Shown here: positions 1-48,763 of the stretch, in pieces
Numbering within the stretch: position 1 is the first letter of the stretch
How the letters are laid out: the number at the start of each line of letters is the position of its first letter
Virus record (IMG/VR): IMGVR_UViG_3300020438_000063
Coordinates: 1-48,763 of that record
DNA from: a virus
Length of the DNA stretch: 48,763 bases
Direction: 5' to 3' (one strand)
Program-made: the position numbers and the translations under genes
Notes under the pieces: model-generated
Told to the model about the DNA's origin: nothing
Database searches by the model: none
Seen by the model: the letters and a program-made list of their open reading frames with translations, nothing else

Positions 1-1
1 T

Positions 2-61
2 AAAGTAACTAAAGACGCACAACAAAAAGGAAAATCTTTTAGAATGGATCTTAAAAGATGA
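2..61 (+). CDS. 3' end of an unknown gene (truncated by window start)
   Basis: An open frame enters from the left edge and stops at a TGA that overlaps the next ATG (ATGA). Only 19 C-terminal residues are visible, ending KSFRMDLKR. They are basic and too short for a family call. The ATGA junction matches the gene-joining style of the rest of the window, so a real upstream gene in the same operon is likely. Confidence 0.5.
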   Translation, partial: KVTKDAQQKGKSFRMDLKR

Positions 62-414
62 TTTCTTTTAAAGAATATCTTTCTGAAAAAGGTCCAGGAC
101 TCTGGGCTAATATTCGTAAGAAAAGAAAAAGTGGAAGGCCAATGCGTAAGAAGGGAGAGAAAGGTGCTCCTACAGCAGCTGCTATGAAACAAGCTTCAGA
201 AGGCGCTGGTAAATATAAAGGCGAGACTTGGGAAGATGGTTTTAAGAGAAGAGTAGTACCAACAACAGATCCTAAACACAAAGAAGACGGTTTTGGTTGG
301 AGAATTAAAGGTAAAGAAAAAGACAATATATCTATTAAGTTATATAAGACTAAGCCAGATTTCACTGAATACAAAAAACAAATGAGGAGAGTAGCAGGCC
401 ATGAATTTGGTTAA
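58..414 (+). CDS. conserved basic phage protein
   Basis: This 118-residue protein opens with SFKEYLSE, an N-terminal signature recurring in short proteins of marine T4-like phages, followed by LWANIRKKRKSGRPMRKKGE and KGAPTAAAMKQA. From memory, this Lys/Arg-rich block is a conserved family (DUF6321/DUF5872-like) of unknown function, and I cannot verify the family number. The C-terminal half is polar with no membrane segment. The start overlaps the upstream stop as ATGA, and the end overlaps the next gene by 14 nt, so the genes are probably co-translated. Confidence 0.8.
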   Translation: MISFKEYLSEKGPGLWANIRKKRKSGRPMRKKGEKGAPTAAAMKQASEGAGKYKGETWEDGFKRRVVPTTDPKHKEDGFGWRIKGKEKDNISIKLYKTKPDFTEYKKQMRRVAGHEFG

Positions 415-766
415 TTTTAAAGAATTTAATACAACATTTGGTTTATACGAAGGAACACATGTTCCATTAGAACAACCAATGTGCGAAGGACCAGAATTAA
501 ATAGTCCTAAGAGATCAGCAGGTCCAAGCAAATATGTTGTATATGTAAAAGATCCAACAACGGGTAATGTAAAAAAGATTAACTTTGGCGACGCAAAAGG
601 CGGACTCAGTTCAAAGATTAATGATAGAGATGCAGCTCGTAACTTTGCTAGTAGACATAACTGTGATACTAAAAAAGATAAGATGAAAGCCGGCTATTGG
701 TCCTGTAGGTTACCTAAGTATGCTAAAGACCTAGGACTAAAAGGAGGAGGTAATTACTTTTGGTAG
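401..766 (+). CDS. conserved phage protein with RHNCD/YWSC motif
   Basis: A 121-residue soluble protein. Residues about 45-65 read KYVVYVKDPTTGNVKKINFG, followed by a RxFASRHNCD segment and a GYWSCRLPKYAK segment. These blocks recur in virion-cluster proteins of T4-like marine phages, whose function I do not know. The two conserved Cys (in HNCD and YWSC) could form a small metal or disulfide site. It shares the N-terminal FKEF motif with its upstream neighbour, which hints at a common targeting or assembly signal. Confidence 0.8.
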   Translation: MNLVNFKEFNTTFGLYEGTHVPLEQPMCEGPELNSPKRSAGPSKYVVYVKDPTTGNVKKINFGDAKGGLSSKINDRDAARNFASRHNCDTKKDKMKAGYWSCRLPKYAKDLGLKGGGNYFW

Positions 767-1035
767 AACTTCCTTTTGCAGACGAATATATCCAAGAGGG
801 TATAGAAAGAGAATTCTTCGTTGATCGAGACGACGCGGAATATGTCTGGCATAAAGATCATGAAAATCGTGAAATAGAAATACTCGAAGGTGAAGGATGG
901 AGAATACAGTTTGAAGACTGTTTACCATATTTATTAAAACCAGGTATGATATTTGATGTCCCGAAGGGTCATTATCATAGAGTTATAAAAGGCGTTAACA
1001 CGTTAAAATGTAGGATCATATCAAAAAATGGATAA
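760..1035 (+). CDS. small cupin-like protein
   Basis: A 91-residue protein starting at TTG. The start is supported by the strong Shine-Dalgarno AGGAGGAGG at 742-750 and by overlap with the upstream stop. The body reads like a one-domain cupin: HKDHENREIEILEGEGWRIQ, then LKPGMIFDVPKGHYHRVIKG, with candidate metal ligands H, H, E and the later His of GHYHRV. Cupins of this size in phages have no established role. Another small beta-barrel is possible. Confidence 0.65.
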   Translation: MVELPFADEYIQEGIEREFFVDRDDAEYVWHKDHENREIEILEGEGWRIQFEDCLPYLLKPGMIFDVPKGHYHRVIKGVNTLKCRIISKNG

Positions 1036-1339
1036 AGACTTAGACCAAGTATACACAATTCAGTCTCAGAGGCTGGATAGAATAGAAGAGAAATTAGATC
1101 AAATGGCTCAAGCGATAATAGCGCTTGCACGAGCAGAAGAAAAGATTTCAACTCTCGCAGAATTTAATAAGCAACAAGCAACTCAAGTACAGTTGCTTAT
1201 AAATAGAATAGACAGAGTGGAGCAATTAGTTAATAGCAATGCAAGCACTGTCAATATAATAAATAGAATCTTTTGGGTTATATTAGTTGGGTTAATCTCA
1301 GCAGTAACTTGGGAGTACATAATTCATTTAAGCAATTAG
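1028..1339 (+). CDS. coiled-coil protein with C-terminal membrane anchor
   Basis: Residues about 5-75 form a heptad-rich helix (QSQRLDRIEEKLDQMAQAI and RIDRVEQLV). One hydrophobic segment near residues 80-98 (IFWVILVGLISAVTW) ends the protein. This layout resembles XhlA-type phage proteins, which associate with holins at the membrane, but similarity is only architectural. The start overlaps the cupin gene by 8 nt. Confidence 0.65.
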   Translation: MDKDLDQVYTIQSQRLDRIEEKLDQMAQAIIALARAEEKISTLAEFNKQQATQVQLLINRIDRVEQLVNSNASTVNIINRIFWVILVGLISAVTWEYIIHLSN

Positions 1340-1348
1340 GAGATTAAA

Positions 1349-1975
1349 ATGAAATTTCAAGATGACATAACAATGAGCATTGCTAGTACTGTAAAAGACG
1401 TACTCGAAGGTAAAGCTCCAAAAAAAGAAGAAGCTAAATATCCTCATGATATGTTTCACCCAGAAACAGGTGAGAAAGAAGTAGCTAAAGACGAAGCAGA
1501 GCATAATGCCTTAGATAAAAAAGGTTACACTCATGAAAAGCCAAAAGTAAAAGAAGTAGCAGAACCTGAGCCAAAAGGCGAAAAAGAATTTAAAGCTAAA
1601 CACGTAATTAAGAAGTCTGGCGAAAACAATGACGGAACAGTTACTAAAGAATCTAAACATGACGAAGACGAAAAGAAAGAAGGTAATGCCTTCACTGCAG
1701 CTTTAAACGCTGCTCGCAAAAATGGCGATGACGAATTCGTAGTTTCTGGTAAGAAATACAAAGTAGAAGATTACGCTGAAGACGAAGAAGAAGTCAAAGA
1801 AGCTAAAGTAGCGACTGATGAAGAGTCAGAAAAGCAAAAGAAATATCAGGCATTCTTTAATAAAGCACTTAAAAAGTTTGGTGTAGATTCACCATCTGAA
1901 TTAGAAGGCGATAAGAAAAAAGAATTCTTTGACTATGTAGACAAAAACTACGAAGCTGATAACGAAGAAGACTAA
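1349..1975 (+). CDS. highly charged phage protein, possible head-core component
   Basis: A 208-residue Lys/Glu-rich protein with almost no hydrophobic core. Recognisable blocks are AFTAALNAARKNGDDEFVV with SGKKYKVEDY near residue 115-140, and a C-terminal KKFGVDSPSELEGDKKKEFF domain with DYVDKNYE. I recall similar pieces in structural or prohead-core proteins of marine T4-like phages. The charge pattern would suit an internal scaffold protein, but that is inference. It is preceded by AGGAG at 1339-1343. Confidence 0.7.
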   Translation: MKFQDDITMSIASTVKDVLEGKAPKKEEAKYPHDMFHPETGEKEVAKDEAEHNALDKKGYTHEKPKVKEVAEPEPKGEKEFKAKHVIKKSGENNDGTVTKESKHDEDEKKEGNAFTAALNAARKNGDDEFVVSGKKYKVEDYAEDEEEVKEAKVATDEESEKQKKYQAFFNKALKKFGVDSPSELEGDKKKEFFDYVDKNYEADNEED

Positions 1976-2005
1976 TTACTATATACCAGGAGGTATATAT
2001 AATAT

Positions 2006-2377
2006 ATGATGAAAGTATTTGATGAATTGAATAGCAAGAATTTTAAACTTTTTGCGGCACAACATTATAGCAATCCGGAATGTACGGATGTAGAAGAATT
2101 TAAGCAAGATATGAGTAGGTTTAAATACCTCAAAAGATTGCTAACACGTTATGAAGAACATGGTGAGTTACAAGAGAGACTTATTCTCAACCACATCATA
2201 GTTCTTTATAATGTATTCGGTATTGAAGCTTGCAACAGAATGATATGGTATAAGATAGAAGAAAGACAATATTGTTATATCAAACCATTTCTAGTATACC
2301 TTCACTACTTACCAGAGGATGAAAAAGTTGAGGTCGTAATGGATCCGAGCATAGTAGAAGTATTAAGGGAACTTTAA
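2006..2377 (+). CDS. conserved T4-like phage protein (DUF7207-like)
   Basis: A 123-residue alpha-helical protein with LFAAQHYSNPECTDVEEFKQ followed by RFKYLKRLLTRYEEHGELQE and RLILNHIIVLYNVFG. I recall this order as a widely conserved myophage family (possibly DUF7207) of unknown function. It is preceded by AGGAGGTATATA at 1989-2000. A second ATG at 2009 is equally possible. Its stop overlaps the next ATG by one base. Confidence 0.75.
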   Translation: MMKVFDELNSKNFKLFAAQHYSNPECTDVEEFKQDMSRFKYLKRLLTRYEEHGELQERLILNHIIVLYNVFGIEACNRMIWYKIEERQYCYIKPFLVYLHYLPEDEKVEVVMDPSIVEVLREL

Positions 2378-2967
2378 TGGGAATTATATCAAGAACAGGA
2401 GATTTATTTTACGCATTTCGCTTTTTGAAATTGCTTGTCACTCCGTTTGAAAAGACAAAAGCTTTTGAGCTTGGTATTATAGACAAAGAAGGCACTGTTC
2501 TTAAAAAGGCAGTTGATCGTACAACTACAGATGAAAAGTCAGCATTTACAGTCTTTCATAGACTTGTATTTAATCTTAAAAAAATTATGGCAAAAGCACC
2601 AGGCGGCAAATCAGTCGTAGCGAGATACGGTGCAGCTCTCTTTCTAATTAAAGAACACACTGGAATGACAGATAAAAAGCTTCTTAAGACTATAGAAAAG
2701 GCCTTAGATACCACAATCACCGATGAACTTAGCGAAAACTATTGGTACCAAGATGACGAAGCAAGACTTATGCCAGGCAACTATGTACTTACAGAAGATA
2801 TGGCATCACCAATTACAGGTGAAGTTATTGCAAAGAAAAACGAAAAGATTATAGTAGAAGACTTTAAAAGTCCAATTGGGAGCATTTCGAATATAAATAT
2901 CTATAGGGTAATGCATAATAAAACCAAACAAGAAATATACATCAGCAATAGAGATATAAAACGATGA
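2377..2967 (+). CDS. conserved T4-like phage protein, unknown function
   Basis: A 196-residue protein. The N-terminal part (FYAFRFLKLLVTPFEKTKAF, then ELGIIDKEG) and the block TVFHRLVFNLKKIMAKAPGG with SVVARYGAALFLIKE are familiar from marine T4-like genomes. The C-terminal 60 residues (PGNYVLTEDMASPITGEVIA) look like a small beta domain. No catalytic motif or signal peptide is visible. It is coupled to both neighbours by 1-4 nt overlaps, which points to operon expression with the other conserved small proteins. Confidence 0.75.
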   Translation: MGIISRTGDLFYAFRFLKLLVTPFEKTKAFELGIIDKEGTVLKKAVDRTTTDEKSAFTVFHRLVFNLKKIMAKAPGGKSVVARYGAALFLIKEHTGMTDKKLLKTIEKALDTTITDELSENYWYQDDEARLMPGNYVLTEDMASPITGEVIAKKNEKIIVEDFKSPIGSISNINIYRVMHNKTKQEIYISNRDIKR

Positions 2968-3191
2968 GAAGAACATTTAAAGAATTTGAAGCAATGTGGG
3001 AAGACGCTGCAGCTAATTCAGTAGCTGGCGGTGGAGTATCCATGCCATCAGATGCAATGGGTAAACAAGCGTTACTCAGAAGAAACAAGAAAGCCAAATT
3101 ATATGATGGTAGAACTAAAGAGGGTAAGAAGTTTGTAAAACGTATCCTTGCTAGGAGAACAGCACGTGAAGCACTTACGAAAATTACTTAA
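2964..3191 (+). CDS. small basic phage protein (YDGRTKEGKKF motif)
   Basis: A 75-residue basic protein starting with the RTFKEFEAMWE N-terminal motif and ending with AKLYDGRTKEGKKFVKRILA. The latter block is conserved in short phage proteins. Function is unknown. The ATGA start overlaps the upstream stop, and its last 26 nt are shared with the next gene, which starts inside it. Confidence 0.7.
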   Translation: MRRTFKEFEAMWEDAAANSVAGGGVSMPSDAMGKQALLRRNKKAKLYDGRTKEGKKFVKRILARRTAREALTKIT

Positions 3192-3417
3192 GCATTTAAA
3201 GACTTTTTATTGGTGGATAGTAAATAAGTTTAATCCACGATTTACAGTTACAGTTTCCTTTGATAACCAATGGGGTAACGGTGACGATCAACAGTATGTT
3301 CACGTGAGAAAAATAATCAAAGCAAATTTTAAAGAATTAAAGTTTAGAACAGATGATAAAAGAACTGTGCATATCAAAGGTATGCAAGGTTTAAGATATA
3401 AAATAGAGGACGAATAA
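3166..3417 (+). CDS. small unknown protein, probable GTG start
   Basis: An 83-residue reading beginning at GTG 3166, which has AGGAG at 3153-3157 and an 8-nt spacer. A TTG at 3148 in the same frame lacks such a site. The first 25 residues are basic and aromatic (FYWWIVNKFNPRF). The remainder looks like a small beta-alpha fold with HVRKIIKANFKELKFRTDD. I do not recognise the family. The stop overlaps the following ATG by one base. Confidence 0.6.
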   Translation: MKHLRKLLKHLKTFYWWIVNKFNPRFTVTVSFDNQWGNGDDQQYVHVRKIIKANFKELKFRTDDKRTVHIKGMQGLRYKIEDE

Positions 3418-3785
3418 TGCAACAATTTTTTATTGCAATCATATTAGTACTAGGACTGAGTACCTGGTGGTTATATGGCCAAAACCAAACATTTAAAGCA
3501 AACCAAATTAAACTCGAAGCTGCTGTAGAAGAACAGAAACAAGCTATGGAGATTATGAAAGAGTCTTATGAAAAGCAAGGTAAAGCTTTAATGAATATGA
3601 GTAAGCAAAATGCTCAAATTGAACAAGAAAAAGCAGAATATTTAGCCATATTCTCTAGGCATAATTTAGACTTACTTGCTCTGAAAAAGCCTGGACTCAT
3701 AGAATTACGATTTAATAAAGCAAGTGAAGCAGTGATGGAGGGACTTGAAGATGATACAGAAAAACTTAGTAATCTTAATAGGTAG
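3417..3785 (+). CDS. putative inner-membrane spanin subunit (Rz-like)
   Basis: A 122-residue protein with one N-terminal membrane segment (residues about 3-20, FFIAIILVLGLSTWWLYG) and a long coiled coil in the periplasmic part (residues 25-85). This is the architecture of Rz-type i-spanins, which fuse inner and outer membranes at lysis together with a small outer-membrane lipoprotein. The next gene, starting inside this one in a different frame, encodes such a lipoprotein, as in classical Rz/Rz1 pairs. The call rests on architecture and arrangement. Confidence 0.6.
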   Translation: MQQFFIAIILVLGLSTWWLYGQNQTFKANQIKLEAAVEEQKQAMEIMKESYEKQGKALMNMSKQNAQIEQEKAEYLAIFSRHNLDLLALKKPGLIELRFNKASEAVMEGLEDDTEKLSNLNR

Positions 3786-4290
3786 TATCTTTTTATTTAC
3801 AGGATGTAGTACCTTAGGACTCTTAGGTCCTAGACAAATAGAGACAGTATCAAAACCGATACAAATAGATATTATGCAACCCGATCTTCCAAGACCTGTT
3901 GAACTAACAGCACCGCAATGGTATGTCGTTTCAGAAGCTCGTATTGCAAATCCATGCAAAAAGTCTTTATCATTCGAGCCTAAAAAGTTTGATGAGAATA
4001 AGGTAGAACAACTTAAAAGACCTAAAACATGCGATAAAGCAGATAAAGAAAATCCAGAATGGCCAGATGGTTATACATATCTAGATAGATTTATTGATGA
4101 AATGAAAAAACAAAACAATGGAGACATTGTATTTGTCGCAACTTCAGTTGGTGACTATAAAGTTATGGCTGAAGATATGCAAGAACTTAAAAGGTACCTT
4201 AAGCAATTAGGAGAAGTAGTAGTCTATTATAGAGACGTTACAATGCCTAATGGTGATAAGGGCGCCGGCGCTGCTATTAAGAAAAAATGA
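3751..4290 (+). CDS. putative outer-membrane spanin lipoprotein (Rz1-like)
   Basis: ATG 3751 is preferred because GGAGGG lies at 3737-3742; an in-frame TTG at 3745 is less likely. The 179-residue product has a lipoprotein signal (SIFLFTGCST, acylation Cys about residue 19), then LPRPVELTAPQWYVVSEA and a C-terminal domain (DIVFVATSVGDYKVMAEDMQ, then LKRYLKQL and VVYYRD). I recall this Pro-rich start and C-terminal fold from marine T4-like phages. It is larger than typical Rz1, so another envelope role is possible. It overlaps the coiled-coil gene by 35 nt. Confidence 0.6.
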   Translation: MIQKNLVILIGSIFLFTGCSTLGLLGPRQIETVSKPIQIDIMQPDLPRPVELTAPQWYVVSEARIANPCKKSLSFEPKKFDENKVEQLKRPKTCDKADKENPEWPDGYTYLDRFIDEMKKQNNGDIVFVATSVGDYKVMAEDMQELKRYLKQLGEVVVYYRDVTMPNGDKGAGAAIKKK

Positions 4291-4505
4291 TTGGCATTCT
4301 GGTAGCAGTATTCAAAGCGATAGTGACTAAGTTATTAACAACTTCAGCACTCAGCTTTCTCCATCCCCATCTCTTACGATTAGACAAGTGGTGTGAAGAT
4401 AAACTTGGAATAGACATTATCAAACAAGATAAGAAGTTTCATGACAAGTATCCGCTAGTAGCTCAACGACTAGTAGAAATTGAAAGAAGACTTAAAATTA
4501 AATAA
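4287..4505 (+). CDS. small protein with hydrophobic N-terminus
   Basis: A 72-residue protein with ATGA overlap to the lipoprotein gene. Residues 2-25 are hydrophobic. The rest is polar (LDKWCEDKLGIDIIKQDKKF, then HDKYPLVAQRLVEIERRL) and looks familiar from marine myophages. Placement after the spanin-like pair suggests a lysis or membrane role, but no function can be assigned. Confidence 0.65.
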   Translation: MIGILVAVFKAIVTKLLTTSALSFLHPHLLRLDKWCEDKLGIDIIKQDKKFHDKYPLVAQRLVEIERRLKIK

Positions 4506-4517
4506 ATAAAATAAAGG

Positions 4518-4546
4518 TTTACATTTGTTTACTTTTATGATATAAT
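4518..4546 (+). promoter_or_regulatory. sigma70-type promoter for nrdA
   Basis: TTTACA at 4518-4523, a 17-nt spacer, and TATAAT at 4541-4546 with the extended -10 TGA. It belongs to a nine-member family in this window. The nrdA ATG lies 9 nt after the -10, so the mRNA would begin at or within about 3 nt of the start codon. Confidence 0.85.
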
Positions 4547-4555
4547 ATATATTAT

Positions 4556-6850
4556 ATGAATGGAACAACTACAATTAACGTAACAAAGAGAGATGGTTCA
4601 ATACAACCATTTGATTTAGAAAAAGTACATAAAGTTCTGGAATGGGCAGTTGAAGATATATCAGGCGTATCAATGTCTGAAATAGAACTCAAAGCTAACA
4701 TTCAGCTTTATGACAAAATCGAAGCTTATGATATCCATGAGCTCTTAATTAAATCAGCCTCTGAACTTATATCAGAACATACACCCAACTATCAATTCGT
4801 GGCAGCTCGTCTTATATCTTATAAGATGAGAAAAGAAGCTTATGGTGACTATCAAGTCCCGCCACTTTCAGTTATAATTAATAGAAACATACTTCTCGGA
4901 GTTTATGATAAAGAGATTATAGAAATTTATAGCCAAGAAGAATTAGATGAGCTTGAAGCTCATATTAAACATGAAAGAGATGATACCTTTACGTATGCAG
5001 GTATGGAACAATTTAGAGGTAAGTATCTCGTTCAAGATAGAAGAACAAAAGAAATCTATGAAACACCACAGATATTGTATATGTTAATATCAATGACTCT
5101 GTTTGGTAAATACAAAGACAATAGACTTAAATTTGTAAAGGACTATTATGATGCAATATCTCAATTTTATATATCACTACCTACGCCAATCATGGCAGGA
5201 GTTAGAACTCCGACTCGACAATTCAGTTCTTGCGTACTTATTGAATCAGGAGATTCCCTTGATTCTATTAATGCTACTGCTACTTCTATTGTCAAATACA
5301 TAAGCAAGAAAGCAGGTATAGGAATAGGCGCAGGTTCAATCAGAGCTAATGGTGCAAAAGTTGGAGATGGTTCAGTAGTTCATACAGGACTTATACCATT
5401 CTTAAAATACTTTCAGTCAGCCGTTAAATCATGTTCTCAAGGTGGAGTACGTGGAGGCGCAGCTACTGTATACTTACCAATCTGGCACTATGAGTTTGAA
5501 GATTTAATTGTACTTAAAAATAATAAAGGAACAGATGAAACAAGAGTTCGTCATATGGATTATGCATTTCAGTTTAATAAACTTATGTATGAAAGACTAC
5601 TATCAGGTGGGAACATCACTTTCTTCGATCCTAACGACGTACCTGGTCTCTATGATGCATTCTTTGTAGATCAAGACAAGTTTCAAGAGTTATACGAAAA
5701 ATATGAAAGAAAGACATCAATACGTAAAAAATCATTACCAGCTCTTGAAGTCTTTCAACAATTCTTAACTGAAAGAAAAGACACTGGTAGAATATATCTT
5801 ATGAATGTAGATCATGCAAACGAACATGGTGCATTTATTCCAGAAAGAGCTCCTATTAAAATGAGTAATCTTTGTTGTGAAATAGATTTACCTACTCAAC
5901 CACTGAATAGTCATGACGACACTGATGGAGAAATATCCCTATGTACTCTTTCAGCAATTAATTGGGGATTAATAAATGAAACACACGAATTTGAAAAATA
6001 TTGCGATCTTACTGTCCGTGCTCTTGATGAGCTTCTTGACTATCAAGGGTATCCAATCGAAGCAGCAAAACAAGGAACACTTAATAGACGCCCCCTTGGA
6101 GTGGGGATTATTAACCTCGCATATTTCTTAGCTAAAAGAGGACTAAAATATGACGAATCAGCCTATGAAATAGTTGATGAATATGCTGAAGCATGGTCAT
6201 ATTATTTGATAAAAAGTTCCGCAAACCTTGCCGCTGAAAAAGGAAAATTGATATATAATAATGATACGAAATATTCCGAAGGAGTGCTTCCTATCGATAC
6301 TTATAAACGAGCGATAGATAATTTAATAGAGTCTAGAGAACGCTTACCGTGGGAAGATTTGCGCAAGCAACTCAGAGAAACTGGTATTCGAAACTCGACC
6401 CTGATGGCATTAATGCCAGCTGAAACAAGTGCTCAGATAAGTAATAGTACGAATGGTATTGAACCACCAAGAGCATTGGTATCGTACAAACAGAGTAAAG
6501 ATGGAGTAATGGCACAGGTTGTGCCTGGATATCATCATTACAAAAATAAGTATGATTTACTATGGGATCAAAAGTCACCTGAAGGCTACCTAGCAATATG
6601 TGGTATTCTTCAAAAATATATCGATCAAGGCATATCAGTCAATACATCTTACAATCCAGAACATTATGAGGATAATAAGGTGCCTATGTCAGCGATGATA
6701 ACAGATCTTGTAACAGCATACAAATATGGCCTGAAGCAATTATATTATTTCAATACGTTTGACGGAGCTGGAGAAATGAAAGAAGAACTACCAGATTTAG
6801 AAAGAACAATAATTGAAGATGAAGATGATTGTGATTCATGCAAGATTTAA
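4556..6850 (+). CDS. nrdA: ribonucleoside-diphosphate reductase class Ia, alpha subunit
   Basis: A 764-residue large subunit that reduces ribonucleotides to deoxyribonucleotides with NrdB. Residues 5-95 form an ATP-cone (KRDGSIQPFDLEKVHKVLEW), the allosteric domain. Active-site residues are visible: C226 in SSCVLI, N438/C440/E442 in SNLCCEI, a second Cys in ISLCTLSAIN, and the tyrosine pair in LYYFNTFDGAGE. The C-terminal DCDSCKI tail is the CxxC that passes electrons from glutaredoxin, and a glutaredoxin is encoded 2 kb downstream. No Shine-Dalgarno precedes the ATG. The last 13 nt overlap the next ORF. T4-like phages use NrdAB to turn host ribonucleotides into phage DNA precursors. Confidence 0.98.
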   Translation: MNGTTTINVTKRDGSIQPFDLEKVHKVLEWAVEDISGVSMSEIELKANIQLYDKIEAYDIHELLIKSASELISEHTPNYQFVAARLISYKMRKEAYGDYQVPPLSVIINRNILLGVYDKEIIEIYSQEELDELEAHIKHERDDTFTYAGMEQFRGKYLVQDRRTKEIYETPQILYMLISMTLFGKYKDNRLKFVKDYYDAISQFYISLPTPIMAGVRTPTRQFSSCVLIESGDSLDSINATATSIVKYISKKAGIGIGAGSIRANGAKVGDGSVVHTGLIPFLKYFQSAVKSCSQGGVRGGAATVYLPIWHYEFEDLIVLKNNKGTDETRVRHMDYAFQFNKLMYERLLSGGNITFFDPNDVPGLYDAFFVDQDKFQELYEKYERKTSIRKKSLPALEVFQQFLTERKDTGRIYLMNVDHANEHGAFIPERAPIKMSNLCCEIDLPTQPLNSHDDTDGEISLCTLSAINWGLINETHEFEKYCDLTVRALDELLDYQGYPIEAAKQGTLNRRPLGVGIINLAYFLAKRGLKYDESAYEIVDEYAEAWSYYLIKSSANLAAEKGKLIYNNDTKYSEGVLPIDTYKRAIDNLIESRERLPWEDLRKQLRETGIRNSTLMALMPAETSAQISNSTNGIEPPRALVSYKQSKDGVMAQVVPGYHHYKNKYDLLWDQKSPEGYLAICGILQKYIDQGISVNTSYNPEHYEDNKVPMSAMITDLVTAYKYGLKQLYYFNTFDGAGEMKEELPDLERTIIEDEDDCDSCKI

Positions 6851-7071
6851 GAATTAAAATAGAACAAAGGATGGAAATCCTACAAGCCTGGATGGAAGTA
6901 GACTATCACATGAGAAACCCAGAAGTCGTCTACGCTCATACTCTTACAATCAGTAAGTTTTGGTCAGTACTATCAGAAGAAGACAAAGAATATATACAAT
7001 GCGCTCAAAACGCAATAGATGAAAAATCGACAATAACATGGAGACCAAATGGCGATACTACAAAAAAATAA
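6838..7071 (+). CDS. small unknown protein between nrdA and nrdB
   Basis: A 77-residue helical, acidic protein (RIEQRMEILQAWMEVDYHMR is close to its start; AHTLTISKFWSVLSEEDKEY follows). It overlaps nrdA by 13 nt and nrdB by 23 nt, so all three are probably translated from one mRNA. No family is recognised. Conservation of the ORF between two overlapping neighbours and lack of alternative explanation support it as a gene. Confidence 0.65.
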   Translation: MQDLRIKIEQRMEILQAWMEVDYHMRNPEVVYAHTLTISKFWSVLSEEDKEYIQCAQNAIDEKSTITWRPNGDTTKK

Positions 7072-8122
7072 AAAATCACATTTGGAACGTAACATGTTCT
7101 TTGATGGTGGCGTTGACATCGCAAGATACGATCAAGTCAAATACCCACAACTAGAAAAAATAACAGACAAACAACTTGGTTTCTTTTGGAGACCAGAAGA
7201 AGTAGATGTATCAAAAGATAAAAAAGACTTTTATGACCTTACAGAACATGAGCAACATATCTTTACATCTAACTTAAAAAGACAAATCATATTAGATTCA
7301 GTTCAAGGTCGAGCTCCTAATATGGCATTCTTACCAATCAGCTCTTTACCTGAAGTAGAAAACTGGGTAGAGACATGGTCATTCTTTGAAACAATTCACA
7401 GCAGATCTTATACTCATATTATAAGAAACATATATCCTAATCCATCAGACGTCTTTGATACTATGCTAGATGTTAAAGAAATCGCAGAATGCGGTAATGA
7501 TATTGCTAAATACTATGATGAACTTATAGATGATAACTCTTCAGCCACAAACAAAATGGCTCATAAGACATCTCTTTATATGTGTTTGCTTTCAGCCAAT
7601 GCCCTAGAAGGAATTCGTTTTTATGTATCCTTCGCCTGCAGTTGGGCATTTGCTGAATTGAAAAAGATGGAAGGCAATGCTAAGATTATTAAGTTTATTG
7701 CAAGAGATGAAAATACTCATTTAGCTGGAACAACTGTAATGTTACGTAATTTATTAAAAGAAGATCCTGACTTTGTAAAGATTGCAAAGAAGATGGAAAA
7801 AGAAGCAGTAAAACTCTTTACAGATGTTATTGAACAAGAAAAAGCTTGGGCTCAATATCTCTTTAAAGATGGTTCTATGATTGGTTTAAACGGATCAATC
7901 TTAGAAGATTACGTTGAGTGGATAGGATGTAAACGAATGAGAGCATTAGGTTTACCATGTCCTTACACAGTTCCACAAATGAATCCATTACCTTGGACAG
8001 AGAAATGGATATCAGGTGGCAACGTACAAGTAGCGCCACAAGAAACAGAGATCAGCTCTTATGTAGTTGGTGGTGTAAAGCAAGACGTTACTGAAAAGAC
8101 GTTTAGTGGATTAAGTTTATAA
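7049..8122 (+). CDS. nrdB: ribonucleoside-diphosphate reductase class Ia, beta subunit
   Basis: A 357-residue small subunit that houses the di-iron tyrosyl radical. LTEHEQHIFTSN, FFETIHSRSYTHIIRNI, and IKFIARDENTHLAGTTV carry the Glu/His iron ligands, and Y121 in RSYTHI is the radical position. Length is close to E. coli NrdB (376). The C-terminal FSGLSL would dock in NrdA. The start lies inside the upstream small ORF. A late-type TATAAATA overlaps its stop and serves the next gene. Confidence 0.98.
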   Translation: MAILQKNKKSHLERNMFFDGGVDIARYDQVKYPQLEKITDKQLGFFWRPEEVDVSKDKKDFYDLTEHEQHIFTSNLKRQIILDSVQGRAPNMAFLPISSLPEVENWVETWSFFETIHSRSYTHIIRNIYPNPSDVFDTMLDVKEIAECGNDIAKYYDELIDDNSSATNKMAHKTSLYMCLLSANALEGIRFYVSFACSWAFAELKKMEGNAKIIKFIARDENTHLAGTTVMLRNLLKEDPDFVKIAKKMEKEAVKLFTDVIEQEKAWAQYLFKDGSMIGLNGSILEDYVEWIGCKRMRALGLPCPYTVPQMNPLPWTEKWISGGNVQVAPQETEISSYVVGGVKQDVTEKTFSGLSL

Positions 8123-8125
8123 ATA
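8118..8125 (+). promoter_or_regulatory. T4-type late promoter
   Basis: TATAAATA overlaps the nrdB stop and lies 19 nt before the ATG at 8145, which has its own AGGAG. T4 late promoters consist of this octamer alone, read by gp55-RNA polymerase with gp33; a gp33-like gene is present in the window. Confidence 0.6.
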
Positions 8126-8144
8126 AAATTATTAGGAGAAGAAT

Positions 8145-8498
8145 ATGGAATTAATAATATTACTTGGATTACTTTGGGCATGGGACGGAAACCTATGGGA
8201 ACAATATGATTCAGAAGAAACTGTAGAAGAAACTGCAGAAGTTGTAGTTGAAACTCCAGTACCAGATACTGCAGTCGATGTTACACAAGTAACTCAAACA
8301 GCAGCAGTACTTACAGCAGTTGCTGAATCATTAAGTGGTACATCAACAAGTACATCAACAAGTACATCAACAGACGCTGAAATAGAAGCTCAGATTATTG
8401 AAGAGCTAGAAAATATGGACGTAACAACAACAACTGTTCCTACTACTACAACTAGCAGTGGAACATCAACATCAACAAGTACATCAACAGGAACATAA
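8145..8498 (+). CDS. Ser/Thr-repeat protein with hydrophobic N-terminus
   Basis: A 117-residue protein with a short hydrophobic start (MELIILLGLLWAWDG) that could be a signal or anchor, followed by an acidic Val/Glu/Thr stretch and two Ser-Thr repeat blocks (GTSTSTSTSTST, and GTSTSTSTSTGT at the C-terminus) plus TTTTVPTTTTS. The DNA repeats the hexamer acatca/agtacatca. Such tracts are typical of extended surface linkers. It is translationally coupled to the cytochrome gene (TAATG), so both may act at the membrane or periplasm. Function is unknown. Confidence 0.7.
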   Translation: MELIILLGLLWAWDGNLWEQYDSEETVEETAEVVVETPVPDTAVDVTQVTQTAAVLTAVAESLSGTSTSTSTSTSTDAEIEAQIIEELENMDVTTTTVPTTTTSSGTSTSTSTSTGT

Positions 8499-8941
8499 TG
8501 AAAGAATTAGGAATGAGTTTAATGGGATGTTTAGCAATAGGACTATTCTTTGTTGCTAAAGTCTATCCAAATCTACAGCATACTGGAGCGCCAAGTCATA
8601 TGAAATGCATCGATGAATGCTATGAAGAATATGTAAGAGTGAATGGTACAGTAGTTGAGATAGAACAACGTAAAAGAGAACTTGCTAATGCAGATGAGTT
8701 TAGTTCTATTAGAAGTTTATGGGCTGGATGCGCAGCATGTCATGGAGCTGATGGTCAAGGAATGGCAGTCTTTCCAAAACTTGCAGGCCAAAATAAAGAT
8801 TATATCGTAAGTAGATTAACTGCTTACAAAAATAGAGAGCAAGTTGGACCAATGAGTTCAACAATGTGGAGTCAAGCAGGTATGCTATCAGATAATGATA
8901 TAGATACTATAGGAAAATTCATACAGGAGACGATGAAATGA
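8498..8941 (+). CDS. membrane-anchored class I cytochrome c
   Basis: A 147-residue protein with an N-terminal membrane segment (residues about 7-24, uncleaved anchor or signal) and a cytochrome c domain. The heme motif is C78-A-A-C81-H82 in WAGCAACHGADGQGM, followed by KLAGQNKDYIVSRLTAYKNR and a Met-rich loop (GPMSSTMWSQAGM) that offers an axial ligand. The helix NDIDTIGKFIQETMK closes the fold. It would carry electrons in the periplasm and needs host heme-attachment machinery. The extra segment before the domain has two Cys (CIDEC). Phage-encoded cytochromes c are unusual. ATGA coupling to the glutaredoxin gene suggests a redox operon. Confidence 0.88.
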   Translation: MKELGMSLMGCLAIGLFFVAKVYPNLQHTGAPSHMKCIDECYEEYVRVNGTVVEIEQRKRELANADEFSSIRSLWAGCAACHGADGQGMAVFPKLAGQNKDYIVSRLTAYKNREQVGPMSSTMWSQAGMLSDNDIDTIGKFIQETMK

Positions 8942-9162
8942 TTGAAATATTTGGAAAAGACAATTGTCCATATTGCGATAGAGCAATCGGATTAGCAGAA
9001 AAACTTGACGTAGAGTTTACATATAAAAAACTTGATACTGACTTTACAAGAGAACAACTCTTTGAGCAGTTTCCAGAAGCAAGAACGTTCCCACAAATTC
9101 GAATCGATGGCGAAGCCATTGGTGGTTACACAGATTTTCTACATTATAGTCACGGCGTATGA
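8938..9162 (+). CDS. glutaredoxin
   Basis: A 74-residue glutaredoxin with the dithiol active site C10-P-Y-C13, the cis-proline segment TFPQIRI and the glutathione-binding GGYTDF. In T4-like phages glutaredoxin/thioredoxin NrdC supplies electrons to the class Ia reductase, so this is the likely partner of the nrdAB genes upstream. ATGA overlaps link it to the cytochrome gene before it and the zinc-ribbon gene after it. Confidence 0.93.
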   Translation: MIEIFGKDNCPYCDRAIGLAEKLDVEFTYKKLDTDFTREQLFEQFPEARTFPQIRIDGEAIGGYTDFLHYSHGV

Positions 9163-9293
9163 TTTTAGAATGCGAATACTGCTATTCTAGAATTGTAATA
9201 AAACCAGATGACAGAGAAACTCGCATAAATTTTTGCCCACATTGCGGCGAACCAGCCGATGACGATTTAGACGAATTAGATTTTAATGAATAA
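9159..9293 (+). CDS. small zinc-ribbon protein
   Basis: A 44-residue ORF starting ATGA on the glutaredoxin stop. It contains CEYC near residues 5-8 and CPHCGEP near residues 27-30, which form a four-cysteine zinc ribbon, followed by an acidic tail (DDDLDELDFNE). Similar tiny zinc ribbons occur in phages as protein- or RNA-binding adaptors. Function is unknown. Tight coupling and the paired CxxC motifs support it as real. Confidence 0.7.
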   Translation: MILECEYCYSRIVIKPDDRETRINFCPHCGEPADDDLDELDFNE

Positions 9294-9720
9294 CTGGTTA
9301 TACGAAGGAAGAATATTTACACCACCTGAAGAGTTTACACCAGAAGTTTGGTATGGATTCGTATATTGTATAACAAATAGAGCAAATGCAAGACAATACA
9401 TTGGAAAGAAGTTTTTTTGGAAAGCAAAGACTTTACCTATCACTAAGACTCGTAAGAGACGTAAAAAACTTAAAGTTGAATCGGATTGGCGTCTATACTA
9501 CGGTTCGAATAAACACCTACAACAGGATGTCGAAACTATGGGAGAGGACTTCTTCCATAGAGAGATCTTACATCTCTGTAAATCGAAAGGCGAATGCGCT
9601 TATCTTGAAACAAAAGAACAATTTGAAAAAGAAGTCCTCTTGAGCGAGAAGTATTACAATGGTATCATTAATTGTAGGATTGGTGGAAATAGTGTGAAAA
9701 ACTTGTTTACAAATGACTAA
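9286..9720 (+). CDS. GIY-YIG-like nuclease-fold protein
   Basis: A 144-residue protein whose core starts WYGFVYCITNRANARQYIGK, matching the spaced Y-x(10)-YIG pattern of GIY-YIG nucleases with GFVY in place of GIY. A conserved Glu follows in CAYLETKEQFEKE. The C-terminal IINCRIGGNSVKN block is familiar from T4-like phage proteins. There is no separate DNA-binding domain typical of a homing enzyme, so a DNA-processing housekeeping role is as likely as mobility. It overlaps the zinc-ribbon gene by 8 nt. Confidence 0.7.
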   Translation: MNNWLYEGRIFTPPEEFTPEVWYGFVYCITNRANARQYIGKKFFWKAKTLPITKTRKRRKKLKVESDWRLYYGSNKHLQQDVETMGEDFFHREILHLCKSKGECAYLETKEQFEKEVLLSEKYYNGIINCRIGGNSVKNLFTND

Positions 9721-9734
9721 AACTATGATATAAT
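9706..9734 (+). promoter_or_regulatory. sigma70-type promoter, leaderless start downstream
   Basis: TTTACA at 9706-9711, 17-nt spacer, TGA-TATAAT ending at 9734. The -35 lies inside the end of the GIY-YIG-like gene. The next ATG (9744) is 9 nt after the -10 and has no Shine-Dalgarno. Confidence 0.85.
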
Positions 9735-9743
9735 ATAACTATT

Positions 9744-10178
9744 ATGGCAAAAATATTACAGTTTCCAACTAAGGAAATAATAAAAGAAAAAGACGAAGCA
9801 GACAATCTTAATAAATTAAGTGATGAATGCGTAGATAGCTCACACTTCTTATTAGAAGTATTAGAAGAGTTTATTAACACTGGTGAAGTACATAAAGACT
9901 TTATTGATATGGATTTCAGAGATGAGACCAAACAAGAGTCAAGAGACATGTTTGTTATTGTTAATATGATGAATGCAATGTTTACTCGTTGGTATGGAAT
10001 CCCACATGGATTACACCAAACAATGGATAACGCTTATATTAAAGTAAAAGAAATGATCGTCTTAAACGAAGAAGCCAACCATGAACTCGCTGAATATATC
10101 TTCGAACCAGAAGATAGCGATATGGATATCGAATTTACATTTACACCTGAGGACCCAGAAAATAATGATACTGATTGA
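9744..10178 (+). CDS. conserved phage protein, unknown function
   Basis: A 144-residue mostly helical acidic protein. LSDECVDSSHFLLEVLEEFI and MDFRDETKQESRDMFVIVNM resemble conserved proteins encoded beside RNase H in marine T4-like phages. No catalytic motif is visible. It begins directly after a promoter with no ribosome-binding site, and its last 14 nt overlap the RNase H gene. Confidence 0.75.
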   Translation: MAKILQFPTKEIIKEKDEADNLNKLSDECVDSSHFLLEVLEEFINTGEVHKDFIDMDFRDETKQESRDMFVIVNMMNAMFTRWYGIPHGLHQTMDNAYIKVKEMIVLNEEANHELAEYIFEPEDSDMDIEFTFTPEDPENNDTD

Positions 10179-11019
10179 TTACAGCCAAATAGCGCTGTCT
10201 AATATAATAGTTCAAAAACTTAATGATGAACAAATGATACGACATATGATACTTAATAGTATACGTATGTACAACAAGAGATACAGAGAAGAGTATGGCC
10301 AAGTGGTTATATGTGCTGATGGTATGAATACTTGGAGAAAAGAATTCTTTCCAGAGTACAAAGCAGCTCGTAAAAAAGGCAGAGAAAGCTCTGGTATGGA
10401 CTGGACAGAGATCTTTAGAATCTTACATACAGTAAGAGATGAGATAAGAGATTACCTACCATATAAAGTTGTTCATCTTGAAGGCGTAGAAGCTGATGAT
10501 GTTATTGGCACACTTACAATGCAAACACAAGAGTTTGGTCAAGACGAACCAATCATGATCATATCATCAGATAAAGACTTTATTCAACTACAGAAATTTA
10601 AGAATGTAAAACAATTTAGTCCTATACAAAAGAAATTCGTAAAGGATGCTAATCCACGCACATATCTCTTTAATCATATTATGAGAGGAGATAGCGGAGA
10701 TGGTATACCAAACGTTCTGTCAGCTGACGATACCTTTATTACCGAAAAGAGTCAAACTCCTTTAAGGCAAACAAGGATCGATGCATGGGCAGAAAATGCA
10801 GATAACCTCAGAGAATCAATGGATGATGAGGTATATCGCAACTATCAGCGTAATAAAACTTTGATAGATTTAACAGACATTCCTGAAAGCGTGCAGGAAT
10901 CTATTATAAATAATTTTAATGGGCAACAAAAAACGCCAAATATGAAAGTATTAAACTATCTTATTAAAAAGAGATGTAATCATTTGATTGAAGTCGTGGA
11001 GGAATTTTACAATGGCTAG
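10165..11019 (+). CDS. rnh: RNase H (T4 Rnh, FEN-1 family 5'-3' exonuclease)
   Basis: A 284-residue nuclease that removes RNA primers from lagging-strand fragments. The start is set at ATG 10165 because MILIDYSQIAL is the family N-terminus and a longer in-frame reading lies inside the upstream gene. Metal-binding motifs occur in family order: DYSQ, then DGMNTWRKEFFPEYKAARKK, GVEADDVIG, SSDKDFIQLQ and GDSGDGIPNV. T4 Rnh has 305 residues. It is coupled to the gene before it and overlaps the DUF6433 gene by 8 nt. The other T4 lagging-strand proteins, gp59 and gp32, lie 23 kb downstream, whereas T4 has them next to rnh. Confidence 0.95.
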   Translation: MILIDYSQIALSNIIVQKLNDEQMIRHMILNSIRMYNKRYREEYGQVVICADGMNTWRKEFFPEYKAARKKGRESSGMDWTEIFRILHTVRDEIRDYLPYKVVHLEGVEADDVIGTLTMQTQEFGQDEPIMIISSDKDFIQLQKFKNVKQFSPIQKKFVKDANPRTYLFNHIMRGDSGDGIPNVLSADDTFITEKSQTPLRQTRIDAWAENADNLRESMDDEVYRNYQRNKTLIDLTDIPESVQESIINNFNGQQKTPNMKVLNYLIKKRCNHLIEVVEEFYNG

Positions 11020-11461
11020 AAAATTAGTATCAGAAACGTTAGAAAAAGCGGGATCGATAATACAAAGGGAAGAACGAATCAAGTTCTTAAGAGATAATAA
11101 AACACCAGGTCTTACTGACCTATTAAGAATAAACTACGATGCAGATATCGTAAGTCTTCTACCAGAAGGCGCACCATCATATAAAAAAGATGACGCTCCT
11201 AAAGGATACGAATATACAAATCTTAATAAAGCTTATACACAGTTTAAGTACTTCTTTAAAGGACCAGTCGGCCTCGGCGTAAAACCTTTAAAAAGAGAAG
11301 GCATGTTCTTAAACTTGTTAGAGACACTAAATCCAGAAGAAGCTGAATTACTCATCCTTGCAAAGGATAAGAAAATGAAGCTTAAAGGCATTACACCAAG
11401 ATTGGTCAATGATGCATTTCCAAATTTGATTAAAAAAGGGGCTGTAACAGACCCTGCATAG
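11012..11461 (+). CDS. DUF6433-like phage protein
   Basis: A 149-residue soluble protein from ATG 11012, chosen because GGAGG at 10998-11002 is 9 nt upstream. The C-terminal part (FLNLLETLNPEEAELLILAK, then KGITPRLVNDAFPNLI) is the conserved block I associate with the phage family DUF6433, function unknown. The position right after rnh is common in marine T4-like phages, suggesting a replication-linked role, but this is only context. Confidence 0.75.
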   Translation: MARKLVSETLEKAGSIIQREERIKFLRDNKTPGLTDLLRINYDADIVSLLPEGAPSYKKDDAPKGYEYTNLNKAYTQFKYFFKGPVGLGVKPLKREGMFLNLLETLNPEEAELLILAKDKKMKLKGITPRLVNDAFPNLIKKGAVTDPA

Positions 11462-11471
11462 GAGGTGATCC
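11460..11471 (+). promoter_or_regulatory. extended anti-16S (Shine-Dalgarno) match, AGGAGGTGATCC
   Basis: Twelve consecutive bases are the exact complement of the bacterial 16S rRNA 3' end (GGATCACCTCCT). The element overlaps the DUF6433 stop. The nearest downstream ATG (11485) is 13 nt past its end, further than optimal, and the more likely start (11521) has its own AGGAG. Confidence 0.6.
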
Positions 11472-11520
11472 CGAACTTTTCGTTATGAGGTTATTTAATT
11501 TTTATAATATAGGAGAATCT

Positions 11521-11670
11521 ATGTTTGCACAAATTGAAAGACTGAAGAAAGATATTTCTGAAGCAATAGTCTATAAAAGAAAATTAGTTAAAAAAGGTAA
11601 GAACAACAAAGCTTACCGAATGGGAAAGAAAATTGACTACATGTATCACACACTAAATGAAATGAAATAA
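11521..11670 (+). CDS. small basic unknown protein
   Basis: A 49-residue Lys-rich helical protein (FAQIERLKKDISEAIVYKRK) starting at ATG 11521, which has AGGAG at 11511-11515. An in-frame ATG at 11485 would add 12 residues and sits 13 nt after the extended 16S match. No family is recognised. Confidence 0.55.
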   Translation: MFAQIERLKKDISEAIVYKRKLVKKGKNNKAYRMGKKIDYMYHTLNEMK

Positions 11671-11674
11671 AACG

Positions 11675-11703
11675 TTTACATTTATTTGAAACTATGATAT
11701 AAT
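11675..11703 (+). promoter_or_regulatory. sigma70-type promoter, leaderless start downstream
   Basis: TTTACA at 11675-11680, 17-nt spacer, TGA-TATAAT at 11698-11703. The ATG at 11711 is 7 nt after the -10, so the +1 position would be at or next to the start codon. Confidence 0.88.
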
Positions 11704-11710
11704 ATACATT

Positions 11711-12280
11711 ATGAACATTTTTATACTAGATAATGACCCAGTGATTGCAGCACAAGAGCAGTGTGACAAACATGTCGTTAAAATGATTGTCGAGTCTGCT
11801 CAAATGCTATCAACAGTCCATCGAATGCTCGATGGCACTATGGAACGAAGACCCTCTAAGTCGGGAGCAATGCTTCAATATTGGAAGCTACATGACGAAC
11901 GCGAAACTACTCTCTACAAAGCATGTCATTTTAATCATCCATCAACAGTATGGACAAGAGAATGTGGATTAAACTATGATTGGCATTACAAACACTTTAT
12001 TGGCCTTTGCGATGAGTATACCTATAGGTATGGCAAAGTGCATTCAACAGATACAAAGCTCAGAGTAGCTCTTAAAACAAAACCAAGTATGATTCCGGAA
12101 GAAAATCAAATGACTCCATTTAAACTTGCAATGAGCGCAAGACCGGAATGCATTCTTAAATGCCCAGTTGAATCTTATCGTAGATTCTATGAAACAAAAC
12201 AAGAGCGATTTAAAATGGTATGGACTAAAAGGTCTCAACCAACATGGTTTAATCAACAAAAGAATAATGCTAACGTATAA
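11711..12280 (+). CDS. conserved marine-phage protein (HVVKMIVESAQ family)
   Basis: A 189-residue protein opening MNIFILDNDPVIAAQEQCDK with HVVKMIVESAQMLSTVHRML. Middle blocks are CHFNHPSTVWTRE and LCDEYTYRYGKVHSTDTKL; the end is TWFNQQKN. Conserved His, Cys, Glu and Tyr residues suggest an enzyme. I know the sequence type as common in cyanophages and pelagiphages without an assigned activity. It begins leaderless after its own promoter and overlaps the next gene by 14 nt. Confidence 0.75.
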   Translation: MNIFILDNDPVIAAQEQCDKHVVKMIVESAQMLSTVHRMLDGTMERRPSKSGAMLQYWKLHDERETTLYKACHFNHPSTVWTRECGLNYDWHYKHFIGLCDEYTYRYGKVHSTDTKLRVALKTKPSMIPEENQMTPFKLAMSARPECILKCPVESYRRFYETKQERFKMVWTKRSQPTWFNQQKNNANV

Positions 12281-13199
12281 ATTGTACGAATATCGATATA
12301 CATTCAAAGGTAACTTTAAGCATGCAGCTAACTGTATAAAAGCGGCGTTAGATATGAAAGGTTATAGAGAAGTTTATGTACCTGATGAAAAAGTAGATCT
12401 TCATGTATACAATCATACAGCAAGAGACTTAGAACCTCATATGCCAGAAAATTCTATTATATTTAAACCAACAGCTCCTACAAGTAAGCATTTTCAAATA
12501 TGCGATTTAGGATATGCAAATAGCTCTCGTATTACATTTGAAAAGCCGCCATATAAAGATTTTACATGGACAAAGAATATTGATTGGGGCTATATTGAAA
12601 AGATGATTGAAGATCGAACTAACAAATGGGACGATTCTATTCTAGTCAAATGGGAAAAGGCTAAAAAAATACCAAAGAACCATATTCTTGTTATAGGTCA
12701 AATGCCAGAAGATGAAACAGTAAATGGCTTTGGATTTGGCGATCATTGGAAAAAAATGTGCATGATAATAGACAAACTCAAAGACGAAAATGTTGTTATT
12801 AAACTGCATCCGAGAATAAGAAAAGCAAGTCATATTATACGTGACATACACAAACAAATAGAAAAATGGGAAGAAGCTGGTCATACAGTTCTGCTTGGAT
12901 TTAAATCAATGCATGATGTTCTTCCTAAAACAAGAGTTGCAATACTCGACAATTCAACAGCTGGTATAGAATGTATGATGCATGATGTACCTATAATATC
13001 ATATGGTTATCCTGATTATCATTGGATAACAAAAGATTTAAGAATATTAACAGAACTACGTGGATATATTAAGGACTTATCATGGTTTAGCAAAGAAGAC
13101 AGCAGATGCTTTTTACTTTGGTATATATATTCATATCTATGTAATGATGAGTTATCAACATATAATAGACTAGGAGAATTATTAGATGCCAACGTATGA
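12267..13199 (+). CDS. capsule-polysaccharide-type glycosyltransferase (KpsC/KpsS-like)
   Basis: A 310-residue protein from ATG 12267; an upstream in-frame ATG at 12168 lies inside the preceding gene. The second half carries the capsule-synthesis signature: VVIKLHPRIRK, then VAILDNSTAGIECMMHDVPI and SYGYPDYHWITKDL. Enzymes with this layout transfer Kdo or other sugars onto lipid or polysaccharide. In a phage it might change host surface glycans or decorate virion or DNA parts; the substrate is not visible. The first 110 residues have no recognised motif. It overlaps the genes on both sides. Confidence 0.65.
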   Translation: MLTYKLYEYRYTFKGNFKHAANCIKAALDMKGYREVYVPDEKVDLHVYNHTARDLEPHMPENSIIFKPTAPTSKHFQICDLGYANSSRITFEKPPYKDFTWTKNIDWGYIEKMIEDRTNKWDDSILVKWEKAKKIPKNHILVIGQMPEDETVNGFGFGDHWKKMCMIIDKLKDENVVIKLHPRIRKASHIIRDIHKQIEKWEEAGHTVLLGFKSMHDVLPKTRVAILDNSTAGIECMMHDVPIISYGYPDYHWITKDLRILTELRGYIKDLSWFSKEDSRCFLLWYIYSYLCNDELSTYNRLGELLDANV

Positions 13200-13431
13200 A
13201 TTTAAAAACAATGAAACAGAAGAAGTGTTCGAAAGAATAATGTCTTACGAAAGTAAAATAGAATTCTTAGAAGAGAATCCTCATATTCAATCTCATTATA
13301 CAACAATGAATATTGATCATGATGGTGGAAAGTCAGTTCTTACAAGAGCCGGATCAGGCTGGAAAGAAGTACAAGATAGAATTAAAGCGGGCATGCCTCC
13401 TAGATTAAGAGATAACATTAAAACTAAATGA
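13186..13431 (+). CDS. FmdB-like small protein lacking the zinc cysteines
   Basis: An 81-residue protein opening MPTYEFKNNETEEVFERIMS, which is the FmdB-type start, then FLEENPHIQSHYTTMNIDHD. The CxxC pairs that bind zinc in bacterial FmdB proteins are absent, as I recall for the phage branch. Function is unknown. The start overlaps the glycosyltransferase gene by 14 nt. Confidence 0.65.
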   Translation: MPTYEFKNNETEEVFERIMSYESKIEFLEENPHIQSHYTTMNIDHDGGKSVLTRAGSGWKEVQDRIKAGMPPRLRDNIKTK

Positions 13432-13556
13432 AATCATTAATGTTGATAGTGCCTACTATAATAATAGGAATTTGGATTATTGACGTATCGATATTCGAAT
13501 ATAAACAATATAAAAGAAGGAAAAATGAAAAAGCAAGAACTAGTAAAACTATTTGA
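13428..13556 (+). CDS. tiny single-span membrane protein
   Basis: A 42-residue ORF starting with ATGA on the upstream stop. Residues 4-23 are hydrophobic (LMLIVPTIIIGIWIIDVSIF) and the tail is strongly basic (KQYKRRKNEKAR), giving a cytoplasmic C-terminus by the positive-inside rule. It overlaps the next start by 32 nt. No family is recognised. Confidence 0.5.
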   Translation: MKSLMLIVPTIIIGIWIIDVSIFEYKQYKRRKNEKARTSKTI

Positions 13557-13755
13557 AAACATACCTAACGAAGATAAAGAAGGACATATTGAAGGTATAT
13601 TCTTTGATAGATTTGGTGGTATAACATATACAGATAGTATTAGATTAGATATGGACGGCGGAAGACTTATTATGGTACAACAAGGCTGTGATAACTTTGA
13701 GTCAAATAATGCTAATTGGCAACAAGAGGTAAATTTTAATGCCAAGAAAAAATAA
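13525..13755 (+). CDS. small unknown protein
   Basis: A 76-residue protein from ATG 13525, preferred over an upstream in-frame start because AGAAGGA precedes it. It has an acidic helical start (ELVKLFENIPNEDKEG) and a beta-rich middle (GIFFDRFGGITYTDSIRLDM). Function is unknown. The last 17 nt overlap the next gene. Confidence 0.6.
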   Translation: MKKQELVKLFENIPNEDKEGHIEGIFFDRFGGITYTDSIRLDMDGGRLIMVQQGCDNFESNNANWQQEVNFNAKKK

Positions 13756-13939
13756 AACAACCGAAGAAAAATTACTACAAGTAGCAAATCTATCTCCAGA
13801 CGAAGACTGGATAGAGAAAATTGTAGATGTACATCCAATGAAACAGGTAGCTATTATGTCAGTAGTACAAGCCATAGTGTTTTTTGGTATGTTAGGAGTA
13901 ATGGCAATAACTGATCTATATTTAGAAGGAATGATATGA
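13739..13939 (+). CDS. small membrane protein
   Basis: A 66-residue protein with a polar basic N-terminus (MPRKNKTTEEKLL) and one hydrophobic segment near residues 37-57 (AIMSVVQAIVFFGMLGVMAI). It overlaps the genes on both sides, including ATGA with the nuclease gene. Function is unknown. Confidence 0.6.
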   Translation: MPRKNKTTEEKLLQVANLSPDEDWIEKIVDVHPMKQVAIMSVVQAIVFFGMLGVMAITDLYLEGMI

Positions 13940-14610
13940 AATTTAAACATGAACCGGCCGATCTTGGCTACAACGATCTAGAAGCTGTCACAGGAGACAG
14001 TGGAAGATTTTACACAGATCCAGAAGGAAACAAGTACGCATCAGTAACTACAGTTCTTTCAATACTATCTGAAGAAGCAATTCAAGCTTGGAGAGCAAGA
14101 GTTGGAGAAGAAGAAGCAAATAGAATATCGAGACAAGCAAGCTCTCGTGGAACAACAGTACATAACATTATAGAAAAATATGTAGCAAATGATCCAGATT
14201 ATATCAAAGGAGAAATGCCACATAACGTTCAAACATTTAAAGATATACAACCAGTCTTAGACGAAAGCGTAACAAAGGTCTATCAACAAGAAGCTCCTTT
14301 ATTTTCTAAACATTTGGGTTTAGCAGGTAGAGTGGACTTAGTAGGTCAATGGAAAGGAGTTGATTCAATCATAGATTGGAAAACTTCTCGTAAGCTTAAG
14401 AAAAAAGAATGGATTAGTTCTTACTTCATGCAGTGCGCAGCATATGCTATCATGTGGGAAGAAAGAACAGGCCAACCAATTAAACAGTTAGTAGTATGTA
14501 TTGCTGGAGATGAAGGTTCTCAAGTCTTTGTAGAAGATAGAGATAACTGGACAAAAGATCTAATTAATACTATTAATGAATATAAACGAAGAAAACTATT
14601 TGGGAGATAG
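13936..14610 (+). CDS. PD-(D/E)XK exonuclease, RecB/Cas4/MGME1-like
   Basis: A 224-residue nuclease. The conserved order is visible: SVTTVLSI near the start, RGTTVHNIIEKYV (motif-I His), LAGRVDLVGQW (acidic metal ligand), DSIIDWKTSRK (catalytic D-x-K), and FMQCAAYAIMWEE (Q-x3-Y). This is the ssDNA exonuclease family that includes RecB C-terminal domains, Cas4 and MGME1. No CRISPR genes are nearby, so a role in phage recombination, end processing or host DNA breakdown is more likely. Confidence 0.85.
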   Translation: MKFKHEPADLGYNDLEAVTGDSGRFYTDPEGNKYASVTTVLSILSEEAIQAWRARVGEEEANRISRQASSRGTTVHNIIEKYVANDPDYIKGEMPHNVQTFKDIQPVLDESVTKVYQQEAPLFSKHLGLAGRVDLVGQWKGVDSIIDWKTSRKLKKKEWISSYFMQCAAYAIMWEERTGQPIKQLVVCIAGDEGSQVFVEDRDNWTKDLINTINEYKRRKLFGR

Positions 14611-14612
14611 AA

Positions 14613-14828
14613 ATGACAGCAAATTATAAAGGAAGAATAATTGAAACGCTTAAAACGTCAGCAAAGGCTAATATCGATAAACACATTATGAATGTTGATA
14701 TATTGATTGGAAGCCACACTGGAGTAGCAGAGCATCCTGATATGATGGAAACAATTGAAAAAGAATTACTTGAAGCAGCTAAGTATCAAGACATTCTAGA
14801 CATGCTTAATTCACACATAGGTAGATAA
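14613..14828 (+). CDS. small conserved phage protein
   Basis: A 71-residue helical protein with GVAEHPDMMETIEKELLEAA, a block conserved in small proteins of marine T4-like phages. Function is unknown. It follows the nuclease gene after 2 nt, with GGGAGA upstream, and ends just before a compound promoter region. Confidence 0.7.
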   Translation: MTANYKGRIIETLKTSAKANIDKHIMNVDILIGSHTGVAEHPDMMETIEKELLEAAKYQDILDMLNSHIGR

Positions 14829-14832
14829 AAAG

Positions 14833-14852
14833 TATAAATAGATATATAAATA
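14833..14852 (+). promoter_or_regulatory. tandem T4-type late promoter boxes
   Basis: Two TATAAATA octamers at 14833-14840 and 14845-14852 sit directly upstream of a sigma70-type promoter. The downstream HAD gene could thus be expressed in both middle and late phases. Confidence 0.55.
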
Positions 14853-14854
14853 CG

Positions 14855-14883
14855 TTTACATTTACGTAAAAGTATGATATAAT
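14855..14883 (+). promoter_or_regulatory. sigma70-type promoter, leaderless start downstream
   Basis: TTTACA at 14855-14860, 17-nt spacer, TGA-TATAAT at 14878-14883. The ATG at 14893 is 9 nt downstream and lacks a Shine-Dalgarno. Confidence 0.85.
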
Positions 14884-14892
14884 ATATCTATA

Positions 14893-15498
14893 ATGAAAAA
14901 GTTTAATGAATTTCTTACAGAAAGAGCTGGCAAAGGTTTAACTATCTTTGATATCGATGACACTATGTTTGTCTCAAAAGCTCGAGTTATAGTAAGAAAT
15001 ATTAATACTGGAAAGACAAAATCTTTAACTCCTCAACAATTTAATACATATAAGTTAAGAGGTAATGAAGAGTTTGATTATGGAGAGTTTAGATCTTCTA
15101 AAATATTCTATCAGACTGCGACTCCAATAGCTCGTATGATTCAAAAGGCAAAAGCGATTATTCGTAACGCTACAAAAAAAGGATCAAAAGTTATTGTAGT
15201 AACAGCAAGATCAGATATGGACGATAAGAATCTCTTTATAAAGACTTTTGAAGCTCATGGTATACCAATGAAAAATGTATACGTTGAAAGAGCCGGCAAT
15301 ATGGCAGGTTCAAGCGCTGAAAACAAAAAAGTTATCTTTCGAAAGTATTTAAAAACTGGAGAATATGCGAGAGTAAGATTGTTTGATGATCATAAAGAAA
15401 ATCTTCAAGCGTTACTTGATTTGAAAACAGAGTTTCCTACAACTGAGATGTTTGCTTATTTAGCAGATCTTAAAGGAGGCGTAAAAAGGATAAAATAA
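14893..15498 (+). CDS. HAD-superfamily phosphatase
   Basis: A 201-residue protein. HAD motif I is LTIFDIDDTMF (D20 nucleophile, D22 acid/base). Motif II is VIVVTARSDMDDK, and motif IV is VRLFDDHKENLQAL. The N-terminal MKKFNEFLTE resembles the FKEFL tag on several small phage proteins. HAD enzymes in T4-like phages include the 3'-phosphatase part of polynucleotide kinase, and a second HAD protein is encoded at 28.2 kb. The substrate is unknown. It has a dual late plus sigma70 promoter region. Confidence 0.85.
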   Translation: MKKFNEFLTERAGKGLTIFDIDDTMFVSKARVIVRNINTGKTKSLTPQQFNTYKLRGNEEFDYGEFRSSKIFYQTATPIARMIQKAKAIIRNATKKGSKVIVVTARSDMDDKNLFIKTFEAHGIPMKNVYVERAGNMAGSSAENKKVIFRKYLKTGEYARVRLFDDHKENLQALLDLKTEFPTTEMFAYLADLKGGVKRIK

Positions 15499-15692
15499 TG
15501 GCTATAAAATTAACACAAAGCATGACGGTAAGAGATCGTCAAACAGGTAAAGTAACAACACAACATGACTATATTAAGAGTCATTCAGTGCAGGATCTTA
15601 TGGATAAGTATAATTCAGGAGATCTTAAACCAAAGGTAAAACAAAAGGTAAAAAACGAATTAGTTAGGAGAGGCGGAGTTGTCTTCAAATAA
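15498..15692 (+). CDS. small conserved phage protein (PKVKQKVKNELVRRG)
   Basis: A 64-residue basic protein ending in DLKPKVKQKVKNELVRRGGV, a block I recall as conserved in cyanophages and pelagiphages. Function is unknown. The start overlaps the HAD stop by one base. Confidence 0.7.
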   Translation: MAIKLTQSMTVRDRQTGKVTTQHDYIKSHSVQDLMDKYNSGDLKPKVKQKVKNELVRRGGVVFK

Positions 15693-15834
15693 ATTAGATC
15701 GTATCAAGGAAGTACTTGATTTAAAAGCATACCGACTAAAAAAGAAAAAGGAATTTAGAAGATGGCTTCTTAGTATATTCTTAGGAATCATACTTATAGT
15801 TGGAGCAATATACTATTATATAAATTATGGATAA
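15679..15834 (+). CDS. tiny C-terminally anchored membrane protein, TTG start
   Basis: A 51-residue ORF starting at TTG 15679 with AGGAGAGG at 15665-15672. It has a basic N-terminal helix (LKAYRLKKKKEFRRW) and one hydrophobic segment near residues 32-47 (LLSIFLGIILIVGAIYYY). It overlaps neighbours by 14 and 8 nt. Function is unknown. Confidence 0.55.
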   Translation: MSSNKLDRIKEVLDLKAYRLKKKKEFRRWLLSIFLGIILIVGAIYYYINYG

Positions 15835-16042
15835 TAAACAATGGCATGGCGGTAAAGGATCTAAACGAAGAAATTCGGATGATACTCTATACGCAGATAA
15901 TTGGGAAAAGATCTTTGGTCAAAAGAAACCAGAAATTTCTGTGCGTAAAGAAACTCCCAAACATGCTCAATCACAAATACATAAAGATCAGACAAAAGTG
16001 ATCCCAAGACGTTATAAATATACTAAAGAGGAAGAACTATGA
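15827..16042 (+). CDS. small conserved phage protein (WHGGKGS motif)
   Basis: A 71-residue protein opening DNKQWHGGKGSKRRNSDDTL followed by YADNWEKIFGQKK. I recall this N-terminus from small proteins of many T4-like phages. It is basic and lacks a membrane segment. Function is unknown. Confidence 0.7.
   Translation: MDNKQWHGGKGSKRRNSDDTLYADNWEKIFGQKKPEISVRKETPKHAQSQIHKDQTKVIPRRYKYTKEEEL
16013..16020 (+). promoter_or_regulatory. candidate T4-type late promoter
   Basis: TATAAATA inside the end of the preceding gene, 18 nt before the ATG at 16039 that starts a pair of virion-type genes. A single octamer can occur by chance in AT-rich DNA, so confidence is limited. Confidence 0.4.
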
Positions 16043-16305
16043 GCATAGATATAGACGAATTTGATTTTGGTTTTACAGCTGTAGACGAGAACGAACTTGA
16101 AGCTGTACAAAAATTAACTACAAAAGCTTCAACAGTTTCAGCAACTGCAGAAAAAACTGAAGATAAGTTAAACAATCTATATAATGCTATATTACCACTC
16201 TTATCAAATTTAAAAGCAAATCCAGAAAAGGATTATATCTACTGGCCTAAAAGGACAGAAAAGGTAGAAGCCTTCGAAGACATGATTCAGGAGATTATTA
16301 AGTAA
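16039..16305 (+). CDS. conserved phage protein, probably structural
   Basis: An 88-residue acidic helical protein with DFGFTAVDENELEAVQ at the start and LYNAILPLLSNLKANPEKDY with IYWPKRTEKVEAF at the end. This N/C-terminal pair is familiar from marine T4-like phages next to virion genes. The exact role is unknown. The ATGA and TAATG junctions couple it to both neighbours. Confidence 0.7.
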   Translation: MSIDIDEFDFGFTAVDENELEAVQKLTTKASTVSATAEKTEDKLNNLYNAILPLLSNLKANPEKDYIYWPKRTEKVEAFEDMIQEIIK

Positions 16306-17018
16306 TGGGAATACCAAGTTCAGGAACAATAAAAATGGGTGGAGCAGGTACGAATAGTATCGCTCAAGTCAAAGCAGGTACTGATACTGGAACACCTACA
16401 GCAGTTACAAACGTATCATTGAAAGGATTATCCGTAGATGGTGTTACTGATTTTAATGATGGAAGTAATCGAGATATTGCAATAGCTGGTAGTACACCAA
16501 ACCAAACAGCACCTTTTGCTATGTCAGAATTTCATGGATATGTTCAAACATTAGCTACAAGATATTATGCTAGTTTAAGTGAAGACGAATTCGCGCCCGA
16601 TTCGAATATTATTGTACGACCACAACTTAGAATACAATACGCAAGTGGCAATATTAATGTTAATTGGTATCCTGACAGTGAAAATCCAAGTCCAAGCTCA
16701 GGCACACTTGTTTATCAAATTGTAAACCCAGCTTCTGGATACACAGTAAGAGAAACGCACACTGAGACTGGCGACGGCCCAAATTCATGGACTTACTCAA
16801 ATATACAACCAAATGGTTCAGCAGTGTCTATTCCAACTTCAACATTCTATCAAGATTGGCAACCAACGTTTGAATCTGGCGGTAGTTATGATGATGCAGG
16901 AGCCAATAGTTCAGTCTTAACTGTAAGTCTTATTTTTGAAAAATCAGGAGAAACAACTTTTACTTATAGTTTCACATTAAATATTGACATAGAAACTGAA
17001 GGTTCGGGTGGTGAATAA
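16305..17018 (+). CDS. putative virion appendage or fibre-associated protein
   Basis: A 237-residue Ser/Thr/Gly-rich protein. The N-terminus (MGIPSSGTIKMGGAGTNSIA) and the block PFAMSEFHGYVQTLATRYYA resemble attachment domains of virion appendages in marine phages. The C-terminal 140 residues look like a beta-sandwich (RPQLRIQYASGNINVNWYPD; LTVSLIFEKSGETTFTYSF). Receptor-binding or capsid decoration is plausible by composition. No cysteine or catalytic motif is seen. Confidence 0.6.
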   Translation: MGIPSSGTIKMGGAGTNSIAQVKAGTDTGTPTAVTNVSLKGLSVDGVTDFNDGSNRDIAIAGSTPNQTAPFAMSEFHGYVQTLATRYYASLSEDEFAPDSNIIVRPQLRIQYASGNINVNWYPDSENPSPSSGTLVYQIVNPASGYTVRETHTETGDGPNSWTYSNIQPNGSAVSIPTSTFYQDWQPTFESGGSYDDAGANSSVLTVSLIFEKSGETTFTYSFTLNIDIETEGSGGE

Positions 17019-17024
17019 TATTTT

Positions 17025-17717
17025 ATGTTACCTAAACCTATAGGTGGAATATATGATATTGATTGTATTGTATCATTTTCAGGTGGCGTAGAATCAACAG
17101 CGTTATTACAATATTTACAAGATAAAAATTTAAACCCAATTGCAATATATAGTCATTATCCAATGAAAACTAACAGAATACAAGCTACTACGATTCCTCA
17201 ACATTTAGAACAAATATGTAAGATTTTAAATGTGAAATTGATAGTACACACTCATCAAAATTATCAAAATAACAATGAAACTGAACAATACTTTTATTCT
17301 ACCAGACATTGGTTATTAGCAATGTGTAATGCTTCATTAAGATTTTCTAAAATAAAAAACTTTTATTGGGGAGCTAATAGTGGTCTGTTAGAGTTTAATG
17401 ATGGAGTGGGAGACTGTTCTATCGTCGACCCTACAAAGTATCAAGTTCAAAATGTATTTGAAGCATTACAAAACATACCTAGAAAGGTAGATGGTTATCA
17501 TGATGCAGATTCGAAGCATGCTGATGGTTCATATAAAGCAAATATTGATTGGAAAAACAAACAAACAATATCAGCACCATTAATTGGTTGGACAAAAAAA
17601 CAACAATGGGATTATATAAGAAACGATATAAAAGAATTAATTCAAAGCTGTGTAAGCTATAATAATTGTGGAAGATGCGTTAAGTGCGAAGAATTTCAAC
17701 TATTAGAAAGTGTATAA
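17025..17717 (+). CDS. PP-loop ATPase, QueC-like
   Basis: A 230-residue protein with the PP-loop SFSGGVESTALL near residues 17-28 and a C-terminal four-cysteine zinc site, C-x6-C-x2-C-x2-C (SCVSYNNCGRCVKCEEF). This combination marks the ExsB/QueC group, whose known member makes preQ0 (7-cyano-7-deazaguanine) for queuosine or DNA modification. The loop differs from canonical SGGQDST, and no queD, queE or folE is visible here, so another PP-loop reaction is possible. Spacing from the previous gene is 6 nt, with no clear Shine-Dalgarno. Confidence 0.65.
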   Translation: MLPKPIGGIYDIDCIVSFSGGVESTALLQYLQDKNLNPIAIYSHYPMKTNRIQATTIPQHLEQICKILNVKLIVHTHQNYQNNNETEQYFYSTRHWLLAMCNASLRFSKIKNFYWGANSGLLEFNDGVGDCSIVDPTKYQVQNVFEALQNIPRKVDGYHDADSKHADGSYKANIDWKNKQTISAPLIGWTKKQQWDYIRNDIKELIQSCVSYNNCGRCVKCEEFQLLESV

Positions 17718-17720
17718 ATA
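17713..17720 (+). promoter_or_regulatory. T4-type late promoter for lysozyme
   Basis: TATAAATA overlaps the stop of the PP-loop gene and lies 24 nt before the lysozyme ATG at 17745, which has AAGAGG upstream. Late expression suits a lysis enzyme. Confidence 0.65.
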
Positions 17721-17744
17721 AAACAGCAATAAGAGGTATTTAAA

Positions 17745-18215
17745 ATGTTTTGGAATAAAGAATCTAAAGAAATTAATATAGAACAACTAAAAGAAACACT
17801 CAAAGTAGATGAAGGTGTAGTATATAAAATATACAAAGATCACCTGGGTTATCCTACATTTGGAATAGGACATTTAGTTATTAAAGAAGACAAGGAATTC
17901 GGTAAAGATATTGGCACTGAAATTTCAGAGGATCGTGTAAACGAATGCTTTGAATCAGATGTACAATCTGTAATCGATGATTGTAAAAAACTGCATGATG
18001 GTTGGGATGGTTATCCTCAAGAGGCTAAACAAATAATCGCAAACATGATGTTTAATATGGGACTTACGCGCTTGAGTAAATTTAAGAACCACAATGCAGC
18101 GCTGCAAAGTGGGGATTGGAAGGAGGCTGCCAAAGAAGGCAGAGATTCAAAATGGCACAAGCAAGTGACAAACAGAGCCGAGAGGCTAATGAAGAGACTC
18201 GAGGAGATCAAATAA
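17745..18215 (+). CDS. T4-type lysozyme (endolysin, GH24)
   Basis: A 156-residue muramidase close in size to T4 gpe (164). The catalytic triad is in place: E23 in VDEGVVYKIY, D32 in KDHLGYPTFGIGHL and T38 in the same block. The C-terminal helix pair holds MMFNMGLTRLSKFKNHNAAL. It has no signal peptide, so release would need a holin. Candidates are the small membrane proteins at 18.3-20.4 kb. The spanin-like pair lies 14 kb away. It is preceded by a late promoter. Confidence 0.95.
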   Translation: MFWNKESKEINIEQLKETLKVDEGVVYKIYKDHLGYPTFGIGHLVIKEDKEFGKDIGTEISEDRVNECFESDVQSVIDDCKKLHDGWDGYPQEAKQIIANMMFNMGLTRLSKFKNHNAALQSGDWKEAAKEGRDSKWHKQVTNRAERLMKRLEEIK

Positions 18216-18307
18216 AGACTGAAGAACAAAAAGGTCGATTTTGGTGCCACGAAAGAAAGAACTATTTCAGTTGGAAAGAGTTCATTAATTATAACTATAA
18301 GACCTAG
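18152..18307 (+). CDS. small ORF overlapping lysozyme 3' end
   Basis: A 51-residue reading from ATG 18152 in another frame than lysozyme, extending 92 nt past its stop. The non-overlapping part (GRFWCHERKNYFSWKEFINY) is hydrophilic and aromatic and fills what would otherwise be a gap. There is no strong ribosome site. It may instead start at a weaker codon near 18200. It may be real but is uncertain. Confidence 0.4.
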   Translation: MAQASDKQSREANEETRGDQIKTEEQKGRFWCHERKNYFSWKEFINYNYKT

Positions 18308-18319
18308 GAGGTATATATT

Positions 18320-18622
18320 ATGGATACAGCATTCATAGTGATTGGAGGAATAGTATTAGCTGCAGCAGTTTACGCTGTATATGATTCTACCAGACCTGCG
18401 TCAGGAGTTAGAGCAAGAAATAACAAGGGACATTATATAAAAGATGACCCTTCTACTGCGAAGAACGAAGCTTATGTAGATGGTAAAACACCACCTGCAA
18501 AAAAGAAAGCTCCGGTAAAACGTAAGCCAGCGGCAAAGAAAAAGCCAGCAGCTAAAAAAACAGTAGCAAAGAAAGCTCCAGCTAAACGCAGAACCAATAG
18601 AAAAACAGTAGCTAAAAAATAA
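18320..18622 (+). CDS. membrane-anchored protein with histone-H1-like tail
   Basis: A 100-residue protein. Residues 3-22 form a membrane segment (TAFIVIGGIVLAAAVYAVYD). Residues about 58-100 are a Lys/Ala/Pro tail (PAKKKAPVKRKPAAKKKPAA and further AKK repeats) like bacterial histone-H1-type proteins. AGGAGGTATATATT before the ATG gives strong translation. A DNA- or envelope-binding polycation tethered to the inner membrane is unusual for a phage. It could bind DNA, LPS or peptidoglycan near lysis. Confidence 0.75.
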   Translation: MDTAFIVIGGIVLAAAVYAVYDSTRPASGVRARNNKGHYIKDDPSTAKNEAYVDGKTPPAKKKAPVKRKPAAKKKPAAKKTVAKKAPAKRRTNRKTVAKK

Positions 18623-18638
18623 GTTACAAAATTAGATT

Positions 18639-18809
18639 ATGAAACATATGATCAAATGGCTGAAAATCTCAGCCGCAATCAACGTGTATCTATCAATCAT
18701 ACTTACTTTTGTTTTAGTAGCATTAATGATTGATATTGGTTTGGATTCTTATTGGCATTCAAATGATTTCATGGAACAATTCTTGTTACAAAAGAATGAT
18801 TCTAAGTAA
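18639..18809 (+). CDS. small membrane protein
   Basis: A 56-residue ORF from ATG 18639 (a second ATG is at 18648) with a basic N-terminus and one hydrophobic segment (INVYLSIILTFVLVALMIDI). It overlaps the next start by 14 nt. It could be holin-related given the lysozyme nearby, but size and position are the only support. Confidence 0.5.
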   Translation: MKHMIKWLKISAAINVYLSIILTFVLVALMIDIGLDSYWHSNDFMEQFLLQKNDSK

Positions 18810-19041
18810 ATACACAAAAACAATTCAATTACATGTAGGTCTTATTACAGGCCTTCATGTTATTGTCTTATCAATTTTATCATACCCATTTTTCATGTTA
18901 GTCTGTGCAATATTTTGTACTTTAATAGGATTAAAATGTCAATACGAGTGGGTAACTATTATGGAAGAGCATGAGAATGATTATCATCTTATTATAAATA
19001 ATAGTAGGGATAGTATGGCAGATGGTCTACTATCAAAATAA
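18796..19041 (+). CDS. two-span membrane protein, holin candidate
   Basis: An 81-residue protein from ATG 18796; the longer in-frame reading from 18730 lies inside the previous gene. Two hydrophobic segments (residues about 12-31 and 33-48: LITGLHVIVLSILSYPFF and MLVCAIFCTLIGL) precede a polar tail. Two-span proteins of this size beside an endolysin are often holins. No sequence family is recognised. Confidence 0.5.
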   Translation: MILSKYTKTIQLHVGLITGLHVIVLSILSYPFFMLVCAIFCTLIGLKCQYEWVTIMEEHENDYHLIINNSRDSMADGLLSK

Positions 19042-19058
19042 AAGCAATGGAGAATATA

Positions 19059-19364
19059 ATGCAAAATTTATTTACTCTGTTCGTCGGATTAGTTCTTATT
19101 ACGAACTGTGCTTCAATTGGAAGCGTCGTAGAAGGAACCAAGGAGTTTACAACTGGAGTTGTTGACGGTGCTGTAAAAGGTACTTCAACTGTTATTTCAG
19201 CTGTAGCTTCGGATGTAGTATCCACTGGTGAATTCGTTGTTGAAACAGCTGTTGATGTAGGTAAAACTGCAGTCAATACTGGTACTGGAGTTGTTCAAAA
19301 AGCAGCTAACAGGATCGACGAAGAAACTGACAAACTACAAACTCCTCAACCTGAGGGAAAGTAG
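19059..19364 (+). CDS. putative lipoprotein, zero-frame product
   Basis: A 101-residue protein from ATG 19059, with GGAGA at 19051-19055; an ATG at 19047 is also in frame. The hydrophobic N-terminus ends in LITNCASIG, a lipobox-like site with an atypical Asn before the Cys. The mature part is Val/Thr/Gly-rich with repeating VVxGxVKGTSTVISAVAS-like pieces. The gene ends GAG GGA AAG TAG, which contains the slippery heptamer GGGAAAG immediately before the stop, followed by a stem-loop. A longer -1 frameshift product is therefore likely. Confidence 0.65.
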   Translation: MQNLFTLFVGLVLITNCASIGSVVEGTKEFTTGVVDGAVKGTSTVISAVASDVVSTGEFVVETAVDVGKTAVNTGTGVVQKAANRIDEETDKLQTPQPEGK

Positions 19365-19420
19365 CTTGGTCTCTCTTTCCACAATATCCTAAACAACAAA
19401 AGGATATCGAAAAAGAGAGA
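19355..19420 (+). promoter_or_regulatory. -1 ribosomal frameshift signal
   Basis: Slippery heptamer G GGA AAG at 19355-19361 in the zero frame, the same heptamer used by the phage lambda G/GT switch. After an 8-nt spacer comes a nested stem: 19370-19378 pairs with 19412-19420 (9 bp), then ATATCCT 19384-19390 pairs with AGGATAT 19401-19407 (7 bp) around a 10-nt loop. The stop TAG is inside the spacer. Confidence 0.7.
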
Positions 19421-19513
19421 GTAGTAGTTGGAGAAGCAACTAATGATATAACAGTTATCATAAAAATTGTGAAACGCTACTGTACGCAATATCCGGAAGA
19501 GTGCGAACAATAA
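19361..19513 (+). CDS. -1 frameshift extension of the lipoprotein gene
   Basis: After a -1 slip on GGGAAAG (19355-19361), translation continues for 50 codons to TAA 19511-19513. The extension starts VAWSLFPQYPKQQKDIEKER and ends IKIVKRYCTQYPEECEQ, with two Cys that could pair. It has no in-frame start codon with a ribosome site near its beginning, so an independent gene is unlikely. The full fusion would have 151 residues. A sequencing indel is the alternative explanation. Confidence 0.6.
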   Translation, partial: VAWSLFPQYPKQQKDIEKERVVVGEATNDITVIIKIVKRYCTQYPEECEQ

Positions 19514-19516
19514 ACT

Positions 19517-19543
19517 AAAGGGATCTTTTAGGTCCCTTTTTTT
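19517..19543 (+). terminator. Rho-independent terminator
   Basis: AAAGGGA pairs with TCCCTTT around a short loop and runs into a seven-T tract (19537-19543). It ends the lysozyme/lipoprotein transcript, immediately after the frameshift ORF stop, and precedes a late promoter. Confidence 0.85.
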
Positions 19544-19564
19544 ATGTCTTAGCGTTACAGCTAT

Positions 19565-19572
19565 TATAAATA
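19565..19572 (+). promoter_or_regulatory. T4-type late promoter
   Basis: TATAAATA 31 nt before ATG 19604, which has AGAGGAAA upstream. It sits right after a terminator and opens the transcription unit leading into the curli-type genes. Confidence 0.7.
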
Positions 19573-19603
19573 ACCATATAGATTTTTAATAGAGGAAAAA
19601 ACA

Positions 19604-19858
19604 ATGGCAAGTACAATTAAATTATTAGGTTCAGAAGGCAATTTAGGCTCAGCATCTAATGTAGGATTTGCAAAAGTGGTAAGAGTATTGAACAATAAAA
19701 CAGCTGTTCAGGCAATCACTTGGAAAAATGCAGGTGGAACAACTTTAGGAACAATTACTTTGAAAGCAGCAGAAGTAGCTTATATAGAAAAAGCTTCTAC
19801 TGATACATTAACTGGTGTCGCAACTTCTTTAGCTGTAGGTGTTGCTTATAGTAACTAA
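19604..19858 (+). CDS. small virion-associated type protein
   Basis: An 84-residue beta-rich protein with ASTIKLLGSEGNLGSASNVG at the start, AKVVRVLNN, and a C-terminus TSLAVGVAYSN. I recall short proteins of this type (GS..NL..A..V..A.VVRV) as abundant virion or decoration proteins in marine T4-like phages. The late promoter fits a structural role. TAATG couples it to the next gene. Confidence 0.65.
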   Translation: MASTIKLLGSEGNLGSASNVGFAKVVRVLNNKTAVQAITWKNAGGTTLGTITLKAAEVAYIEKASTDTLTGVATSLAVGVAYSN

Positions 19859-20154
19859 TGGAAGATGTCTTTACACTTATCTCCGAAGTAGGTTTACCTA
19901 TAGCTGGAGCTTTAGTAATGGGATTCTTCATTTTTACAATCATCAAACAGATTTTAGAAGGAGTCGTTGATGATATTAAGACGCTTACAATGTTTTGTTC
20001 TAGTTTAGAAAATAGAGCAAGAACAATGAGTAATGAAATGGTCAAGATAGACTTACTCGTAAGTAGCGCATTAGAATTAAGACCAGATATCGAAAGAATA
20101 GCTCGCGCAGAGAACTTTATCGAAGATGGTAAACTTGACGTAAGAAGAGATTAA
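19858..20154 (+). CDS. single-span membrane protein
   Basis: A 98-residue protein with an N-terminal membrane segment (residues about 12-35, GLPIAGALVMGFFIFTIIKQ) and an amphipathic helical cytoplasmic or periplasmic part. It resembles the next gene product in layout (short acidic start, one span, then a helix ending near ALELRPDIERIARAE), which suggests old paralogues. A holin-like or YvrJ-like role is possible. Confidence 0.6.
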   Translation: MEDVFTLISEVGLPIAGALVMGFFIFTIIKQILEGVVDDIKTLTMFCSSLENRARTMSNEMVKIDLLVSSALELRPDIERIARAENFIEDGKLDVRRD

Positions 20155-20155
20155 T

Positions 20156-20416
20156 ATGGATATTGCGCAATTAATTGCCGATTTTGGCTTTCCAACAGTA
20201 ATGGTTGTAGGTTTAGGCTATTTTGTTTACTTTGTATATAACTTTATTCAAGAACATCTAGATCCAGCAACAGAAAAAATGCATTTTCAATTAATTCGAG
20301 TCATTGATCAGATGAGAATGTTAGATCAAGACCTTATAAGATTACAACAAAAAGTAGACGTGGTATTGGAATACAGAGAAAATGAAAAGAAAAAGAGTAG
20401 ACAAAATGAAGAGTAA
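20156..20416 (+). CDS. single-span membrane protein, paralogue-like
   Basis: An 86-residue protein with one N-terminal span (LIADFGFPTVMVVGLGYFVY) followed by a helix (MLDQDLIRLQQKVDVVLEYR). The GFP-x2-M/V-x-G span is like YvrJ-type small membrane proteins. It lies one base after the previous gene and overlaps csgF by 11 nt, so these two small proteins are co-expressed with the curli-type genes. Confidence 0.6.
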   Translation: MDIAQLIADFGFPTVMVVGLGYFVYFVYNFIQEHLDPATEKMHFQLIRVIDQMRMLDQDLIRLQQKVDVVLEYRENEKKKSRQNEE

Positions 20417-20924
20417 CGCTGAATTATTAACACTTATTAGCGTCTTCGTCGTATCAATTATGGCTATTACTCCTGCTAACGCCACAGAAATTGTACACAA
20501 GTTTAAAAATCCTTCCTTTAGTGGACAAGGTACAGCATCTCATTATCTTACAGTAGAAAACCAAGAGTTCTCTCGTAAGAAATCAATAGAAGAAGCATTA
20601 GCTGCAGCAGAAAAAGCAGCACAAAGAGAAGCTGATAATACGACATTAGCAAAATTCATTCGTAACTTAGAATCAAGAATATATGCTCAAATGTCGAAAC
20701 AACTTGTAGAAAGTATGTTTCAAAATGATAATGCTGTAAGATTTGGATCTTTTACATTAGAAGGTTCAATAGTAACATATGAAGTGATAACCAATGCAGA
20801 TGGTTCAGAATTTATTAAAATGACTATAGTAGATACCGACGGTACGGAAACAATAATTGAAATCCCAATCGGTAGTGGATATTTCGGGAGCGACTATGGT
20901 ACGACACCACCTGACGGCGGCTAG
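20406..20924 (+). CDS. csgF: curli assembly factor CsgF-like
   Basis: A 172-residue exported protein from ATG 20406 (20382 is an in-frame alternative). A signal peptide is followed by VHKFKNPSFSGQG, the conserved CsgF N-terminus that binds inside the CsgG pore. The C-terminal region (FGSFTLEGSIVTYEVITNAD, then TETIIEIPI) is the second CsgF block. In E. coli CsgF (138 aa) couples curlin secretion to nucleation at the cell surface. The Lys/Ala-rich helix of residues 55-105 is longer than usual. csgG follows with a 29-nt overlap. Confidence 0.88.
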   Translation: MKSNAELLTLISVFVVSIMAITPANATEIVHKFKNPSFSGQGTASHYLTVENQEFSRKKSIEEALAAAEKAAQREADNTTLAKFIRNLESRIYAQMSKQLVESMFQNDNAVRFGSFTLEGSIVTYEVITNADGSEFIKMTIVDTDGTETIIEIPIGSGYFGSDYGTTPPDGG

Positions 20925-21819
20925 TTTAGCAGTCATTATATTACTGTCTAGCTGTGCTCAAATACCAAGATACACAGAAGATCCGACTATCTGTAATCCA
21001 GATATGTGGGGTGATCAATATAATCATAATGTAGTTGAATGGGTTAAAGCAAGCGGTAGAGTATTTAAAAAAGCCATGCCATACATCTGCGTTGATGTAC
21101 CTGAAATTGTTAATATGCCGTCATACTTTCAATTATTAGATATACCACCAGCTGATAAAAAACCAGTTGTAGCAGTTTATAAATTCCAAGACCTAACAGG
21201 ACAAAGAAAAGCTCTTGATGGTATTGCCTCATTTAGTACTGCAGTAACACAAGGTGCTGATGCTATGTTAATTGATGCATTAAAGAGCGCAGGTGGAGGA
21301 ACTTGGTTCCGCGTGGTAGAGCGACAAGGATTAGACCACCTTGTACGAGAAAGACAAATTATACGAAGTGCACGCCAAGATATTGCAAAGGCAAAAGGCG
21401 AAGACGAAGCACAAGGAATACAACCAATGTTATTTGCTGGAATGATTATAGAAGGCGGTATTATTGGTTACGATACTAACATCTTATCTGGTGGACGAGG
21501 CGCACGGACTCTGGGTATAGGTGCAAGTAGACAATATCGTAAAGATGTTGTCACAATCTCTATAAGAGCTGTTTCAGTTCTGACTGGAGAGGTTTTATTA
21601 AACGTCCAAAGTAAGAAGACTATCCTATCTTACGGCAGTGGAGGAGACGTATTTAGGTTCATAGAACAAGGTACGCAATTAATAGAGTATGAGGACGGAG
21701 TGGGTAAAAATGAGTCAGTGACATATGCAGTACGATCAGCTATTGAAGCAGGAGTACTAGAATTAATCAACCAAGGACATGATAGAGGTTTTTGGGTTAT
21801 AAAAGGAAAAGAAAAATGA
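20896..21819 (+). CDS. csgG: curli secretion channel CsgG-like lipoprotein
   Basis: A 307-residue lipoprotein from ATG 20896, with GGGAG upstream; an in-frame TTG at 20857 is inside csgF. The lipobox is LLSSCAQIPR. The CsgG core is clear: KPVVAVYKFQDLTGQRK, then WFRVVERQGLDHLVRERQII, the pore-loop region FAGMIIEGGIIGYDTNILSG, and YRKDVVTISIRAVSVLTGEV. CsgG forms a nonameric outer-membrane pore for unfolded curlin. An additional N-terminal 50 residues (with CNPDMWGDQYNHNVVEW) are not in E. coli CsgG. I recall csgGF pairs reported in some SAR11 phages, so the pair itself is not new. Confidence 0.94.
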   Translation: MVRHHLTAASLAVIILLSSCAQIPRYTEDPTICNPDMWGDQYNHNVVEWVKASGRVFKKAMPYICVDVPEIVNMPSYFQLLDIPPADKKPVVAVYKFQDLTGQRKALDGIASFSTAVTQGADAMLIDALKSAGGGTWFRVVERQGLDHLVRERQIIRSARQDIAKAKGEDEAQGIQPMLFAGMIIEGGIIGYDTNILSGGRGARTLGIGASRQYRKDVVTISIRAVSVLTGEVLLNVQSKKTILSYGSGGDVFRFIEQGTQLIEYEDGVGKNESVTYAVRSAIEAGVLELINQGHDRGFWVIKGKEK

Positions 21820-22541
21820 TAAAATATATATTAGGCCTAAGCTTATTTTTCAGTTCTTTGACTTTTGCACAAGCATCTGATGATAATGAAATTAATATTA
21901 CACAAGTTGGTGATACATTAACTTTGTATATTGACCAAGTAGGATATGGTAACAAGATTGGACTAGATAACTTTAGTTCATCTTCGTCTGCTTCTCCAAT
22001 TACTGGTTCTTCATTAACTTTCAATATCGATCAGTTAGGTAACGAGAACTTACTCTTTGGTAAGGTCACAGCAGACTCATCATCATACACTTTAGAGTGG
22101 AATGGCGATAGTAATGTTTGGGACTGGATGATAGGACAATCTGGTTCATCAGATAGTTCAAATTTTCTGGTTGATATTACTGGAGATTCAAATACAATGG
22201 ATTTGGATCAAGGTTCTTTAGCTAGTGCAGAAAGATTAGACTTTGACTTAACAGTGTTAGGTAGTTCAAATGTATTTGATGTTGATGTAGAAACTGATGA
22301 TGTCACATGGAATTTTGACATTACTGGTAGTACAAATAATATTAATACTTTACAAAAAGATGGATTCTATCAAGAGATTAATTTTACTCTTGACGGTTCT
22401 GGAGCCGATGTAGACATTAACCAATTATCTGGTACATGTCCTACTGGCATTTCAGCTTGTAAAGGTATTATCACACTTGATGTAGATAGTGAAAATGCAA
22501 CAATTCAAATCAATCAAAAAGATACAGCTGGCGATAGTTAA
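21816..22541 (+). CDS. curlin-repeat protein (CsgA/CsgB-like)
   Basis: A 241-residue secreted protein from ATG 21816 (ATGA on the csgG stop). The signal peptide runs to about residue 21 (SLFFSSLTFAQA). The mature part has degenerate curlin repeats: EINITQVGDTLTLYIDQVGY, LTFNIDQLGNEN, SNTMDLDQGS and ENATIQINQ. Asn and Gln at repeat ladders are the hallmark of curli amyloid, which CsgG secretes. The protein is unusually Asp/Ser-rich. One Cys pair (CPTGISAC) is near the C-terminus. It is probably the CsgG/CsgF substrate, by context. Confidence 0.8.
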   Translation: MIKYILGLSLFFSSLTFAQASDDNEINITQVGDTLTLYIDQVGYGNKIGLDNFSSSSSASPITGSSLTFNIDQLGNENLLFGKVTADSSSYTLEWNGDSNVWDWMIGQSGSSDSSNFLVDITGDSNTMDLDQGSLASAERLDFDLTVLGSSNVFDVDVETDDVTWNFDITGSTNNINTLQKDGFYQEINFTLDGSGADVDINQLSGTCPTGISACKGIITLDVDSENATIQINQKDTAGDS

Positions 22542-23649
22542 TTTTTTACTCATAGGGTCCGTTTCGGCGGACTCTATCGGGTCTATAATAGAACAATCAG
22601 GTTCTGCTCAACTCAAAAGACAACAAGAAGAAATAATAATTACAGAAGAGTCTCTGCCTGAGATCGAATTGAATGATGTGGCAGAAACAGCGAATGGTAA
22701 ACTTAAAATAAAGTTTTTAGATAATGCTCAATTAGATATTAAAGAACATAGTGAAGTATTAATTGATGAGATCTATTACGATCCTGATCCTTCACTCTCT
22801 AAAATGTCAATGAAATTTACAATGGGAACAGCAAGATTTGCTTCAGGTTCTCTTGGATTAGTAAATAAAGCAAACATTGATATACAAACACCAACAGCCA
22901 CGATTGGTATTCGTGGTACAGATTTCACTACAACAATTGATGAACTTGGTAGAAGTTTAATTATGTTATTGCCAGATGCGAATGGTGATCCATCTGGAGA
23001 GATTACAGTAACAAATGAAGCTGGAGTTATTACTCTGAATCAAGCGTATCAAGCAACAATGGTACAAAGTTTAAATACAATGCCAACAAAGCCAGTTACG
23101 ATTGGTGGTATTACTCCATCGATGATTGATAACATGTTTATCGTGAATCCACCAACAGAAGTAAAACAAGCCATACAAGACCAAGTGGATAATGATTTAA
23201 ATAAAGATCAAGGAATATTAGATGTTGATTTTTTAGAGTATAATGAATTGGATAAAACCATAGATGATTATTACGAAGAGGATAAAGACTATAATCGTAT
23301 TGATGTCGACTTTTTAGCAGGCGAATTCCTACCAGATTTGTTAGATGTGGTAGAAGAATTAGTAAAAACCAAAAGGGTTCTTGGAGATAAACAAGCTTCA
23401 TCAAGCTCTGGTGGATCAGCTGGGTTTAAACTTGAGGGTGCAACACTTGGCTTAAATAAAGATAGCCAATATAATGTATTCCTTGAAGATGGCGGTATTA
23501 TATTCTATCGAGATGTAAATGGTATTATTAATCTTAAGTTCGAAGCAGGAGCTGAGGTAACACTTAATACTATTGTTGATGGATATGAAGGAACAATACG
23601 AATGAACGGTGGTGATGATATAAATATATACATAAGGCAGGTAAATTAA
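22495..23649 (+). CDS. FecR-domain periplasmic protein
   Basis: A 384-residue exported protein; ATG 22495 overlaps the end of the curlin-like gene in another frame, and GTG 22489 is an alternative. The signal peptide ends near FLLIGSVSADS. The FecR domain covers about residues 30-190: GKLKIKFLDNAQLDIKEHSE, MGTARFASG and the family hallmark IQTPTATIGIRGTDF. The last 170 residues are acidic with a Ser/Gly linker (SSSSGGSAG) and a beta-rich end. FecR domains sense envelope or ligand states, and stand-alone versions often neighbour CHASE2 cyclases in bacteria; one follows here at 25.3 kb. Confidence 0.85.
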   Translation: MQQFKSIKKIQLAIVNFLLIGSVSADSIGSIIEQSGSAQLKRQQEEIIITEESLPEIELNDVAETANGKLKIKFLDNAQLDIKEHSEVLIDEIYYDPDPSLSKMSMKFTMGTARFASGSLGLVNKANIDIQTPTATIGIRGTDFTTTIDELGRSLIMLLPDANGDPSGEITVTNEAGVITLNQAYQATMVQSLNTMPTKPVTIGGITPSMIDNMFIVNPPTEVKQAIQDQVDNDLNKDQGILDVDFLEYNELDKTIDDYYEEDKDYNRIDVDFLAGEFLPDLLDVVEELVKTKRVLGDKQASSSSGGSAGFKLEGATLGLNKDSQYNVFLEDGGIIFYRDVNGIINLKFEAGAEVTLNTIVDGYEGTIRMNGGDDINIYIRQVN

Positions 23650-24296
23650 TGAAAACAATAGCATATATATGGCTCATTTCTTTTTGCACTCTTGCATTTG
23701 CAGGAGATAATCATGTGCATATAGAACAGGTCAATGGTGGAGATAACGTCGATATTGAGATCACTCAAATTGGATATGATAACGAAATAAAATTTTCATT
23801 TGATCATCAAAATAATATATTTGATTTAAGCCAAACTGGAAACGGAAATTCTATATCATGGGTTTCATATTGGGGACCAGGCAAAAGTTGGGGTGGTGAT
23901 GTTGATGGCACAAACAATAACGAATCAGTAATTCAACTTAATGGTGCAACTTATGGTCGACATATATGGGGCAATAGTAATGATGTTGATGTATATCAAA
24001 ATGGAACACATACTCATAACTTAGATTTACATGCAAGTTCAGTAGATCATGACCTATGGCAAGAAGGAAGTGGTAGTCATTATAATCATACTTATTTTTA
24101 TGGCTCATCATCTTATTCAGATACGAATATAATGCAAAAAGGAACTGGTTCGCATAACTCTCAAGTAACATTAACGGGTTCATATGCAACTACATTAAAC
24201 GTATTACAACAAGGATCAGTAAATCAAACATATAGTTTAACACAAAACTGCCAAACAAGTAATGGTTGTTCAGTTTCAGTAACACAAGGAAATTAA
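23649..24296 (+). CDS. second curlin-repeat protein
   Basis: A 215-residue secreted protein with a signal peptide (IAYIWLISFCTLAFAG) and curlin-type repeats: NVDIEITQIGYDNEIKFSF, NNIFDLSQTGNGNSI, SVIQLNGAT, NVLQQGSVNQTYSLTQ. It is rich in His, Gly and Ser (THTHNLDLHASSVDHDLW), which differs from its homologue at 21.8 kb. Two Cys lie in CQTSNGCSV at the C-terminus, like the Cys pair of the first one. The two could be major and minor (nucleator) subunits, as with CsgA and CsgB. Confidence 0.8.
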   Translation: MKTIAYIWLISFCTLAFAGDNHVHIEQVNGGDNVDIEITQIGYDNEIKFSFDHQNNIFDLSQTGNGNSISWVSYWGPGKSWGGDVDGTNNNESVIQLNGATYGRHIWGNSNDVDVYQNGTHTHNLDLHASSVDHDLWQEGSGSHYNHTYFYGSSSYSDTNIMQKGTGSHNSQVTLTGSYATTLNVLQQGSVNQTYSLTQNCQTSNGCSVSVTQGN

Positions 24297-24297
24297 C

Positions 24298-24564
24298 ATG
24301 ATAGAATGTCCACCAGAGTTTTACGAATGTCTTACCGAAGAAGAGTACGATGAGATTCTAGAAATCTTCGAAGAGAATGATATGGTTATGCCAGAATCAA
24401 TGGAATCAAGAGGAGACGCAGAAGCTGCAGTGGATTTTGTATGGCAGGTTTTATTCTTGGCACCTTGGGAGCTTGCTTATATAGCATTGCCTATGAGTGT
24501 ATTAGCATTCTACGGACTTTCAATATATACAGTATTTAAAATGATACAAAAGAAATATTCATAA
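24298..24564 (+). CDS. acidic small membrane protein
   Basis: An 88-residue protein. The first 45 residues are acidic with two Cys (ECPPEFYECLTEEEYDEILE). A hydrophobic segment near residues 50-80 (FLAPWELAYIALPMSVLAFY) could cross the membrane once or twice. It lies between the curlin-like and iscU genes, with TAATG coupling to iscU. Function is unknown. Confidence 0.6.
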   Translation: MIECPPEFYECLTEEEYDEILEIFEENDMVMPESMESRGDAEAAVDFVWQVLFLAPWELAYIALPMSVLAFYGLSIYTVFKMIQKKYS

Positions 24565-24986
24565 TGGCATATAGTAAAGAAGTAGTAGACAGATTCGAAT
24601 CAGTATTAGCTAACCCAGCTAAACACTCTGTTGGAAGATTCGATCCAAACGATAAAACAGTTATAACGGGAATGGTCGGCGCTCCAGCTTGTGGCGATGT
24701 CATGAAACTAGATTTAAAGATGAATGGTAACATAATAGAAGACGTTAAGTTTAAAACATACGGCTGTGGTTCAGCAATAGCATCATCAACTCTTTTCGTA
24801 GAGATGTTAAAAGGTAAAACAATAGAAGAAGCTCAAAGTATAAAAGATAAAGATATTGCTGAAGCTTTACAATTACCTGCAATTAAATTACATTGTTCAG
24901 TATTAGCTGAAGATGCAATAAGACAAGCTATTTCAAACTGGAAACCTGATACTATGATCGGGCATAATAATCCACCAAAATCATGA
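24564..24986 (+). CDS. iscU: Fe-S cluster assembly scaffold IscU-like
   Basis: A 140-residue protein with all three cluster cysteines and the conserved Asp: C43 and D45 in VGAPACGDVMKL, C68 in YGCGSAIASS and C111 in KLHCSVLAEDA. LQLPAIKLHC matches the LPPVK chaperone-binding motif with Ala-Ile for Pro-Val. E. coli IscU has 128 residues. It would need host cysteine desulfurase IscS. The C-terminal tail (DTMIGHNNPPKS) contains an IGHNNPP piece, similar to IGHNGGPK in a small ORF at 30.8 kb. ATGA couples it to the carrier gene. Confidence 0.93.
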   Translation: MAYSKEVVDRFESVLANPAKHSVGRFDPNDKTVITGMVGAPACGDVMKLDLKMNGNIIEDVKFKTYGCGSAIASSTLFVEMLKGKTIEEAQSIKDKDIAEALQLPAIKLHCSVLAEDAIRQAISNWKPDTMIGHNNPPKS

Positions 24987-25297
24987 TAGAGATAACAAAT
25001 GAAGCAATTACAAAACTTATACAAAAGACTAAAGGAAAGAGCAATACCATTCGCATTGGCGTCACTGGCGGTGGGTGTGCTGGTTATGAATATATATTTG
25101 ATTATGAATCCACAATACTTGCCGAAGACAATGTGTACAATTTCGGAAAATTCAACATCGTTATTAACAATGAATCATTGCCCTTTTTATCCGATGTCAC
25201 TTTAGACTATATCACTCTTGGTTTAAATGAATCATTCAAAATAATTAATCCGGCTGAAAAATCTGCATGTGGGTGTGGCGTTTCAGTACAATTTTAG
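24983..25297 (+). CDS. A-type Fe-S carrier (IscA/ErpA/HesB-like)
   Basis: A 104-residue protein with the three A-type cysteines C32 (GGGCAGYEYIF) and C96/C98 (SACGCGVSVQF). These carry Fe-S clusters from the scaffold to target enzymes. The fold markers EITNEAITKLI and LDYITLGLNESFKIINP are in place. Paired with iscU by ATGA, it forms a minimal scaffold-carrier module. Whether it is closest to IscA or ErpA cannot be told by eye. Confidence 0.9.
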   Translation: MIEITNEAITKLIQKTKGKSNTIRIGVTGGGCAGYEYIFDYESTILAEDNVYNFGKFNIVINNESLPFLSDVTLDYITLGLNESFKIINPAEKSACGCGVSVQF

Positions 25298-25316
25298 TAT
25301 AACACTGTATAACACT
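25298..25316 (+). repeat. tandem 9-mer TATAACACT x2 before the cyclase
   Basis: TATAACACT occurs at 25298-25306 and again at 25308-25316, directly before ATG 25319. No Shine-Dalgarno is present. It may be a weak promoter (TATAAC as -10) or an operator; no matching -35 is convincing. Confidence 0.4.
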
Positions 25317-25318
25317 TT

Positions 25319-27148
25319 ATGAAATATTTAACAAGCATTTGGACAACAATTATATTGGGTATAACACTTTTAGGTGTAAGAATATCTGATCCTCAGTTAG
25401 TTGAACAGTTTAGGTTAAATATATTCGACCAAGTAATACAATCAATGCCAGTAGAACATTCTAATGATATAGTGTTGTTGAACATATCCGAGTCTTCACT
25501 CGAAGCCTATGGGCAATACCCTTGGCCGCGTCAGAATCACGCAGCAGTGATTTCTGATCTGAGGAACGCAAATGCTGGTATGATTGGGTTCACTATTATG
25601 TTTCCAGAGGCTGACAGGTTTGGCGGTGATGAAGTTTTTGCTTCTTGGATTAATGGTAATGGAATAATACTTGCACAAGACGCTGACGAAAATGGAAGAA
25701 GTTCTAAAGCACCTTATGTAGGGTATGCAACATTTGGTTATTCGGGTGATATACTAGATCTTACTTATCGATATAAAGGATTAGTTACTAACATAGAAGA
25801 GTTAGAGAAACATTCATGGGGAGTAGGATTACTTAATGGTGCGCCAGAAGTAGATAATCAGACGCGTAGGATACCATTAATGTCACAAGTCAATGGGAAT
25901 GTCTACCCATCATTTGCACTAGAAACGGTACGAGCACTACAAAATAAGAAATCGTATACTGTTAAATTAAATGAATCAGGAATAGAATCTATTATACTTA
26001 GACCTTTTATAATACCTACTGATGAAAGAGGAAGTATCTGGTTAAAGTGGAATACACATTTTGATAGCTATGATTATGGAAAGCCTTTACCAGATTTAAA
26101 AGGAAAGACAGTTATAATAGGAGTAACGGCTAAAGGTATATCACCTCAGATTACAACTCCAGCTGGACTTCTATATCCTCATCAATTACAAGCGAATGCT
26201 TTGCAGACTATAATATCTGACTCTCCGATATCTCGTCCTCAATGGACATTTGCTGCTGAGTTGGGAATGATTCTGATTGGGAGTCTGCTGATAGTTCTAG
26301 CTGTTTATTATCTACCGATCTGGATAGGACTTGTGTTCTTCGTCGGTTCCGCTGCTGCCGTATGCTACGCTGTTTATTACGCCTGGTACGAATTTTCTAT
26401 ACTCCTCGATTTATCAGCTTCTCTATTAATATATATACTTTTACTCACCTCATCGAGTTTCAATAACTTTTACAAGCAATTTGTTTTACGACAGCAAATA
26501 AAGAAACAGTTTGGCACATATGTATCTCCTGATCTTGTTAAGCAACTACAAGAAGACCCATCATTACTTAAGCTTGGTGGTGAAAGAAAAGACATGACCT
26601 TTATGTTTATGGATATATGTGGATTTACTCCAATATCAGAACACTATAAGAATAATGACGATCCAGAAGGTCTTGTAGTTCTTATAAATAATTATTTAGA
26701 TACCATGACAAAGATTGTTTTAAAGAATGGTGGAACAATAGATAAATTCATGGGTGATTGCATTATGGCATTCTGGAACGCTCCATTGCCATGCGAAGAT
26801 CATCCACAAAAAGCGATAGATACCGCTAGGGAAATTACAGATGCAGCTGACATACTTATTAAAGAACTCGAAAATCAAGGCTTGCCTAGGATTGATATTG
26901 GCATTGGTATCAACACAGGTACTTGCATCGTTGGAAACATGGGATCCGAAGAGCGGTTTGACTATTCCGTTATTGGCGATGCCGTCAACCTTGGGGCTAG
27001 ACTCGAAGGACAAACTCGCAATTACGATGGGGTTCGAGTGTTGCTGGGCCCAGAAACATATCAACGCAGTAAAGACGGAAGCCTCACTTTTGTTGATTCC
27101 ATCCAAGTTAAAGGAAAGTCAGAAAAGGTGGACATTTACACTTGTTAG
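25319..27148 (+). CDS. CHASE2-domain class III adenylate cyclase
   Basis: A 609-residue membrane enzyme predicted to make cAMP. After an N-terminal span (residues 5-22), a periplasmic CHASE2 sensor covers about 25-295 (DIVLLNISESSLEAYGQYPW; LKGKTVIIGVTA). Three or so spans follow (about 308-385), then the cyclase domain from about 395. Catalytic residues are complete: metal-binding D432 (FMFMDICGF) and D480 (FMGD), adenine-selecting K476 and D548 (FDYSVIGDAVN), and the Asn and Arg of VNLGARLE. The Lys/Asp pair favours adenylate over guanylate cyclase. Neighbours are a FecR protein and curli-type genes, which suggests envelope-sensing. Few phages are known to me with such an enzyme. Confidence 0.93.
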   Translation: MKYLTSIWTTIILGITLLGVRISDPQLVEQFRLNIFDQVIQSMPVEHSNDIVLLNISESSLEAYGQYPWPRQNHAAVISDLRNANAGMIGFTIMFPEADRFGGDEVFASWINGNGIILAQDADENGRSSKAPYVGYATFGYSGDILDLTYRYKGLVTNIEELEKHSWGVGLLNGAPEVDNQTRRIPLMSQVNGNVYPSFALETVRALQNKKSYTVKLNESGIESIILRPFIIPTDERGSIWLKWNTHFDSYDYGKPLPDLKGKTVIIGVTAKGISPQITTPAGLLYPHQLQANALQTIISDSPISRPQWTFAAELGMILIGSLLIVLAVYYLPIWIGLVFFVGSAAAVCYAVYYAWYEFSILLDLSASLLIYILLLTSSSFNNFYKQFVLRQQIKKQFGTYVSPDLVKQLQEDPSLLKLGGERKDMTFMFMDICGFTPISEHYKNNDDPEGLVVLINNYLDTMTKIVLKNGGTIDKFMGDCIMAFWNAPLPCEDHPQKAIDTAREITDAADILIKELENQGLPRIDIGIGINTGTCIVGNMGSEERFDYSVIGDAVNLGARLEGQTRNYDGVRVLLGPETYQRSKDGSLTFVDSIQVKGKSEKVDIYTC

Positions 27149-27428
27149 ACAGCCAACAAAAAATCAGTTAGTAACATACTACACTCTTCAATTCTTAGAT
27201 GTTTACACTACCGCAAGAGGTGTAAGAGATTCTAGAGTAAGAGAACTTAATCCAATATATGGCGAAAAACCAACGCCAGGTAAGCTTTTATTAGGCAAAT
27301 CAATTACAACAACATACTTGTTTAATGCGAATCCTACTGCCAATGATATACAATTCATGAACAATCTTCTTCTTATGACTGTTCTTAACAACGTCGACGT
27401 TCTCGAATCACAAAATATAAAATTATAA
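27090..27428 (+). CDS. DUF5658-like protein
   Basis: A 112-residue reading in another frame than the cyclase, with probable TTG start at 27090 or 27093 (GGAAG upstream at 27078-27082). A longer frame extends inside the cyclase gene but is unlikely to be used. The motif YYTLQFLDVYTTARGV followed by ELNPIYGEKPTPGKLLLGKS is the pattern I associate with DUF5658 (membrane-associated, unknown). It overlaps the cyclase end by about 59 nt. Confidence 0.55.
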   Translation: MLIPSKLKESQKRWTFTLVRQPTKNQLVTYYTLQFLDVYTTARGVRDSRVRELNPIYGEKPTPGKLLLGKSITTTYLFNANPTANDIQFMNNLLLMTVLNNVDVLESQNIKL

Positions 27429-27430
27429 AA

Positions 27431-27461
27431 GTGAAATAATTTGCATAAAAGTGTTGATGTT
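27431..27461 (+). repeat. left arm of 31/32-nt inverted repeat
   Basis: Matches the reverse complement of 28803-28834 over its whole length, except one extra A in the right arm. It contains the 11-mer AAAAGTGTTGA (27447-27457) and the GTGAAATAATTT element. AGTGTTG 27450-27456 can also pair with CAACACT 27469-27475 as a local hairpin. The pair flanks the genes at 27.6-28.7 kb. Confidence 0.8.
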
Positions 27462-27506
27462 TCTGTAACAACACTATAGTCACAACCCAAAGGTGATAAG
27501 AGTGCT

Positions 27507-27518
27507 AATTATTTTCAC
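27507..27518 (+). promoter_or_regulatory. candidate operator AATTATTTTCAC
   Basis: This 12-mer lies 18 nt before the -35 of the 27.5 kb promoter. It is followed by a complementary AGGTGAAATAA (27522-27532), giving an imperfect palindrome. The same 12-mer lies at 28823-28834 and its reverse complement at 30493-30504, each just upstream of a promoter. Confidence 0.5.
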
Positions 27519-27536
27519 CTTTAGGTGAAATAAACC

Positions 27537-27565
27537 TTTACATTTGCTCCCAACTAGTGTATAAT
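27537..27565 (+). promoter_or_regulatory. sigma70-type promoter
   Basis: TTTACA at 27537-27542, 17-nt spacer, TATAAT at 27560-27565. This member has a normal leader with AAGGAG before ATG 27600. It drives the small-gene array 27.6-28.7 kb. Confidence 0.88.
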
Positions 27566-27599
27566 ATATAGTATATATTAAAGGATAAGGAGAAAATAT

Positions 27600-27899
27600 A
27601 TGGCTTACAACATTATAGGCAAATCTAAGGAAGGCAGAAAAGGACACTACTCTGCTACAAAAATCGTTACTTACTTCAGAAACAAATTAGGATATGATTT
27701 GGTTCCAGTTCAAGGACAATACAACAAATACTGGTTCAGAGCCGTTTACAAAAAAGGCGAAAGATTCGACTTTATGGACGGACCTAAGTACTACAAATTA
27801 GTAGTTAATTGGAACGATTTTGGTATTGAATCTGGCGGTGATCTTAACGGATGGCAGTTCGCTGGAAAAATCAAAACACAATTAAAGGAGGCTTCATAA
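27600..27899 (+). CDS. small unknown protein, first of early-type array
   Basis: A 99-residue basic protein (KGHYSATKIVTYFRNKLGYD; WFRAVYKKGERFDFMDGPKY; VVNWNDFGIESGGDLNGWQF). It has many Tyr and Trp residues and resembles a compact single-domain fold. I do not recognise the family. A strong promoter and good ribosome site imply high expression early or mid infection. TAATG couples it to the next ORF. Confidence 0.75.
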   Translation: MAYNIIGKSKEGRKGHYSATKIVTYFRNKLGYDLVPVQGQYNKYWFRAVYKKGERFDFMDGPKYYKLVVNWNDFGIESGGDLNGWQFAGKIKTQLKEAS

Positions 27900-27973
27900 T
27901 GGATTGGGGTTTCATACAAGGGTTGGCTTTATTTGCCTTTCCAGTAATATTAAAAATTTTAGGAGTATCATAA
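27899..27973 (+). CDS. 24-residue hydrophobic peptide
   Basis: ATG 27899 overlaps the upstream stop, and the stop (27971-27973) overlaps the next ATG. The peptide is a short hydrophobic helix (WGFIQGLALFAFPVILKILG). Coupled on both sides it is probably translated, either as a tiny membrane peptide or merely to couple translation. Confidence 0.5.
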   Translation: MDWGFIQGLALFAFPVILKILGVS

Positions 27974-28176
27974 TGCAAGCAACAATGATGGAAATAATAG
28001 AAAGCATCGCTGATGATGTTAATGATACTATCAGAATCGAGTATAACCTCGGTGGTAGTTTTACAGAAAACGAAGTTGATACTTTGATTCTGAGTAAGAT
28101 CCCAACGGATCAGGCTGACTTTTTCGGCTTAGAAGAAGTTAAAGAGTTAGTAGATTTAAATTTAATAGGAGTATAA
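27973..28176 (+). CDS. small acidic unknown protein
   Basis: A 67-residue acidic protein from ATG 27973, with TAGGAG 10 nt upstream (QATMMEIIESIADDVNDTIR; EEVKELVDLNLIGV). No family is recognised. Confidence 0.6.
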   Translation: MQATMMEIIESIADDVNDTIRIEYNLGGSFTENEVDTLILSKIPTDQADFFGLEEVKELVDLNLIGV

Positions 28177-28617
28177 ATGAAAATTATATTTGACGTAGAC
28201 GGTACCTTAATGGACGTCGAACACAGAAGAAAATTCGTTGACGGAAGTCAACAAGTAGACTGGCCAGCATTCGAAGCGGCAACAGTTGATGACACACGAC
28301 ATGAGCATATCTTCGAGATAGCAGAATGCATGAAAGATGCAGGACACTCAATAGTTGTTGTATCAGCTAGAAAAGAAAGACAAAGAGACATAACTGAAAA
28401 ACAGTTAGCTGCAACATGCGGTCAATTCTGGGACTTTCTTTTTATGAGACCAGACGATAGCTACGAGCCAGATCATGAATTTAAGAAAAGAGTCTTGGAC
28501 GAGCTTATCAAAGCTGACTGGAAACCTGATATGGTTTTCGATGATAGAGATCAAGTCGTTAGCATGTGGAGAGCAGAAGGCATCCCATGTTTACAAGTAG
28601 CACCAGGAGCATTTTAA
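28177..28617 (+). CDS. HAD phosphatase, polynucleotide 3'-phosphatase (PseT-like)
   Basis: A 146-residue protein matching the phosphatase half of T4 PseT: motif I KIIFDVDGTLMD (D6, D8), motif II IVVVSARKERQRD, and motif IV MVFDDRDQVVSMWRAEGIP with CLQVAPGAF. No kinase domain (P-loop) is present. The T4 enzyme heals RNA ends after host anticodon-nuclease attack. This stand-alone version could remove 3' phosphates or act on small metabolites. It follows the previous gene directly. Confidence 0.85.
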   Translation: MKIIFDVDGTLMDVEHRRKFVDGSQQVDWPAFEAATVDDTRHEHIFEIAECMKDAGHSIVVVSARKERQRDITEKQLAATCGQFWDFLFMRPDDSYEPDHEFKKRVLDELIKADWKPDMVFDDRDQVVSMWRAEGIPCLQVAPGAF

Positions 28618-28742
28618 TGGGCAAATTTAGACAATGGTTTAGAAAATGGTTTGATTATCAGATTGAAAGATCTCTGCAGAGAAAAGCTGACAAGATGTTC
28701 ATGAAACACGATGTAGAGTATCGCGATGGTGATAACACATAA
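28617..28742 (+). CDS. small basic unknown protein
   Basis: A 41-residue ORF with TAATG coupling to the HAD gene. It is rich in Arg, Lys and Trp at the start (KFRQWFRKWFDYQIERSLQR), an amphipathic helix that could bind membrane or nucleic acid. No family is recognised. Confidence 0.55.
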   Translation: MGKFRQWFRKWFDYQIERSLQRKADKMFMKHDVEYRDGDNT

Positions 28743-28761
28743 CATGAAAAATAATAAGCAG

Positions 28762-28817
28762 AAAAGTGTTGACACCCTAGTGACAACAGTCATCCTTAGA
28801 GTAACATCAACACTTTT
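28762..28817 (+). repeat. 11-bp inverted repeat AAAAGTGTTGA / TCAACACTTTT
   Basis: Arms at 28762-28772 and 28807-28817 with 34 nt between. The same 11-mer is also in the left long inverted-repeat arm (27447-27457), giving three copies within 1.4 kb. It is iteron- or operator-like. Confidence 0.6.
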
Positions 28818-28834
28818 ATGCAAATTATTTTCAC
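28803..28834 (-). repeat. right arm of 31/32-nt inverted repeat
   Basis: Reverse complement of 27431-27461 with one added A. Its distal 12 nt (28823-28834) are the AATTATTTTCAC operator-like element, only 8 nt before the -35 of the next promoter. Confidence 0.8.
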
Positions 28835-28842
28835 CAAAGTCG

Positions 28843-28871
28843 TTTACAAAACAGCCAGACTATGGTATAAT
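28843..28871 (+). promoter_or_regulatory. sigma70-type promoter
   Basis: TTTACA at 28843-28848, 17-nt spacer, TGG-TATAAT at 28866-28871. It is followed by a normal leader with AAGGAG before ATG 28901. Confidence 0.88.
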
Positions 28872-28900
28872 ATACATATAATTCAGGATAAGGAGTAATT

Positions 28901-29170
28901 ATGAAAAAAGCAATAAATGCAATAAACCAAATCGACAACATGGTCGATTTAAACGAAGCTATCGCAGCTTTAAAAGCAAAACAAAAAGCTCTCAGAGCTT
29001 CTCTTGTAGCCGCTAAAAAAGCGAAATTCACAGCTGGTCAAACAGTAAACATCACTTCCCAAAAAGGAAACTTAACTGGGACTATCGTAAAACTCAATCG
29101 TACAAAAGCGGTTGTTGAAATCGATGGCAGACAATATAACTGCCCAATCTCAATCATGGAGGTAGCGTAA
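28901..29170 (+). CDS. small protein with coiled N-terminus and KOW-like beta domain
   Basis: An 89-residue protein. An alpha-helical Ala/Lys-rich start (LNEAIAALKAKQKALRASLV) is followed by a compact beta domain (FTAGQTVNITSQKGNLTGTI, then VKLNRTKAVVEIDG), which reads like a KOW/SH3-type nucleic-acid or ribosome-binding fold. It could modulate host transcription or translation. Identity is unknown. Confidence 0.65.
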   Translation: MKKAINAINQIDNMVDLNEAIAALKAKQKALRASLVAAKKAKFTAGQTVNITSQKGNLTGTIVKLNRTKAVVEIDGRQYNCPISIMEVA

Positions 29171-29676
29171 TGAATAACTTGTTTATACACACACAGTACC
29201 TAGAAAACTATGGTACACACGACGCACCTTACATGAAGTTCAAAGGTGGTAACACCTACGTCATGAGGAACTGTGGCGAATTTGATAAGCTTAATTGCGG
29301 CGAATATGATCGCAATCTAATTGCTTCAGTTGTTGCACAGGTTAAGCCTTATATAACTACTGACTTGATAAAGTCAAACGGTGGCTGCGAAGAGTATGTC
29401 ACTGATGTTGAAGTCTTAAAAACTGGAATGACAAAAAACGTTTACGATATAACTCCTACAGAGTTTCATATTTACAATGGATCAGTCAACTTCATGAAAG
29501 TTACTGATAACCGTGAAGATGGTTGGATGAAAAAAGAAATCTTAGATATGACTGAGACTTGGACTAACGATCGTGACAACGGGACTTATAAAGTATCTTA
29601 CTTAATGGAAGATGGAGATTTCTGCGAAAGTCAAGAAGAGCTTAAAGCTTGGTTTACAACTCAGGAGGTAGCGTAA
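29170..29676 (+). CDS. unknown phage protein
   Basis: A 168-residue protein starting MNNLFIHTQYLENYGTHDAP. Other blocks are GGNTYVMRNCGEFDKLNCGE, SNGGCEEYVTDVEVLKTGM and WTNDRDNGTYKVSYLMEDGD. No family is recognised. The N-terminal HTQYLENYG reading looks conserved-type, and the three Cys could bind metal. TAATG junctions at both ends show operon expression. Confidence 0.7.
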   Translation: MNNLFIHTQYLENYGTHDAPYMKFKGGNTYVMRNCGEFDKLNCGEYDRNLIASVVAQVKPYITTDLIKSNGGCEEYVTDVEVLKTGMTKNVYDITPTEFHIYNGSVNFMKVTDNREDGWMKKEILDMTETWTNDRDNGTYKVSYLMEDGDFCESQEELKAWFTTQEVA

Positions 29677-29813
29677 TGGAAAATTGCGAAATGTTTGACA
29701 AGTTCTTAGCTACACTCGATTTAAACGACGAGGCTGAGTATGAATGGGCACAAAGAATGGAACTATTTGCTGTAGGTATTATTAAAGAAAAAGAGGTAAA
29801 AAACGATGAGTAA
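29676..29813 (+). CDS. small acidic unknown protein
   Basis: A 45-residue ORF with TAATG coupling upstream and 8-nt overlap downstream (ENCEMFDKFLATLDLNDEAE). It is acidic and helical. No family is recognised. Confidence 0.55.
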   Translation: MENCEMFDKFLATLDLNDEAEYEWAQRMELFAVGIIKEKEVKNDE

Positions 29814-30090
29814 GTCATTTGAACAACTAAAAAAAGAACTGAATCGATTCAAAGAAGAAAAAGAGATGCAGGATATTATTATCAATCTTGATGCACGTAA
29901 AGCTGTTATCAAAGAACAATCAAAGCTAACTAAGCAAGTTAAAAAAGCTGGTAAGCAATCACCAGGTGGTTTAGATTGTTTCAAAGAAGAGAATATGTAT
30001 CACAGCGAAAAGAATATTGAAAGATATCTTGAAGGTACATCTTATATGGATGCGTTTGCAGCATCAAAGCTTGACCAGGAGTGGAACTAA
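29806..30090 (+). CDS. small charged coiled protein
   Basis: A 94-residue Lys/Glu-rich helical protein (SFEQLKKELNRFKEEKEMQD) ending with EGTSYMDAFAASKLDQEW. It has AGAGG about 10 nt upstream. No family is recognised. Confidence 0.6.
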   Translation: MSKSFEQLKKELNRFKEEKEMQDIIINLDARKAVIKEQSKLTKQVKKAGKQSPGGLDCFKEENMYHSEKNIERYLEGTSYMDAFAASKLDQEWN

Positions 30091-30230
30091 TGAAAAAACT
30101 TACAACACTACAGCGAGTAGCAGCTCTTACACAAGCAAGAAACAACGCAAAAGATCCTGACTTTAAATTAGTTTGGGATATGAAGCTTAGACACTTAATC
30201 AAAATGGCTGAAAGAGGAGAAACATCATGA
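30090..30230 (+). CDS. small basic unknown protein
   Basis: A 46-residue ORF, with TAATG on the upstream stop and ATGA into the next gene. It is helical and basic (LTTLQRVAALTQARNNAKDP). No family is recognised. Confidence 0.55.
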   Translation: MKKLTTLQRVAALTQARNNAKDPDFKLVWDMKLRHLIKMAERGETS

Positions 30231-30496
30231 GTCAATACAACAACAGAGTTGAAAAACAAAGATTAAAAATAGAAGCAGAAGAATGGGCAAAGGGCGTAAA
30301 AAGCGTACACGCACATTCAATGGATTCTTTATGGTACGATGATAGACCACAAGATACGCAAGACGGTAAGTCAGTCTTTGATATACATTATAACGATGAC
30401 AGCGTAAGAAGAACTACATCAACTAACGAAACAATTATTATGGGTAATTCAATCTCTGGGCAAGAGTTGATAGACAATTATATTCGCAATAAGTGA
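30227..30496 (+). CDS. small unknown protein
   Basis: An 89-residue hydrophilic protein (RLKIEAEEWAKGVKSVHAHS; FDIHYNDDSVRRTTSTNETI). Its stop codon lies inside the GTGAAAATAATT element upstream of the next promoter. No family is recognised. Confidence 0.6.
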   Translation: MSQYNNRVEKQRLKIEAEEWAKGVKSVHAHSMDSLWYDDRPQDTQDGKSVFDIHYNDDSVRRTTSTNETIIMGNSISGQELIDNYIRNK

Positions 30497-30504
30497 AAAT
30501 AATT
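30493..30504 (-). promoter_or_regulatory. candidate operator (GTGAAAATAATT on plus strand)
   Basis: Reverse complement of the AATTATTTTCAC elements at 27507 and 28823, placed 11 nt before the -35 of the 30.5 kb promoter. A further GAAAATAAA follows. Confidence 0.5.
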
Positions 30505-30515
30505 GAAAATAAACC

Positions 30516-30544
30516 TTTACATTTACGCCGAACTATGATATAAT
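30516..30544 (+). promoter_or_regulatory. sigma70-type promoter, leaderless start downstream
   Basis: TTTACA at 30516-30521, 17-nt spacer, TGA-TATAAT at 30539-30544. ATG 30552 lies 7 nt after the -10. Confidence 0.88.
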
Positions 30545-30551
30545 ATACATT

Positions 30552-30800
30552 ATGAACAAATACTTAATTGAAAAAAACAAACACAATGGTGGTATACAAA
30601 AAGTATACAGCTTTCCAAATGGCTATGGCGCAAGTGTTATACAACATCAAGGCTCTTATGGATATGAAAAAGGTCTATGGGAAGTCGCAGTCATGCTTCA
30701 CGGCGAGCTTTGTTATGACAGTGGTATTACTGAAGATGTCATGGGACATTTAAATGATCCAGAAGTGGACAATATATTAGGAAAAATATTTAGATTATGA
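30552..30800 (+). CDS. small unknown protein, leaderless
   Basis: An 82-residue protein (MNKYLIEKNKHNGGIQKVYS; GASVIQHQGSYGYEKGLWEV; SGITEDVMGHLNDPEVDNIL) that reads like a compact beta-alpha domain. Its ATG has no Shine-Dalgarno and directly follows the promoter. No family is recognised. Confidence 0.7.
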   Translation: MNKYLIEKNKHNGGIQKVYSFPNGYGASVIQHQGSYGYEKGLWEVAVMLHGELCYDSGITEDVMGHLNDPEVDNILGKIFRL

Positions 30801-30928
30801 AAAAAACAAAAAGACAGTCCGTGAGTACTCTAACTCATACTACAAGAGAAGTCGCTATTCATTTCCTTGCATGGAGAGAAGCGCTTAAAAACAAATCAAT
30901 GATTGGCCACAATGGCGGTCCTAAGTAA
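30797..30928 (+). CDS. small basic unknown protein
   Basis: A 43-residue ORF with ATGA and TAATG junctions (TKRQSVSTLTHTTREVAIHF, then AWREALKNKSMIGHNGGPK). The C-terminal IGHNGGP also appears as IGHNNPP at the end of the IscU-like protein, possibly a shared short motif. No family is recognised. Confidence 0.55.
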   Translation: MKKTKRQSVSTLTHTTREVAIHFLAWREALKNKSMIGHNGGPK

Positions 30929-31278
30929 TGGGTGCAACTAATTTTTATATGGGATCACTAAGGTATTCGCCTTGTGGTCGTAAGAGAAAGAATCACGCTT
31001 TAAATTCAGTCAAGAAAAGTAAACCTGTATTTAAACCAATGACAATAGAAGTATCTACACTTGATCAGATGCGAGCTCAACAAGAGAAGCAATATAAATC
31101 TATTATGGAAGAATATATGCAAACAAAAGAGTATCCTACTTCAAACACTAACAAAAAAGAGTCACCCGTATATACAGGTACTCTTGTAAAAGGTATTGCT
31201 ACGATGCATAAATCAAATGCAGTACCAGTCATCAGCCAACAAGAAGCTGAAGACATTTCAAATATGAGGAGAAACTAA
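30928..31278 (+). CDS. conserved marine-phage protein
   Basis: A 116-residue polar protein. FYMGSLRYSPCGRKRKNHAL and PVFKPMTIEVSTLDQMRAQQ precede a conserved-looking end (KESPVYTGTLVKGIATMHKS, then NAVPVISQQEAEDISNMRRN), which I recall from cyanophage proteins of unknown function. TAATG junctions couple it to both neighbours. Confidence 0.7.
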   Translation: MGATNFYMGSLRYSPCGRKRKNHALNSVKKSKPVFKPMTIEVSTLDQMRAQQEKQYKSIMEEYMQTKEYPTSNTNKKESPVYTGTLVKGIATMHKSNAVPVISQQEAEDISNMRRN

Positions 31279-31361
31279 TGGAAATTATCATATATACAAT
31301 TATGGCTACTTTAGCTATGGGAACAATTTACTACTTATTTATGGAGAATGACGATGTATAA
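31278..31361 (+). CDS. 27-residue membrane peptide
   Basis: ATG 31278 overlaps the upstream stop. The peptide is nearly all hydrophobic (IIIYTIMATLAMGTIYYLF) with an acidic end. It overlaps the next gene by 8 nt. It is a tiny single-span peptide or a coupling ORF. Confidence 0.45.
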   Translation: MEIIIYTIMATLAMGTIYYLFMENDDV

Positions 31362-31620
31362 TTTTGACGACGTAATGAGCAGATTAAGCGATATCGAAGA
31401 AAAGATAGATTTTCTTATAGAAAAGACTCATGAATACGAAGAACTATCATCGTATCAAAACGAAAATAGATACGCTTTAGTTACTCGAAGACAAGATGGA
31501 ATCTATTGTGTACATAAATTTGTAGACAAAGTACTTACAGAGATAGCAGCAATGGGAATACACAATGAAACTTATGCAGAAAATGCAGCAGAAAATTGGG
31601 TACTCTCAATTAACTCATAA
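31354..31620 (+). CDS. small coiled-coil protein
   Basis: An 88-residue protein from ATG 31354, with GGAG at 31343-31346; ATG 31348 is too close to that site. The helix VMSRLSDIEEKIDFLIEKTH is followed by a mixed region (ENRYALVTRRQDGIYCVHKF). No family is recognised. It ends just before a hairpin. Confidence 0.6.
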   Translation: MYNFDDVMSRLSDIEEKIDFLIEKTHEYEELSSYQNENRYALVTRRQDGIYCVHKFVDKVLTEIAAMGIHNETYAENAAENWVLSINS

Positions 31621-31626
31621 ATCAAT

Positions 31627-31674
31627 GGCTAAGCTGAATCAACGCAACTCCTTATCACCCGCGTCAGCTTGGCC
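31627..31674 (+). other. GC-rich hairpin with anti-Shine-Dalgarno loop
   Basis: GGCTAAGCTGA (31627-31637) pairs with TCAGCTTGGCC (31664-31674), 11 bp with one G-U. The 26-nt loop contains CTCCTTAT (31648-31655), complementary to ATAAGGAG (31735-31742), the ribosome site of the next gene. No T-tract follows, so it is not a classical terminator. Confidence 0.55.
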
Positions 31675-31689
31675 CTCTAAAATTAATCG

Positions 31690-31718
31690 TTTACATTTGA
31701 TAAGGAATGTGATATAAT
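31690..31718 (+). promoter_or_regulatory. sigma70-type promoter
   Basis: TTTACA at 31690-31695, 17-nt spacer, TGA-TATAAT at 31713-31718. A leader with AAGGAG follows before ATG 31747. Confidence 0.88.
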
Positions 31719-31746
31719 ATAACTATAAACATATATAAGGAGAAAT

Positions 31747-32868
31747 ATGGCAGCACGTAAAAAGAAAAGAGGACCAAGTCTTGATGAAAAGTATCTTGGA
31801 CCAGAACCAATCTATACTCAAGAGTCAGACTTTAGTTCAACTGAATGGACAAAAGGCGCTCATTGGTATAACTACTTTTATAAGACAAAAGATTATATGC
31901 CTACCACGTATCAGTTTGCAATAGACTATTGTGGATACGATAAAAAGAAAGTAGCAGTACTTAAGAGACTTAAAGATTGGAAGTTTAGTAAAGTCAATAA
32001 AATCATTAAACTTCATACTCGTGGATTTGAATACGAAGGAAACAAACTCGATCAAGTCAAAGACTTTATCGACCAGATGTATGTTGAAGGCTTAAAGCTT
32101 AAAAAGATCGAAGAGAAAGAAAAAGCAGCAGTCGTAGTTATCAGTCCAGCTGAAAGAACAAGAAGAAAAGTCTTAGAGACTATCTATCACGATTGGGATA
32201 GAGTCATTGTTGAAGGTTGGTTCGAAGAAGACTACAAACAAGGCTTTAGTTGCTATAACAGATTTAAAGGACATGGATTGAAAGGTAACGCCATCAATCT
32301 GTTTAAAGATCTTATCGAACCTGAATATGAAAACATTAAAGCAGCGTATGAAAAAACATGCGATGATTGTGTTGAAGGTTATTCACATATCTCTAAAGGA
32401 GATAAGAAAAAAATTATGAAGCAGTTTGAAGACGTATTTGCCGATTTAGAAAAGCTACGATCTTCATTTAAAGCAACAAAGATCCCAAGAGCTAAAAAAG
32501 TTAAGGCATCAGATCAACAGGTCACTAAGTTACAATATTGTACAGAAGATAATGTCGTCAAGTTGACGTCGATTAATCCAGTAATGATACCTGGTAAGAG
32601 CAAGCTATATGTCTACAATAGAAAGAATAAGAAACTTATTGAATACATAACTGATAGTATTGGAGGATTTGAAGTCTCTGGCACATCAATTAAGAACTTT
32701 AATAATTCAAGTAAACAAGCAACCATCAGAAAACCTGATGATATATTACCCATGATACTTAATAAGACTGAGAAACAGATCGAAAAAGTATGGGAAACAT
32801 TAACAACAAAAATAAGTAAACCATCAGGCAGAGTTAATGCTGACTGTATTTTAATGAGAGTATTTTAG
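31747..32868 (+). CDS. conserved large phage protein, unknown function
   Basis: A 373-residue Lys-rich soluble protein. Blocks that look conserved: GAHWYNYFYKTKDYMPTTYQ, VIVEGWFEEDYKQGFSCYNR with FKGHGLKGNAINLFKDLIEP, and a C-terminal beta-rich part with VYNRKNKKLIEYI and FEVSGTSIKNFN. I recall a protein of this size and start in marine T4-like phages without known role. Its own promoter and the position before peroxiredoxin-gp33-gp59-gp32 suggest middle expression and a DNA- or RNA-related role. Confidence 0.75.
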   Translation: MAARKKKRGPSLDEKYLGPEPIYTQESDFSSTEWTKGAHWYNYFYKTKDYMPTTYQFAIDYCGYDKKKVAVLKRLKDWKFSKVNKIIKLHTRGFEYEGNKLDQVKDFIDQMYVEGLKLKKIEEKEKAAVVVISPAERTRRKVLETIYHDWDRVIVEGWFEEDYKQGFSCYNRFKGHGLKGNAINLFKDLIEPEYENIKAAYEKTCDDCVEGYSHISKGDKKKIMKQFEDVFADLEKLRSSFKATKIPRAKKVKASDQQVTKLQYCTEDNVVKLTSINPVMIPGKSKLYVYNRKNKKLIEYITDSIGGFEVSGTSIKNFNNSSKQATIRKPDDILPMILNKTEKQIEKVWETLTTKISKPSGRVNADCILMRVF

Positions 32869-32877
32869 GAGAAAAAT

Positions 32878-33399
32878 ATGTTAACAGTAGGAGATTATTT
32901 CCCAGCCTTTTCACTGCAGGGAGTTAATAAAGAAAATGAATTTGTGAAAGTGGATATACATGAGACATTCCAACCACTTAAAAAAGATTGGTCAGTCGTA
33001 TACTTCTATCCAAAAGACTTTACGTTTATCTGTCCAACAGAAATTGCAGGAATGGATATACTTACAGAGCATGCAAATGTTGTAGGTATTAGTGGAGATA
33101 ACGAGTATTGCAAACTGGCTTGGAAACAAGACAACCATATGATTGGAGAAATCGATCATATACTTGCAGCTGACTGTGGATTACAACTTGCAGATGAGTT
33201 AGGTATTGTTGATCATGATAACGGTGTAGCTTATAGAGCGACATTTATATTTGATAAAAATAGAGTTATTCAACATGTATCAGTAAATGCATTAGACACA
33301 GGCAGAAATGCACAAGAAGTATTAAGAACTTTAAAAGGTTTACAAGCAGGCGGTCTTACAGGCTGTGCTTGGAATGAAGGAGAAGATTTTGTCGGATAA
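32878..33399 (+). CDS. peroxiredoxin (AhpC/TSA family)
   Basis: A 173-residue 2-Cys peroxiredoxin that reduces peroxides. Peroxidatic C52 lies in YPKDFTFICPTEI, and the resolving Cys (about residue 163) is in LTGCAWNEGEDF. The fold markers VVYFYP, GISGDNEYCKLAW and VAYRATFIFD are present. Reduction could use the phage glutaredoxin or host thioredoxin. AGGAG lies 7 nt before the ATG. The gene overlaps the gp33 start by 11 nt, so it is tied to the late-transcription/replication operon, which is unusual. Confidence 0.93.
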   Translation: MLTVGDYFPAFSLQGVNKENEFVKVDIHETFQPLKKDWSVVYFYPKDFTFICPTEIAGMDILTEHANVVGISGDNEYCKLAWKQDNHMIGEIDHILAADCGLQLADELGIVDHDNGVAYRATFIFDKNRVIQHVSVNALDTGRNAQEVLRTLKGLQAGGLTGCAWNEGEDFVG

Positions 33400-33634
33400 T
33401 CCTATAGACGAAAAGATCATGACAAAGAAGAGATTCTCTGCTGCGGTCGAGCATTTAGTTGCTCATAACAATATGTCATACATAGACGCAGCAGCATACG
33501 TAGTTGAAGAGAGAAAGATGGACTATAAGAACATGAAGAAACTTTTAACTGATTCGCTTAAACAAAAGATCCAAGAAGAAGCAGCAAGCTTAAACTTGAT
33601 TAAAGTTAAGAGAACTAATAAACTACCTGTATGA
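33389..33634 (+). CDS. 33: late-promoter transcription accessory protein gp33-like
   Basis: An 81-residue protein from TTG 33389, with AAGGAG at 33377-33382 and a 6-nt spacer; ATG 33374 and GTG 33365 are alternatives. TKKRFSAAVEHLVAHNNMSY with IDAAAYVVEERKMDYKNMKK and LNLIKVKRTNKLPV match the cyanophage-type gp33. In T4, gp33 links RNA polymerase flap to the gp45 clamp for late transcription. Order 33-59-32 agrees with T4, which supports the call. Confidence 0.75.
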   Translation: MSDNPIDEKIMTKKRFSAAVEHLVAHNNMSYIDAAAYVVEERKMDYKNMKKLLTDSLKQKIQEEAASLNLIKVKRTNKLPV

Positions 33635-33792
33635 ATCAATTATGGACTATATGGAAATACTCGTTAGGTGGATTTTCAGATGAAAAGACCGAACCTTATG
33701 ATAATTACGTAGCATGTTTACGTACTCTTATTGTTAGCGTTAACTTTTTAACTTGCTTTTTTATAATGGCAAACGTGGTACATAATTGGTAA
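33631..33792 (+). CDS. small membrane protein between 33 and 59
   Basis: A 53-residue ORF with ATGA on the gp33 stop. NQLWTIWKYSLGGFSDEKTE precedes a hydrophobic span (LIVSVNFLTCFFIMANVV). I recall a similar small protein in the same place in marine T4-like phages. TAATG couples it to gene 59. Function is unknown. Confidence 0.7.
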   Translation: MNQLWTIWKYSLGGFSDEKTEPYDNYVACLRTLIVSVNFLTCFFIMANVVHNW

Positions 33793-34388
33793 TGAACGAT
33801 CCTTTCGAGTCTTATAAATTATACAATGCGCTTAAACTCCATTTCGAAACAGATGGATATGACGCAGTTAAGTATCATTTTAAGACTTCAGTAAAGCCAA
33901 CATCATTCTTTAAGCGCAAAGATAAATACTTCTTTGCCAAGCTAGCAAAGACATATGAGAACGAATTAAAAGAGTTCTATATTGCTAACTTTAAAAACGA
34001 TGTTAAGTATGTCGGTGATATGCTTAACGAAGGTGGAGAACGATATTATAGAGATCATAAAAAGATTATGGAATCTCTATCGTATCAGTTTCAAAACGAT
34101 ATAAATAAACTTAATGATATGGATGTATCGTTTGATTCGCTGTTAGAAGCAGAAGAAAACAATCATCCATTAATCATCAAGCTTTGGATGCAAGAAGAAA
34201 TCCTATTGGAAACAATAGTCATCTTGGATTCAATACTTGGGTTTGTAGAACGTGAAAATAAAAAGATTACGGACACTATCATATGGCCAGATATCTATAG
34301 AAAGATTATGAAATACAAACCATTCGTAAAGTTCGATCGAGATAAGTGTTTACATTTATTAAAAAAGACCTTTACAAATGCCACGTAA
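33792..34388 (+). CDS. 59: DNA helicase loader gp59
   Basis: A 198-residue protein from ATG 33792, overlapping the preceding stop. DPFESYKLYNALKLHFETDG with YDAVKYHFKTS and FFAKLAKTYENELKEFYIAN match the T4 gp59 N-terminus. The C-terminal LHLLKKTF closes the fold. gp59 loads gp41 helicase on gp32-coated ssDNA. T4 gp59 has 217 residues. The promoter for gene 32 lies in its last codons. Confidence 0.88.
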   Translation: MNDPFESYKLYNALKLHFETDGYDAVKYHFKTSVKPTSFFKRKDKYFFAKLAKTYENELKEFYIANFKNDVKYVGDMLNEGGERYYRDHKKIMESLSYQFQNDINKLNDMDVSFDSLLEAEENNHPLIIKLWMQEEILLETIVILDSILGFVERENKKITDTIIWPDIYRKIMKYKPFVKFDRDKCLHLLKKTFTNAT

Positions 34389-34399
34389 TGTGGTATAAT
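34371..34399 (+). promoter_or_regulatory. sigma70-type promoter for gene 32
   Basis: TTTACA at 34371-34376, 17-nt spacer, TGG-TATAAT at 34394-34399. A 50-nt leader follows before ATG 34457, with ACGGAG as ribosome site. A mini-ORF starting at ATG 34413 runs across the gene 32 start. Confidence 0.88.
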
Positions 34400-34456
34400 A
34401 TAACTATACATTATGAATAAAGTGGATAATTCAGTAAATATACGGAGAAATATACT

Positions 34457-35365
34457 ATGTCATTAGACAACTTAAAGAGCATGCGAGGCTCATCAATCGA
34501 TAAACTCGTAAAAGCAGCGGAAGCGGTATCAACAGCCAAAACAGAATCTAACAGCTATGCTGACGATAGGTTTTGGAAACCGTCTCGAGATAAAGCAGGA
34601 AACGGTTACGCCGTAGTCAGATTCCTACCAGCTAAAGAAGGTGAAGATCTTCCTTGGGTAAGGTATTGGGATCATGGGTTCAAAGGACCTACTGGCTTAT
34701 GGTACATCGAAAACTCTTTAACATCCATTGGACAACCAGATCCAGTCAGTGAATCAAATGGTTTACTTTGGAACTCTGGACGTGATGAAGATAAAGCTCT
34801 CGCAAGAGAAAGGAAAAGAAGACTGCACTATGTATCAAATGTGCTAGTTGTATCTGATCCTGATAATCCTCAAAATGAAGGTAAAGTATATCTTTATAAA
34901 TTTGGTAAAAAGATCTTTGATAAGATTATGGACGTCATGCAACCTCAGTTCGCTGATGAAGAACCAGTAAATCCTTACGATTTCTGGGAAGGCGCTGACT
35001 TCAAGATCAAAATCAGAAAAGTAGAAGGGTGGGTCAACTATGACAAATCAGAATTCTCTTCAGCTTCTGCCTTACACGGTGGAGATGAAGCAAGACTTAC
35101 TGAAGTCTATGATAGAATCTATTCTTTACAAGAGTTCTTAGAGCCAAACAACTATAAGACTTATGATGAGCTATCGATGAAACTCAACAAGGTATTAGGT
35201 ATCAATGCAGGTCATGCACCAGCAGCTGATCCTTATGCTGCAACGCCAACAGCTCCGGCTCCAACGTTAACAGCAGACGATAATCCTTTTGAAGAAGTTC
35301 CAGCCGACAATTCATCCGAGGATGATACGTTAAGTTATTTTGCGAAACTCGCTAAGGAATCTTAA
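34457..35365 (+). CDS. 32: ssDNA-binding protein gp32
   Basis: A 302-residue single-strand-binding protein close in length to T4 gp32 (301). The OB core has FWKPSRDKAGNGYAVVRFLP, WVRYWDHGFKGPTGLWYIEN and SLTSIGQPDPVSESNGLLW. The Cys ligands of the T4 zinc site are absent: only the His of WDHGF remains, and no Cys occurs in the whole protein. The C-terminus is acidic (EEVPADNSSEDDTLSYFAKL) for protein contacts. The N-terminal basic stretch is the cooperativity domain. It ends the plus-strand unit at a terminator. Confidence 0.94.
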   Translation: MSLDNLKSMRGSSIDKLVKAAEAVSTAKTESNSYADDRFWKPSRDKAGNGYAVVRFLPAKEGEDLPWVRYWDHGFKGPTGLWYIENSLTSIGQPDPVSESNGLLWNSGRDEDKALARERKRRLHYVSNVLVVSDPDNPQNEGKVYLYKFGKKIFDKIMDVMQPQFADEEPVNPYDFWEGADFKIKIRKVEGWVNYDKSEFSSASALHGGDEARLTEVYDRIYSLQEFLEPNNYKTYDELSMKLNKVLGINAGHAPAADPYAATPTAPAPTLTADDNPFEEVPADNSSEDDTLSYFAKLAKES

Positions 35366-35397
35366 TTTGAATTAAAAAACTTCACCACAGTTTTTTC

Positions 35398-35427
35398 AGG
35401 GACTCTTAAAGGTGAGTCCCTTTTTTT
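35398..35427 (+). terminator. Rho-independent terminator after gene 32
   Basis: AGGGACTC (35398-35405) and GAGTCCCT (35414-35421) form an 8-bp stem with an 8-nt loop, followed by T7. It separates gene 32 from the convergent minus-strand tail genes. There is no T-tract on the minus side. Confidence 0.9.
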
Positions 35428-37117
35428 ATCTGTTAGTTAGACCAGTGGATATAGAATCAACAGCTGGCGGCGTAGTGATAACATAATTATCGCCCATTTT
35501 AGTTGAATTGTTTGTTGTTGCAACTGCGTTTACTATTTCAGCTGGTGTTGGACCAGCAGCTCTTTCTTCAGCTTTTAATTCAGTTGATTGTTTGTTAAGG
35601 TTTTCTCCTTTTTGAGATGCTGCATTTTTATTTTCTACATTCTGAATTGCTTCATCTACACCAGTATCCATTGTAAGTTTACCTTTAAATGACCTAATAC
35701 CTGCAGCAATATCATCGCCTTTAAATGGTATTTTTTCTGCTAATTTTGCCAAGCCTTCTAATAATAATCGGATTGGAGCTGTTAATGTATTGAATATTGT
35801 ACCAACTAAGACTTTAATCATTCTACCAAAGTCAAACGATCCTGTTTCGTCAAGCATAGCATTAAAGAAACCTAGAACTGTATTTTTAATTTTATCAAAC
35901 ATACTACCAATAAGTCCTGCAATGCTAAATGATGCAAGCGTTTCTTTAAATCCATCAAATCCTAGTTTGCCTGCTATAAAACCAACAGCTGATTTTAATA
36001 AGTCAAGTGGTATACCAATAAGTCCTACAACTGCTCCTTTAAGACCACCGATGACTCCAGCAAATAGCTTAGTGAAAAACCCACCTTCTTGCTTAGTAAA
36101 CCCGTCTATCGATCCTTTGATTGCATCAACAGCAGTAAGAAGTATAGTAAGAGGCAAGAATAATCTACCAAGTACTCGACCAACTCCTTGGAATGCTGTA
36201 AATACAGTCTTAAAGAAACTACCTAAACTTTTAAGTACTCCACCTGCGCTTTTAGCGCCTTTTGCAGTACTCTTTGCTGTATCGCTAACAAGTCCAAATT
36301 GTTTACCTATATCGCTAAAAGCTTTACCAGCGTCTGCAAAAGCTCCTGTTATAAAAGCAACACCTTTACCAAATACACTTCCAATAGTTTTAAAAAATCC
36401 ACCGACTTTCGAAGACATAGCAGTAATGCTACCTCTTATTCCTTTAGTAGCATTCATAAAGATATTCTTTTTAAGAGTAAATGCTTTAGTAACTCTACCA
36501 AAGAAATTGGCTGTAGACATTAGAATACCAGCCTTAAATGTTTTAAGACCTTTTGTGCCCATTGTAAATGATGCTTTAAACCGTTTAAAGAATTCAGCGA
36601 GAGGTTTAGTTATACTATTTGTAAATGCAGTTTTAACAAATTTAGGAACAAGCTTCTTTAAAGCAAGACCTAATCCTTTTACAAAGAGCGTTATAGCATC
36701 TGCAATACCAAGTATAAAACCTTGTAAAACAGCTCCTATAGCTATTACTATACCACCTACAATTCCAGCTGCAACTTCACCAGGACCTTCAAGCTTATCG
36801 CCAGATTTCTCTGTGTTTTCAGATATCTCTCCAAGTAGCTTTAAAGTCTCTTCAGCTCTTTTATTAGCTTCTTTTTGAGCTTCAATATCATCAAATTTAT
36901 TGCCAGCTAGCTGATCAGCCAAGTCTTGCATTGCTTTTAATGAATCGCCTTGTAGGTTATGACTTTTATCGGCCATGACCATAGCCATTTGAGCTTGTAA
37001 TTGGGCAGAGTCCTTTGTTGCTTTACTGACTTCAGCTTGCTCTTTAAGTGTATCTGTTAGAATTTCGAAACCAGACTTTTCAGCCAATGGTTTCTTTGTT
37101 TTCTTTTCCTCTGCCAT
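35426..37117 (-). CDS. tail tape-measure-type protein
   Basis: A 563-residue protein. Residues 1-115 are charged and helical, then a long Gly/Ala/Phe-rich region with many hydrophobic segments (GIVGGIVIAIGAVLQGFILG; FLPLTILLTAVDAIKGSIDG; LKGAVVGLIGIPLDLLKSAV), as in tape-measure proteins. The end is polar. Its place after a tail-tube-like and a gp26-like gene fits the usual tube-chaperone-tape order. T4 gp29 has 590 residues. The C-terminal NYVITTPPAVDSIST is not recognised. A 362-residue frame on the plus strand is its antisense shadow. Confidence 0.7.
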   Translation of the reverse strand: MAEEKKTKKPLAEKSGFEILTDTLKEQAEVSKATKDSAQLQAQMAMVMADKSHNLQGDSLKAMQDLADQLAGNKFDDIEAQKEANKRAEETLKLLGEISENTEKSGDKLEGPGEVAAGIVGGIVIAIGAVLQGFILGIADAITLFVKGLGLALKKLVPKFVKTAFTNSITKPLAEFFKRFKASFTMGTKGLKTFKAGILMSTANFFGRVTKAFTLKKNIFMNATKGIRGSITAMSSKVGGFFKTIGSVFGKGVAFITGAFADAGKAFSDIGKQFGLVSDTAKSTAKGAKSAGGVLKSLGSFFKTVFTAFQGVGRVLGRLFLPLTILLTAVDAIKGSIDGFTKQEGGFFTKLFAGVIGGLKGAVVGLIGIPLDLLKSAVGFIAGKLGFDGFKETLASFSIAGLIGSMFDKIKNTVLGFFNAMLDETGSFDFGRMIKVLVGTIFNTLTAPIRLLLEGLAKLAEKIPFKGDDIAAGIRSFKGKLTMDTGVDEAIQNVENKNAASQKGENLNKQSTELKAEERAAGPTPAEIVNAVATTNNSTKMGDNYVITTPPAVDSISTGLTNR

Positions 37118-37127
37118 TTTTTATTCC

Positions 37128-37502
37128 TTATTTACCGAATGCTTTACCAGCTTCGCTGATGCCGAATGCGCCAAGTGTTACTACAACAAATGATGTATAA
37201 ATTGTGTCTGATATAAGTAAATCTTGTCCCATAAATGCTGTGACTAAATCACACATTCCAAAGACTACCATAAGTCCAAAGGATATAAATCCAATGATTG
37301 CTTTCTCATTGAGAATGTTATCATCTAGAAATAAGTCCATAAACTTATGTTTAGGTGGTGAGAGCTGATTCTTAGCACGAATCGCTTCATCTTTCATTTC
37401 TTTAATTTGATCTTCTTGCTCATCGAGCTTTTCGATCATTGCCATATACTTATCTAAGTCAATCTCGACTTCGTTTCTGCTGTTATCTGTATTTTCAGCC
37501 AT
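37128..37502 (-). CDS. two-span membrane protein of the tail cluster
   Basis: A 124-residue protein with a coiled N-terminal half (YMAMIEKLDEQEDQIKEMKD) and two hydrophobic segments (AIIGFISFGLMVVFGMCDLV; YTSFVVVTLGAFGISEAGKA). I recall a similar protein near the tape-measure gene in marine T4-like phages. It may be a membrane-interacting tail component or a holin-like protein. Spacing to the tape-measure gene is 10 nt. Confidence 0.65.
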   Translation of the reverse strand: MAENTDNSRNEVEIDLDKYMAMIEKLDEQEDQIKEMKDEAIRAKNQLSPPKHKFMDLFLDDNILNEKAIIGFISFGLMVVFGMCDLVTAFMGQDLLISDTIYTSFVVVTLGAFGISEAGKAFGK

Positions 37503-37504
37503 TA

Positions 37505-37693
37505 TTATCTCCTATTTTCATTTTTAATTCTTTCATTCTCTTCTTTAATATACTCTTGTAAGAGTGATATATAAATCTCCCTCTCCCACGGTATCATATT
37601 ATCAAGTTCAGTCAAACTATAATTATGGTGTTGCATCATTGCAAAATTAGTCTTATAGTGATTGACTAAACTCTCATGCGAGAGGCCTATGTA
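37505..37693 (-). CDS. -1 frameshift extension of the gp26-like gene
   Basis: After a -1 slip on T7, translation continues for 62 codons: YIGLSHESLVNHYKTNFAMM, then QHHNYSLTELDNMIPWEREI and YISLLQEYIKEENERIK. The block HHNYSLTELDNMIPWEREIY is conserved-type in T4-like phages. An ATG at 37639-37637 could start a 44-residue separate protein, but it has no Shine-Dalgarno, and the frame is open back through the slippery site. I favour a gp26-like fusion of 295 residues. Confidence 0.65.
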   Translation of the reverse strand, partial: YIGLSHESLVNHYKTNFAMMQHHNYSLTELDNMIPWEREIYISLLQEYIKEENERIKNENRR

Positions 37694-37699
37694 AAAAAA
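37671..37699 (-). promoter_or_regulatory. -1 frameshift signal (T7 plus hairpin)
   Basis: On the minus strand the gp26-like frame reads AGT TTT TTT ACA TAG, so T TTT TTT (plus strand A7 at 37693-37699) is an X-XXY-YYZ heptamer. After an 8-nt spacer, CTCTC-gcat-GAGAG (37684 down to 37671) forms a hairpin. The zero-frame stop is in the spacer, as in the 19.36 kb signal. Confidence 0.6.
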
Positions 37700-38388
37700 C
37701 TTTGTAAGCCTTTTAACTCCATATGATTTGCCTTATTACATGTTGGACAATCATAGTGTAAATCATGTTTTAATGCCGGCATATCTTCAAAATATGTAGA
37801 CATCTTTTTAAACTGATCACTATTTAAATTCTCCAAAAAGTCATTCATTTCTTTTTCAGTTACGTTAGATGCATCATGTACTGCATCATCGTCAAAGATA
37901 GTATCGATACAGTCTGCGATCATTTTAAATGCTCCATCAACTGTGTCTATATCATCTCCCATGTTTGAAACCATTTCAAACGAAGGGTACCTTAGTGTAA
38001 CACCAACTGTTTCAGTCAACATGACTACATTATCAGTGTTTACTTGTGGTGGAACTATCTCATCAACGTTAATTAAAACATCAACTAATCCTTCACACTC
38101 ACTGCACTTAATTTTTAAATCCATATTTTCACCAACGGATTTAGATCTTAGTGCTAAAAACAAACATTCAATATCAAATACTGCTAATTTGTTTACATTA
38201 ATGTCATCAAACGTACATAGTTCAATAACATCTTTAATTGCTCTCATGATCATCTTTTGATCTTGAGATTCCAATGCCAACATAAGAATCTTTTCCTCTT
38301 TTACAAGGTAAGGTCTATATGATATAGTCTTACCTAAGGAAGGAATCGTTGTCTCATACCTAGCACTGTTTAGCTGTGGTAAAGCCAT
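37687..38388 (-). CDS. 26: gp26-like baseplate hub / tail assembly protein
   Basis: A 233-residue protein with the T4 base-plate (gp26) family start: TISYRPYLVKEEKILMLALE, then DLKIKCSECEGLVDVLINVD and a C-terminal zinc-type pair CPTCNKANH; the four Cys (CSEC, CPTC) may bind zinc. AGGAGAAAT precedes the ATG. Location between the tube-like and tape-measure genes, and the -1 frameshift at its end, make it look like the tail assembly chaperone of lambda-type phages. gp26 in T4 has 208 residues. Confidence 0.78.
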   Translation of the reverse strand: MALPQLNSARYETTIPSLGKTISYRPYLVKEEKILMLALESQDQKMIMRAIKDVIELCTFDDINVNKLAVFDIECLFLALRSKSVGENMDLKIKCSECEGLVDVLINVDEIVPPQVNTDNVVMLTETVGVTLRYPSFEMVSNMGDDIDTVDGAFKMIADCIDTIFDDDAVHDASNVTEKEMNDFLENLNSDQFKKMSTYFEDMPALKHDLHYDCPTCNKANHMELKGLQSFFT

Positions 38389-38406
38389 AATATTTCTCCT
38401 ATTATA

Positions 38407-39045
38407 TTATCCAAAAATAGATAACGCACTTCTTAATGCGCTACCTGTACTACTTACCGGACCTTCCGGAGTAGCCTTATCATAACTAAAGCTCACATTT
38501 ACTGTTTGAACTGTATTTTCATTCTCGTTAGATAATTCAATATCAGAAACAGTGGTAGGAAATGCTCCCTCAAGTTTTACACCATATATTGGCGTATTTT
38601 GCTCATCCAACTGCTGTATTATTACATCAGTCGTAATGTCTTTTTTATATGCTACTTTGTATGTGTCCATATCGACTACAGATCCTATCCAAGAATCTAA
38701 TACAGTTTTCATATAATAATCATTAGTTAAAAGAAACGTACATGTTACATCATCGTGTAATTCGCCATACGGTATCTTTATTGTTTGTTTTTGTGCCTGG
38801 TAATCTATAGTAGCTATCTGTTTGCCTGGTATGACAACTGATGTGCATAACATTGATATATCTCTTGGATCATTTATTAAGTTTCTTGCGCTAAAATTAC
38901 CAGATATAGCTGAACTTATAATCTGTTGAGGATCTAAATTTAATAAAGATTGAGTAGGCGGAGTAAAGATAACGTTAAATCTATTAGAGCGAGCCAATCC
39001 ACCTTTTTTTGCTATAGTTGCTTTTAAATCTTCTATTGTTGCCAT
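38407..39045 (-). CDS. tail-tube-like protein (gp19/gp54 fold)
   Basis: A 212-residue protein. RSNRFNVIFTPP at the start, then MLCTSVVIPGKQIATIDYQA with IKIPYGELHDDVTCTFLLTN and DYYMKTVLDSWIG form the tube fold signature shared by gp19 and gp54. It could be the tube-initiator (gp54) or the main tube protein (gp19). gp48, the gp54 partner, is encoded divergently nearby, which slightly favours gp54. TAATG joins it to the upstream gene. Confidence 0.75.
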   Translation of the reverse strand: MATIEDLKATIAKKGGLARSNRFNVIFTPPTQSLLNLDPQQIISSAISGNFSARNLINDPRDISMLCTSVVIPGKQIATIDYQAQKQTIKIPYGELHDDVTCTFLLTNDYYMKTVLDSWIGSVVDMDTYKVAYKKDITTDVIIQQLDEQNTPIYGVKLEGAFPTTVSDIELSNENENTVQTVNVSFSYDKATPEGPVSSTGSALRSALSIFG

Positions 39046-39632
39046 TAGTTTCTCGCGATTTTAAGACTTTCCTGCCAAATTGCAGTCTTACTTTTCTTTT
39101 TAAATTGTTCTATTGGTAAAAATATAGCGATCTCCCAATCAGTCATTGGTACTCTTGCGAATTGAGATACTACATGCTTACCTAAATAATGCTTAAAGCA
39201 TGGTTTAAATTCTTTATATTTTTTAACTCCACTTATTACACTATATCTTAATTTTGTAATTCGACTATTTTCTTTTGCTTTTGCTGGTCCTAATGCCATA
39301 AGCTCATCAAGAAACGCTGCTCTTACGTTATAATTTAAGTAGTGTAAGTTTAAACCGTAGAATCCGTTAGGAGCTGGATCGATCATGATCGTTAAGGGAA
39401 ATCTATCGTAATAAGGAAGAGTTGCTTTATGTTTTGGATCGTAGAAGTACATGTACATATTCCCACGTATATTTCTACTTGTTCTCTCTAAAGCGTCGTC
39501 TTTAAGTAAGCTTGCACGAGATACTTGAAGATTCTTTACGTTCTTTTGAAACCATTTTTGAGATTCTTTTGTACGTGCAGTTACTCCAGCTCTCTGAGCT
39601 CCTGCTTGTAGTGTATCAAATAAACTTGCCAT
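39045..39632 (-). CDS. gp2-like DNA end protector or neck-type protein
   Basis: A 195-residue protein with MYMYFYDPKHKATLPYYDRF, then PLTIMIDPAPNGFYGLNLHY with LNYNVRAAFLDELMAL. I recall this block from T4-like proteins annotated as DNA end protector gp2, and gene 2 adjoins gene 4 in T4. The identification is from memory and not certain; a generic structural role is the fallback. A late promoter octamer ends 5 nt before its ATG. Confidence 0.6.
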   Translation of the reverse strand: MASLFDTLQAGAQRAGVTARTKESQKWFQKNVKNLQVSRASLLKDDALERTSRNIRGNMYMYFYDPKHKATLPYYDRFPLTIMIDPAPNGFYGLNLHYLNYNVRAAFLDELMALGPAKAKENSRITKLRYSVISGVKKYKEFKPCFKHYLGKHVVSQFARVPMTDWEIAIFLPIEQFKKKSKTAIWQESLKIARN

Positions 39633-39637
39633 ACTGT

Positions 39638-39645
39638 TATTTATA
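39638..39645 (-). promoter_or_regulatory. T4-type late promoter, leaderless start
   Basis: TATAAATA on the minus strand with the ATG 5 nt after it (39632). There is no Shine-Dalgarno. It has the same geometry as the gp25 promoter at 44603. Confidence 0.65.
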
Positions 39646-39650
39646 AAGAA

Positions 39651-40091
39651 TTAGAGTATCTTTATGCCTAAATTTTTAAGAGTTTCTTCTGTCCATACTT
39701 GAAACTTCCATCCCTTATGTTCAGCAAACTCTTGAGCTGCTTCCCACTTAGATATATTTTTTGCGTATGTAGTCACTTCATTAATATATTTTTTAGTCTT
39801 ACGACTACGTTTCTTAGGTGGCTGTGTTTGTCCTTTAGGTTTAATTTCAACAAGATAAGTTTTTTTATCTTCCATTTGTATGAAAAGATCGACAAAATAC
39901 CTATGAAGTCTATTATCTGTCTTACATTTATAGGGTACAACTACCTCTTCTGAGTTCCACATCTTTACTTTAGGATTGCTTTCACACCATTTAAACGCTT
40001 GTCTTTCCCATAAAGATCGATATACTACCTTCGCTGGATTGCCGGCGTATTTTTCTGGATGCTTTATTTTGTATTTACCACTGTAACTCAT
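39651..40091 (-). CDS. 4: head completion protein gp4-like
   Basis: A 146-residue basic protein: MSYSGKYKIKHPEKYAGNPA with VVYRSLWERQAFKWCE, then RYFVDLFIQMEDKKTYLVEI and KWEAAQEFAEHKGWKFQVWT. These match T4 gp4 (50/65), 150 residues, whose core D..(x)..E-x-K has a TnsA-like nuclease fold. gp4 closes the portal of DNA-filled heads. Its ATG overlaps the divergent late promoter for gp48. Confidence 0.88.
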   Translation of the reverse strand: MSYSGKYKIKHPEKYAGNPAKVVYRSLWERQAFKWCESNPKVKMWNSEEVVVPYKCKTDNRLHRYFVDLFIQMEDKKTYLVEIKPKGQTQPPKKRSRKTKKYINEVTTYAKNISKWEAAQEFAEHKGWKFQVWTEETLKNLGIKIL

Positions 40092-40098
40092 ATAAATA
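40091..40098 (+). promoter_or_regulatory. T4-type late promoter for gp48
   Basis: TATAAATA on the plus strand, 36 nt before ATG 40135, which has AGGTAAG upstream. It overlaps the gene 4 start codon on the other strand. Confidence 0.7.
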
Positions 40099-40114
40099 AC
40101 TCTATAGTTTAATT

Positions 40115-40122
40115 TATTTATA
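40115..40122 (-). promoter_or_regulatory. T4-type late promoter for gene 4
   Basis: TATAAATA on the minus strand, 23 nt before the gene 4 ATG (40091). Together with 40091-40098 it makes a divergent late promoter pair with about 16 nt between the octamers. Confidence 0.65.
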
Positions 40123-40134
40123 CAGGTAAGAAGT

Positions 40135-40962
40135 ATGGCTGAAAACCAAACAACAACAGAAGAAAGTGGTAAGGAAGAGAAAAGAACGCAAGAGACGTAT
40201 ATTTTTCCAAGTAGTTTAAGAGCTGATGCAGATAACGGCCACCCATGCGTACAATTTAAAGTAATGCAGCCAGCAAATACTACTCAAGACGTTAATATAT
40301 TTTTATATCAGCCATCAGGTGTTTCAGTTATTGACGGAGCAAGCTATACCAATTTAGATATGGGTCTTTTAGGAGCTGCTTCAGGTTTAGCAGACTCAGG
40401 AGGTAAGACTAAATTTACACAATCAGATGCAGTGGCTGCAGGATTACTTGGTAAAGACGCAGTAGCATCTTTTACTGGGCTTGATATTGCAAAAGGAGGA
40501 GCTGTTGGAGCTTTAAAGTCAGGAGTTGCAGCTAATCCATATACCAGAGTAGCATTTGAAGGTACATCATTAAGAACTTTCGAATTTAATTTTAAATTAG
40601 TAGCTGAAAGCGCAGAAGAAACAGAAATAGCTAAGAAGATAGAAAGAACTTTTAGAAAATTCTTATATCCTGAGAGAGCTGGAGCAATTGCTCTTGCATA
40701 TCCACCACTCTTTCAAATAACGTACTTCACAAATGGTGAGGAAAGTCTCTATATGCCTAGAATTAAACCATCATATTTAACATCATTAACAACAACATTC
40801 AACGAATCGACTAATGCTGTATTTCAAGGGACAGGAGCTCCTATTGAAATAACATTAGCTCTTTCATTCCAAGAAGAACGTCAATTAGTACGTCAAGATC
40901 TCTATACAAACAATAGCGATATCGATGAAAGAAAAGGCGGATACTTTGATGGAGGTACTTAA
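40135..40962 (+). CDS. 48: baseplate tail-tube cap gp48-like
   Basis: A 275-residue protein. TRVAFEGTSLRTFEFNFKLV, AYPPLFQITYF, YMPRIKPSYLTSLTTTFNES and GAPIEITLALSFQEERQLVR are the T4 gp48 family blocks. gp48 caps the baseplate hub and starts tube assembly with gp54. The middle (residues 65-135) is Gly/Ala-rich. T4 gp48 has 364 residues, so this version is short. Confidence 0.85.
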   Translation: MAENQTTTEESGKEEKRTQETYIFPSSLRADADNGHPCVQFKVMQPANTTQDVNIFLYQPSGVSVIDGASYTNLDMGLLGAASGLADSGGKTKFTQSDAVAAGLLGKDAVASFTGLDIAKGGAVGALKSGVAANPYTRVAFEGTSLRTFEFNFKLVAESAEETEIAKKIERTFRKFLYPERAGAIALAYPPLFQITYFTNGEESLYMPRIKPSYLTSLTTTFNESTNAVFQGTGAPIEITLALSFQEERQLVRQDLYTNNSDIDERKGGYFDGGT

Positions 40963-40964
40963 TC

Positions 40965-41777
40965 ATGGCATTTTTTAAACAATTTCCAAAAATAGAGTAT
41001 GACTTTAATCGTACAGGTATTAAACAAAACATGGTAGATCTTTTTAGATCAGTAAGGCCTTTACCTTCTTTTTTAGATAACTATTCAGCTTATAAATTTT
41101 ATGAAGTAAAAAATGGCGAAAGACCTGATATTGTATCACAACGACTGTATGGTACATCACAATACTATTGGACTTTCTTTGTAGTTAACGATTTTTTACA
41201 TGATGGTATGAGAGCCTGGCCAATGAGTCAAGAAGATATTTTTACATTTATTGAAAAAGAGTATGAAGGATATGTAATTGAAACAAATCCGGTGATAACT
41301 CGTGACACTGACGGGCTTATAACTGATCATAGGAATAGTCTATCAGGGCGGTTTACACTCGGAGAGACAGTTACAGGTGCTACAAGTTCAGCAACTGGTA
41401 CACTTACAGTTAAAAATGCTGATCTTTCTCAACTCGTAGTACAAAATGTTACTGGCGGAGCGTTTATTGGAAGCGCTTTAGGCCAAGCAACGACTGAATT
41501 AGTCGTAGGTCAAACATCAGGAGATTCAGTATCTACTTATAATGTATACAAATATGCAGAAGCTCCATACTATTATCATCTTACAAACGATGCTCTTAAA
41601 AAACCAGTAACAAATGCGAATCATATTGTTGGTGGCGTTGATGCATTAGACCTATCATATGTAAGTAACAGACAGCACGTCATTGATGAGAATGATGAAC
41701 ATTCACAAATCAGATATGTCGATCCAGCTTATATCGATGAGTTCGTTAATAATTTTGAAGAACTTCTAAATGAGTAA
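40965..41777 (+). CDS. 53: baseplate wedge gp53-like with inserted domain
   Basis: A 270-residue protein. The gp53 core is at residues 40-95 (YKFYEVKNGERPDIVSQRLY; GTSQYYWTFFVVNDFLHDGM; RAWPMSQEDIFTFIEKEYEG). Residues about 115-190 insert a repeat-rich segment (GRFTLGETVTGATSSATGTL; VTGGAFIGSALGQATTELVV), and the core resumes with PYYYHLTND. T4 gp53 has 196 residues, so the insert explains the extra length. gp53 holds the wedge ring around the hub. It overlaps the next ATG (41770) by 8 nt. Confidence 0.88.
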   Translation: MAFFKQFPKIEYDFNRTGIKQNMVDLFRSVRPLPSFLDNYSAYKFYEVKNGERPDIVSQRLYGTSQYYWTFFVVNDFLHDGMRAWPMSQEDIFTFIEKEYEGYVIETNPVITRDTDGLITDHRNSLSGRFTLGETVTGATSSATGTLTVKNADLSQLVVQNVTGGAFIGSALGQATTELVVGQTSGDSVSTYNVYKYAEAPYYYHLTNDALKKPVTNANHIVGGVDALDLSYVSNRQHVIDENDEHSQIRYVDPAYIDEFVNNFEELLNE

Positions 41778-41802
41778 GAATTATAACTTAGAGGTCAATA
41801 GA

Positions 41803-43110
41803 ATGGCCGCAACCCCGAAAGCTTATAAAGTAAGTAAGGCAGATTTTCATTCGAATCAAGGATTAATTGTAAAGATAGGCGGTATTATAAAAGATATTAA
41901 AGTAAAAGAGAGTCTCTATACGTCATCTCTTGTTGTAGATCTTTTTATTTTAGATAGTATTCCTTTAATAGATTATTTAAAAATTGCTGGTAACGAAAAG
42001 ATTGAGTTAGTTATTGAAAGAAGAGATATAAAAAGTAAAGTAAATAAACAATTTAAATTAGAAGTATACATAGCAGAGGTAAGAGACTATAGTACTCCAA
42101 CTCCGTCATCAAAAGCTTACACACTACATTGTGTATCAAAGCATGCTTACATTAATAATGTAAAAGTTCTTACACAATCATTTAATAATACTCCAAGTTT
42201 TTTAATTAATTCTATCGTAACAGGACCGTTAAGTAGTAAAATTGATATACGTAATCCTTCAACGACTCCTATTAAAGGTATCTACCCTAGAATACGTCCA
42301 TTAGCAGCAATCTCTTGGCTACTTCGTAATGCATATGAGGACTCAACTCCCAGTTATTTTTACGAAACTGCAAAAAGCGGATTAGTTTTTGATTCATATA
42401 AAAAAATATTAGAAAAAAAAGTATACGATACGTATGATAATAATCCTAATTATAAAGAAACATCGCAAAATTCGATAGAAGAACTTTATGAAGAGGAAAG
42501 AAAAAAAATTCAGAAGATTTTAGGACAAACTTTAAATCTTTCTAAATATAATGCATCAGCTGCTGGAGCATTTGGATCAACTCTTCATAAAATTGATATA
42601 TATGATAAGTCTTCTTCAACAGTTGATTATTCATATAACGAAAGAATTAATAAATTAAATGATAATGCTCCAATAACAGATAAAATTTTAATAGACGGCC
42701 AAGCAATAAATAAATTTAAAAAAGGTAAGAATTATTTTGTATCATATAATAGCGGATCTTTTGATTCGATTAAAAATTATCATGCACCAACTGATCAGAG
42801 TATGTTAAAAGCAGAAGCTTATCATCATAATCTTAATACCGTGAAACAAGAACTCTTATTAACAGGCGATTTTGATTTTGAAGTAGGTATTGTAATTAAT
42901 TTAAAACTTTTAAAATCAGCTGATATTACTCAAGAGATCATAGCAAGCGAAGAAAAAAAGGATGAGACACTGTCAGGAAATCATTTAGTGACAGGTATTG
43001 TACATCATTTTGGTTCTGAAGGCTATTTTATGTCAGTCACAGCGAAAAAAGATTCCTTTATAAGAAAACTTGAAGGTATTAAAGGAGATAAGAATGATAC
43101 AAAGGCATGA
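41803..43110 (+). CDS. 27: baseplate hub gp27-like
   Basis: A 435-residue protein from ATG 41803, which has GAGG at 41791-41794; ATG 41770, overlapping gp53, is an in-frame alternative. LEVYIAEVRDYSTPTPSSKA with YTLHCVSKHAYINN, FLINSIVTGPLSS and RPLAAISWLLRNAYEDSTPS are the gp27-type hub blocks. Hub domains continue with LLLTGDFDFEVGIVINLKLL. gp27 trimers join tail tube and gp5 spike. The gp5 gene follows with a 17-nt overlap, which supports the call. Confidence 0.78.
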   Translation: MAATPKAYKVSKADFHSNQGLIVKIGGIIKDIKVKESLYTSSLVVDLFILDSIPLIDYLKIAGNEKIELVIERRDIKSKVNKQFKLEVYIAEVRDYSTPTPSSKAYTLHCVSKHAYINNVKVLTQSFNNTPSFLINSIVTGPLSSKIDIRNPSTTPIKGIYPRIRPLAAISWLLRNAYEDSTPSYFYETAKSGLVFDSYKKILEKKVYDTYDNNPNYKETSQNSIEELYEEERKKIQKILGQTLNLSKYNASAAGAFGSTLHKIDIYDKSSSTVDYSYNERINKLNDNAPITDKILIDGQAINKFKKGKNYFVSYNSGSFDSIKNYHAPTDQSMLKAEAYHHNLNTVKQELLLTGDFDFEVGIVINLKLLKSADITQEIIASEEKKDETLSGNHLVTGIVHHFGSEGYFMSVTAKKDSFIRKLEGIKGDKNDTKA

Positions 43111-43600
43111 TGATCAATACATTGGTGGCCAATTCACTTGGTTTACGGGTATTGTAGAGGATATAAATGATGCAGAGAACTTAAATAGAGTTCGAGTAAG
43201 GTGTCTGGGTTGGTATGACGCATCAGTTGCGACATCAGATCTTCCCTGGGCAACAGTTATGATGCCCGTAACATCCGCTTCATTGAAAGGAGTGGGCGGT
43301 AATCATCATTTAGAGGTAGGTTCATGGGTCGTAGGATTCTTTCGTGATGGTCCGAGTGCTCAAGATCCTATGGTAATGGGATCAGTTGCGACAAAAACAG
43401 ACGGCGAAAGAGACATACCGTCAGCCGCGTCACCAGATAATAAGATCTATACCTCAAAAGCCGGTCATAAAATAGAAATCGATAACACAGACGGTGCAGA
43501 AGAAGTTCGAATTACTCATGGTAAGAAGGCTTCGTATATCAAAATCGATAAAGACGGACTGATAGAGATCAAATCTACTGTTAAAACAAGAATCATCTAA
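43094..43600 (+). CDS. 5: central spike gp5-like OB protein without lysozyme domain
   Basis: A 168-residue protein from ATG 43094, with AAGGAG 7-8 nt upstream. FTWFTGIVEDINDAENLNRV with RVRCLGWYDAS, LPWATVMMPVTSASLKGVGG and VGSWVVGFFRDGPSAQDPMV are the OB-fold of gp5/gpV. KAGHKIEIDNTDGAEEVRIT begins the spike stem, but it ends soon after. T4 gp5 (575 aa) contains a lysozyme and a long beta-helix; neither is present. Cell-wall digestion must come from another protein, if needed. Confidence 0.85.
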   Translation: MIQRHDDQYIGGQFTWFTGIVEDINDAENLNRVRVRCLGWYDASVATSDLPWATVMMPVTSASLKGVGGNHHLEVGSWVVGFFRDGPSAQDPMVMGSVATKTDGERDIPSAASPDNKIYTSKAGHKIEIDNTDGAEEVRITHGKKASYIKIDKDGLIEIKSTVKTRII

Positions 43601-44598
43601 TGGCTGTTCCAAGCATTACGCTCCCTTCTCTCGAATGTCCTGACGTTCTGTTACCCACACCAGCGAATCTTTCTAATCTCTTTGGCGGTCTTGCGACTCA
43701 AGCCTATCGCTATCCTGACGAATTAAAGGATCTGAAAGAGAAATTAGAACAGATAGAAGAAGATATCCTAGACATATACAATCCTAAGTGGGAAAAGATC
43801 GACATACCAGAAAAGAAATGGGATATCATGATGACTCGTCTTGCTGCTGAATATCCGATGTACGTACAGAAGAAGATACTTGAGCTTATTGATACACTCT
43901 TTCCTATAGACTTTAACGTAACAGTGTTAGGTATACAGATAGAGATCATTTCTTTCTTAAGAGATCCTTCGAGCATCTCTGATTCTATCTTTTTAAAAGA
44001 CATCGATGACCTCTATTTAAAAATACCTGAGGAGTATCGGGTCTGGAACAAATTTGAGACTGCTGACTTTAAAAAAGCATCTGTGATGAATTACATAAGG
44101 AGTGAGGTCGCAAAGAAGATGAACTTACTGCTTCATGGAGGGTTCACAGGCCTTATAGGTACCTTTGATGAGGTATGGAGTGCACTCGGTCTTCCTACCA
44201 TACCAGCATTAGAAGAGCTCGACTTAGAGACTCTTATAAGAGATAAGACAACAGAGGAGTTAGAGTCAATATCGATCTTCGGTTATAGCTTAAATGATCT
44301 CTTAGGCGGAGACTTTGATAACAATGTCGATATAGATGAGTACAATAAAGAACGTCTTTTAAAGAGAGCAAGAGAGTTTGCAGAGGAATGGCAGACATAT
44401 TTAATTAAAAAGTGGATGGAAAAGGTAACGGCGTTCTTCGATGCTATAGGACTCAGTTCTTTAACAGAGTTTATTACATTTACTTTCTGCGATTTCTTAA
44501 AGATCGTAGGCTTTCCGTCTACTCTAGACTTACCACCATCAATACAGACAGCAGTTGCAACAACAAATAGCTTAACAGTACCTGAAAGTAGCGGCTAA
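43600..44598 (+). CDS. structural protein of the baseplate cluster, unknown
   Basis: A 332-residue acidic helical protein between gp5 and gp25. ITLPSLECPDVLLPTPANLS opens it, then LKEKLEQIEEDILDIYNPKW and AAEYPMYVQKKILELIDTLF. The C-terminal part (ITFTFCDFLKIVGFPSTLDL) is hydrophobic. I recall large unknown proteins at this place in cyanophages. The codon usage here includes more GAG and CTC/CTT codons than in neighbours. TAATG joins it to gp5. Confidence 0.7.
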   Translation: MAVPSITLPSLECPDVLLPTPANLSNLFGGLATQAYRYPDELKDLKEKLEQIEEDILDIYNPKWEKIDIPEKKWDIMMTRLAAEYPMYVQKKILELIDTLFPIDFNVTVLGIQIEIISFLRDPSSISDSIFLKDIDDLYLKIPEEYRVWNKFETADFKKASVMNYIRSEVAKKMNLLLHGGFTGLIGTFDEVWSALGLPTIPALEELDLETLIRDKTTEELESISIFGYSLNDLLGGDFDNNVDIDEYNKERLLKRAREFAEEWQTYLIKKWMEKVTAFFDAIGLSSLTEFITFTFCDFLKIVGFPSTLDLPPSIQTAVATTNSLTVPESSG

Positions 44599-44602
44599 AC
44601 GA

Positions 44603-44610
44603 TATAAATA
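44603..44610 (+). promoter_or_regulatory. T4-type late promoter for gp25, leaderless start
   Basis: TATAAATA with ATG 44616 only 5 nt downstream and no Shine-Dalgarno. T4 late transcription starts about 6-8 nt after this octamer, so the mRNA would start at or just inside the ATG, or the gene depends on upstream transcripts. Confidence 0.6.
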
Positions 44611-44615
44611 ACTAT

Positions 44616-45065
44616 ATGGCAGGATTATATACAGGCGATAAACAGATCTCAGGTAACTTAGAACAGGCTCGAATTGTCTCTAAGAAGAAACCTTGGAGAG
44701 ACTTAGATCTTTCTCTTAAGATCCATCCTATACGTAAAGACATTATACCATTAAAGGATGATGTCGCGATTAAGAATGCTGTGAAGAATCTTTTAATAAG
44801 TAATTTCTTCGAAAGACCTTTTCAAGATGATTTAGGCGCTAACCTCAGAGGATTACTCTTTGAGCCGGCAGGGTTTATTACTGAGATACAATTAAGAGAT
44901 AACATTCGTACAGTATTGAATAAATATGAACCGAGAGTAAGAGTGACGAATATTGATATCACTGATCTGTCTCAACAGAACGCTTATAAGATAATAGTTA
45001 ATTTTAAAATAAAAGAATATGATTCAGCTGCATCAGTTGAGATTATATTAAGAAGGCTCAGATAA
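44616..45065 (+). CDS. 25: baseplate wedge gp25
   Basis: A 149-residue protein of the gpW/gp25 family: LKIHPIRKDIIPLKDDVAIK with NAVKNLLISNFFERPFQDDL and GANLRGLLFEPAG. T4 gp25 has 132 residues. It forms the sheath-initiating wedge with gp6 and gp53. The gp6 gene follows after one base. Confidence 0.93.
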   Translation: MAGLYTGDKQISGNLEQARIVSKKKPWRDLDLSLKIHPIRKDIIPLKDDVAIKNAVKNLLISNFFERPFQDDLGANLRGLLFEPAGFITEIQLRDNIRTVLNKYEPRVRVTNIDITDLSQQNAYKIIVNFKIKEYDSAASVEIILRRLR

Positions 45066-45066
45066 T

Positions 45067-46929
45067 ATGGCAACAAACTTAAATGTAACGGAACTCGATT
45101 TTGCAGATATCAAGCAGAATTTAAAGAACTTTTTAAAACAACAAACAGAGTTTAATGACTATGACTTCGATGGAAGTGGATTAAATGTCCTATTAGACGT
45201 CTTAGCTTATAACACTCATTATAACGCTTTGAATGCTCACTATAGTTTAAATGAATCCTTTTTAGATTCAGCTCAGATACGTGGCAATGTTGTTACAAGA
45301 GCAAAGCTGTTAGGATATACACCGCGATCAGTCTTATCTCCAAGAGGTAAAGTAGATATTGTAGTGAATGTCGCATCAGAAGTAGGTACAAAGCCGACCG
45401 TCTTAGACCTCACAAGAGGGACTAAATTAAATACTATCGTTGGCGGTGAAGAGTTTCAATACGTTGTATTAGAAACACAGCAAGCAACACTGAGTGCTGT
45501 CACTGCGAATACATATCAATATAATGATGTTATCATAGCAGAAGGTACTGTAAGAGAATTAAAATATAGAGTTGATAATGATATAGAGAATCAGAAATTT
45601 CAACTCTCTGATTATGATGCTGATACAAGTACATTAAGAGTAAGAGTACAGTCAAACGAAGAGTCAAGCTCATTCGACGTATATACAAAATTTGAGACAT
45701 TAAAGAACGTTGATTCAGAATCAAAGGTATATTACTTACAAGAAAATCCAAGCGGTTATTATGAGGTATATTTCGGTGATGGAGTAACAGGGTTTAAGCC
45801 GTCTAATAATAATATCGTTACAATCGATTACGTGACTACTCAAGGGAAGGAATCAAATGGAGCTAACAGTTTCTCTATGGTTGATTCTATCGGGGGATTC
45901 TCAGGGATTACAGTGACTCTCGATACGGCCGCTGCTGGTGGTGTAGATCAAGAGACAATGGAGTCAATACGATTTAACGCACCCTTAACCTTTATTGCTC
46001 AGAACAGAGCGGTAACAGCTGATGACTATGCATCTATTATAAAGAAAGAGTTTAGTAATATCGATTCAATATCTACATGGGGCGGAGAAGATAATGATCC
46101 ACCTGACTATGGTAAGGTATATATCGCAATTAAACCTTTATTAGCAGATCAGTTAACAACAGCTGAGAAGACAGATATTACTGGTGTGATATTAAAAGGA
46201 AAGAATGTAGTATCTATTACACCAGAGATTGTTAACACTAACTATACCTTTTTAGAGATAGACGCTAACTTTAAATATAACCCTAACTTAACAGATAGAA
46301 GCTCAGTAGAATTACAATCAGTTGTAAGAGATACAATAACAGACTATAATTTTAATAACTTAAATAAATTTGATGGTGTATTTAGGCACTCTCAATTAAC
46401 ACGAGCTATTGATAACTCAGATCCTTCTATACTTAATACTATAATACGTCCAAGAATGTTTCAGAATATTACACCGAGTAATGTATCAACGCTACCTAAT
46501 GATTTTAACCTAAGCTTTACATCACCATTCTATCAGAGTGGTAATTCAACAGCCTTTATATTAACATCCTCTGCGTTTAAGATTAATAACGTAGATCATT
46601 TCTTTGGAGATATACCTATTACAGGATCAACTCAGAGACAAGTAATAGTATATAAGGTAGTTAATTTAGAAAACGTCACAGTGATTAATAACGCTGGTAT
46701 TATAGATGTATTAAAAGGTACAATTACTCTTCATAGTTTTTTACCTGACGCAACAACAGCAATTAAAATTACCGTATTACCTAACTCATTAGACCTTGCG
46801 CCTAAGAGAGATCAGTTAATATCTATAGATAATAATAGCGTTGTTATAACACCAGAGATTGATACCATCGCAGTTGCAGGTTCAGCGGGTAGTATTACAT
46901 ATAACACAACATCAAGATTTAAATCATAA
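45067..46929 (+). CDS. 6: baseplate wedge gp6
   Basis: A 620-residue protein of the gp6/baseplate-J family. NLKNFLKQQTEFNDYDFDGS with LDVLAYNTHYNALNAHYSLN and ESFLDSAQIRGNVVTRAKLL give the N-terminus. The middle holds YYEVYFGDGVTGFKPSNNNI and RFNAPLTFIAQNRAVTADDY with ASIIKKEF. T4 gp6 (660 aa) forms the inner wedge ring. It is coupled to the next gene by TAATG. Confidence 0.94.
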   Translation: MATNLNVTELDFADIKQNLKNFLKQQTEFNDYDFDGSGLNVLLDVLAYNTHYNALNAHYSLNESFLDSAQIRGNVVTRAKLLGYTPRSVLSPRGKVDIVVNVASEVGTKPTVLDLTRGTKLNTIVGGEEFQYVVLETQQATLSAVTANTYQYNDVIIAEGTVRELKYRVDNDIENQKFQLSDYDADTSTLRVRVQSNEESSSFDVYTKFETLKNVDSESKVYYLQENPSGYYEVYFGDGVTGFKPSNNNIVTIDYVTTQGKESNGANSFSMVDSIGGFSGITVTLDTAAAGGVDQETMESIRFNAPLTFIAQNRAVTADDYASIIKKEFSNIDSISTWGGEDNDPPDYGKVYIAIKPLLADQLTTAEKTDITGVILKGKNVVSITPEIVNTNYTFLEIDANFKYNPNLTDRSSVELQSVVRDTITDYNFNNLNKFDGVFRHSQLTRAIDNSDPSILNTIIRPRMFQNITPSNVSTLPNDFNLSFTSPFYQSGNSTAFILTSSAFKINNVDHFFGDIPITGSTQRQVIVYKVVNLENVTVINNAGIIDVLKGTITLHSFLPDATTAIKITVLPNSLDLAPKRDQLISIDNNSVVITPEIDTIAVAGSAGSITYNTTSRFKS

Positions 46930-48763
46930 TGCCTCATAAGACTACATTAACTCCAGGTGCAATCGAAGTCGATCATGGGAGTTTAGCTGAAACAAAAGAA
47001 AATATACGTATTGATCAGTTAATACCGTCTGAGATATTAGAAGATAAGGTACAATTAACTAAATTTCTAGAAGCGTATTATACGTTTCAGAATATGGATG
47101 AGTTTATATATCAAGAAACAGAAAGCTTTGATGATGTAGTACTTAATAATCAAGCTCAGTTTAGAATACCAGATCCTAAAAACGAAAATAATCGTTTCTT
47201 TACAGATGAGACAGGAGCTGATTCTACTCTTATATTAACAGCGCCTAATGGTACAATCACTACAATATCTTTAAATGATATCAATGTAGCAATTACTAAC
47301 GGTAATGAATTACCTGGATCGCTTGTTAATTCAACATCTGAAATAGGTAAGACATATACAGTCAATAGTCTTTCTGGCTATAATAATTATACTGCTCGAT
47401 TAACTACAATCGTTAAATATTGGGTCGGTCCAGGACCTTCCTATGTAATGAATACCATTGAACACGCAATGGATATAGATCGTAATGATACAAATTATTT
47501 AGAGCTTATGCAGAAAGAAATCGCTGCTACCATTCCAAGAGGAGTCACAGTAGATAAAAGGAATCTATATAAACAGATAATAGACTTCTATAAGTTACGT
47601 GGTTCAGCTGATAGTATAGAAATTTTCTTTCGTATATTATTTAATGATTCCGTTGAGGTTGAGTTTCCTTATGATAAAGTATTAGTACCGTCAAGCGGTG
47701 ACTGGGAAGCAAATGCTGCTCTTACAAAGGGTGGTATCTATTTAAATAAAAAAGGATTCTTATCAGATAGTATTGTATTACAGGACAGTAAAAAATATCA
47801 GAAGTTTGCCTACTTAATAAAGACAGGTAAAAATTTAGCTGACTGGGAACTCTCTTACGATAGATTAGTACATCCAGCAGGGTTTATATATTTCTCAGAG
47901 ATATTAATCTTCTTAGAATTAACTGGCGCGGCACTTACAGATGCATTAACACTCAGTAGAATGCCTGGTATACAACCTGGTATTATAGGACCTGAAGATA
48001 TACCAGTACTTGTAGAGATGTTTGTATCTACATTCTTACCTACAACAACAGCTCATATACATCGCACAGGTACGTTATCTCTTGCTCTTAAAACAGGAGT
48101 GATTAACGCGATTACAGTAACATCAGGAGGGAGTGGTTATACCAGCGTTCCTACCATTACGTCAAGTGATAGTGGAACGCCTTCAGGGTTTACAACCGCT
48201 ACTCTGACGGGAGTACTTACAAACGGTTCTTTATCTTCTATTACAATAGGTAATGGCGGTAAGGATTATAATGTACCAACATTAACTGTCGCGGCTCCGA
48301 CTGCGATGACCTTTAACGGAAGTCAAGCAGAATCATTAGGTTCTGGTACAGTACATATCGTCGATAATACAATTAAATTAACATCAGCTCAGCAAGCGGC
48401 TTTACCAGTCGGAGCTACTGTAACATATTCAACTGGTGGCGGAGGAGCAATCGGTGGTTTAGTTAATGGTACATCATATTTTATTAAGACATCAACAGGA
48501 TCTAAGGTATCTCTTTCAGCTACAAACGGTGGAGCTGTTATCGATATTACGAGCGTGGGAACTGGTACAAGTCATACCTTTACAGGCGCAACAGCCACAG
48601 CAACCGCTACTAAATTAGACGGAGCTTTAGAATCAGTTACGATTGTAGAACCTGGATTTGGTTATTCATCAGCTCCAGCAGTTACATTTAATGGTATTAA
48701 TATATCAGGCCAGACTGGCGTAGCTCCAGTTGTATCGATTGCAATTGATTCAAAAGGAAGATT
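46929..48763 (+). CDS. baseplate/tail structural protein, gp7 position (truncated by window end)
   Basis: At least 611 residues, open to the right edge. The start overlaps the gp6 stop (TAATG). The first 120 residues (DQLIPSEILEDKVQLTKFLE; YYTFQNMDEFIYQETESFDD) and residues 175-260 (YVMNTIEHAMDIDRNDTNYL; YKQIIDFYKLRGSADSIEIF) are baseplate-type blocks. From about residue 395 a repeat appears: SGGSGYTSVPTIT, NGGKDYNVPTLTV and EPGFGYSSAPAVT, separated by about 45 and 135 residues. Its place matches gene 7 of the T4 order 53-5-6-7. I cannot confirm homology with T4 gp7. Confidence 0.7.
   Translation, partial: MPHKTTLTPGAIEVDHGSLAETKENIRIDQLIPSEILEDKVQLTKFLEAYYTFQNMDEFIYQETESFDDVVLNNQAQFRIPDPKNENNRFFTDETGADSTLILTAPNGTITTISLNDINVAITNGNELPGSLVNSTSEIGKTYTVNSLSGYNNYTARLTTIVKYWVGPGPSYVMNTIEHAMDIDRNDTNYLELMQKEIAATIPRGVTVDKRNLYKQIIDFYKLRGSADSIEIFFRILFNDSVEVEFPYDKVLVPSSGDWEANAALTKGGIYLNKKGFLSDSIVLQDSKKYQKFAYLIKTGKNLADWELSYDRLVHPAGFIYFSEILIFLELTGAALTDALTLSRMPGIQPGIIGPEDIPVLVEMFVSTFLPTTTAHIHRTGTLSLALKTGVINAITVTSGGSGYTSVPTITSSDSGTPSGFTTATLTGVLTNGSLSSITIGNGGKDYNVPTLTVAAPTAMTFNGSQAESLGSGTVHIVDNTIKLTSAQQAALPVGATVTYSTGGGGAIGGLVNGTSYFIKTSTGSKVSLSATNGGAVIDITSVGTGTSHTFTGATATATATKLDGALESVTIVEPGFGYSSAPAVTFNGINISGQTGVAPVVSIAIDSKGR

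Follow-up and report, generated by a model that had tools for sequence, protein, structure and literature searches.

A probable programmed -1 ribosomal frameshift in a lipoprotein gene of uncultured marine T4-like phages

The sequence analysed here, referred to as the window, is the 48,763-nt stretch spanning positions 1 to 48,763 of IMG/VR virus record IMGVR_UViG_3300020438_000063. It represents part of a T4-like marine myovirus genome, with genes for a gp32-type SSB, a class Ia ribonucleotide reductase and a baseplate wedge protein. A short lipoprotein gene on its + strand is preceded directly by a small membrane protein gene and, among the other upstream genes, by those for a T4-type lysozyme (17745-18215) and a basic 100-aa protein. 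On the downstream side, three small genes separate the lipoprotein gene from the CsgF, CsgG, curlin and FecR genes. Over 70 % of its length, the CsgG shares 53 % identity with its counterpart in Pelagibacter phage HTVC008M. The region from 20382 to 27148 holds this curli cluster, followed by NifU-like and Fe-S biosynthesis genes and a CHASE2-adenylate cyclase gene; curli clusters are known from pelagiphages, and the iron-sulfur genes are inserted in the window version. The window contains 15 T4-type late-promoter motifs (TATAAATA) on the + strand, several of them just 5' of genes. The features of the locus and its surroundings are listed in Table 1.

Table 1 Features of the window considered in this study
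Feature	Position	Strand	Remarks
Small membrane protein gene	18763..19041	+	Directly 5' of the lipoprotein gene; 18763 is the first ATG, start uncertain
T4-type late-promoter motif TATAAATA	18993..19000	+	54 nt upstream of 19047
GGAG, Shine-Dalgarno-like	19049..19052	+	6 nt 5' of ATG 19059; read from sequence
Zero-frame lipoprotein ORF	19059..19364	+	101 aa, stop TAG 19362-19364
TGA in -1 frame	19352..19354	+	Touches the 5' side of the heptamer; likewise closed in 32/82 loci
Slippery heptamer G GGA AAG	19355..19361	+	In phase; A AAA AAG instead in 65/82 loci
Extension in -1 frame	19355..19513	+	GK plus 50 residues, C-terminal end KRYCTQYPEECEQ, stop TAA 19511-19513
Nested stem, putatively stimulatory	19370..19420	+	9 bp plus 7 bp
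Hairpin resembling an intrinsic terminator	19517..19539	+	3' of the extension
Phage curli cluster	20382..23649	+	Neighbouring context, outside the frameshift itself; Pfam matches
CsgF gene	20382-20924	+	Pfam
CsgG gene	20857-21819	+	Pfam
Curlin repeat protein gene	21792-22541	+	Pfam
FecR gene	22489-23649	+	Pfam
T4 gene 26 homologue (PF12322)	38388-37687, -1 frame to about 37500	-	Second -1 frameshift candidate
Late-promoter motifs TATAAATA	1198, 2892, 8118, 10905, 14833, 14845, 16013, 17713, 18993, 19565, 23619, 26683, 34100, 40091, 44603	+

The zero-frame product, read from the sequence, begins with MQNLFTLFVGLVLITNC followed by ASIG and ends in QPEGK. It has an N-terminal signal peptide and a lipobox cysteine and is predicted to be lipidated as bacterial lipoproteins are. 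The lipobox cysteine, Cys-17, is invariant in the family described below, and this backs the label of lipoprotein given in a first-pass annotation made from the window alone. The preceding residues vary among relatives (LPSC, FVGC, AQGC), and the LITN-C of the window clade is slightly atypical. The motif TATAAATA stands ahead of the lipoprotein gene in all of the window clade and in 16 of 82 loci, versus 1.2 % of random 200-nt stretches. AlphaFold modelled the lipoprotein piece alone as helical with low confidence (mean pLDDT 53), and in the tail piece alone, that is, the extension in the -1 frame, it was confident of the C-terminal helix only.

The zero frame closes with GAG GGA AAG TAG, and the heptamer G GGA AAG consists of the preceding G and the last sense codons, GGA and AAG, with the TAG adjoining. 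A spacer of 8 nt (19362-19369) leads to a nested stem in which the 9-bp arms TCTCTCTTT (19370-19378) and AAAGAGAGA (19412-19420) are exact complements, as are the 7-bp arms ATATCCT (19384-19390) and AGGATAT (19401-19407). The RNA from 19362 to 19440 folds at -21.4 kcal/mol (z = -3.79), and 1 of 200 shuffles was equally good. From the heptamer, the -1 frame reads GK and then VAWSLFPQYPKQQKDIEKERVVVGEATNDITVIIKIVKRYCTQYPEECEQ. The first-pass annotation had proposed a frameshift from these elements, and on re-reading, its GGGAAAG, 8-nt spacer, both stems and -1 frame ending at 19513 were all in place, as was a terminator-like hairpin where it had named a terminator; its product lengths of 101 and 151 residues agree with those computed from the Shine-Dalgarno-preceded ATG at 19059. 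The present analysis adds the TGA at 19352-19354, which shuts the -1 frame right before the heptamer, so that the tail can be entered only by a shift at the heptamer.

Long -1 frames past stop codons are common in the window, being open for at least 50 codons in 22 of its 77 ORFs of at least 80 aa, so an argument from chance within this single sequence is weak and was not used as the main test. A phased XXXYYYZ near the stop combined with a -1 extension of at least 31 codons is found in only two window ORFs of at least 60 aa, namely the lipoprotein gene (19059-19364) and the gene 26 homologue ending at 37687. The decisive evidence for the putative lipoprotein frameshift is comparative.

Relatives were sought in IMG/VR with the zero-frame protein and its profiles and, separately, with tail-only profiles. 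After duplicates had been collapsed and four unrelated rows dropped, the family set comprised 86 distinct loci including the window; these were gathered by similarity and the lipobox pattern, and divergent tail-less members may be under-sampled. The 86 loci are related, and counts drawn from them are not independent events. In 82 of the 86, a phased heptamer is separated from the zero-frame stop by 0-3 nt, and each of these has a -1 tail of 31-64 residues past the heptamer. The heptamer is AAAAAAG in 65 loci, GGGAAAG in 16 and GGGAAAC in one, alternating between the first two among relatives while its phase and position stay constant. The conservation of the slippery site that the first-pass annotation had put forward as a check is thus borne out. 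The stretch in which the shift could happen has a median length of 25 nt across the 82 loci, and the -1 frame is closed by a stop adjoining the heptamer in 32 of them, the window included. The tail-only search again found tails in the -1 frame relative to a lipoprotein ORF, and the association of lipoprotein and tail is therefore independent of the search route.

The tail ends in the motif Y-C-x2-(N/Y/F)-P-x2-C, of which Y, C, P and C are invariant among 21 diverse tails that are only 18-41 % identical to that of the window; slip site and -1-frame protein are kept even in members about one-third identical to the window protein. Substitutions in the tail, counted over 28 disjoint pairs at codon positions 3, 1 and 2 of the -1 frame, numbered 132, 68 and 35, and those in the zero-frame ORF (21 pairs) numbered 231, 86 and 33. 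The third-position bias in both indicates that both are read as protein and that the -1 tail is under purifying selection at the codon level, in keeping with the conservation of the -1-frame protein that had been expected of a genuine frameshift. An indel of sequencing or assembly, or a decaying gene, would make the two parts a single ORF or the tail dead sequence. Contigs from metagenomes may contain indels, and errors often show as a frame break close to the end of a gene, but 82 distinct loci, drawn from many metagenomes, share this break and have it at a slippery heptamer in every case, which excludes an indel, and the selection on the tail speaks against decay. Continuous zero-frame homologues, which would have pointed to such an error, were looked for, and no fusion of lipoprotein and tail in one frame was found among the 86 IMG/VR loci. 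We regard this explanation as having practically no chance of being correct.

Both GGGAAAG and AAAAAAG are known -1 slip sites. Slippage of RNA polymerase on the A run, yielding mRNAs that join both parts in one frame, might be considered for the 65 of 82 loci with AAAAAAG, which often lies within a run of seven A. It would not account for the 17 loci, the window included, that have GGGAAAG or GGGAAAC and no long homopolymer, and stem and phase suit ribosomal slippage. Because GGGAAAG replaces AAAAAAG within the family, transcriptional slippage is very unlikely. Equally improbable is that the tail is a separate small gene, expressed by reinitiation or from its own start in or just after the lipoprotein gene. 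A possible start codon exists in the tail frame in 11 of 82 loci, six of them with a Shine-Dalgarno-like sequence, whereas the other 71 have no start ahead of the conserved part, which makes separate initiation unlikely; the sole start-like codon of the window tail frame is a GTG three codons ahead of the Tyr-Cys. A separate start would also leave the conserved, phased heptamer unexplained.

Four of the 86 loci have no -1 tail, and all four also lack the heptamer (both present 82, both absent 4; Fisher p = 5e-7, a value that is optimistic because the loci are related). In L170 and L185, the lipoprotein ends EEEKQEK-TAA with another gene directly 3', and there is neither heptamer nor -1 tail. 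L215 (448-672) and L218 (2838-3062) were recovered from two metagenomes and have the tail in the +1 frame with respect to the lipoprotein; the run ahead of the stop is GAAAAGAAG in place of GAAAAAAAG, and the heptamer is lost. An upstream ATG is present in the tail's frame in both, a point in favour of a separate start in these two. Since these two retain the tail, in a different frame and with no heptamer, the tail can be reached by another route there, and a tail with its own ATG start is possibly an escape from frameshifting.

Across the family, folding of the 70-nt regions downstream of the heptamer is on average more stable than that of shuffles (61 regions; mean z -1.95). An 11-bp stem is shared by ten A AAA AAG loci in which a single codon separates the heptamer from the stop, and it begins 6 nt 3' of the heptamer; 98 % of its cells are paired, and its covariation score was reached by none of 500 shuffles and by no slid version of the structure. 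That test leans towards the structure, which was derived from the same ten sequences, and changes on both sides occur in only 2 of 11 pairs. The FPQKC subgroup has little downstream structure, weaker than that of the others. Of the stem covariation named as a check in the first-pass annotation, the stem itself is thus present and covaries in one subgroup, while the FPQKC loci are weakly structured. The heptamer A AAA AAG alone is a very slippery site, as dnaX and IS elements show.

The locus thus has the features of programmed -1 frameshifting, namely a phased X XXY YYZ before the stop in the window and 81 relatives, a conserved -1-frame protein, and downstream structure at 5-9 nt (window z = -3.79) that is weak in the FPQKC subgroup. 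Site, phase, conservation, selection on both frames and stem are read from the sequence and its comparison, and on these grounds we hold with high confidence that the lipoprotein gene carries a programmed -1 ribosomal frameshift site, a confidence that covers the frameshift and not the function. The slippage step, the two products of 101 and 151 residues and their ratio are modelled on established frameshifting biology. The majority of ribosomes would translate the signal peptide and lipoprotein and terminate at the TAG at 19362, and some would pause at G GGA AAG upon meeting the stem 8 nt 3' of it. Both tRNAs would then slip one base back, from GGA AAG to GGG AAA, by canonical tandem slippage, and translation in the -1 frame would add 50 residues ending in a helix and a Cys-x6-Cys turn. 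In the infected cell, one gene would in this way supply two forms at a set ratio, one short and lipidated and the other C-extended. The long form is invisible to standard gene callers.

Phage lambda G/GT slips at GGGAAAG, and the -1 frameshifts of phage tail genes are reportedly conserved (Xu, Hendrix and Duda 2004). To our knowledge, well-documented frameshifting in tailed phages is mostly in tail-chaperone genes. The present gene resembles lambda G/GT in that slippage by -1 close to the 3' end of a short reading frame would give a short and a C-extended protein from one gene, but it differs in encoding an exported lipoprotein unrelated to tail chaperones, in lying away from the tape-measure gene and in having a downstream stem. 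That it is itself a tail-assembly chaperone gene of the lambda type, whose place is between the genes for the major tail protein and the tape measure, was ruled out, given its neighbours (lysozyme, small membrane protein, curli), its lipobox and the lack of any chaperone profile match. The combination of A AAA AAG with a downstream stem is the -1 site of E. coli dnaX and of IS elements, and most relatives share this heptamer, with stems about 6-8 nt downstream, although genes and products are other ones.

Searches for the gene outside the IMG/VR family gave no relatives. Among 50,697 phage records, none was found by megablast of the region or by tblastn with five divergent fused proteins, the only matches, to Vibrio phages, having E values of 0.7 or more, and the bacterial and archaeal genome collection contained no lipoprotein relatives. 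Profile searches of PHROGs, Pfam, NCBIfam and PDB gave no meaningful match. Scans of two cultured curli phages, HTVC008M over its whole record and Melnitz over 49 kb, showed neither the lipoprotein nor the tail motif. In a text search, the papers on pelagiphage curli (PMC7029224, PMC9599517, PMC9004378) contained neither 'lipoprotein' nor 'frameshift', the former word was also absent from the PRFect paper and from the searched part of a recoding review, and the open-access literature yielded nothing relevant on frameshifting in lipoprotein genes of phages or in pelagiphages. The class of mechanism is known and, within the reach of these searches, the gene family and kind of protein are new for it. 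The list of phage frameshift genes would thereby extend past tail-building genes to a large and diverse family of uncultured marine T4-like phages, and frame-aware searches of virus collections can reveal new products.

In the window and in many relatives, the lipoprotein gene has genes for CsgF, CsgG, curlin repeats, FecR and adenylate cyclase as neighbours, as found in the curli (type VIII secretion) clusters of pelagimyophages (PMC7029224, PMC9599517, PMC9004378). In 49 of 86 loci, a curli-cluster gene or the CHASE2 cyclase gene is no more than six genes away, commonly with the curlin and FecR genes on the upstream side and the cyclase gene on the other. No such gene is that close in any of the 24 FPQKC loci; these adjoin genes that resemble, by eye, those for a nuclease, a RecA-like protein and a helicase. 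Directly upstream, the most frequent neighbour is a small membrane protein family (cluster 1; 39 loci), of which that of the window is a remote relative (profile E 6e-6). The link to curli is one of gene proximity, Csg profiles giving no match for the lipoprotein or the fused protein. Speculatively, the extension may be a periplasmic module by which a minority of the anchored subunits dock to a partner, which in many such phages might belong to the phage curli channel or be the upstream small membrane protein. A Cys-loop on a fraction of anchored subunits suggests, as a guess, a docking or nucleating role in ratio-dependent assembly, like that of gpGT beside gpG in lambda (PMC5009743). It is a tentative idea, with perhaps a minor share of the probability, that the ratio of short and Cys-tailed forms set by frameshifting serves the phage curli channel (CsgG/CsgF, FecR, cyclase) as a structural or gating component. 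If true, programmed frameshifting would be at work in a phage envelope or secretion module; the locus in any case offers a concrete, testable new gene beside a puzzling phage curli cluster.

The frameshifted pair could instead be a lysis component, an o-spanin-like lipoprotein, rather than part of a curli module. The nearby T4-type lysozyme gene, the adjoining small membrane protein gene and, in the window, the late-promoter motif would fit; the lipoprotein, however, is not proline-rich, spanin profiles gave no match and the lysozyme is not a constant neighbour among relatives, and we consider this rather unlikely. The upstream membrane protein looks, by eye, as if it had two transmembrane segments, and two-component spanins (Rz/Rz1) pair a short, proline-rich lipoprotein of the outer membrane with an inner-membrane protein that has one such segment and a coiled coil. 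We are likewise doubtful of a role in exclusion, in which the lipoprotein would keep other phages out of the infected cell and the extended form would be its active or regulatory version. Small phage lipoproteins can do so, as Ltp of TP-J34 does (PMC3952083), and the phage curli cluster itself has been proposed to limit superinfection (PMC9599517), but no sequence link to known exclusion lipoproteins was found, and a late function would match the late-promoter motif of the window clade better than early exclusion would.

The second candidate in the window, the gene 26 homologue, ends AGT TTT TTT ACA TAG, and its -1 frame runs on for another 61 residues to encode a protein resembling gp51, the baseplate hub assembly catalyst. 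This gene 26/51 arrangement, with TTTTTTT or TTTTTTC 0-3 nt before the stop, occurs in HTVC008M, Melnitz, S-CAM22, P-RSM4, S-CAM1, S-CRM01, Aeromonas P19 and Vibrio PVA8, a set that includes cultured cyanophages and T4-like phages of Aeromonas and Vibrio, and conserved residues are located 5' of the annotated gp51 start. A literature search found no earlier description of a gene 26/51 frameshift, which may be a T4-type counterpart of lambda G/GT. In Kuttervirus Phi_10 (Ackermannviridae; L261, about 1500-1700), the standard XXXYYYZ heptamer is absent before the gene 26 stop, and the gene 26 homologue is followed by an open -1 frame with the gp51-like motif ESMPWHLDLL.

Follow-up and report, generated by a model that had tools for sequence, protein, structure and literature searches.

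A CHASE2 class III cyclase in the pelagiphage-type curli cluster of a marine phage, with a curlin-tailed FecR-domain protein as its candidate partner

The window (the whole stretch of DNA analysed, a virus record of 48,763 bp) belongs to a marine phage that resembles a T4-like myovirus. The closest matches to its baseplate-wedge-like protein come from the Pelagibacter phages Mosig, Melnitz, and HTVC008M, and the nearest named phages are HTVC008M and Melnitz. The window holds 24 copies of the T4-like late promoter core ATAAATA against 31.5 expected, and so shows no enrichment. The curli (type VIII secretion) cluster and the cyclase gene carry the following features:

20382 to 20924, plus strand: CsgF homologue (Pfam, 1.9e-17)
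20857 to 21819, plus strand: CsgG outer-membrane secretion pore homologue (Pfam, 1.2e-52; lipobox LSSC near the N-terminus)
21792 to 22541, plus strand: curlin-repeat protein 1, with signal peptide (Curlin_rpt, 0.0012, sub-threshold in Pfam; sequence)
22489 to 23649, plus strand: FecR-domain protein (Pfam, 6e-8; AlphaFold model; PupR match)
23614 to 23646, plus strand: curlin-like C-terminal strand of the FecR-domain protein, ending INIYIRQVN (motif counts)
23649 to 24296, plus strand: curlin-repeat protein 2, C-terminal CSVSVTQGN (profile match, sequence)
24564 to 24986, plus strand: NifU/IscU-like Fe-S scaffold, between curlin 2 and the cyclase (Pfam, 1.9e-38)
24983 to 25297, plus strand: IscA-like Fe-S carrier (Pfam, 1.7e-12)
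25319 to 27148, plus strand: CHASE2 class III adenylate cyclase, predicted, 609 aa (ORF, Pfam, AlphaFold model, PDB matches)
25361 to 26293, plus strand: CHASE2 sensor match, aa 15-325 (Pfam, 1e-39)
26588 to 27124, plus strand: class III cyclase catalytic domain (Guanylate_cyc), aa 424-602 (Pfam, 7.5e-17; PDB matches)
26612 to 26614, plus strand: D432, metal-binding Asp 1 (invariant in viral homologues)
26744 to 26746, plus strand: K476, base-selecting Lys (invariant in viral homologues)
26756 to 26758, plus strand: D480, metal-binding Asp 2 (invariant in viral homologues)
26966 to 26968, plus strand: S550, second base-selecting position, class IIIb-like (CyaB/OaPAC alignment)
26987 to 27001, plus strand: N557 and R561, transition-state Asn/Arg (viral and bacterial homologue alignments)

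The gene order is csgF-csgG-curlin-fecR-curlin-cyclase, with the cyclase closing the cluster and, here, the NifU- and IscA-like genes preceding it. Gene spacing in the cluster runs from -68 to +21 bp, and these overlaps and short gaps suggest that the cluster is one operon.

The cyclase ORF starts with ATG and has no internal stop. From N- to C-terminus, the AlphaFold model of its product (pLDDT 89) consists of a helix (7-23), a mixed alpha/beta CHASE2 domain, helices at 309-331, 334-359, and 365-398, and the cyclase domain. Pfam and the model together place the CHASE2 domain between an N-terminal transmembrane helix (aa 7-23) and three transmembrane helices from aa 309, making it the predicted periplasmic sensor domain of a membrane-anchored cyclase; no PDB match was reported for this part, which the structure search barely covered. 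The modeled cyclase domain matches that of Pseudomonas aeruginosa CyaB (Z 26.5, 1.7 Å over 183 residues, 41% identity) and also superposes on CyaC. With this fold and the two metal-binding aspartates D432 and D480 present, the protein is a class III nucleotidyl cyclase, and the original prediction of a phage-encoded cyclase with a CHASE2 sensor and membrane spans is supported by Pfam, AlphaFold, the virus record, and the nearest named phages.

D432, K476, and D480 lie where they had been predicted and, with R561, do not vary across the 233 full-length viral homologues (233/233). The Asn and Arg of the VNLGARLE motif are likewise both present, as N557 and R561. The assignment of D548 as the base-selecting residue was wrong: we place that position at Ser550, because this residue sits seven positions N-terminal of the catalytic Asn557 and corresponds to a Thr in the alignments to CyaB and OaPAC. 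In mammalian AC IIC2, D1018 lies seven residues before N1025, a spacing that we take to be the equivalent of 550/557. Among bacterial relatives, 87/87 carry Ser or Thr at the 550-equivalent, together with Asn. Position 550 is Ser in 155/233 viral homologues and Asp in 78/233, and only two residue sets occur, Ser550/Asn557 (155) or Asp550/Ser557 (78, the Melnitz type). When catalytic domains alone are compared, CyaB shares the cyclase fold, the metal Asps, and a base site that pairs Lys with a hydroxyl residue, Thr in CyaB and Ser in the phage cyclase; Spirulina CyaC, again compared by catalytic domain alone, has the cyclase fold in common. Judged by these alignments, the base site Lys476/Ser550 is the Lys/Ser pair of a class IIIb-like adenylate cyclase. 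The earlier claim that a Lys/Asp pair selects ATP stands in part: Lys476 is in place and ATP is still the predicted substrate, but the partner is Ser550 and not Asp. This prediction is made because Glu takes the place of Lys476 in the GTP-specific homologue Cya2, whose structure was solved as that of a guanylyl cyclase; ATP is likely the substrate, with cAMP as the predicted product. Across the Melnitz-type clade (78 viral cyclases, L083 among them), Asp550 is fixed and Ser replaces the catalytic Asn557, a replacement that could possibly mean weak or altered activity.

In pairs with the window sequence, dN/dS was about 0.06-0.21 in both the sensor and the catalytic domains (Nei-Gojobori method, with part of the dS values close to saturation or beyond it), which indicates that the close cyclase relatives are under purifying selection. 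This backs the original remark that nothing indicates decay, and conservation together with dN/dS rules out a decaying gene or a chance ORF.

Viral cyclase loci were counted where 6.5 kb or more of upstream DNA was available; of these 103, FecR was found upstream in 101, curlin in 101, CsgG in 100, and CsgF in 99. Reciprocally, the cyclase was present in 38/39 FecR-anchored and 20/20 CsgG-anchored loci (58/59) that had enough downstream DNA, some of which share contigs with the cyclase search. As read from gene content, these counts show that the cyclase is a near-constant and nearly always the last member of the pelagiphage curli cluster; podophage clusters are under-sampled, because the searches start from this phage lineage. 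The same curli-FecR-cyclase cluster also occurs on two very large IMG/VR contigs (L410, 339,794 bp; L439, 250,519 bp), which may be jumbo phage or misclassified cellular DNA.

A signal-peptide helix (aa 3-21) opens the FecR-domain protein, and the strands of its FecR part begin at aa 31 in the AlphaFold model. The FecR fold (aa 31-192) matches the PupR signalling domain in structure (Z 15.4) and is followed by a linker (aa 217-314), which is acidic (24% Asp/Glu) and modeled with low confidence, and then by a C-terminal beta region of higher model confidence; the structure search, which barely covered this last part, reported no PDB match for it. The periplasmic FecR signalling fold is thus common to the phage protein and the FecR/PupR sigma regulators. 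The phage protein differs in having a signal peptide, a linker, and a curlin-like C-terminus and in lacking the N-terminal cytoplasmic anti-sigma domain and transmembrane helix of those regulators; because the signal peptide starts the protein, there is no cytoplasmic anti-sigma part. The FecR fold also showed a weak match to 5ix9 (Z 6.1, 2.5 Å, 73 residues), a surface-anchoring domain from an antifreeze RTX adhesin, and the same chain matched weakly in a profile search (E 0.096); being below Z 8, the structural match may reflect a common arrangement. At the extreme C-terminus, the curlin-type half-repeat [VIL]x[VIL]xQ is present in 157/159 viral FecRs and in the FecRs of both cellular clusters described below, and it ends 285/339 curlins, against a background of 76/4505 other ORFs and 134/3460 internal FecR 14-mers. 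These counts are descriptive and not an independent test, because the motif was defined after viewing the alignment; the contrast with FecRs near other bacterial CHASE2 cyclases, where it ends 0/11, is the more useful control. Taken together, this is evidence that the protein joins a periplasmic FecR fold to a curlin-type tail through a disordered linker, and that it is not an iron regulator.

A cellular counterpart exists. On L084, a contig from a Caulobacteraceae MAG, the gene order is csgF-csgG-curlin-curlin-fecR-CHASE2 cyclase, with glycosyltransferases and an S9 peptidase on the flanks, and a second Caulobacteraceae-type genome (L353, 82.6-kb contig) has the same gene set, the two cyclases being 93% identical. 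In the phylogeny against bacterial CHASE2 cyclases, which had been proposed as a way to date transfer, these two cellular cyclases fall together with the viral sequences (98-99 SH-aLRT). Viral monophyly was not rejected (AU p 0.68), and transfer between phages and the Caulobacteraceae-type cluster may have gone either way. FecR and cyclase were absent by profile from five other alphaproteobacterial CsgG loci, which is weak evidence because the profiles missed CsgG itself in two of them. Immediate neighbors of bacterial CHASE2 cyclases include FecR in 7/55 cases and ABC transporters in 14/55. In a marine 'Rickettsiales' MAG (L085), a CHASE2 cyclase lies beside cadherin, OEP, and HlyD genes (type I secretion).

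CsgF and CsgG were reported in pelagimyophages in 2020 (PMC7029224) and in Melnitz in 2022, when a lysis-pore role was proposed (PMC9004378). The phage cyclase itself is already known, because the full cluster, including FecR and an adenylate cyclase, was reported in pelagiphages in 2022 (PMC9599517), and the gene, cluster, order (CsgF, CsgG, CsgA/B, FecR, second CsgA/B, AC), and phage groups there are the same as ours. According to that paper, the cluster phylogeny points to Alphaproteobacteria, the genes are expressed in metatranscriptomes, and AC and FecR do not occur within bacterial T8SS operons; the two cellular genomes above are exceptions to this last statement. The main text of PMC9599517 has no occurrence of CHASE2, and the parts considered give no active-site residues, whereas both are assigned here. 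The paper names FecR an iron-dependent regulator, in contrast to the periplasmic fold, linker, and curlin-like tail described above. What is new is the CHASE2/class IIIb assignment, as predicted from sequence and model, the corrected base site, the curlin-type tail of FecR, and the matching cluster in cellular genomes; the location of the cyclase had been published. Full-length homologues at the same cluster position are HTVC008M gp019 (YP_007517885, 43.5% identity) and Melnitz gp104 (36.6% identity), the Melnitz-type enzyme differing in Asp550, Ser557, and a greater length (683 aa). The Burkholderia CHASE2-FecR operon BiofilmReg (PMC5192318) resembles the phage arrangement in its FecR gene beside a CHASE2 sensor and its link to biofilm, but there a histidine kinase bears the CHASE2 domain, and the FecR protein has LysM.

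We propose that the CHASE2 cyclase is the signalling subunit of the phage curli export module, making cAMP and reading export or attachment via FecR, a proposal for and against which we are evenly divided. Inside the infected cell the cyclase would turn ATP into cAMP; in the periplasm, its CHASE2 domain would sense the state of curli export, or of fibre attachment, with the FecR-domain protein as intermediary. The FecR fold would remain periplasmic, being too large for the CsgG pore; the disordered acidic linker of ~100 residues could thread that pore, and the curlin-like C-terminal strand could join or cap the fibre. Such a tether would resemble the retention module that holds an RTX adhesin, and RTX retention domains, which fold internally, are of a size that cannot pass the secretion channel (PMC12077191). 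The cAMP would then act on a target in the host. A more specific version, in which CsgG-threaded FecR tethers the fibre and switches the cyclase across the envelope, cAMP reports assembly outside the cell, and the module is present in a cell lineage too, strikes us as rather unlikely. Against our proposal stand the lack of clumping in Melnitz infections (PMC9004378), the Ser557 of the Melnitz-type cyclases, and the finding of no cAMP receptor in 11 related phage records, some of them fragments.

Linkage alone cannot single out FecR as the CHASE2 input, because curli genes accompany the cyclase too. The cyclase could be curli-linked and still sense a non-FecR input, such as a small molecule, envelope stress, or bicarbonate at the Lys/Ser site, with cAMP setting host expression or timing. 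This we consider possible but somewhat doubtful: no ligand of the CHASE2 family is known (PMC5192318), FecR is missing from the immediate neighborhood of many bacterial CHASE2 cyclases, and bicarbonate-sensitive cyclases are class IIIb, with Thr thought to be predictive of the response (PMC3383692), but FecR accompanies nearly every phage cyclase counted, though the curli genes are equally linked. The original prediction went further and had the phage raise cAMP to reprogram host carbon metabolism or disturb cyclic-nucleotide defence. The cyclase is intact and Pycsar cyclase (PycC) profiles match its catalytic domain (PADLOC), yet these effects find no support and seem improbable, given the fixed place of the gene in the curli cluster, Lys/Ser base residues that suit ATP, no Pycsar-type effector among the scanned neighbors, and no cNMP-binding domain in 11 related phage records, some of which are fragments. 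A Pycsar defence cyclase seems an unlikely identity for the gene, since the PADLOC profiles match only the shared class III domain. Finally, the cyclase might be a passenger kept by linkage, without an infection role of its own, as some phage clusters lack it according to PMC9599517; with dN/dS well under 1 in both domains, an active site fixed in 233 sequences, and a cyclase in all but one of the clusters tested, this is very improbable.

The cAMP target is probably the host's. A SAR11 16S probe matched 0/190 alphaproteobacteria, and an order of 18 genomes, reached via sub-cut-off SAM-V riboswitch matches and left out of the argument on the host, contained no cNMP-binding domain. Curli clusters are widespread in SAR11 and OM43 marine phages, and their function is disputed (sibling capture by fibres, a lysis pore, or uptake). 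The near-constant cyclase and the curlin-tailed FecR make this dispute testable: is FecR a tether and also a switch for the cyclase, and do cAMP levels go up in infection? If our proposal is true, the orphan CHASE2 domain would gain a candidate partner in the FecR-domain protein.

Several further observations concern the window itself. Fe-S genes such as those at 24564-25297 lie within the curli cluster in a minority of the 103 loci (NifU-like, 11/103; IscA-like, 16/103). Compared with a related contig (L003), the curli cluster at 18993-24931 is 92% identical, with flanks mostly at 77-88%, and within the cyclase divergence is greater in the catalytic half than in the sensor half. A low-complexity Thr/Ser-rich ORF (8145-8498) adjoins a cytochrome c-like ORF (8498-8941), as judged by eye on the translated sequence. 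Right after the cyclase, a possible small unannotated gene lies at 26841-27428, its open frame differing from that of the cyclase and overlapping the cyclase end.
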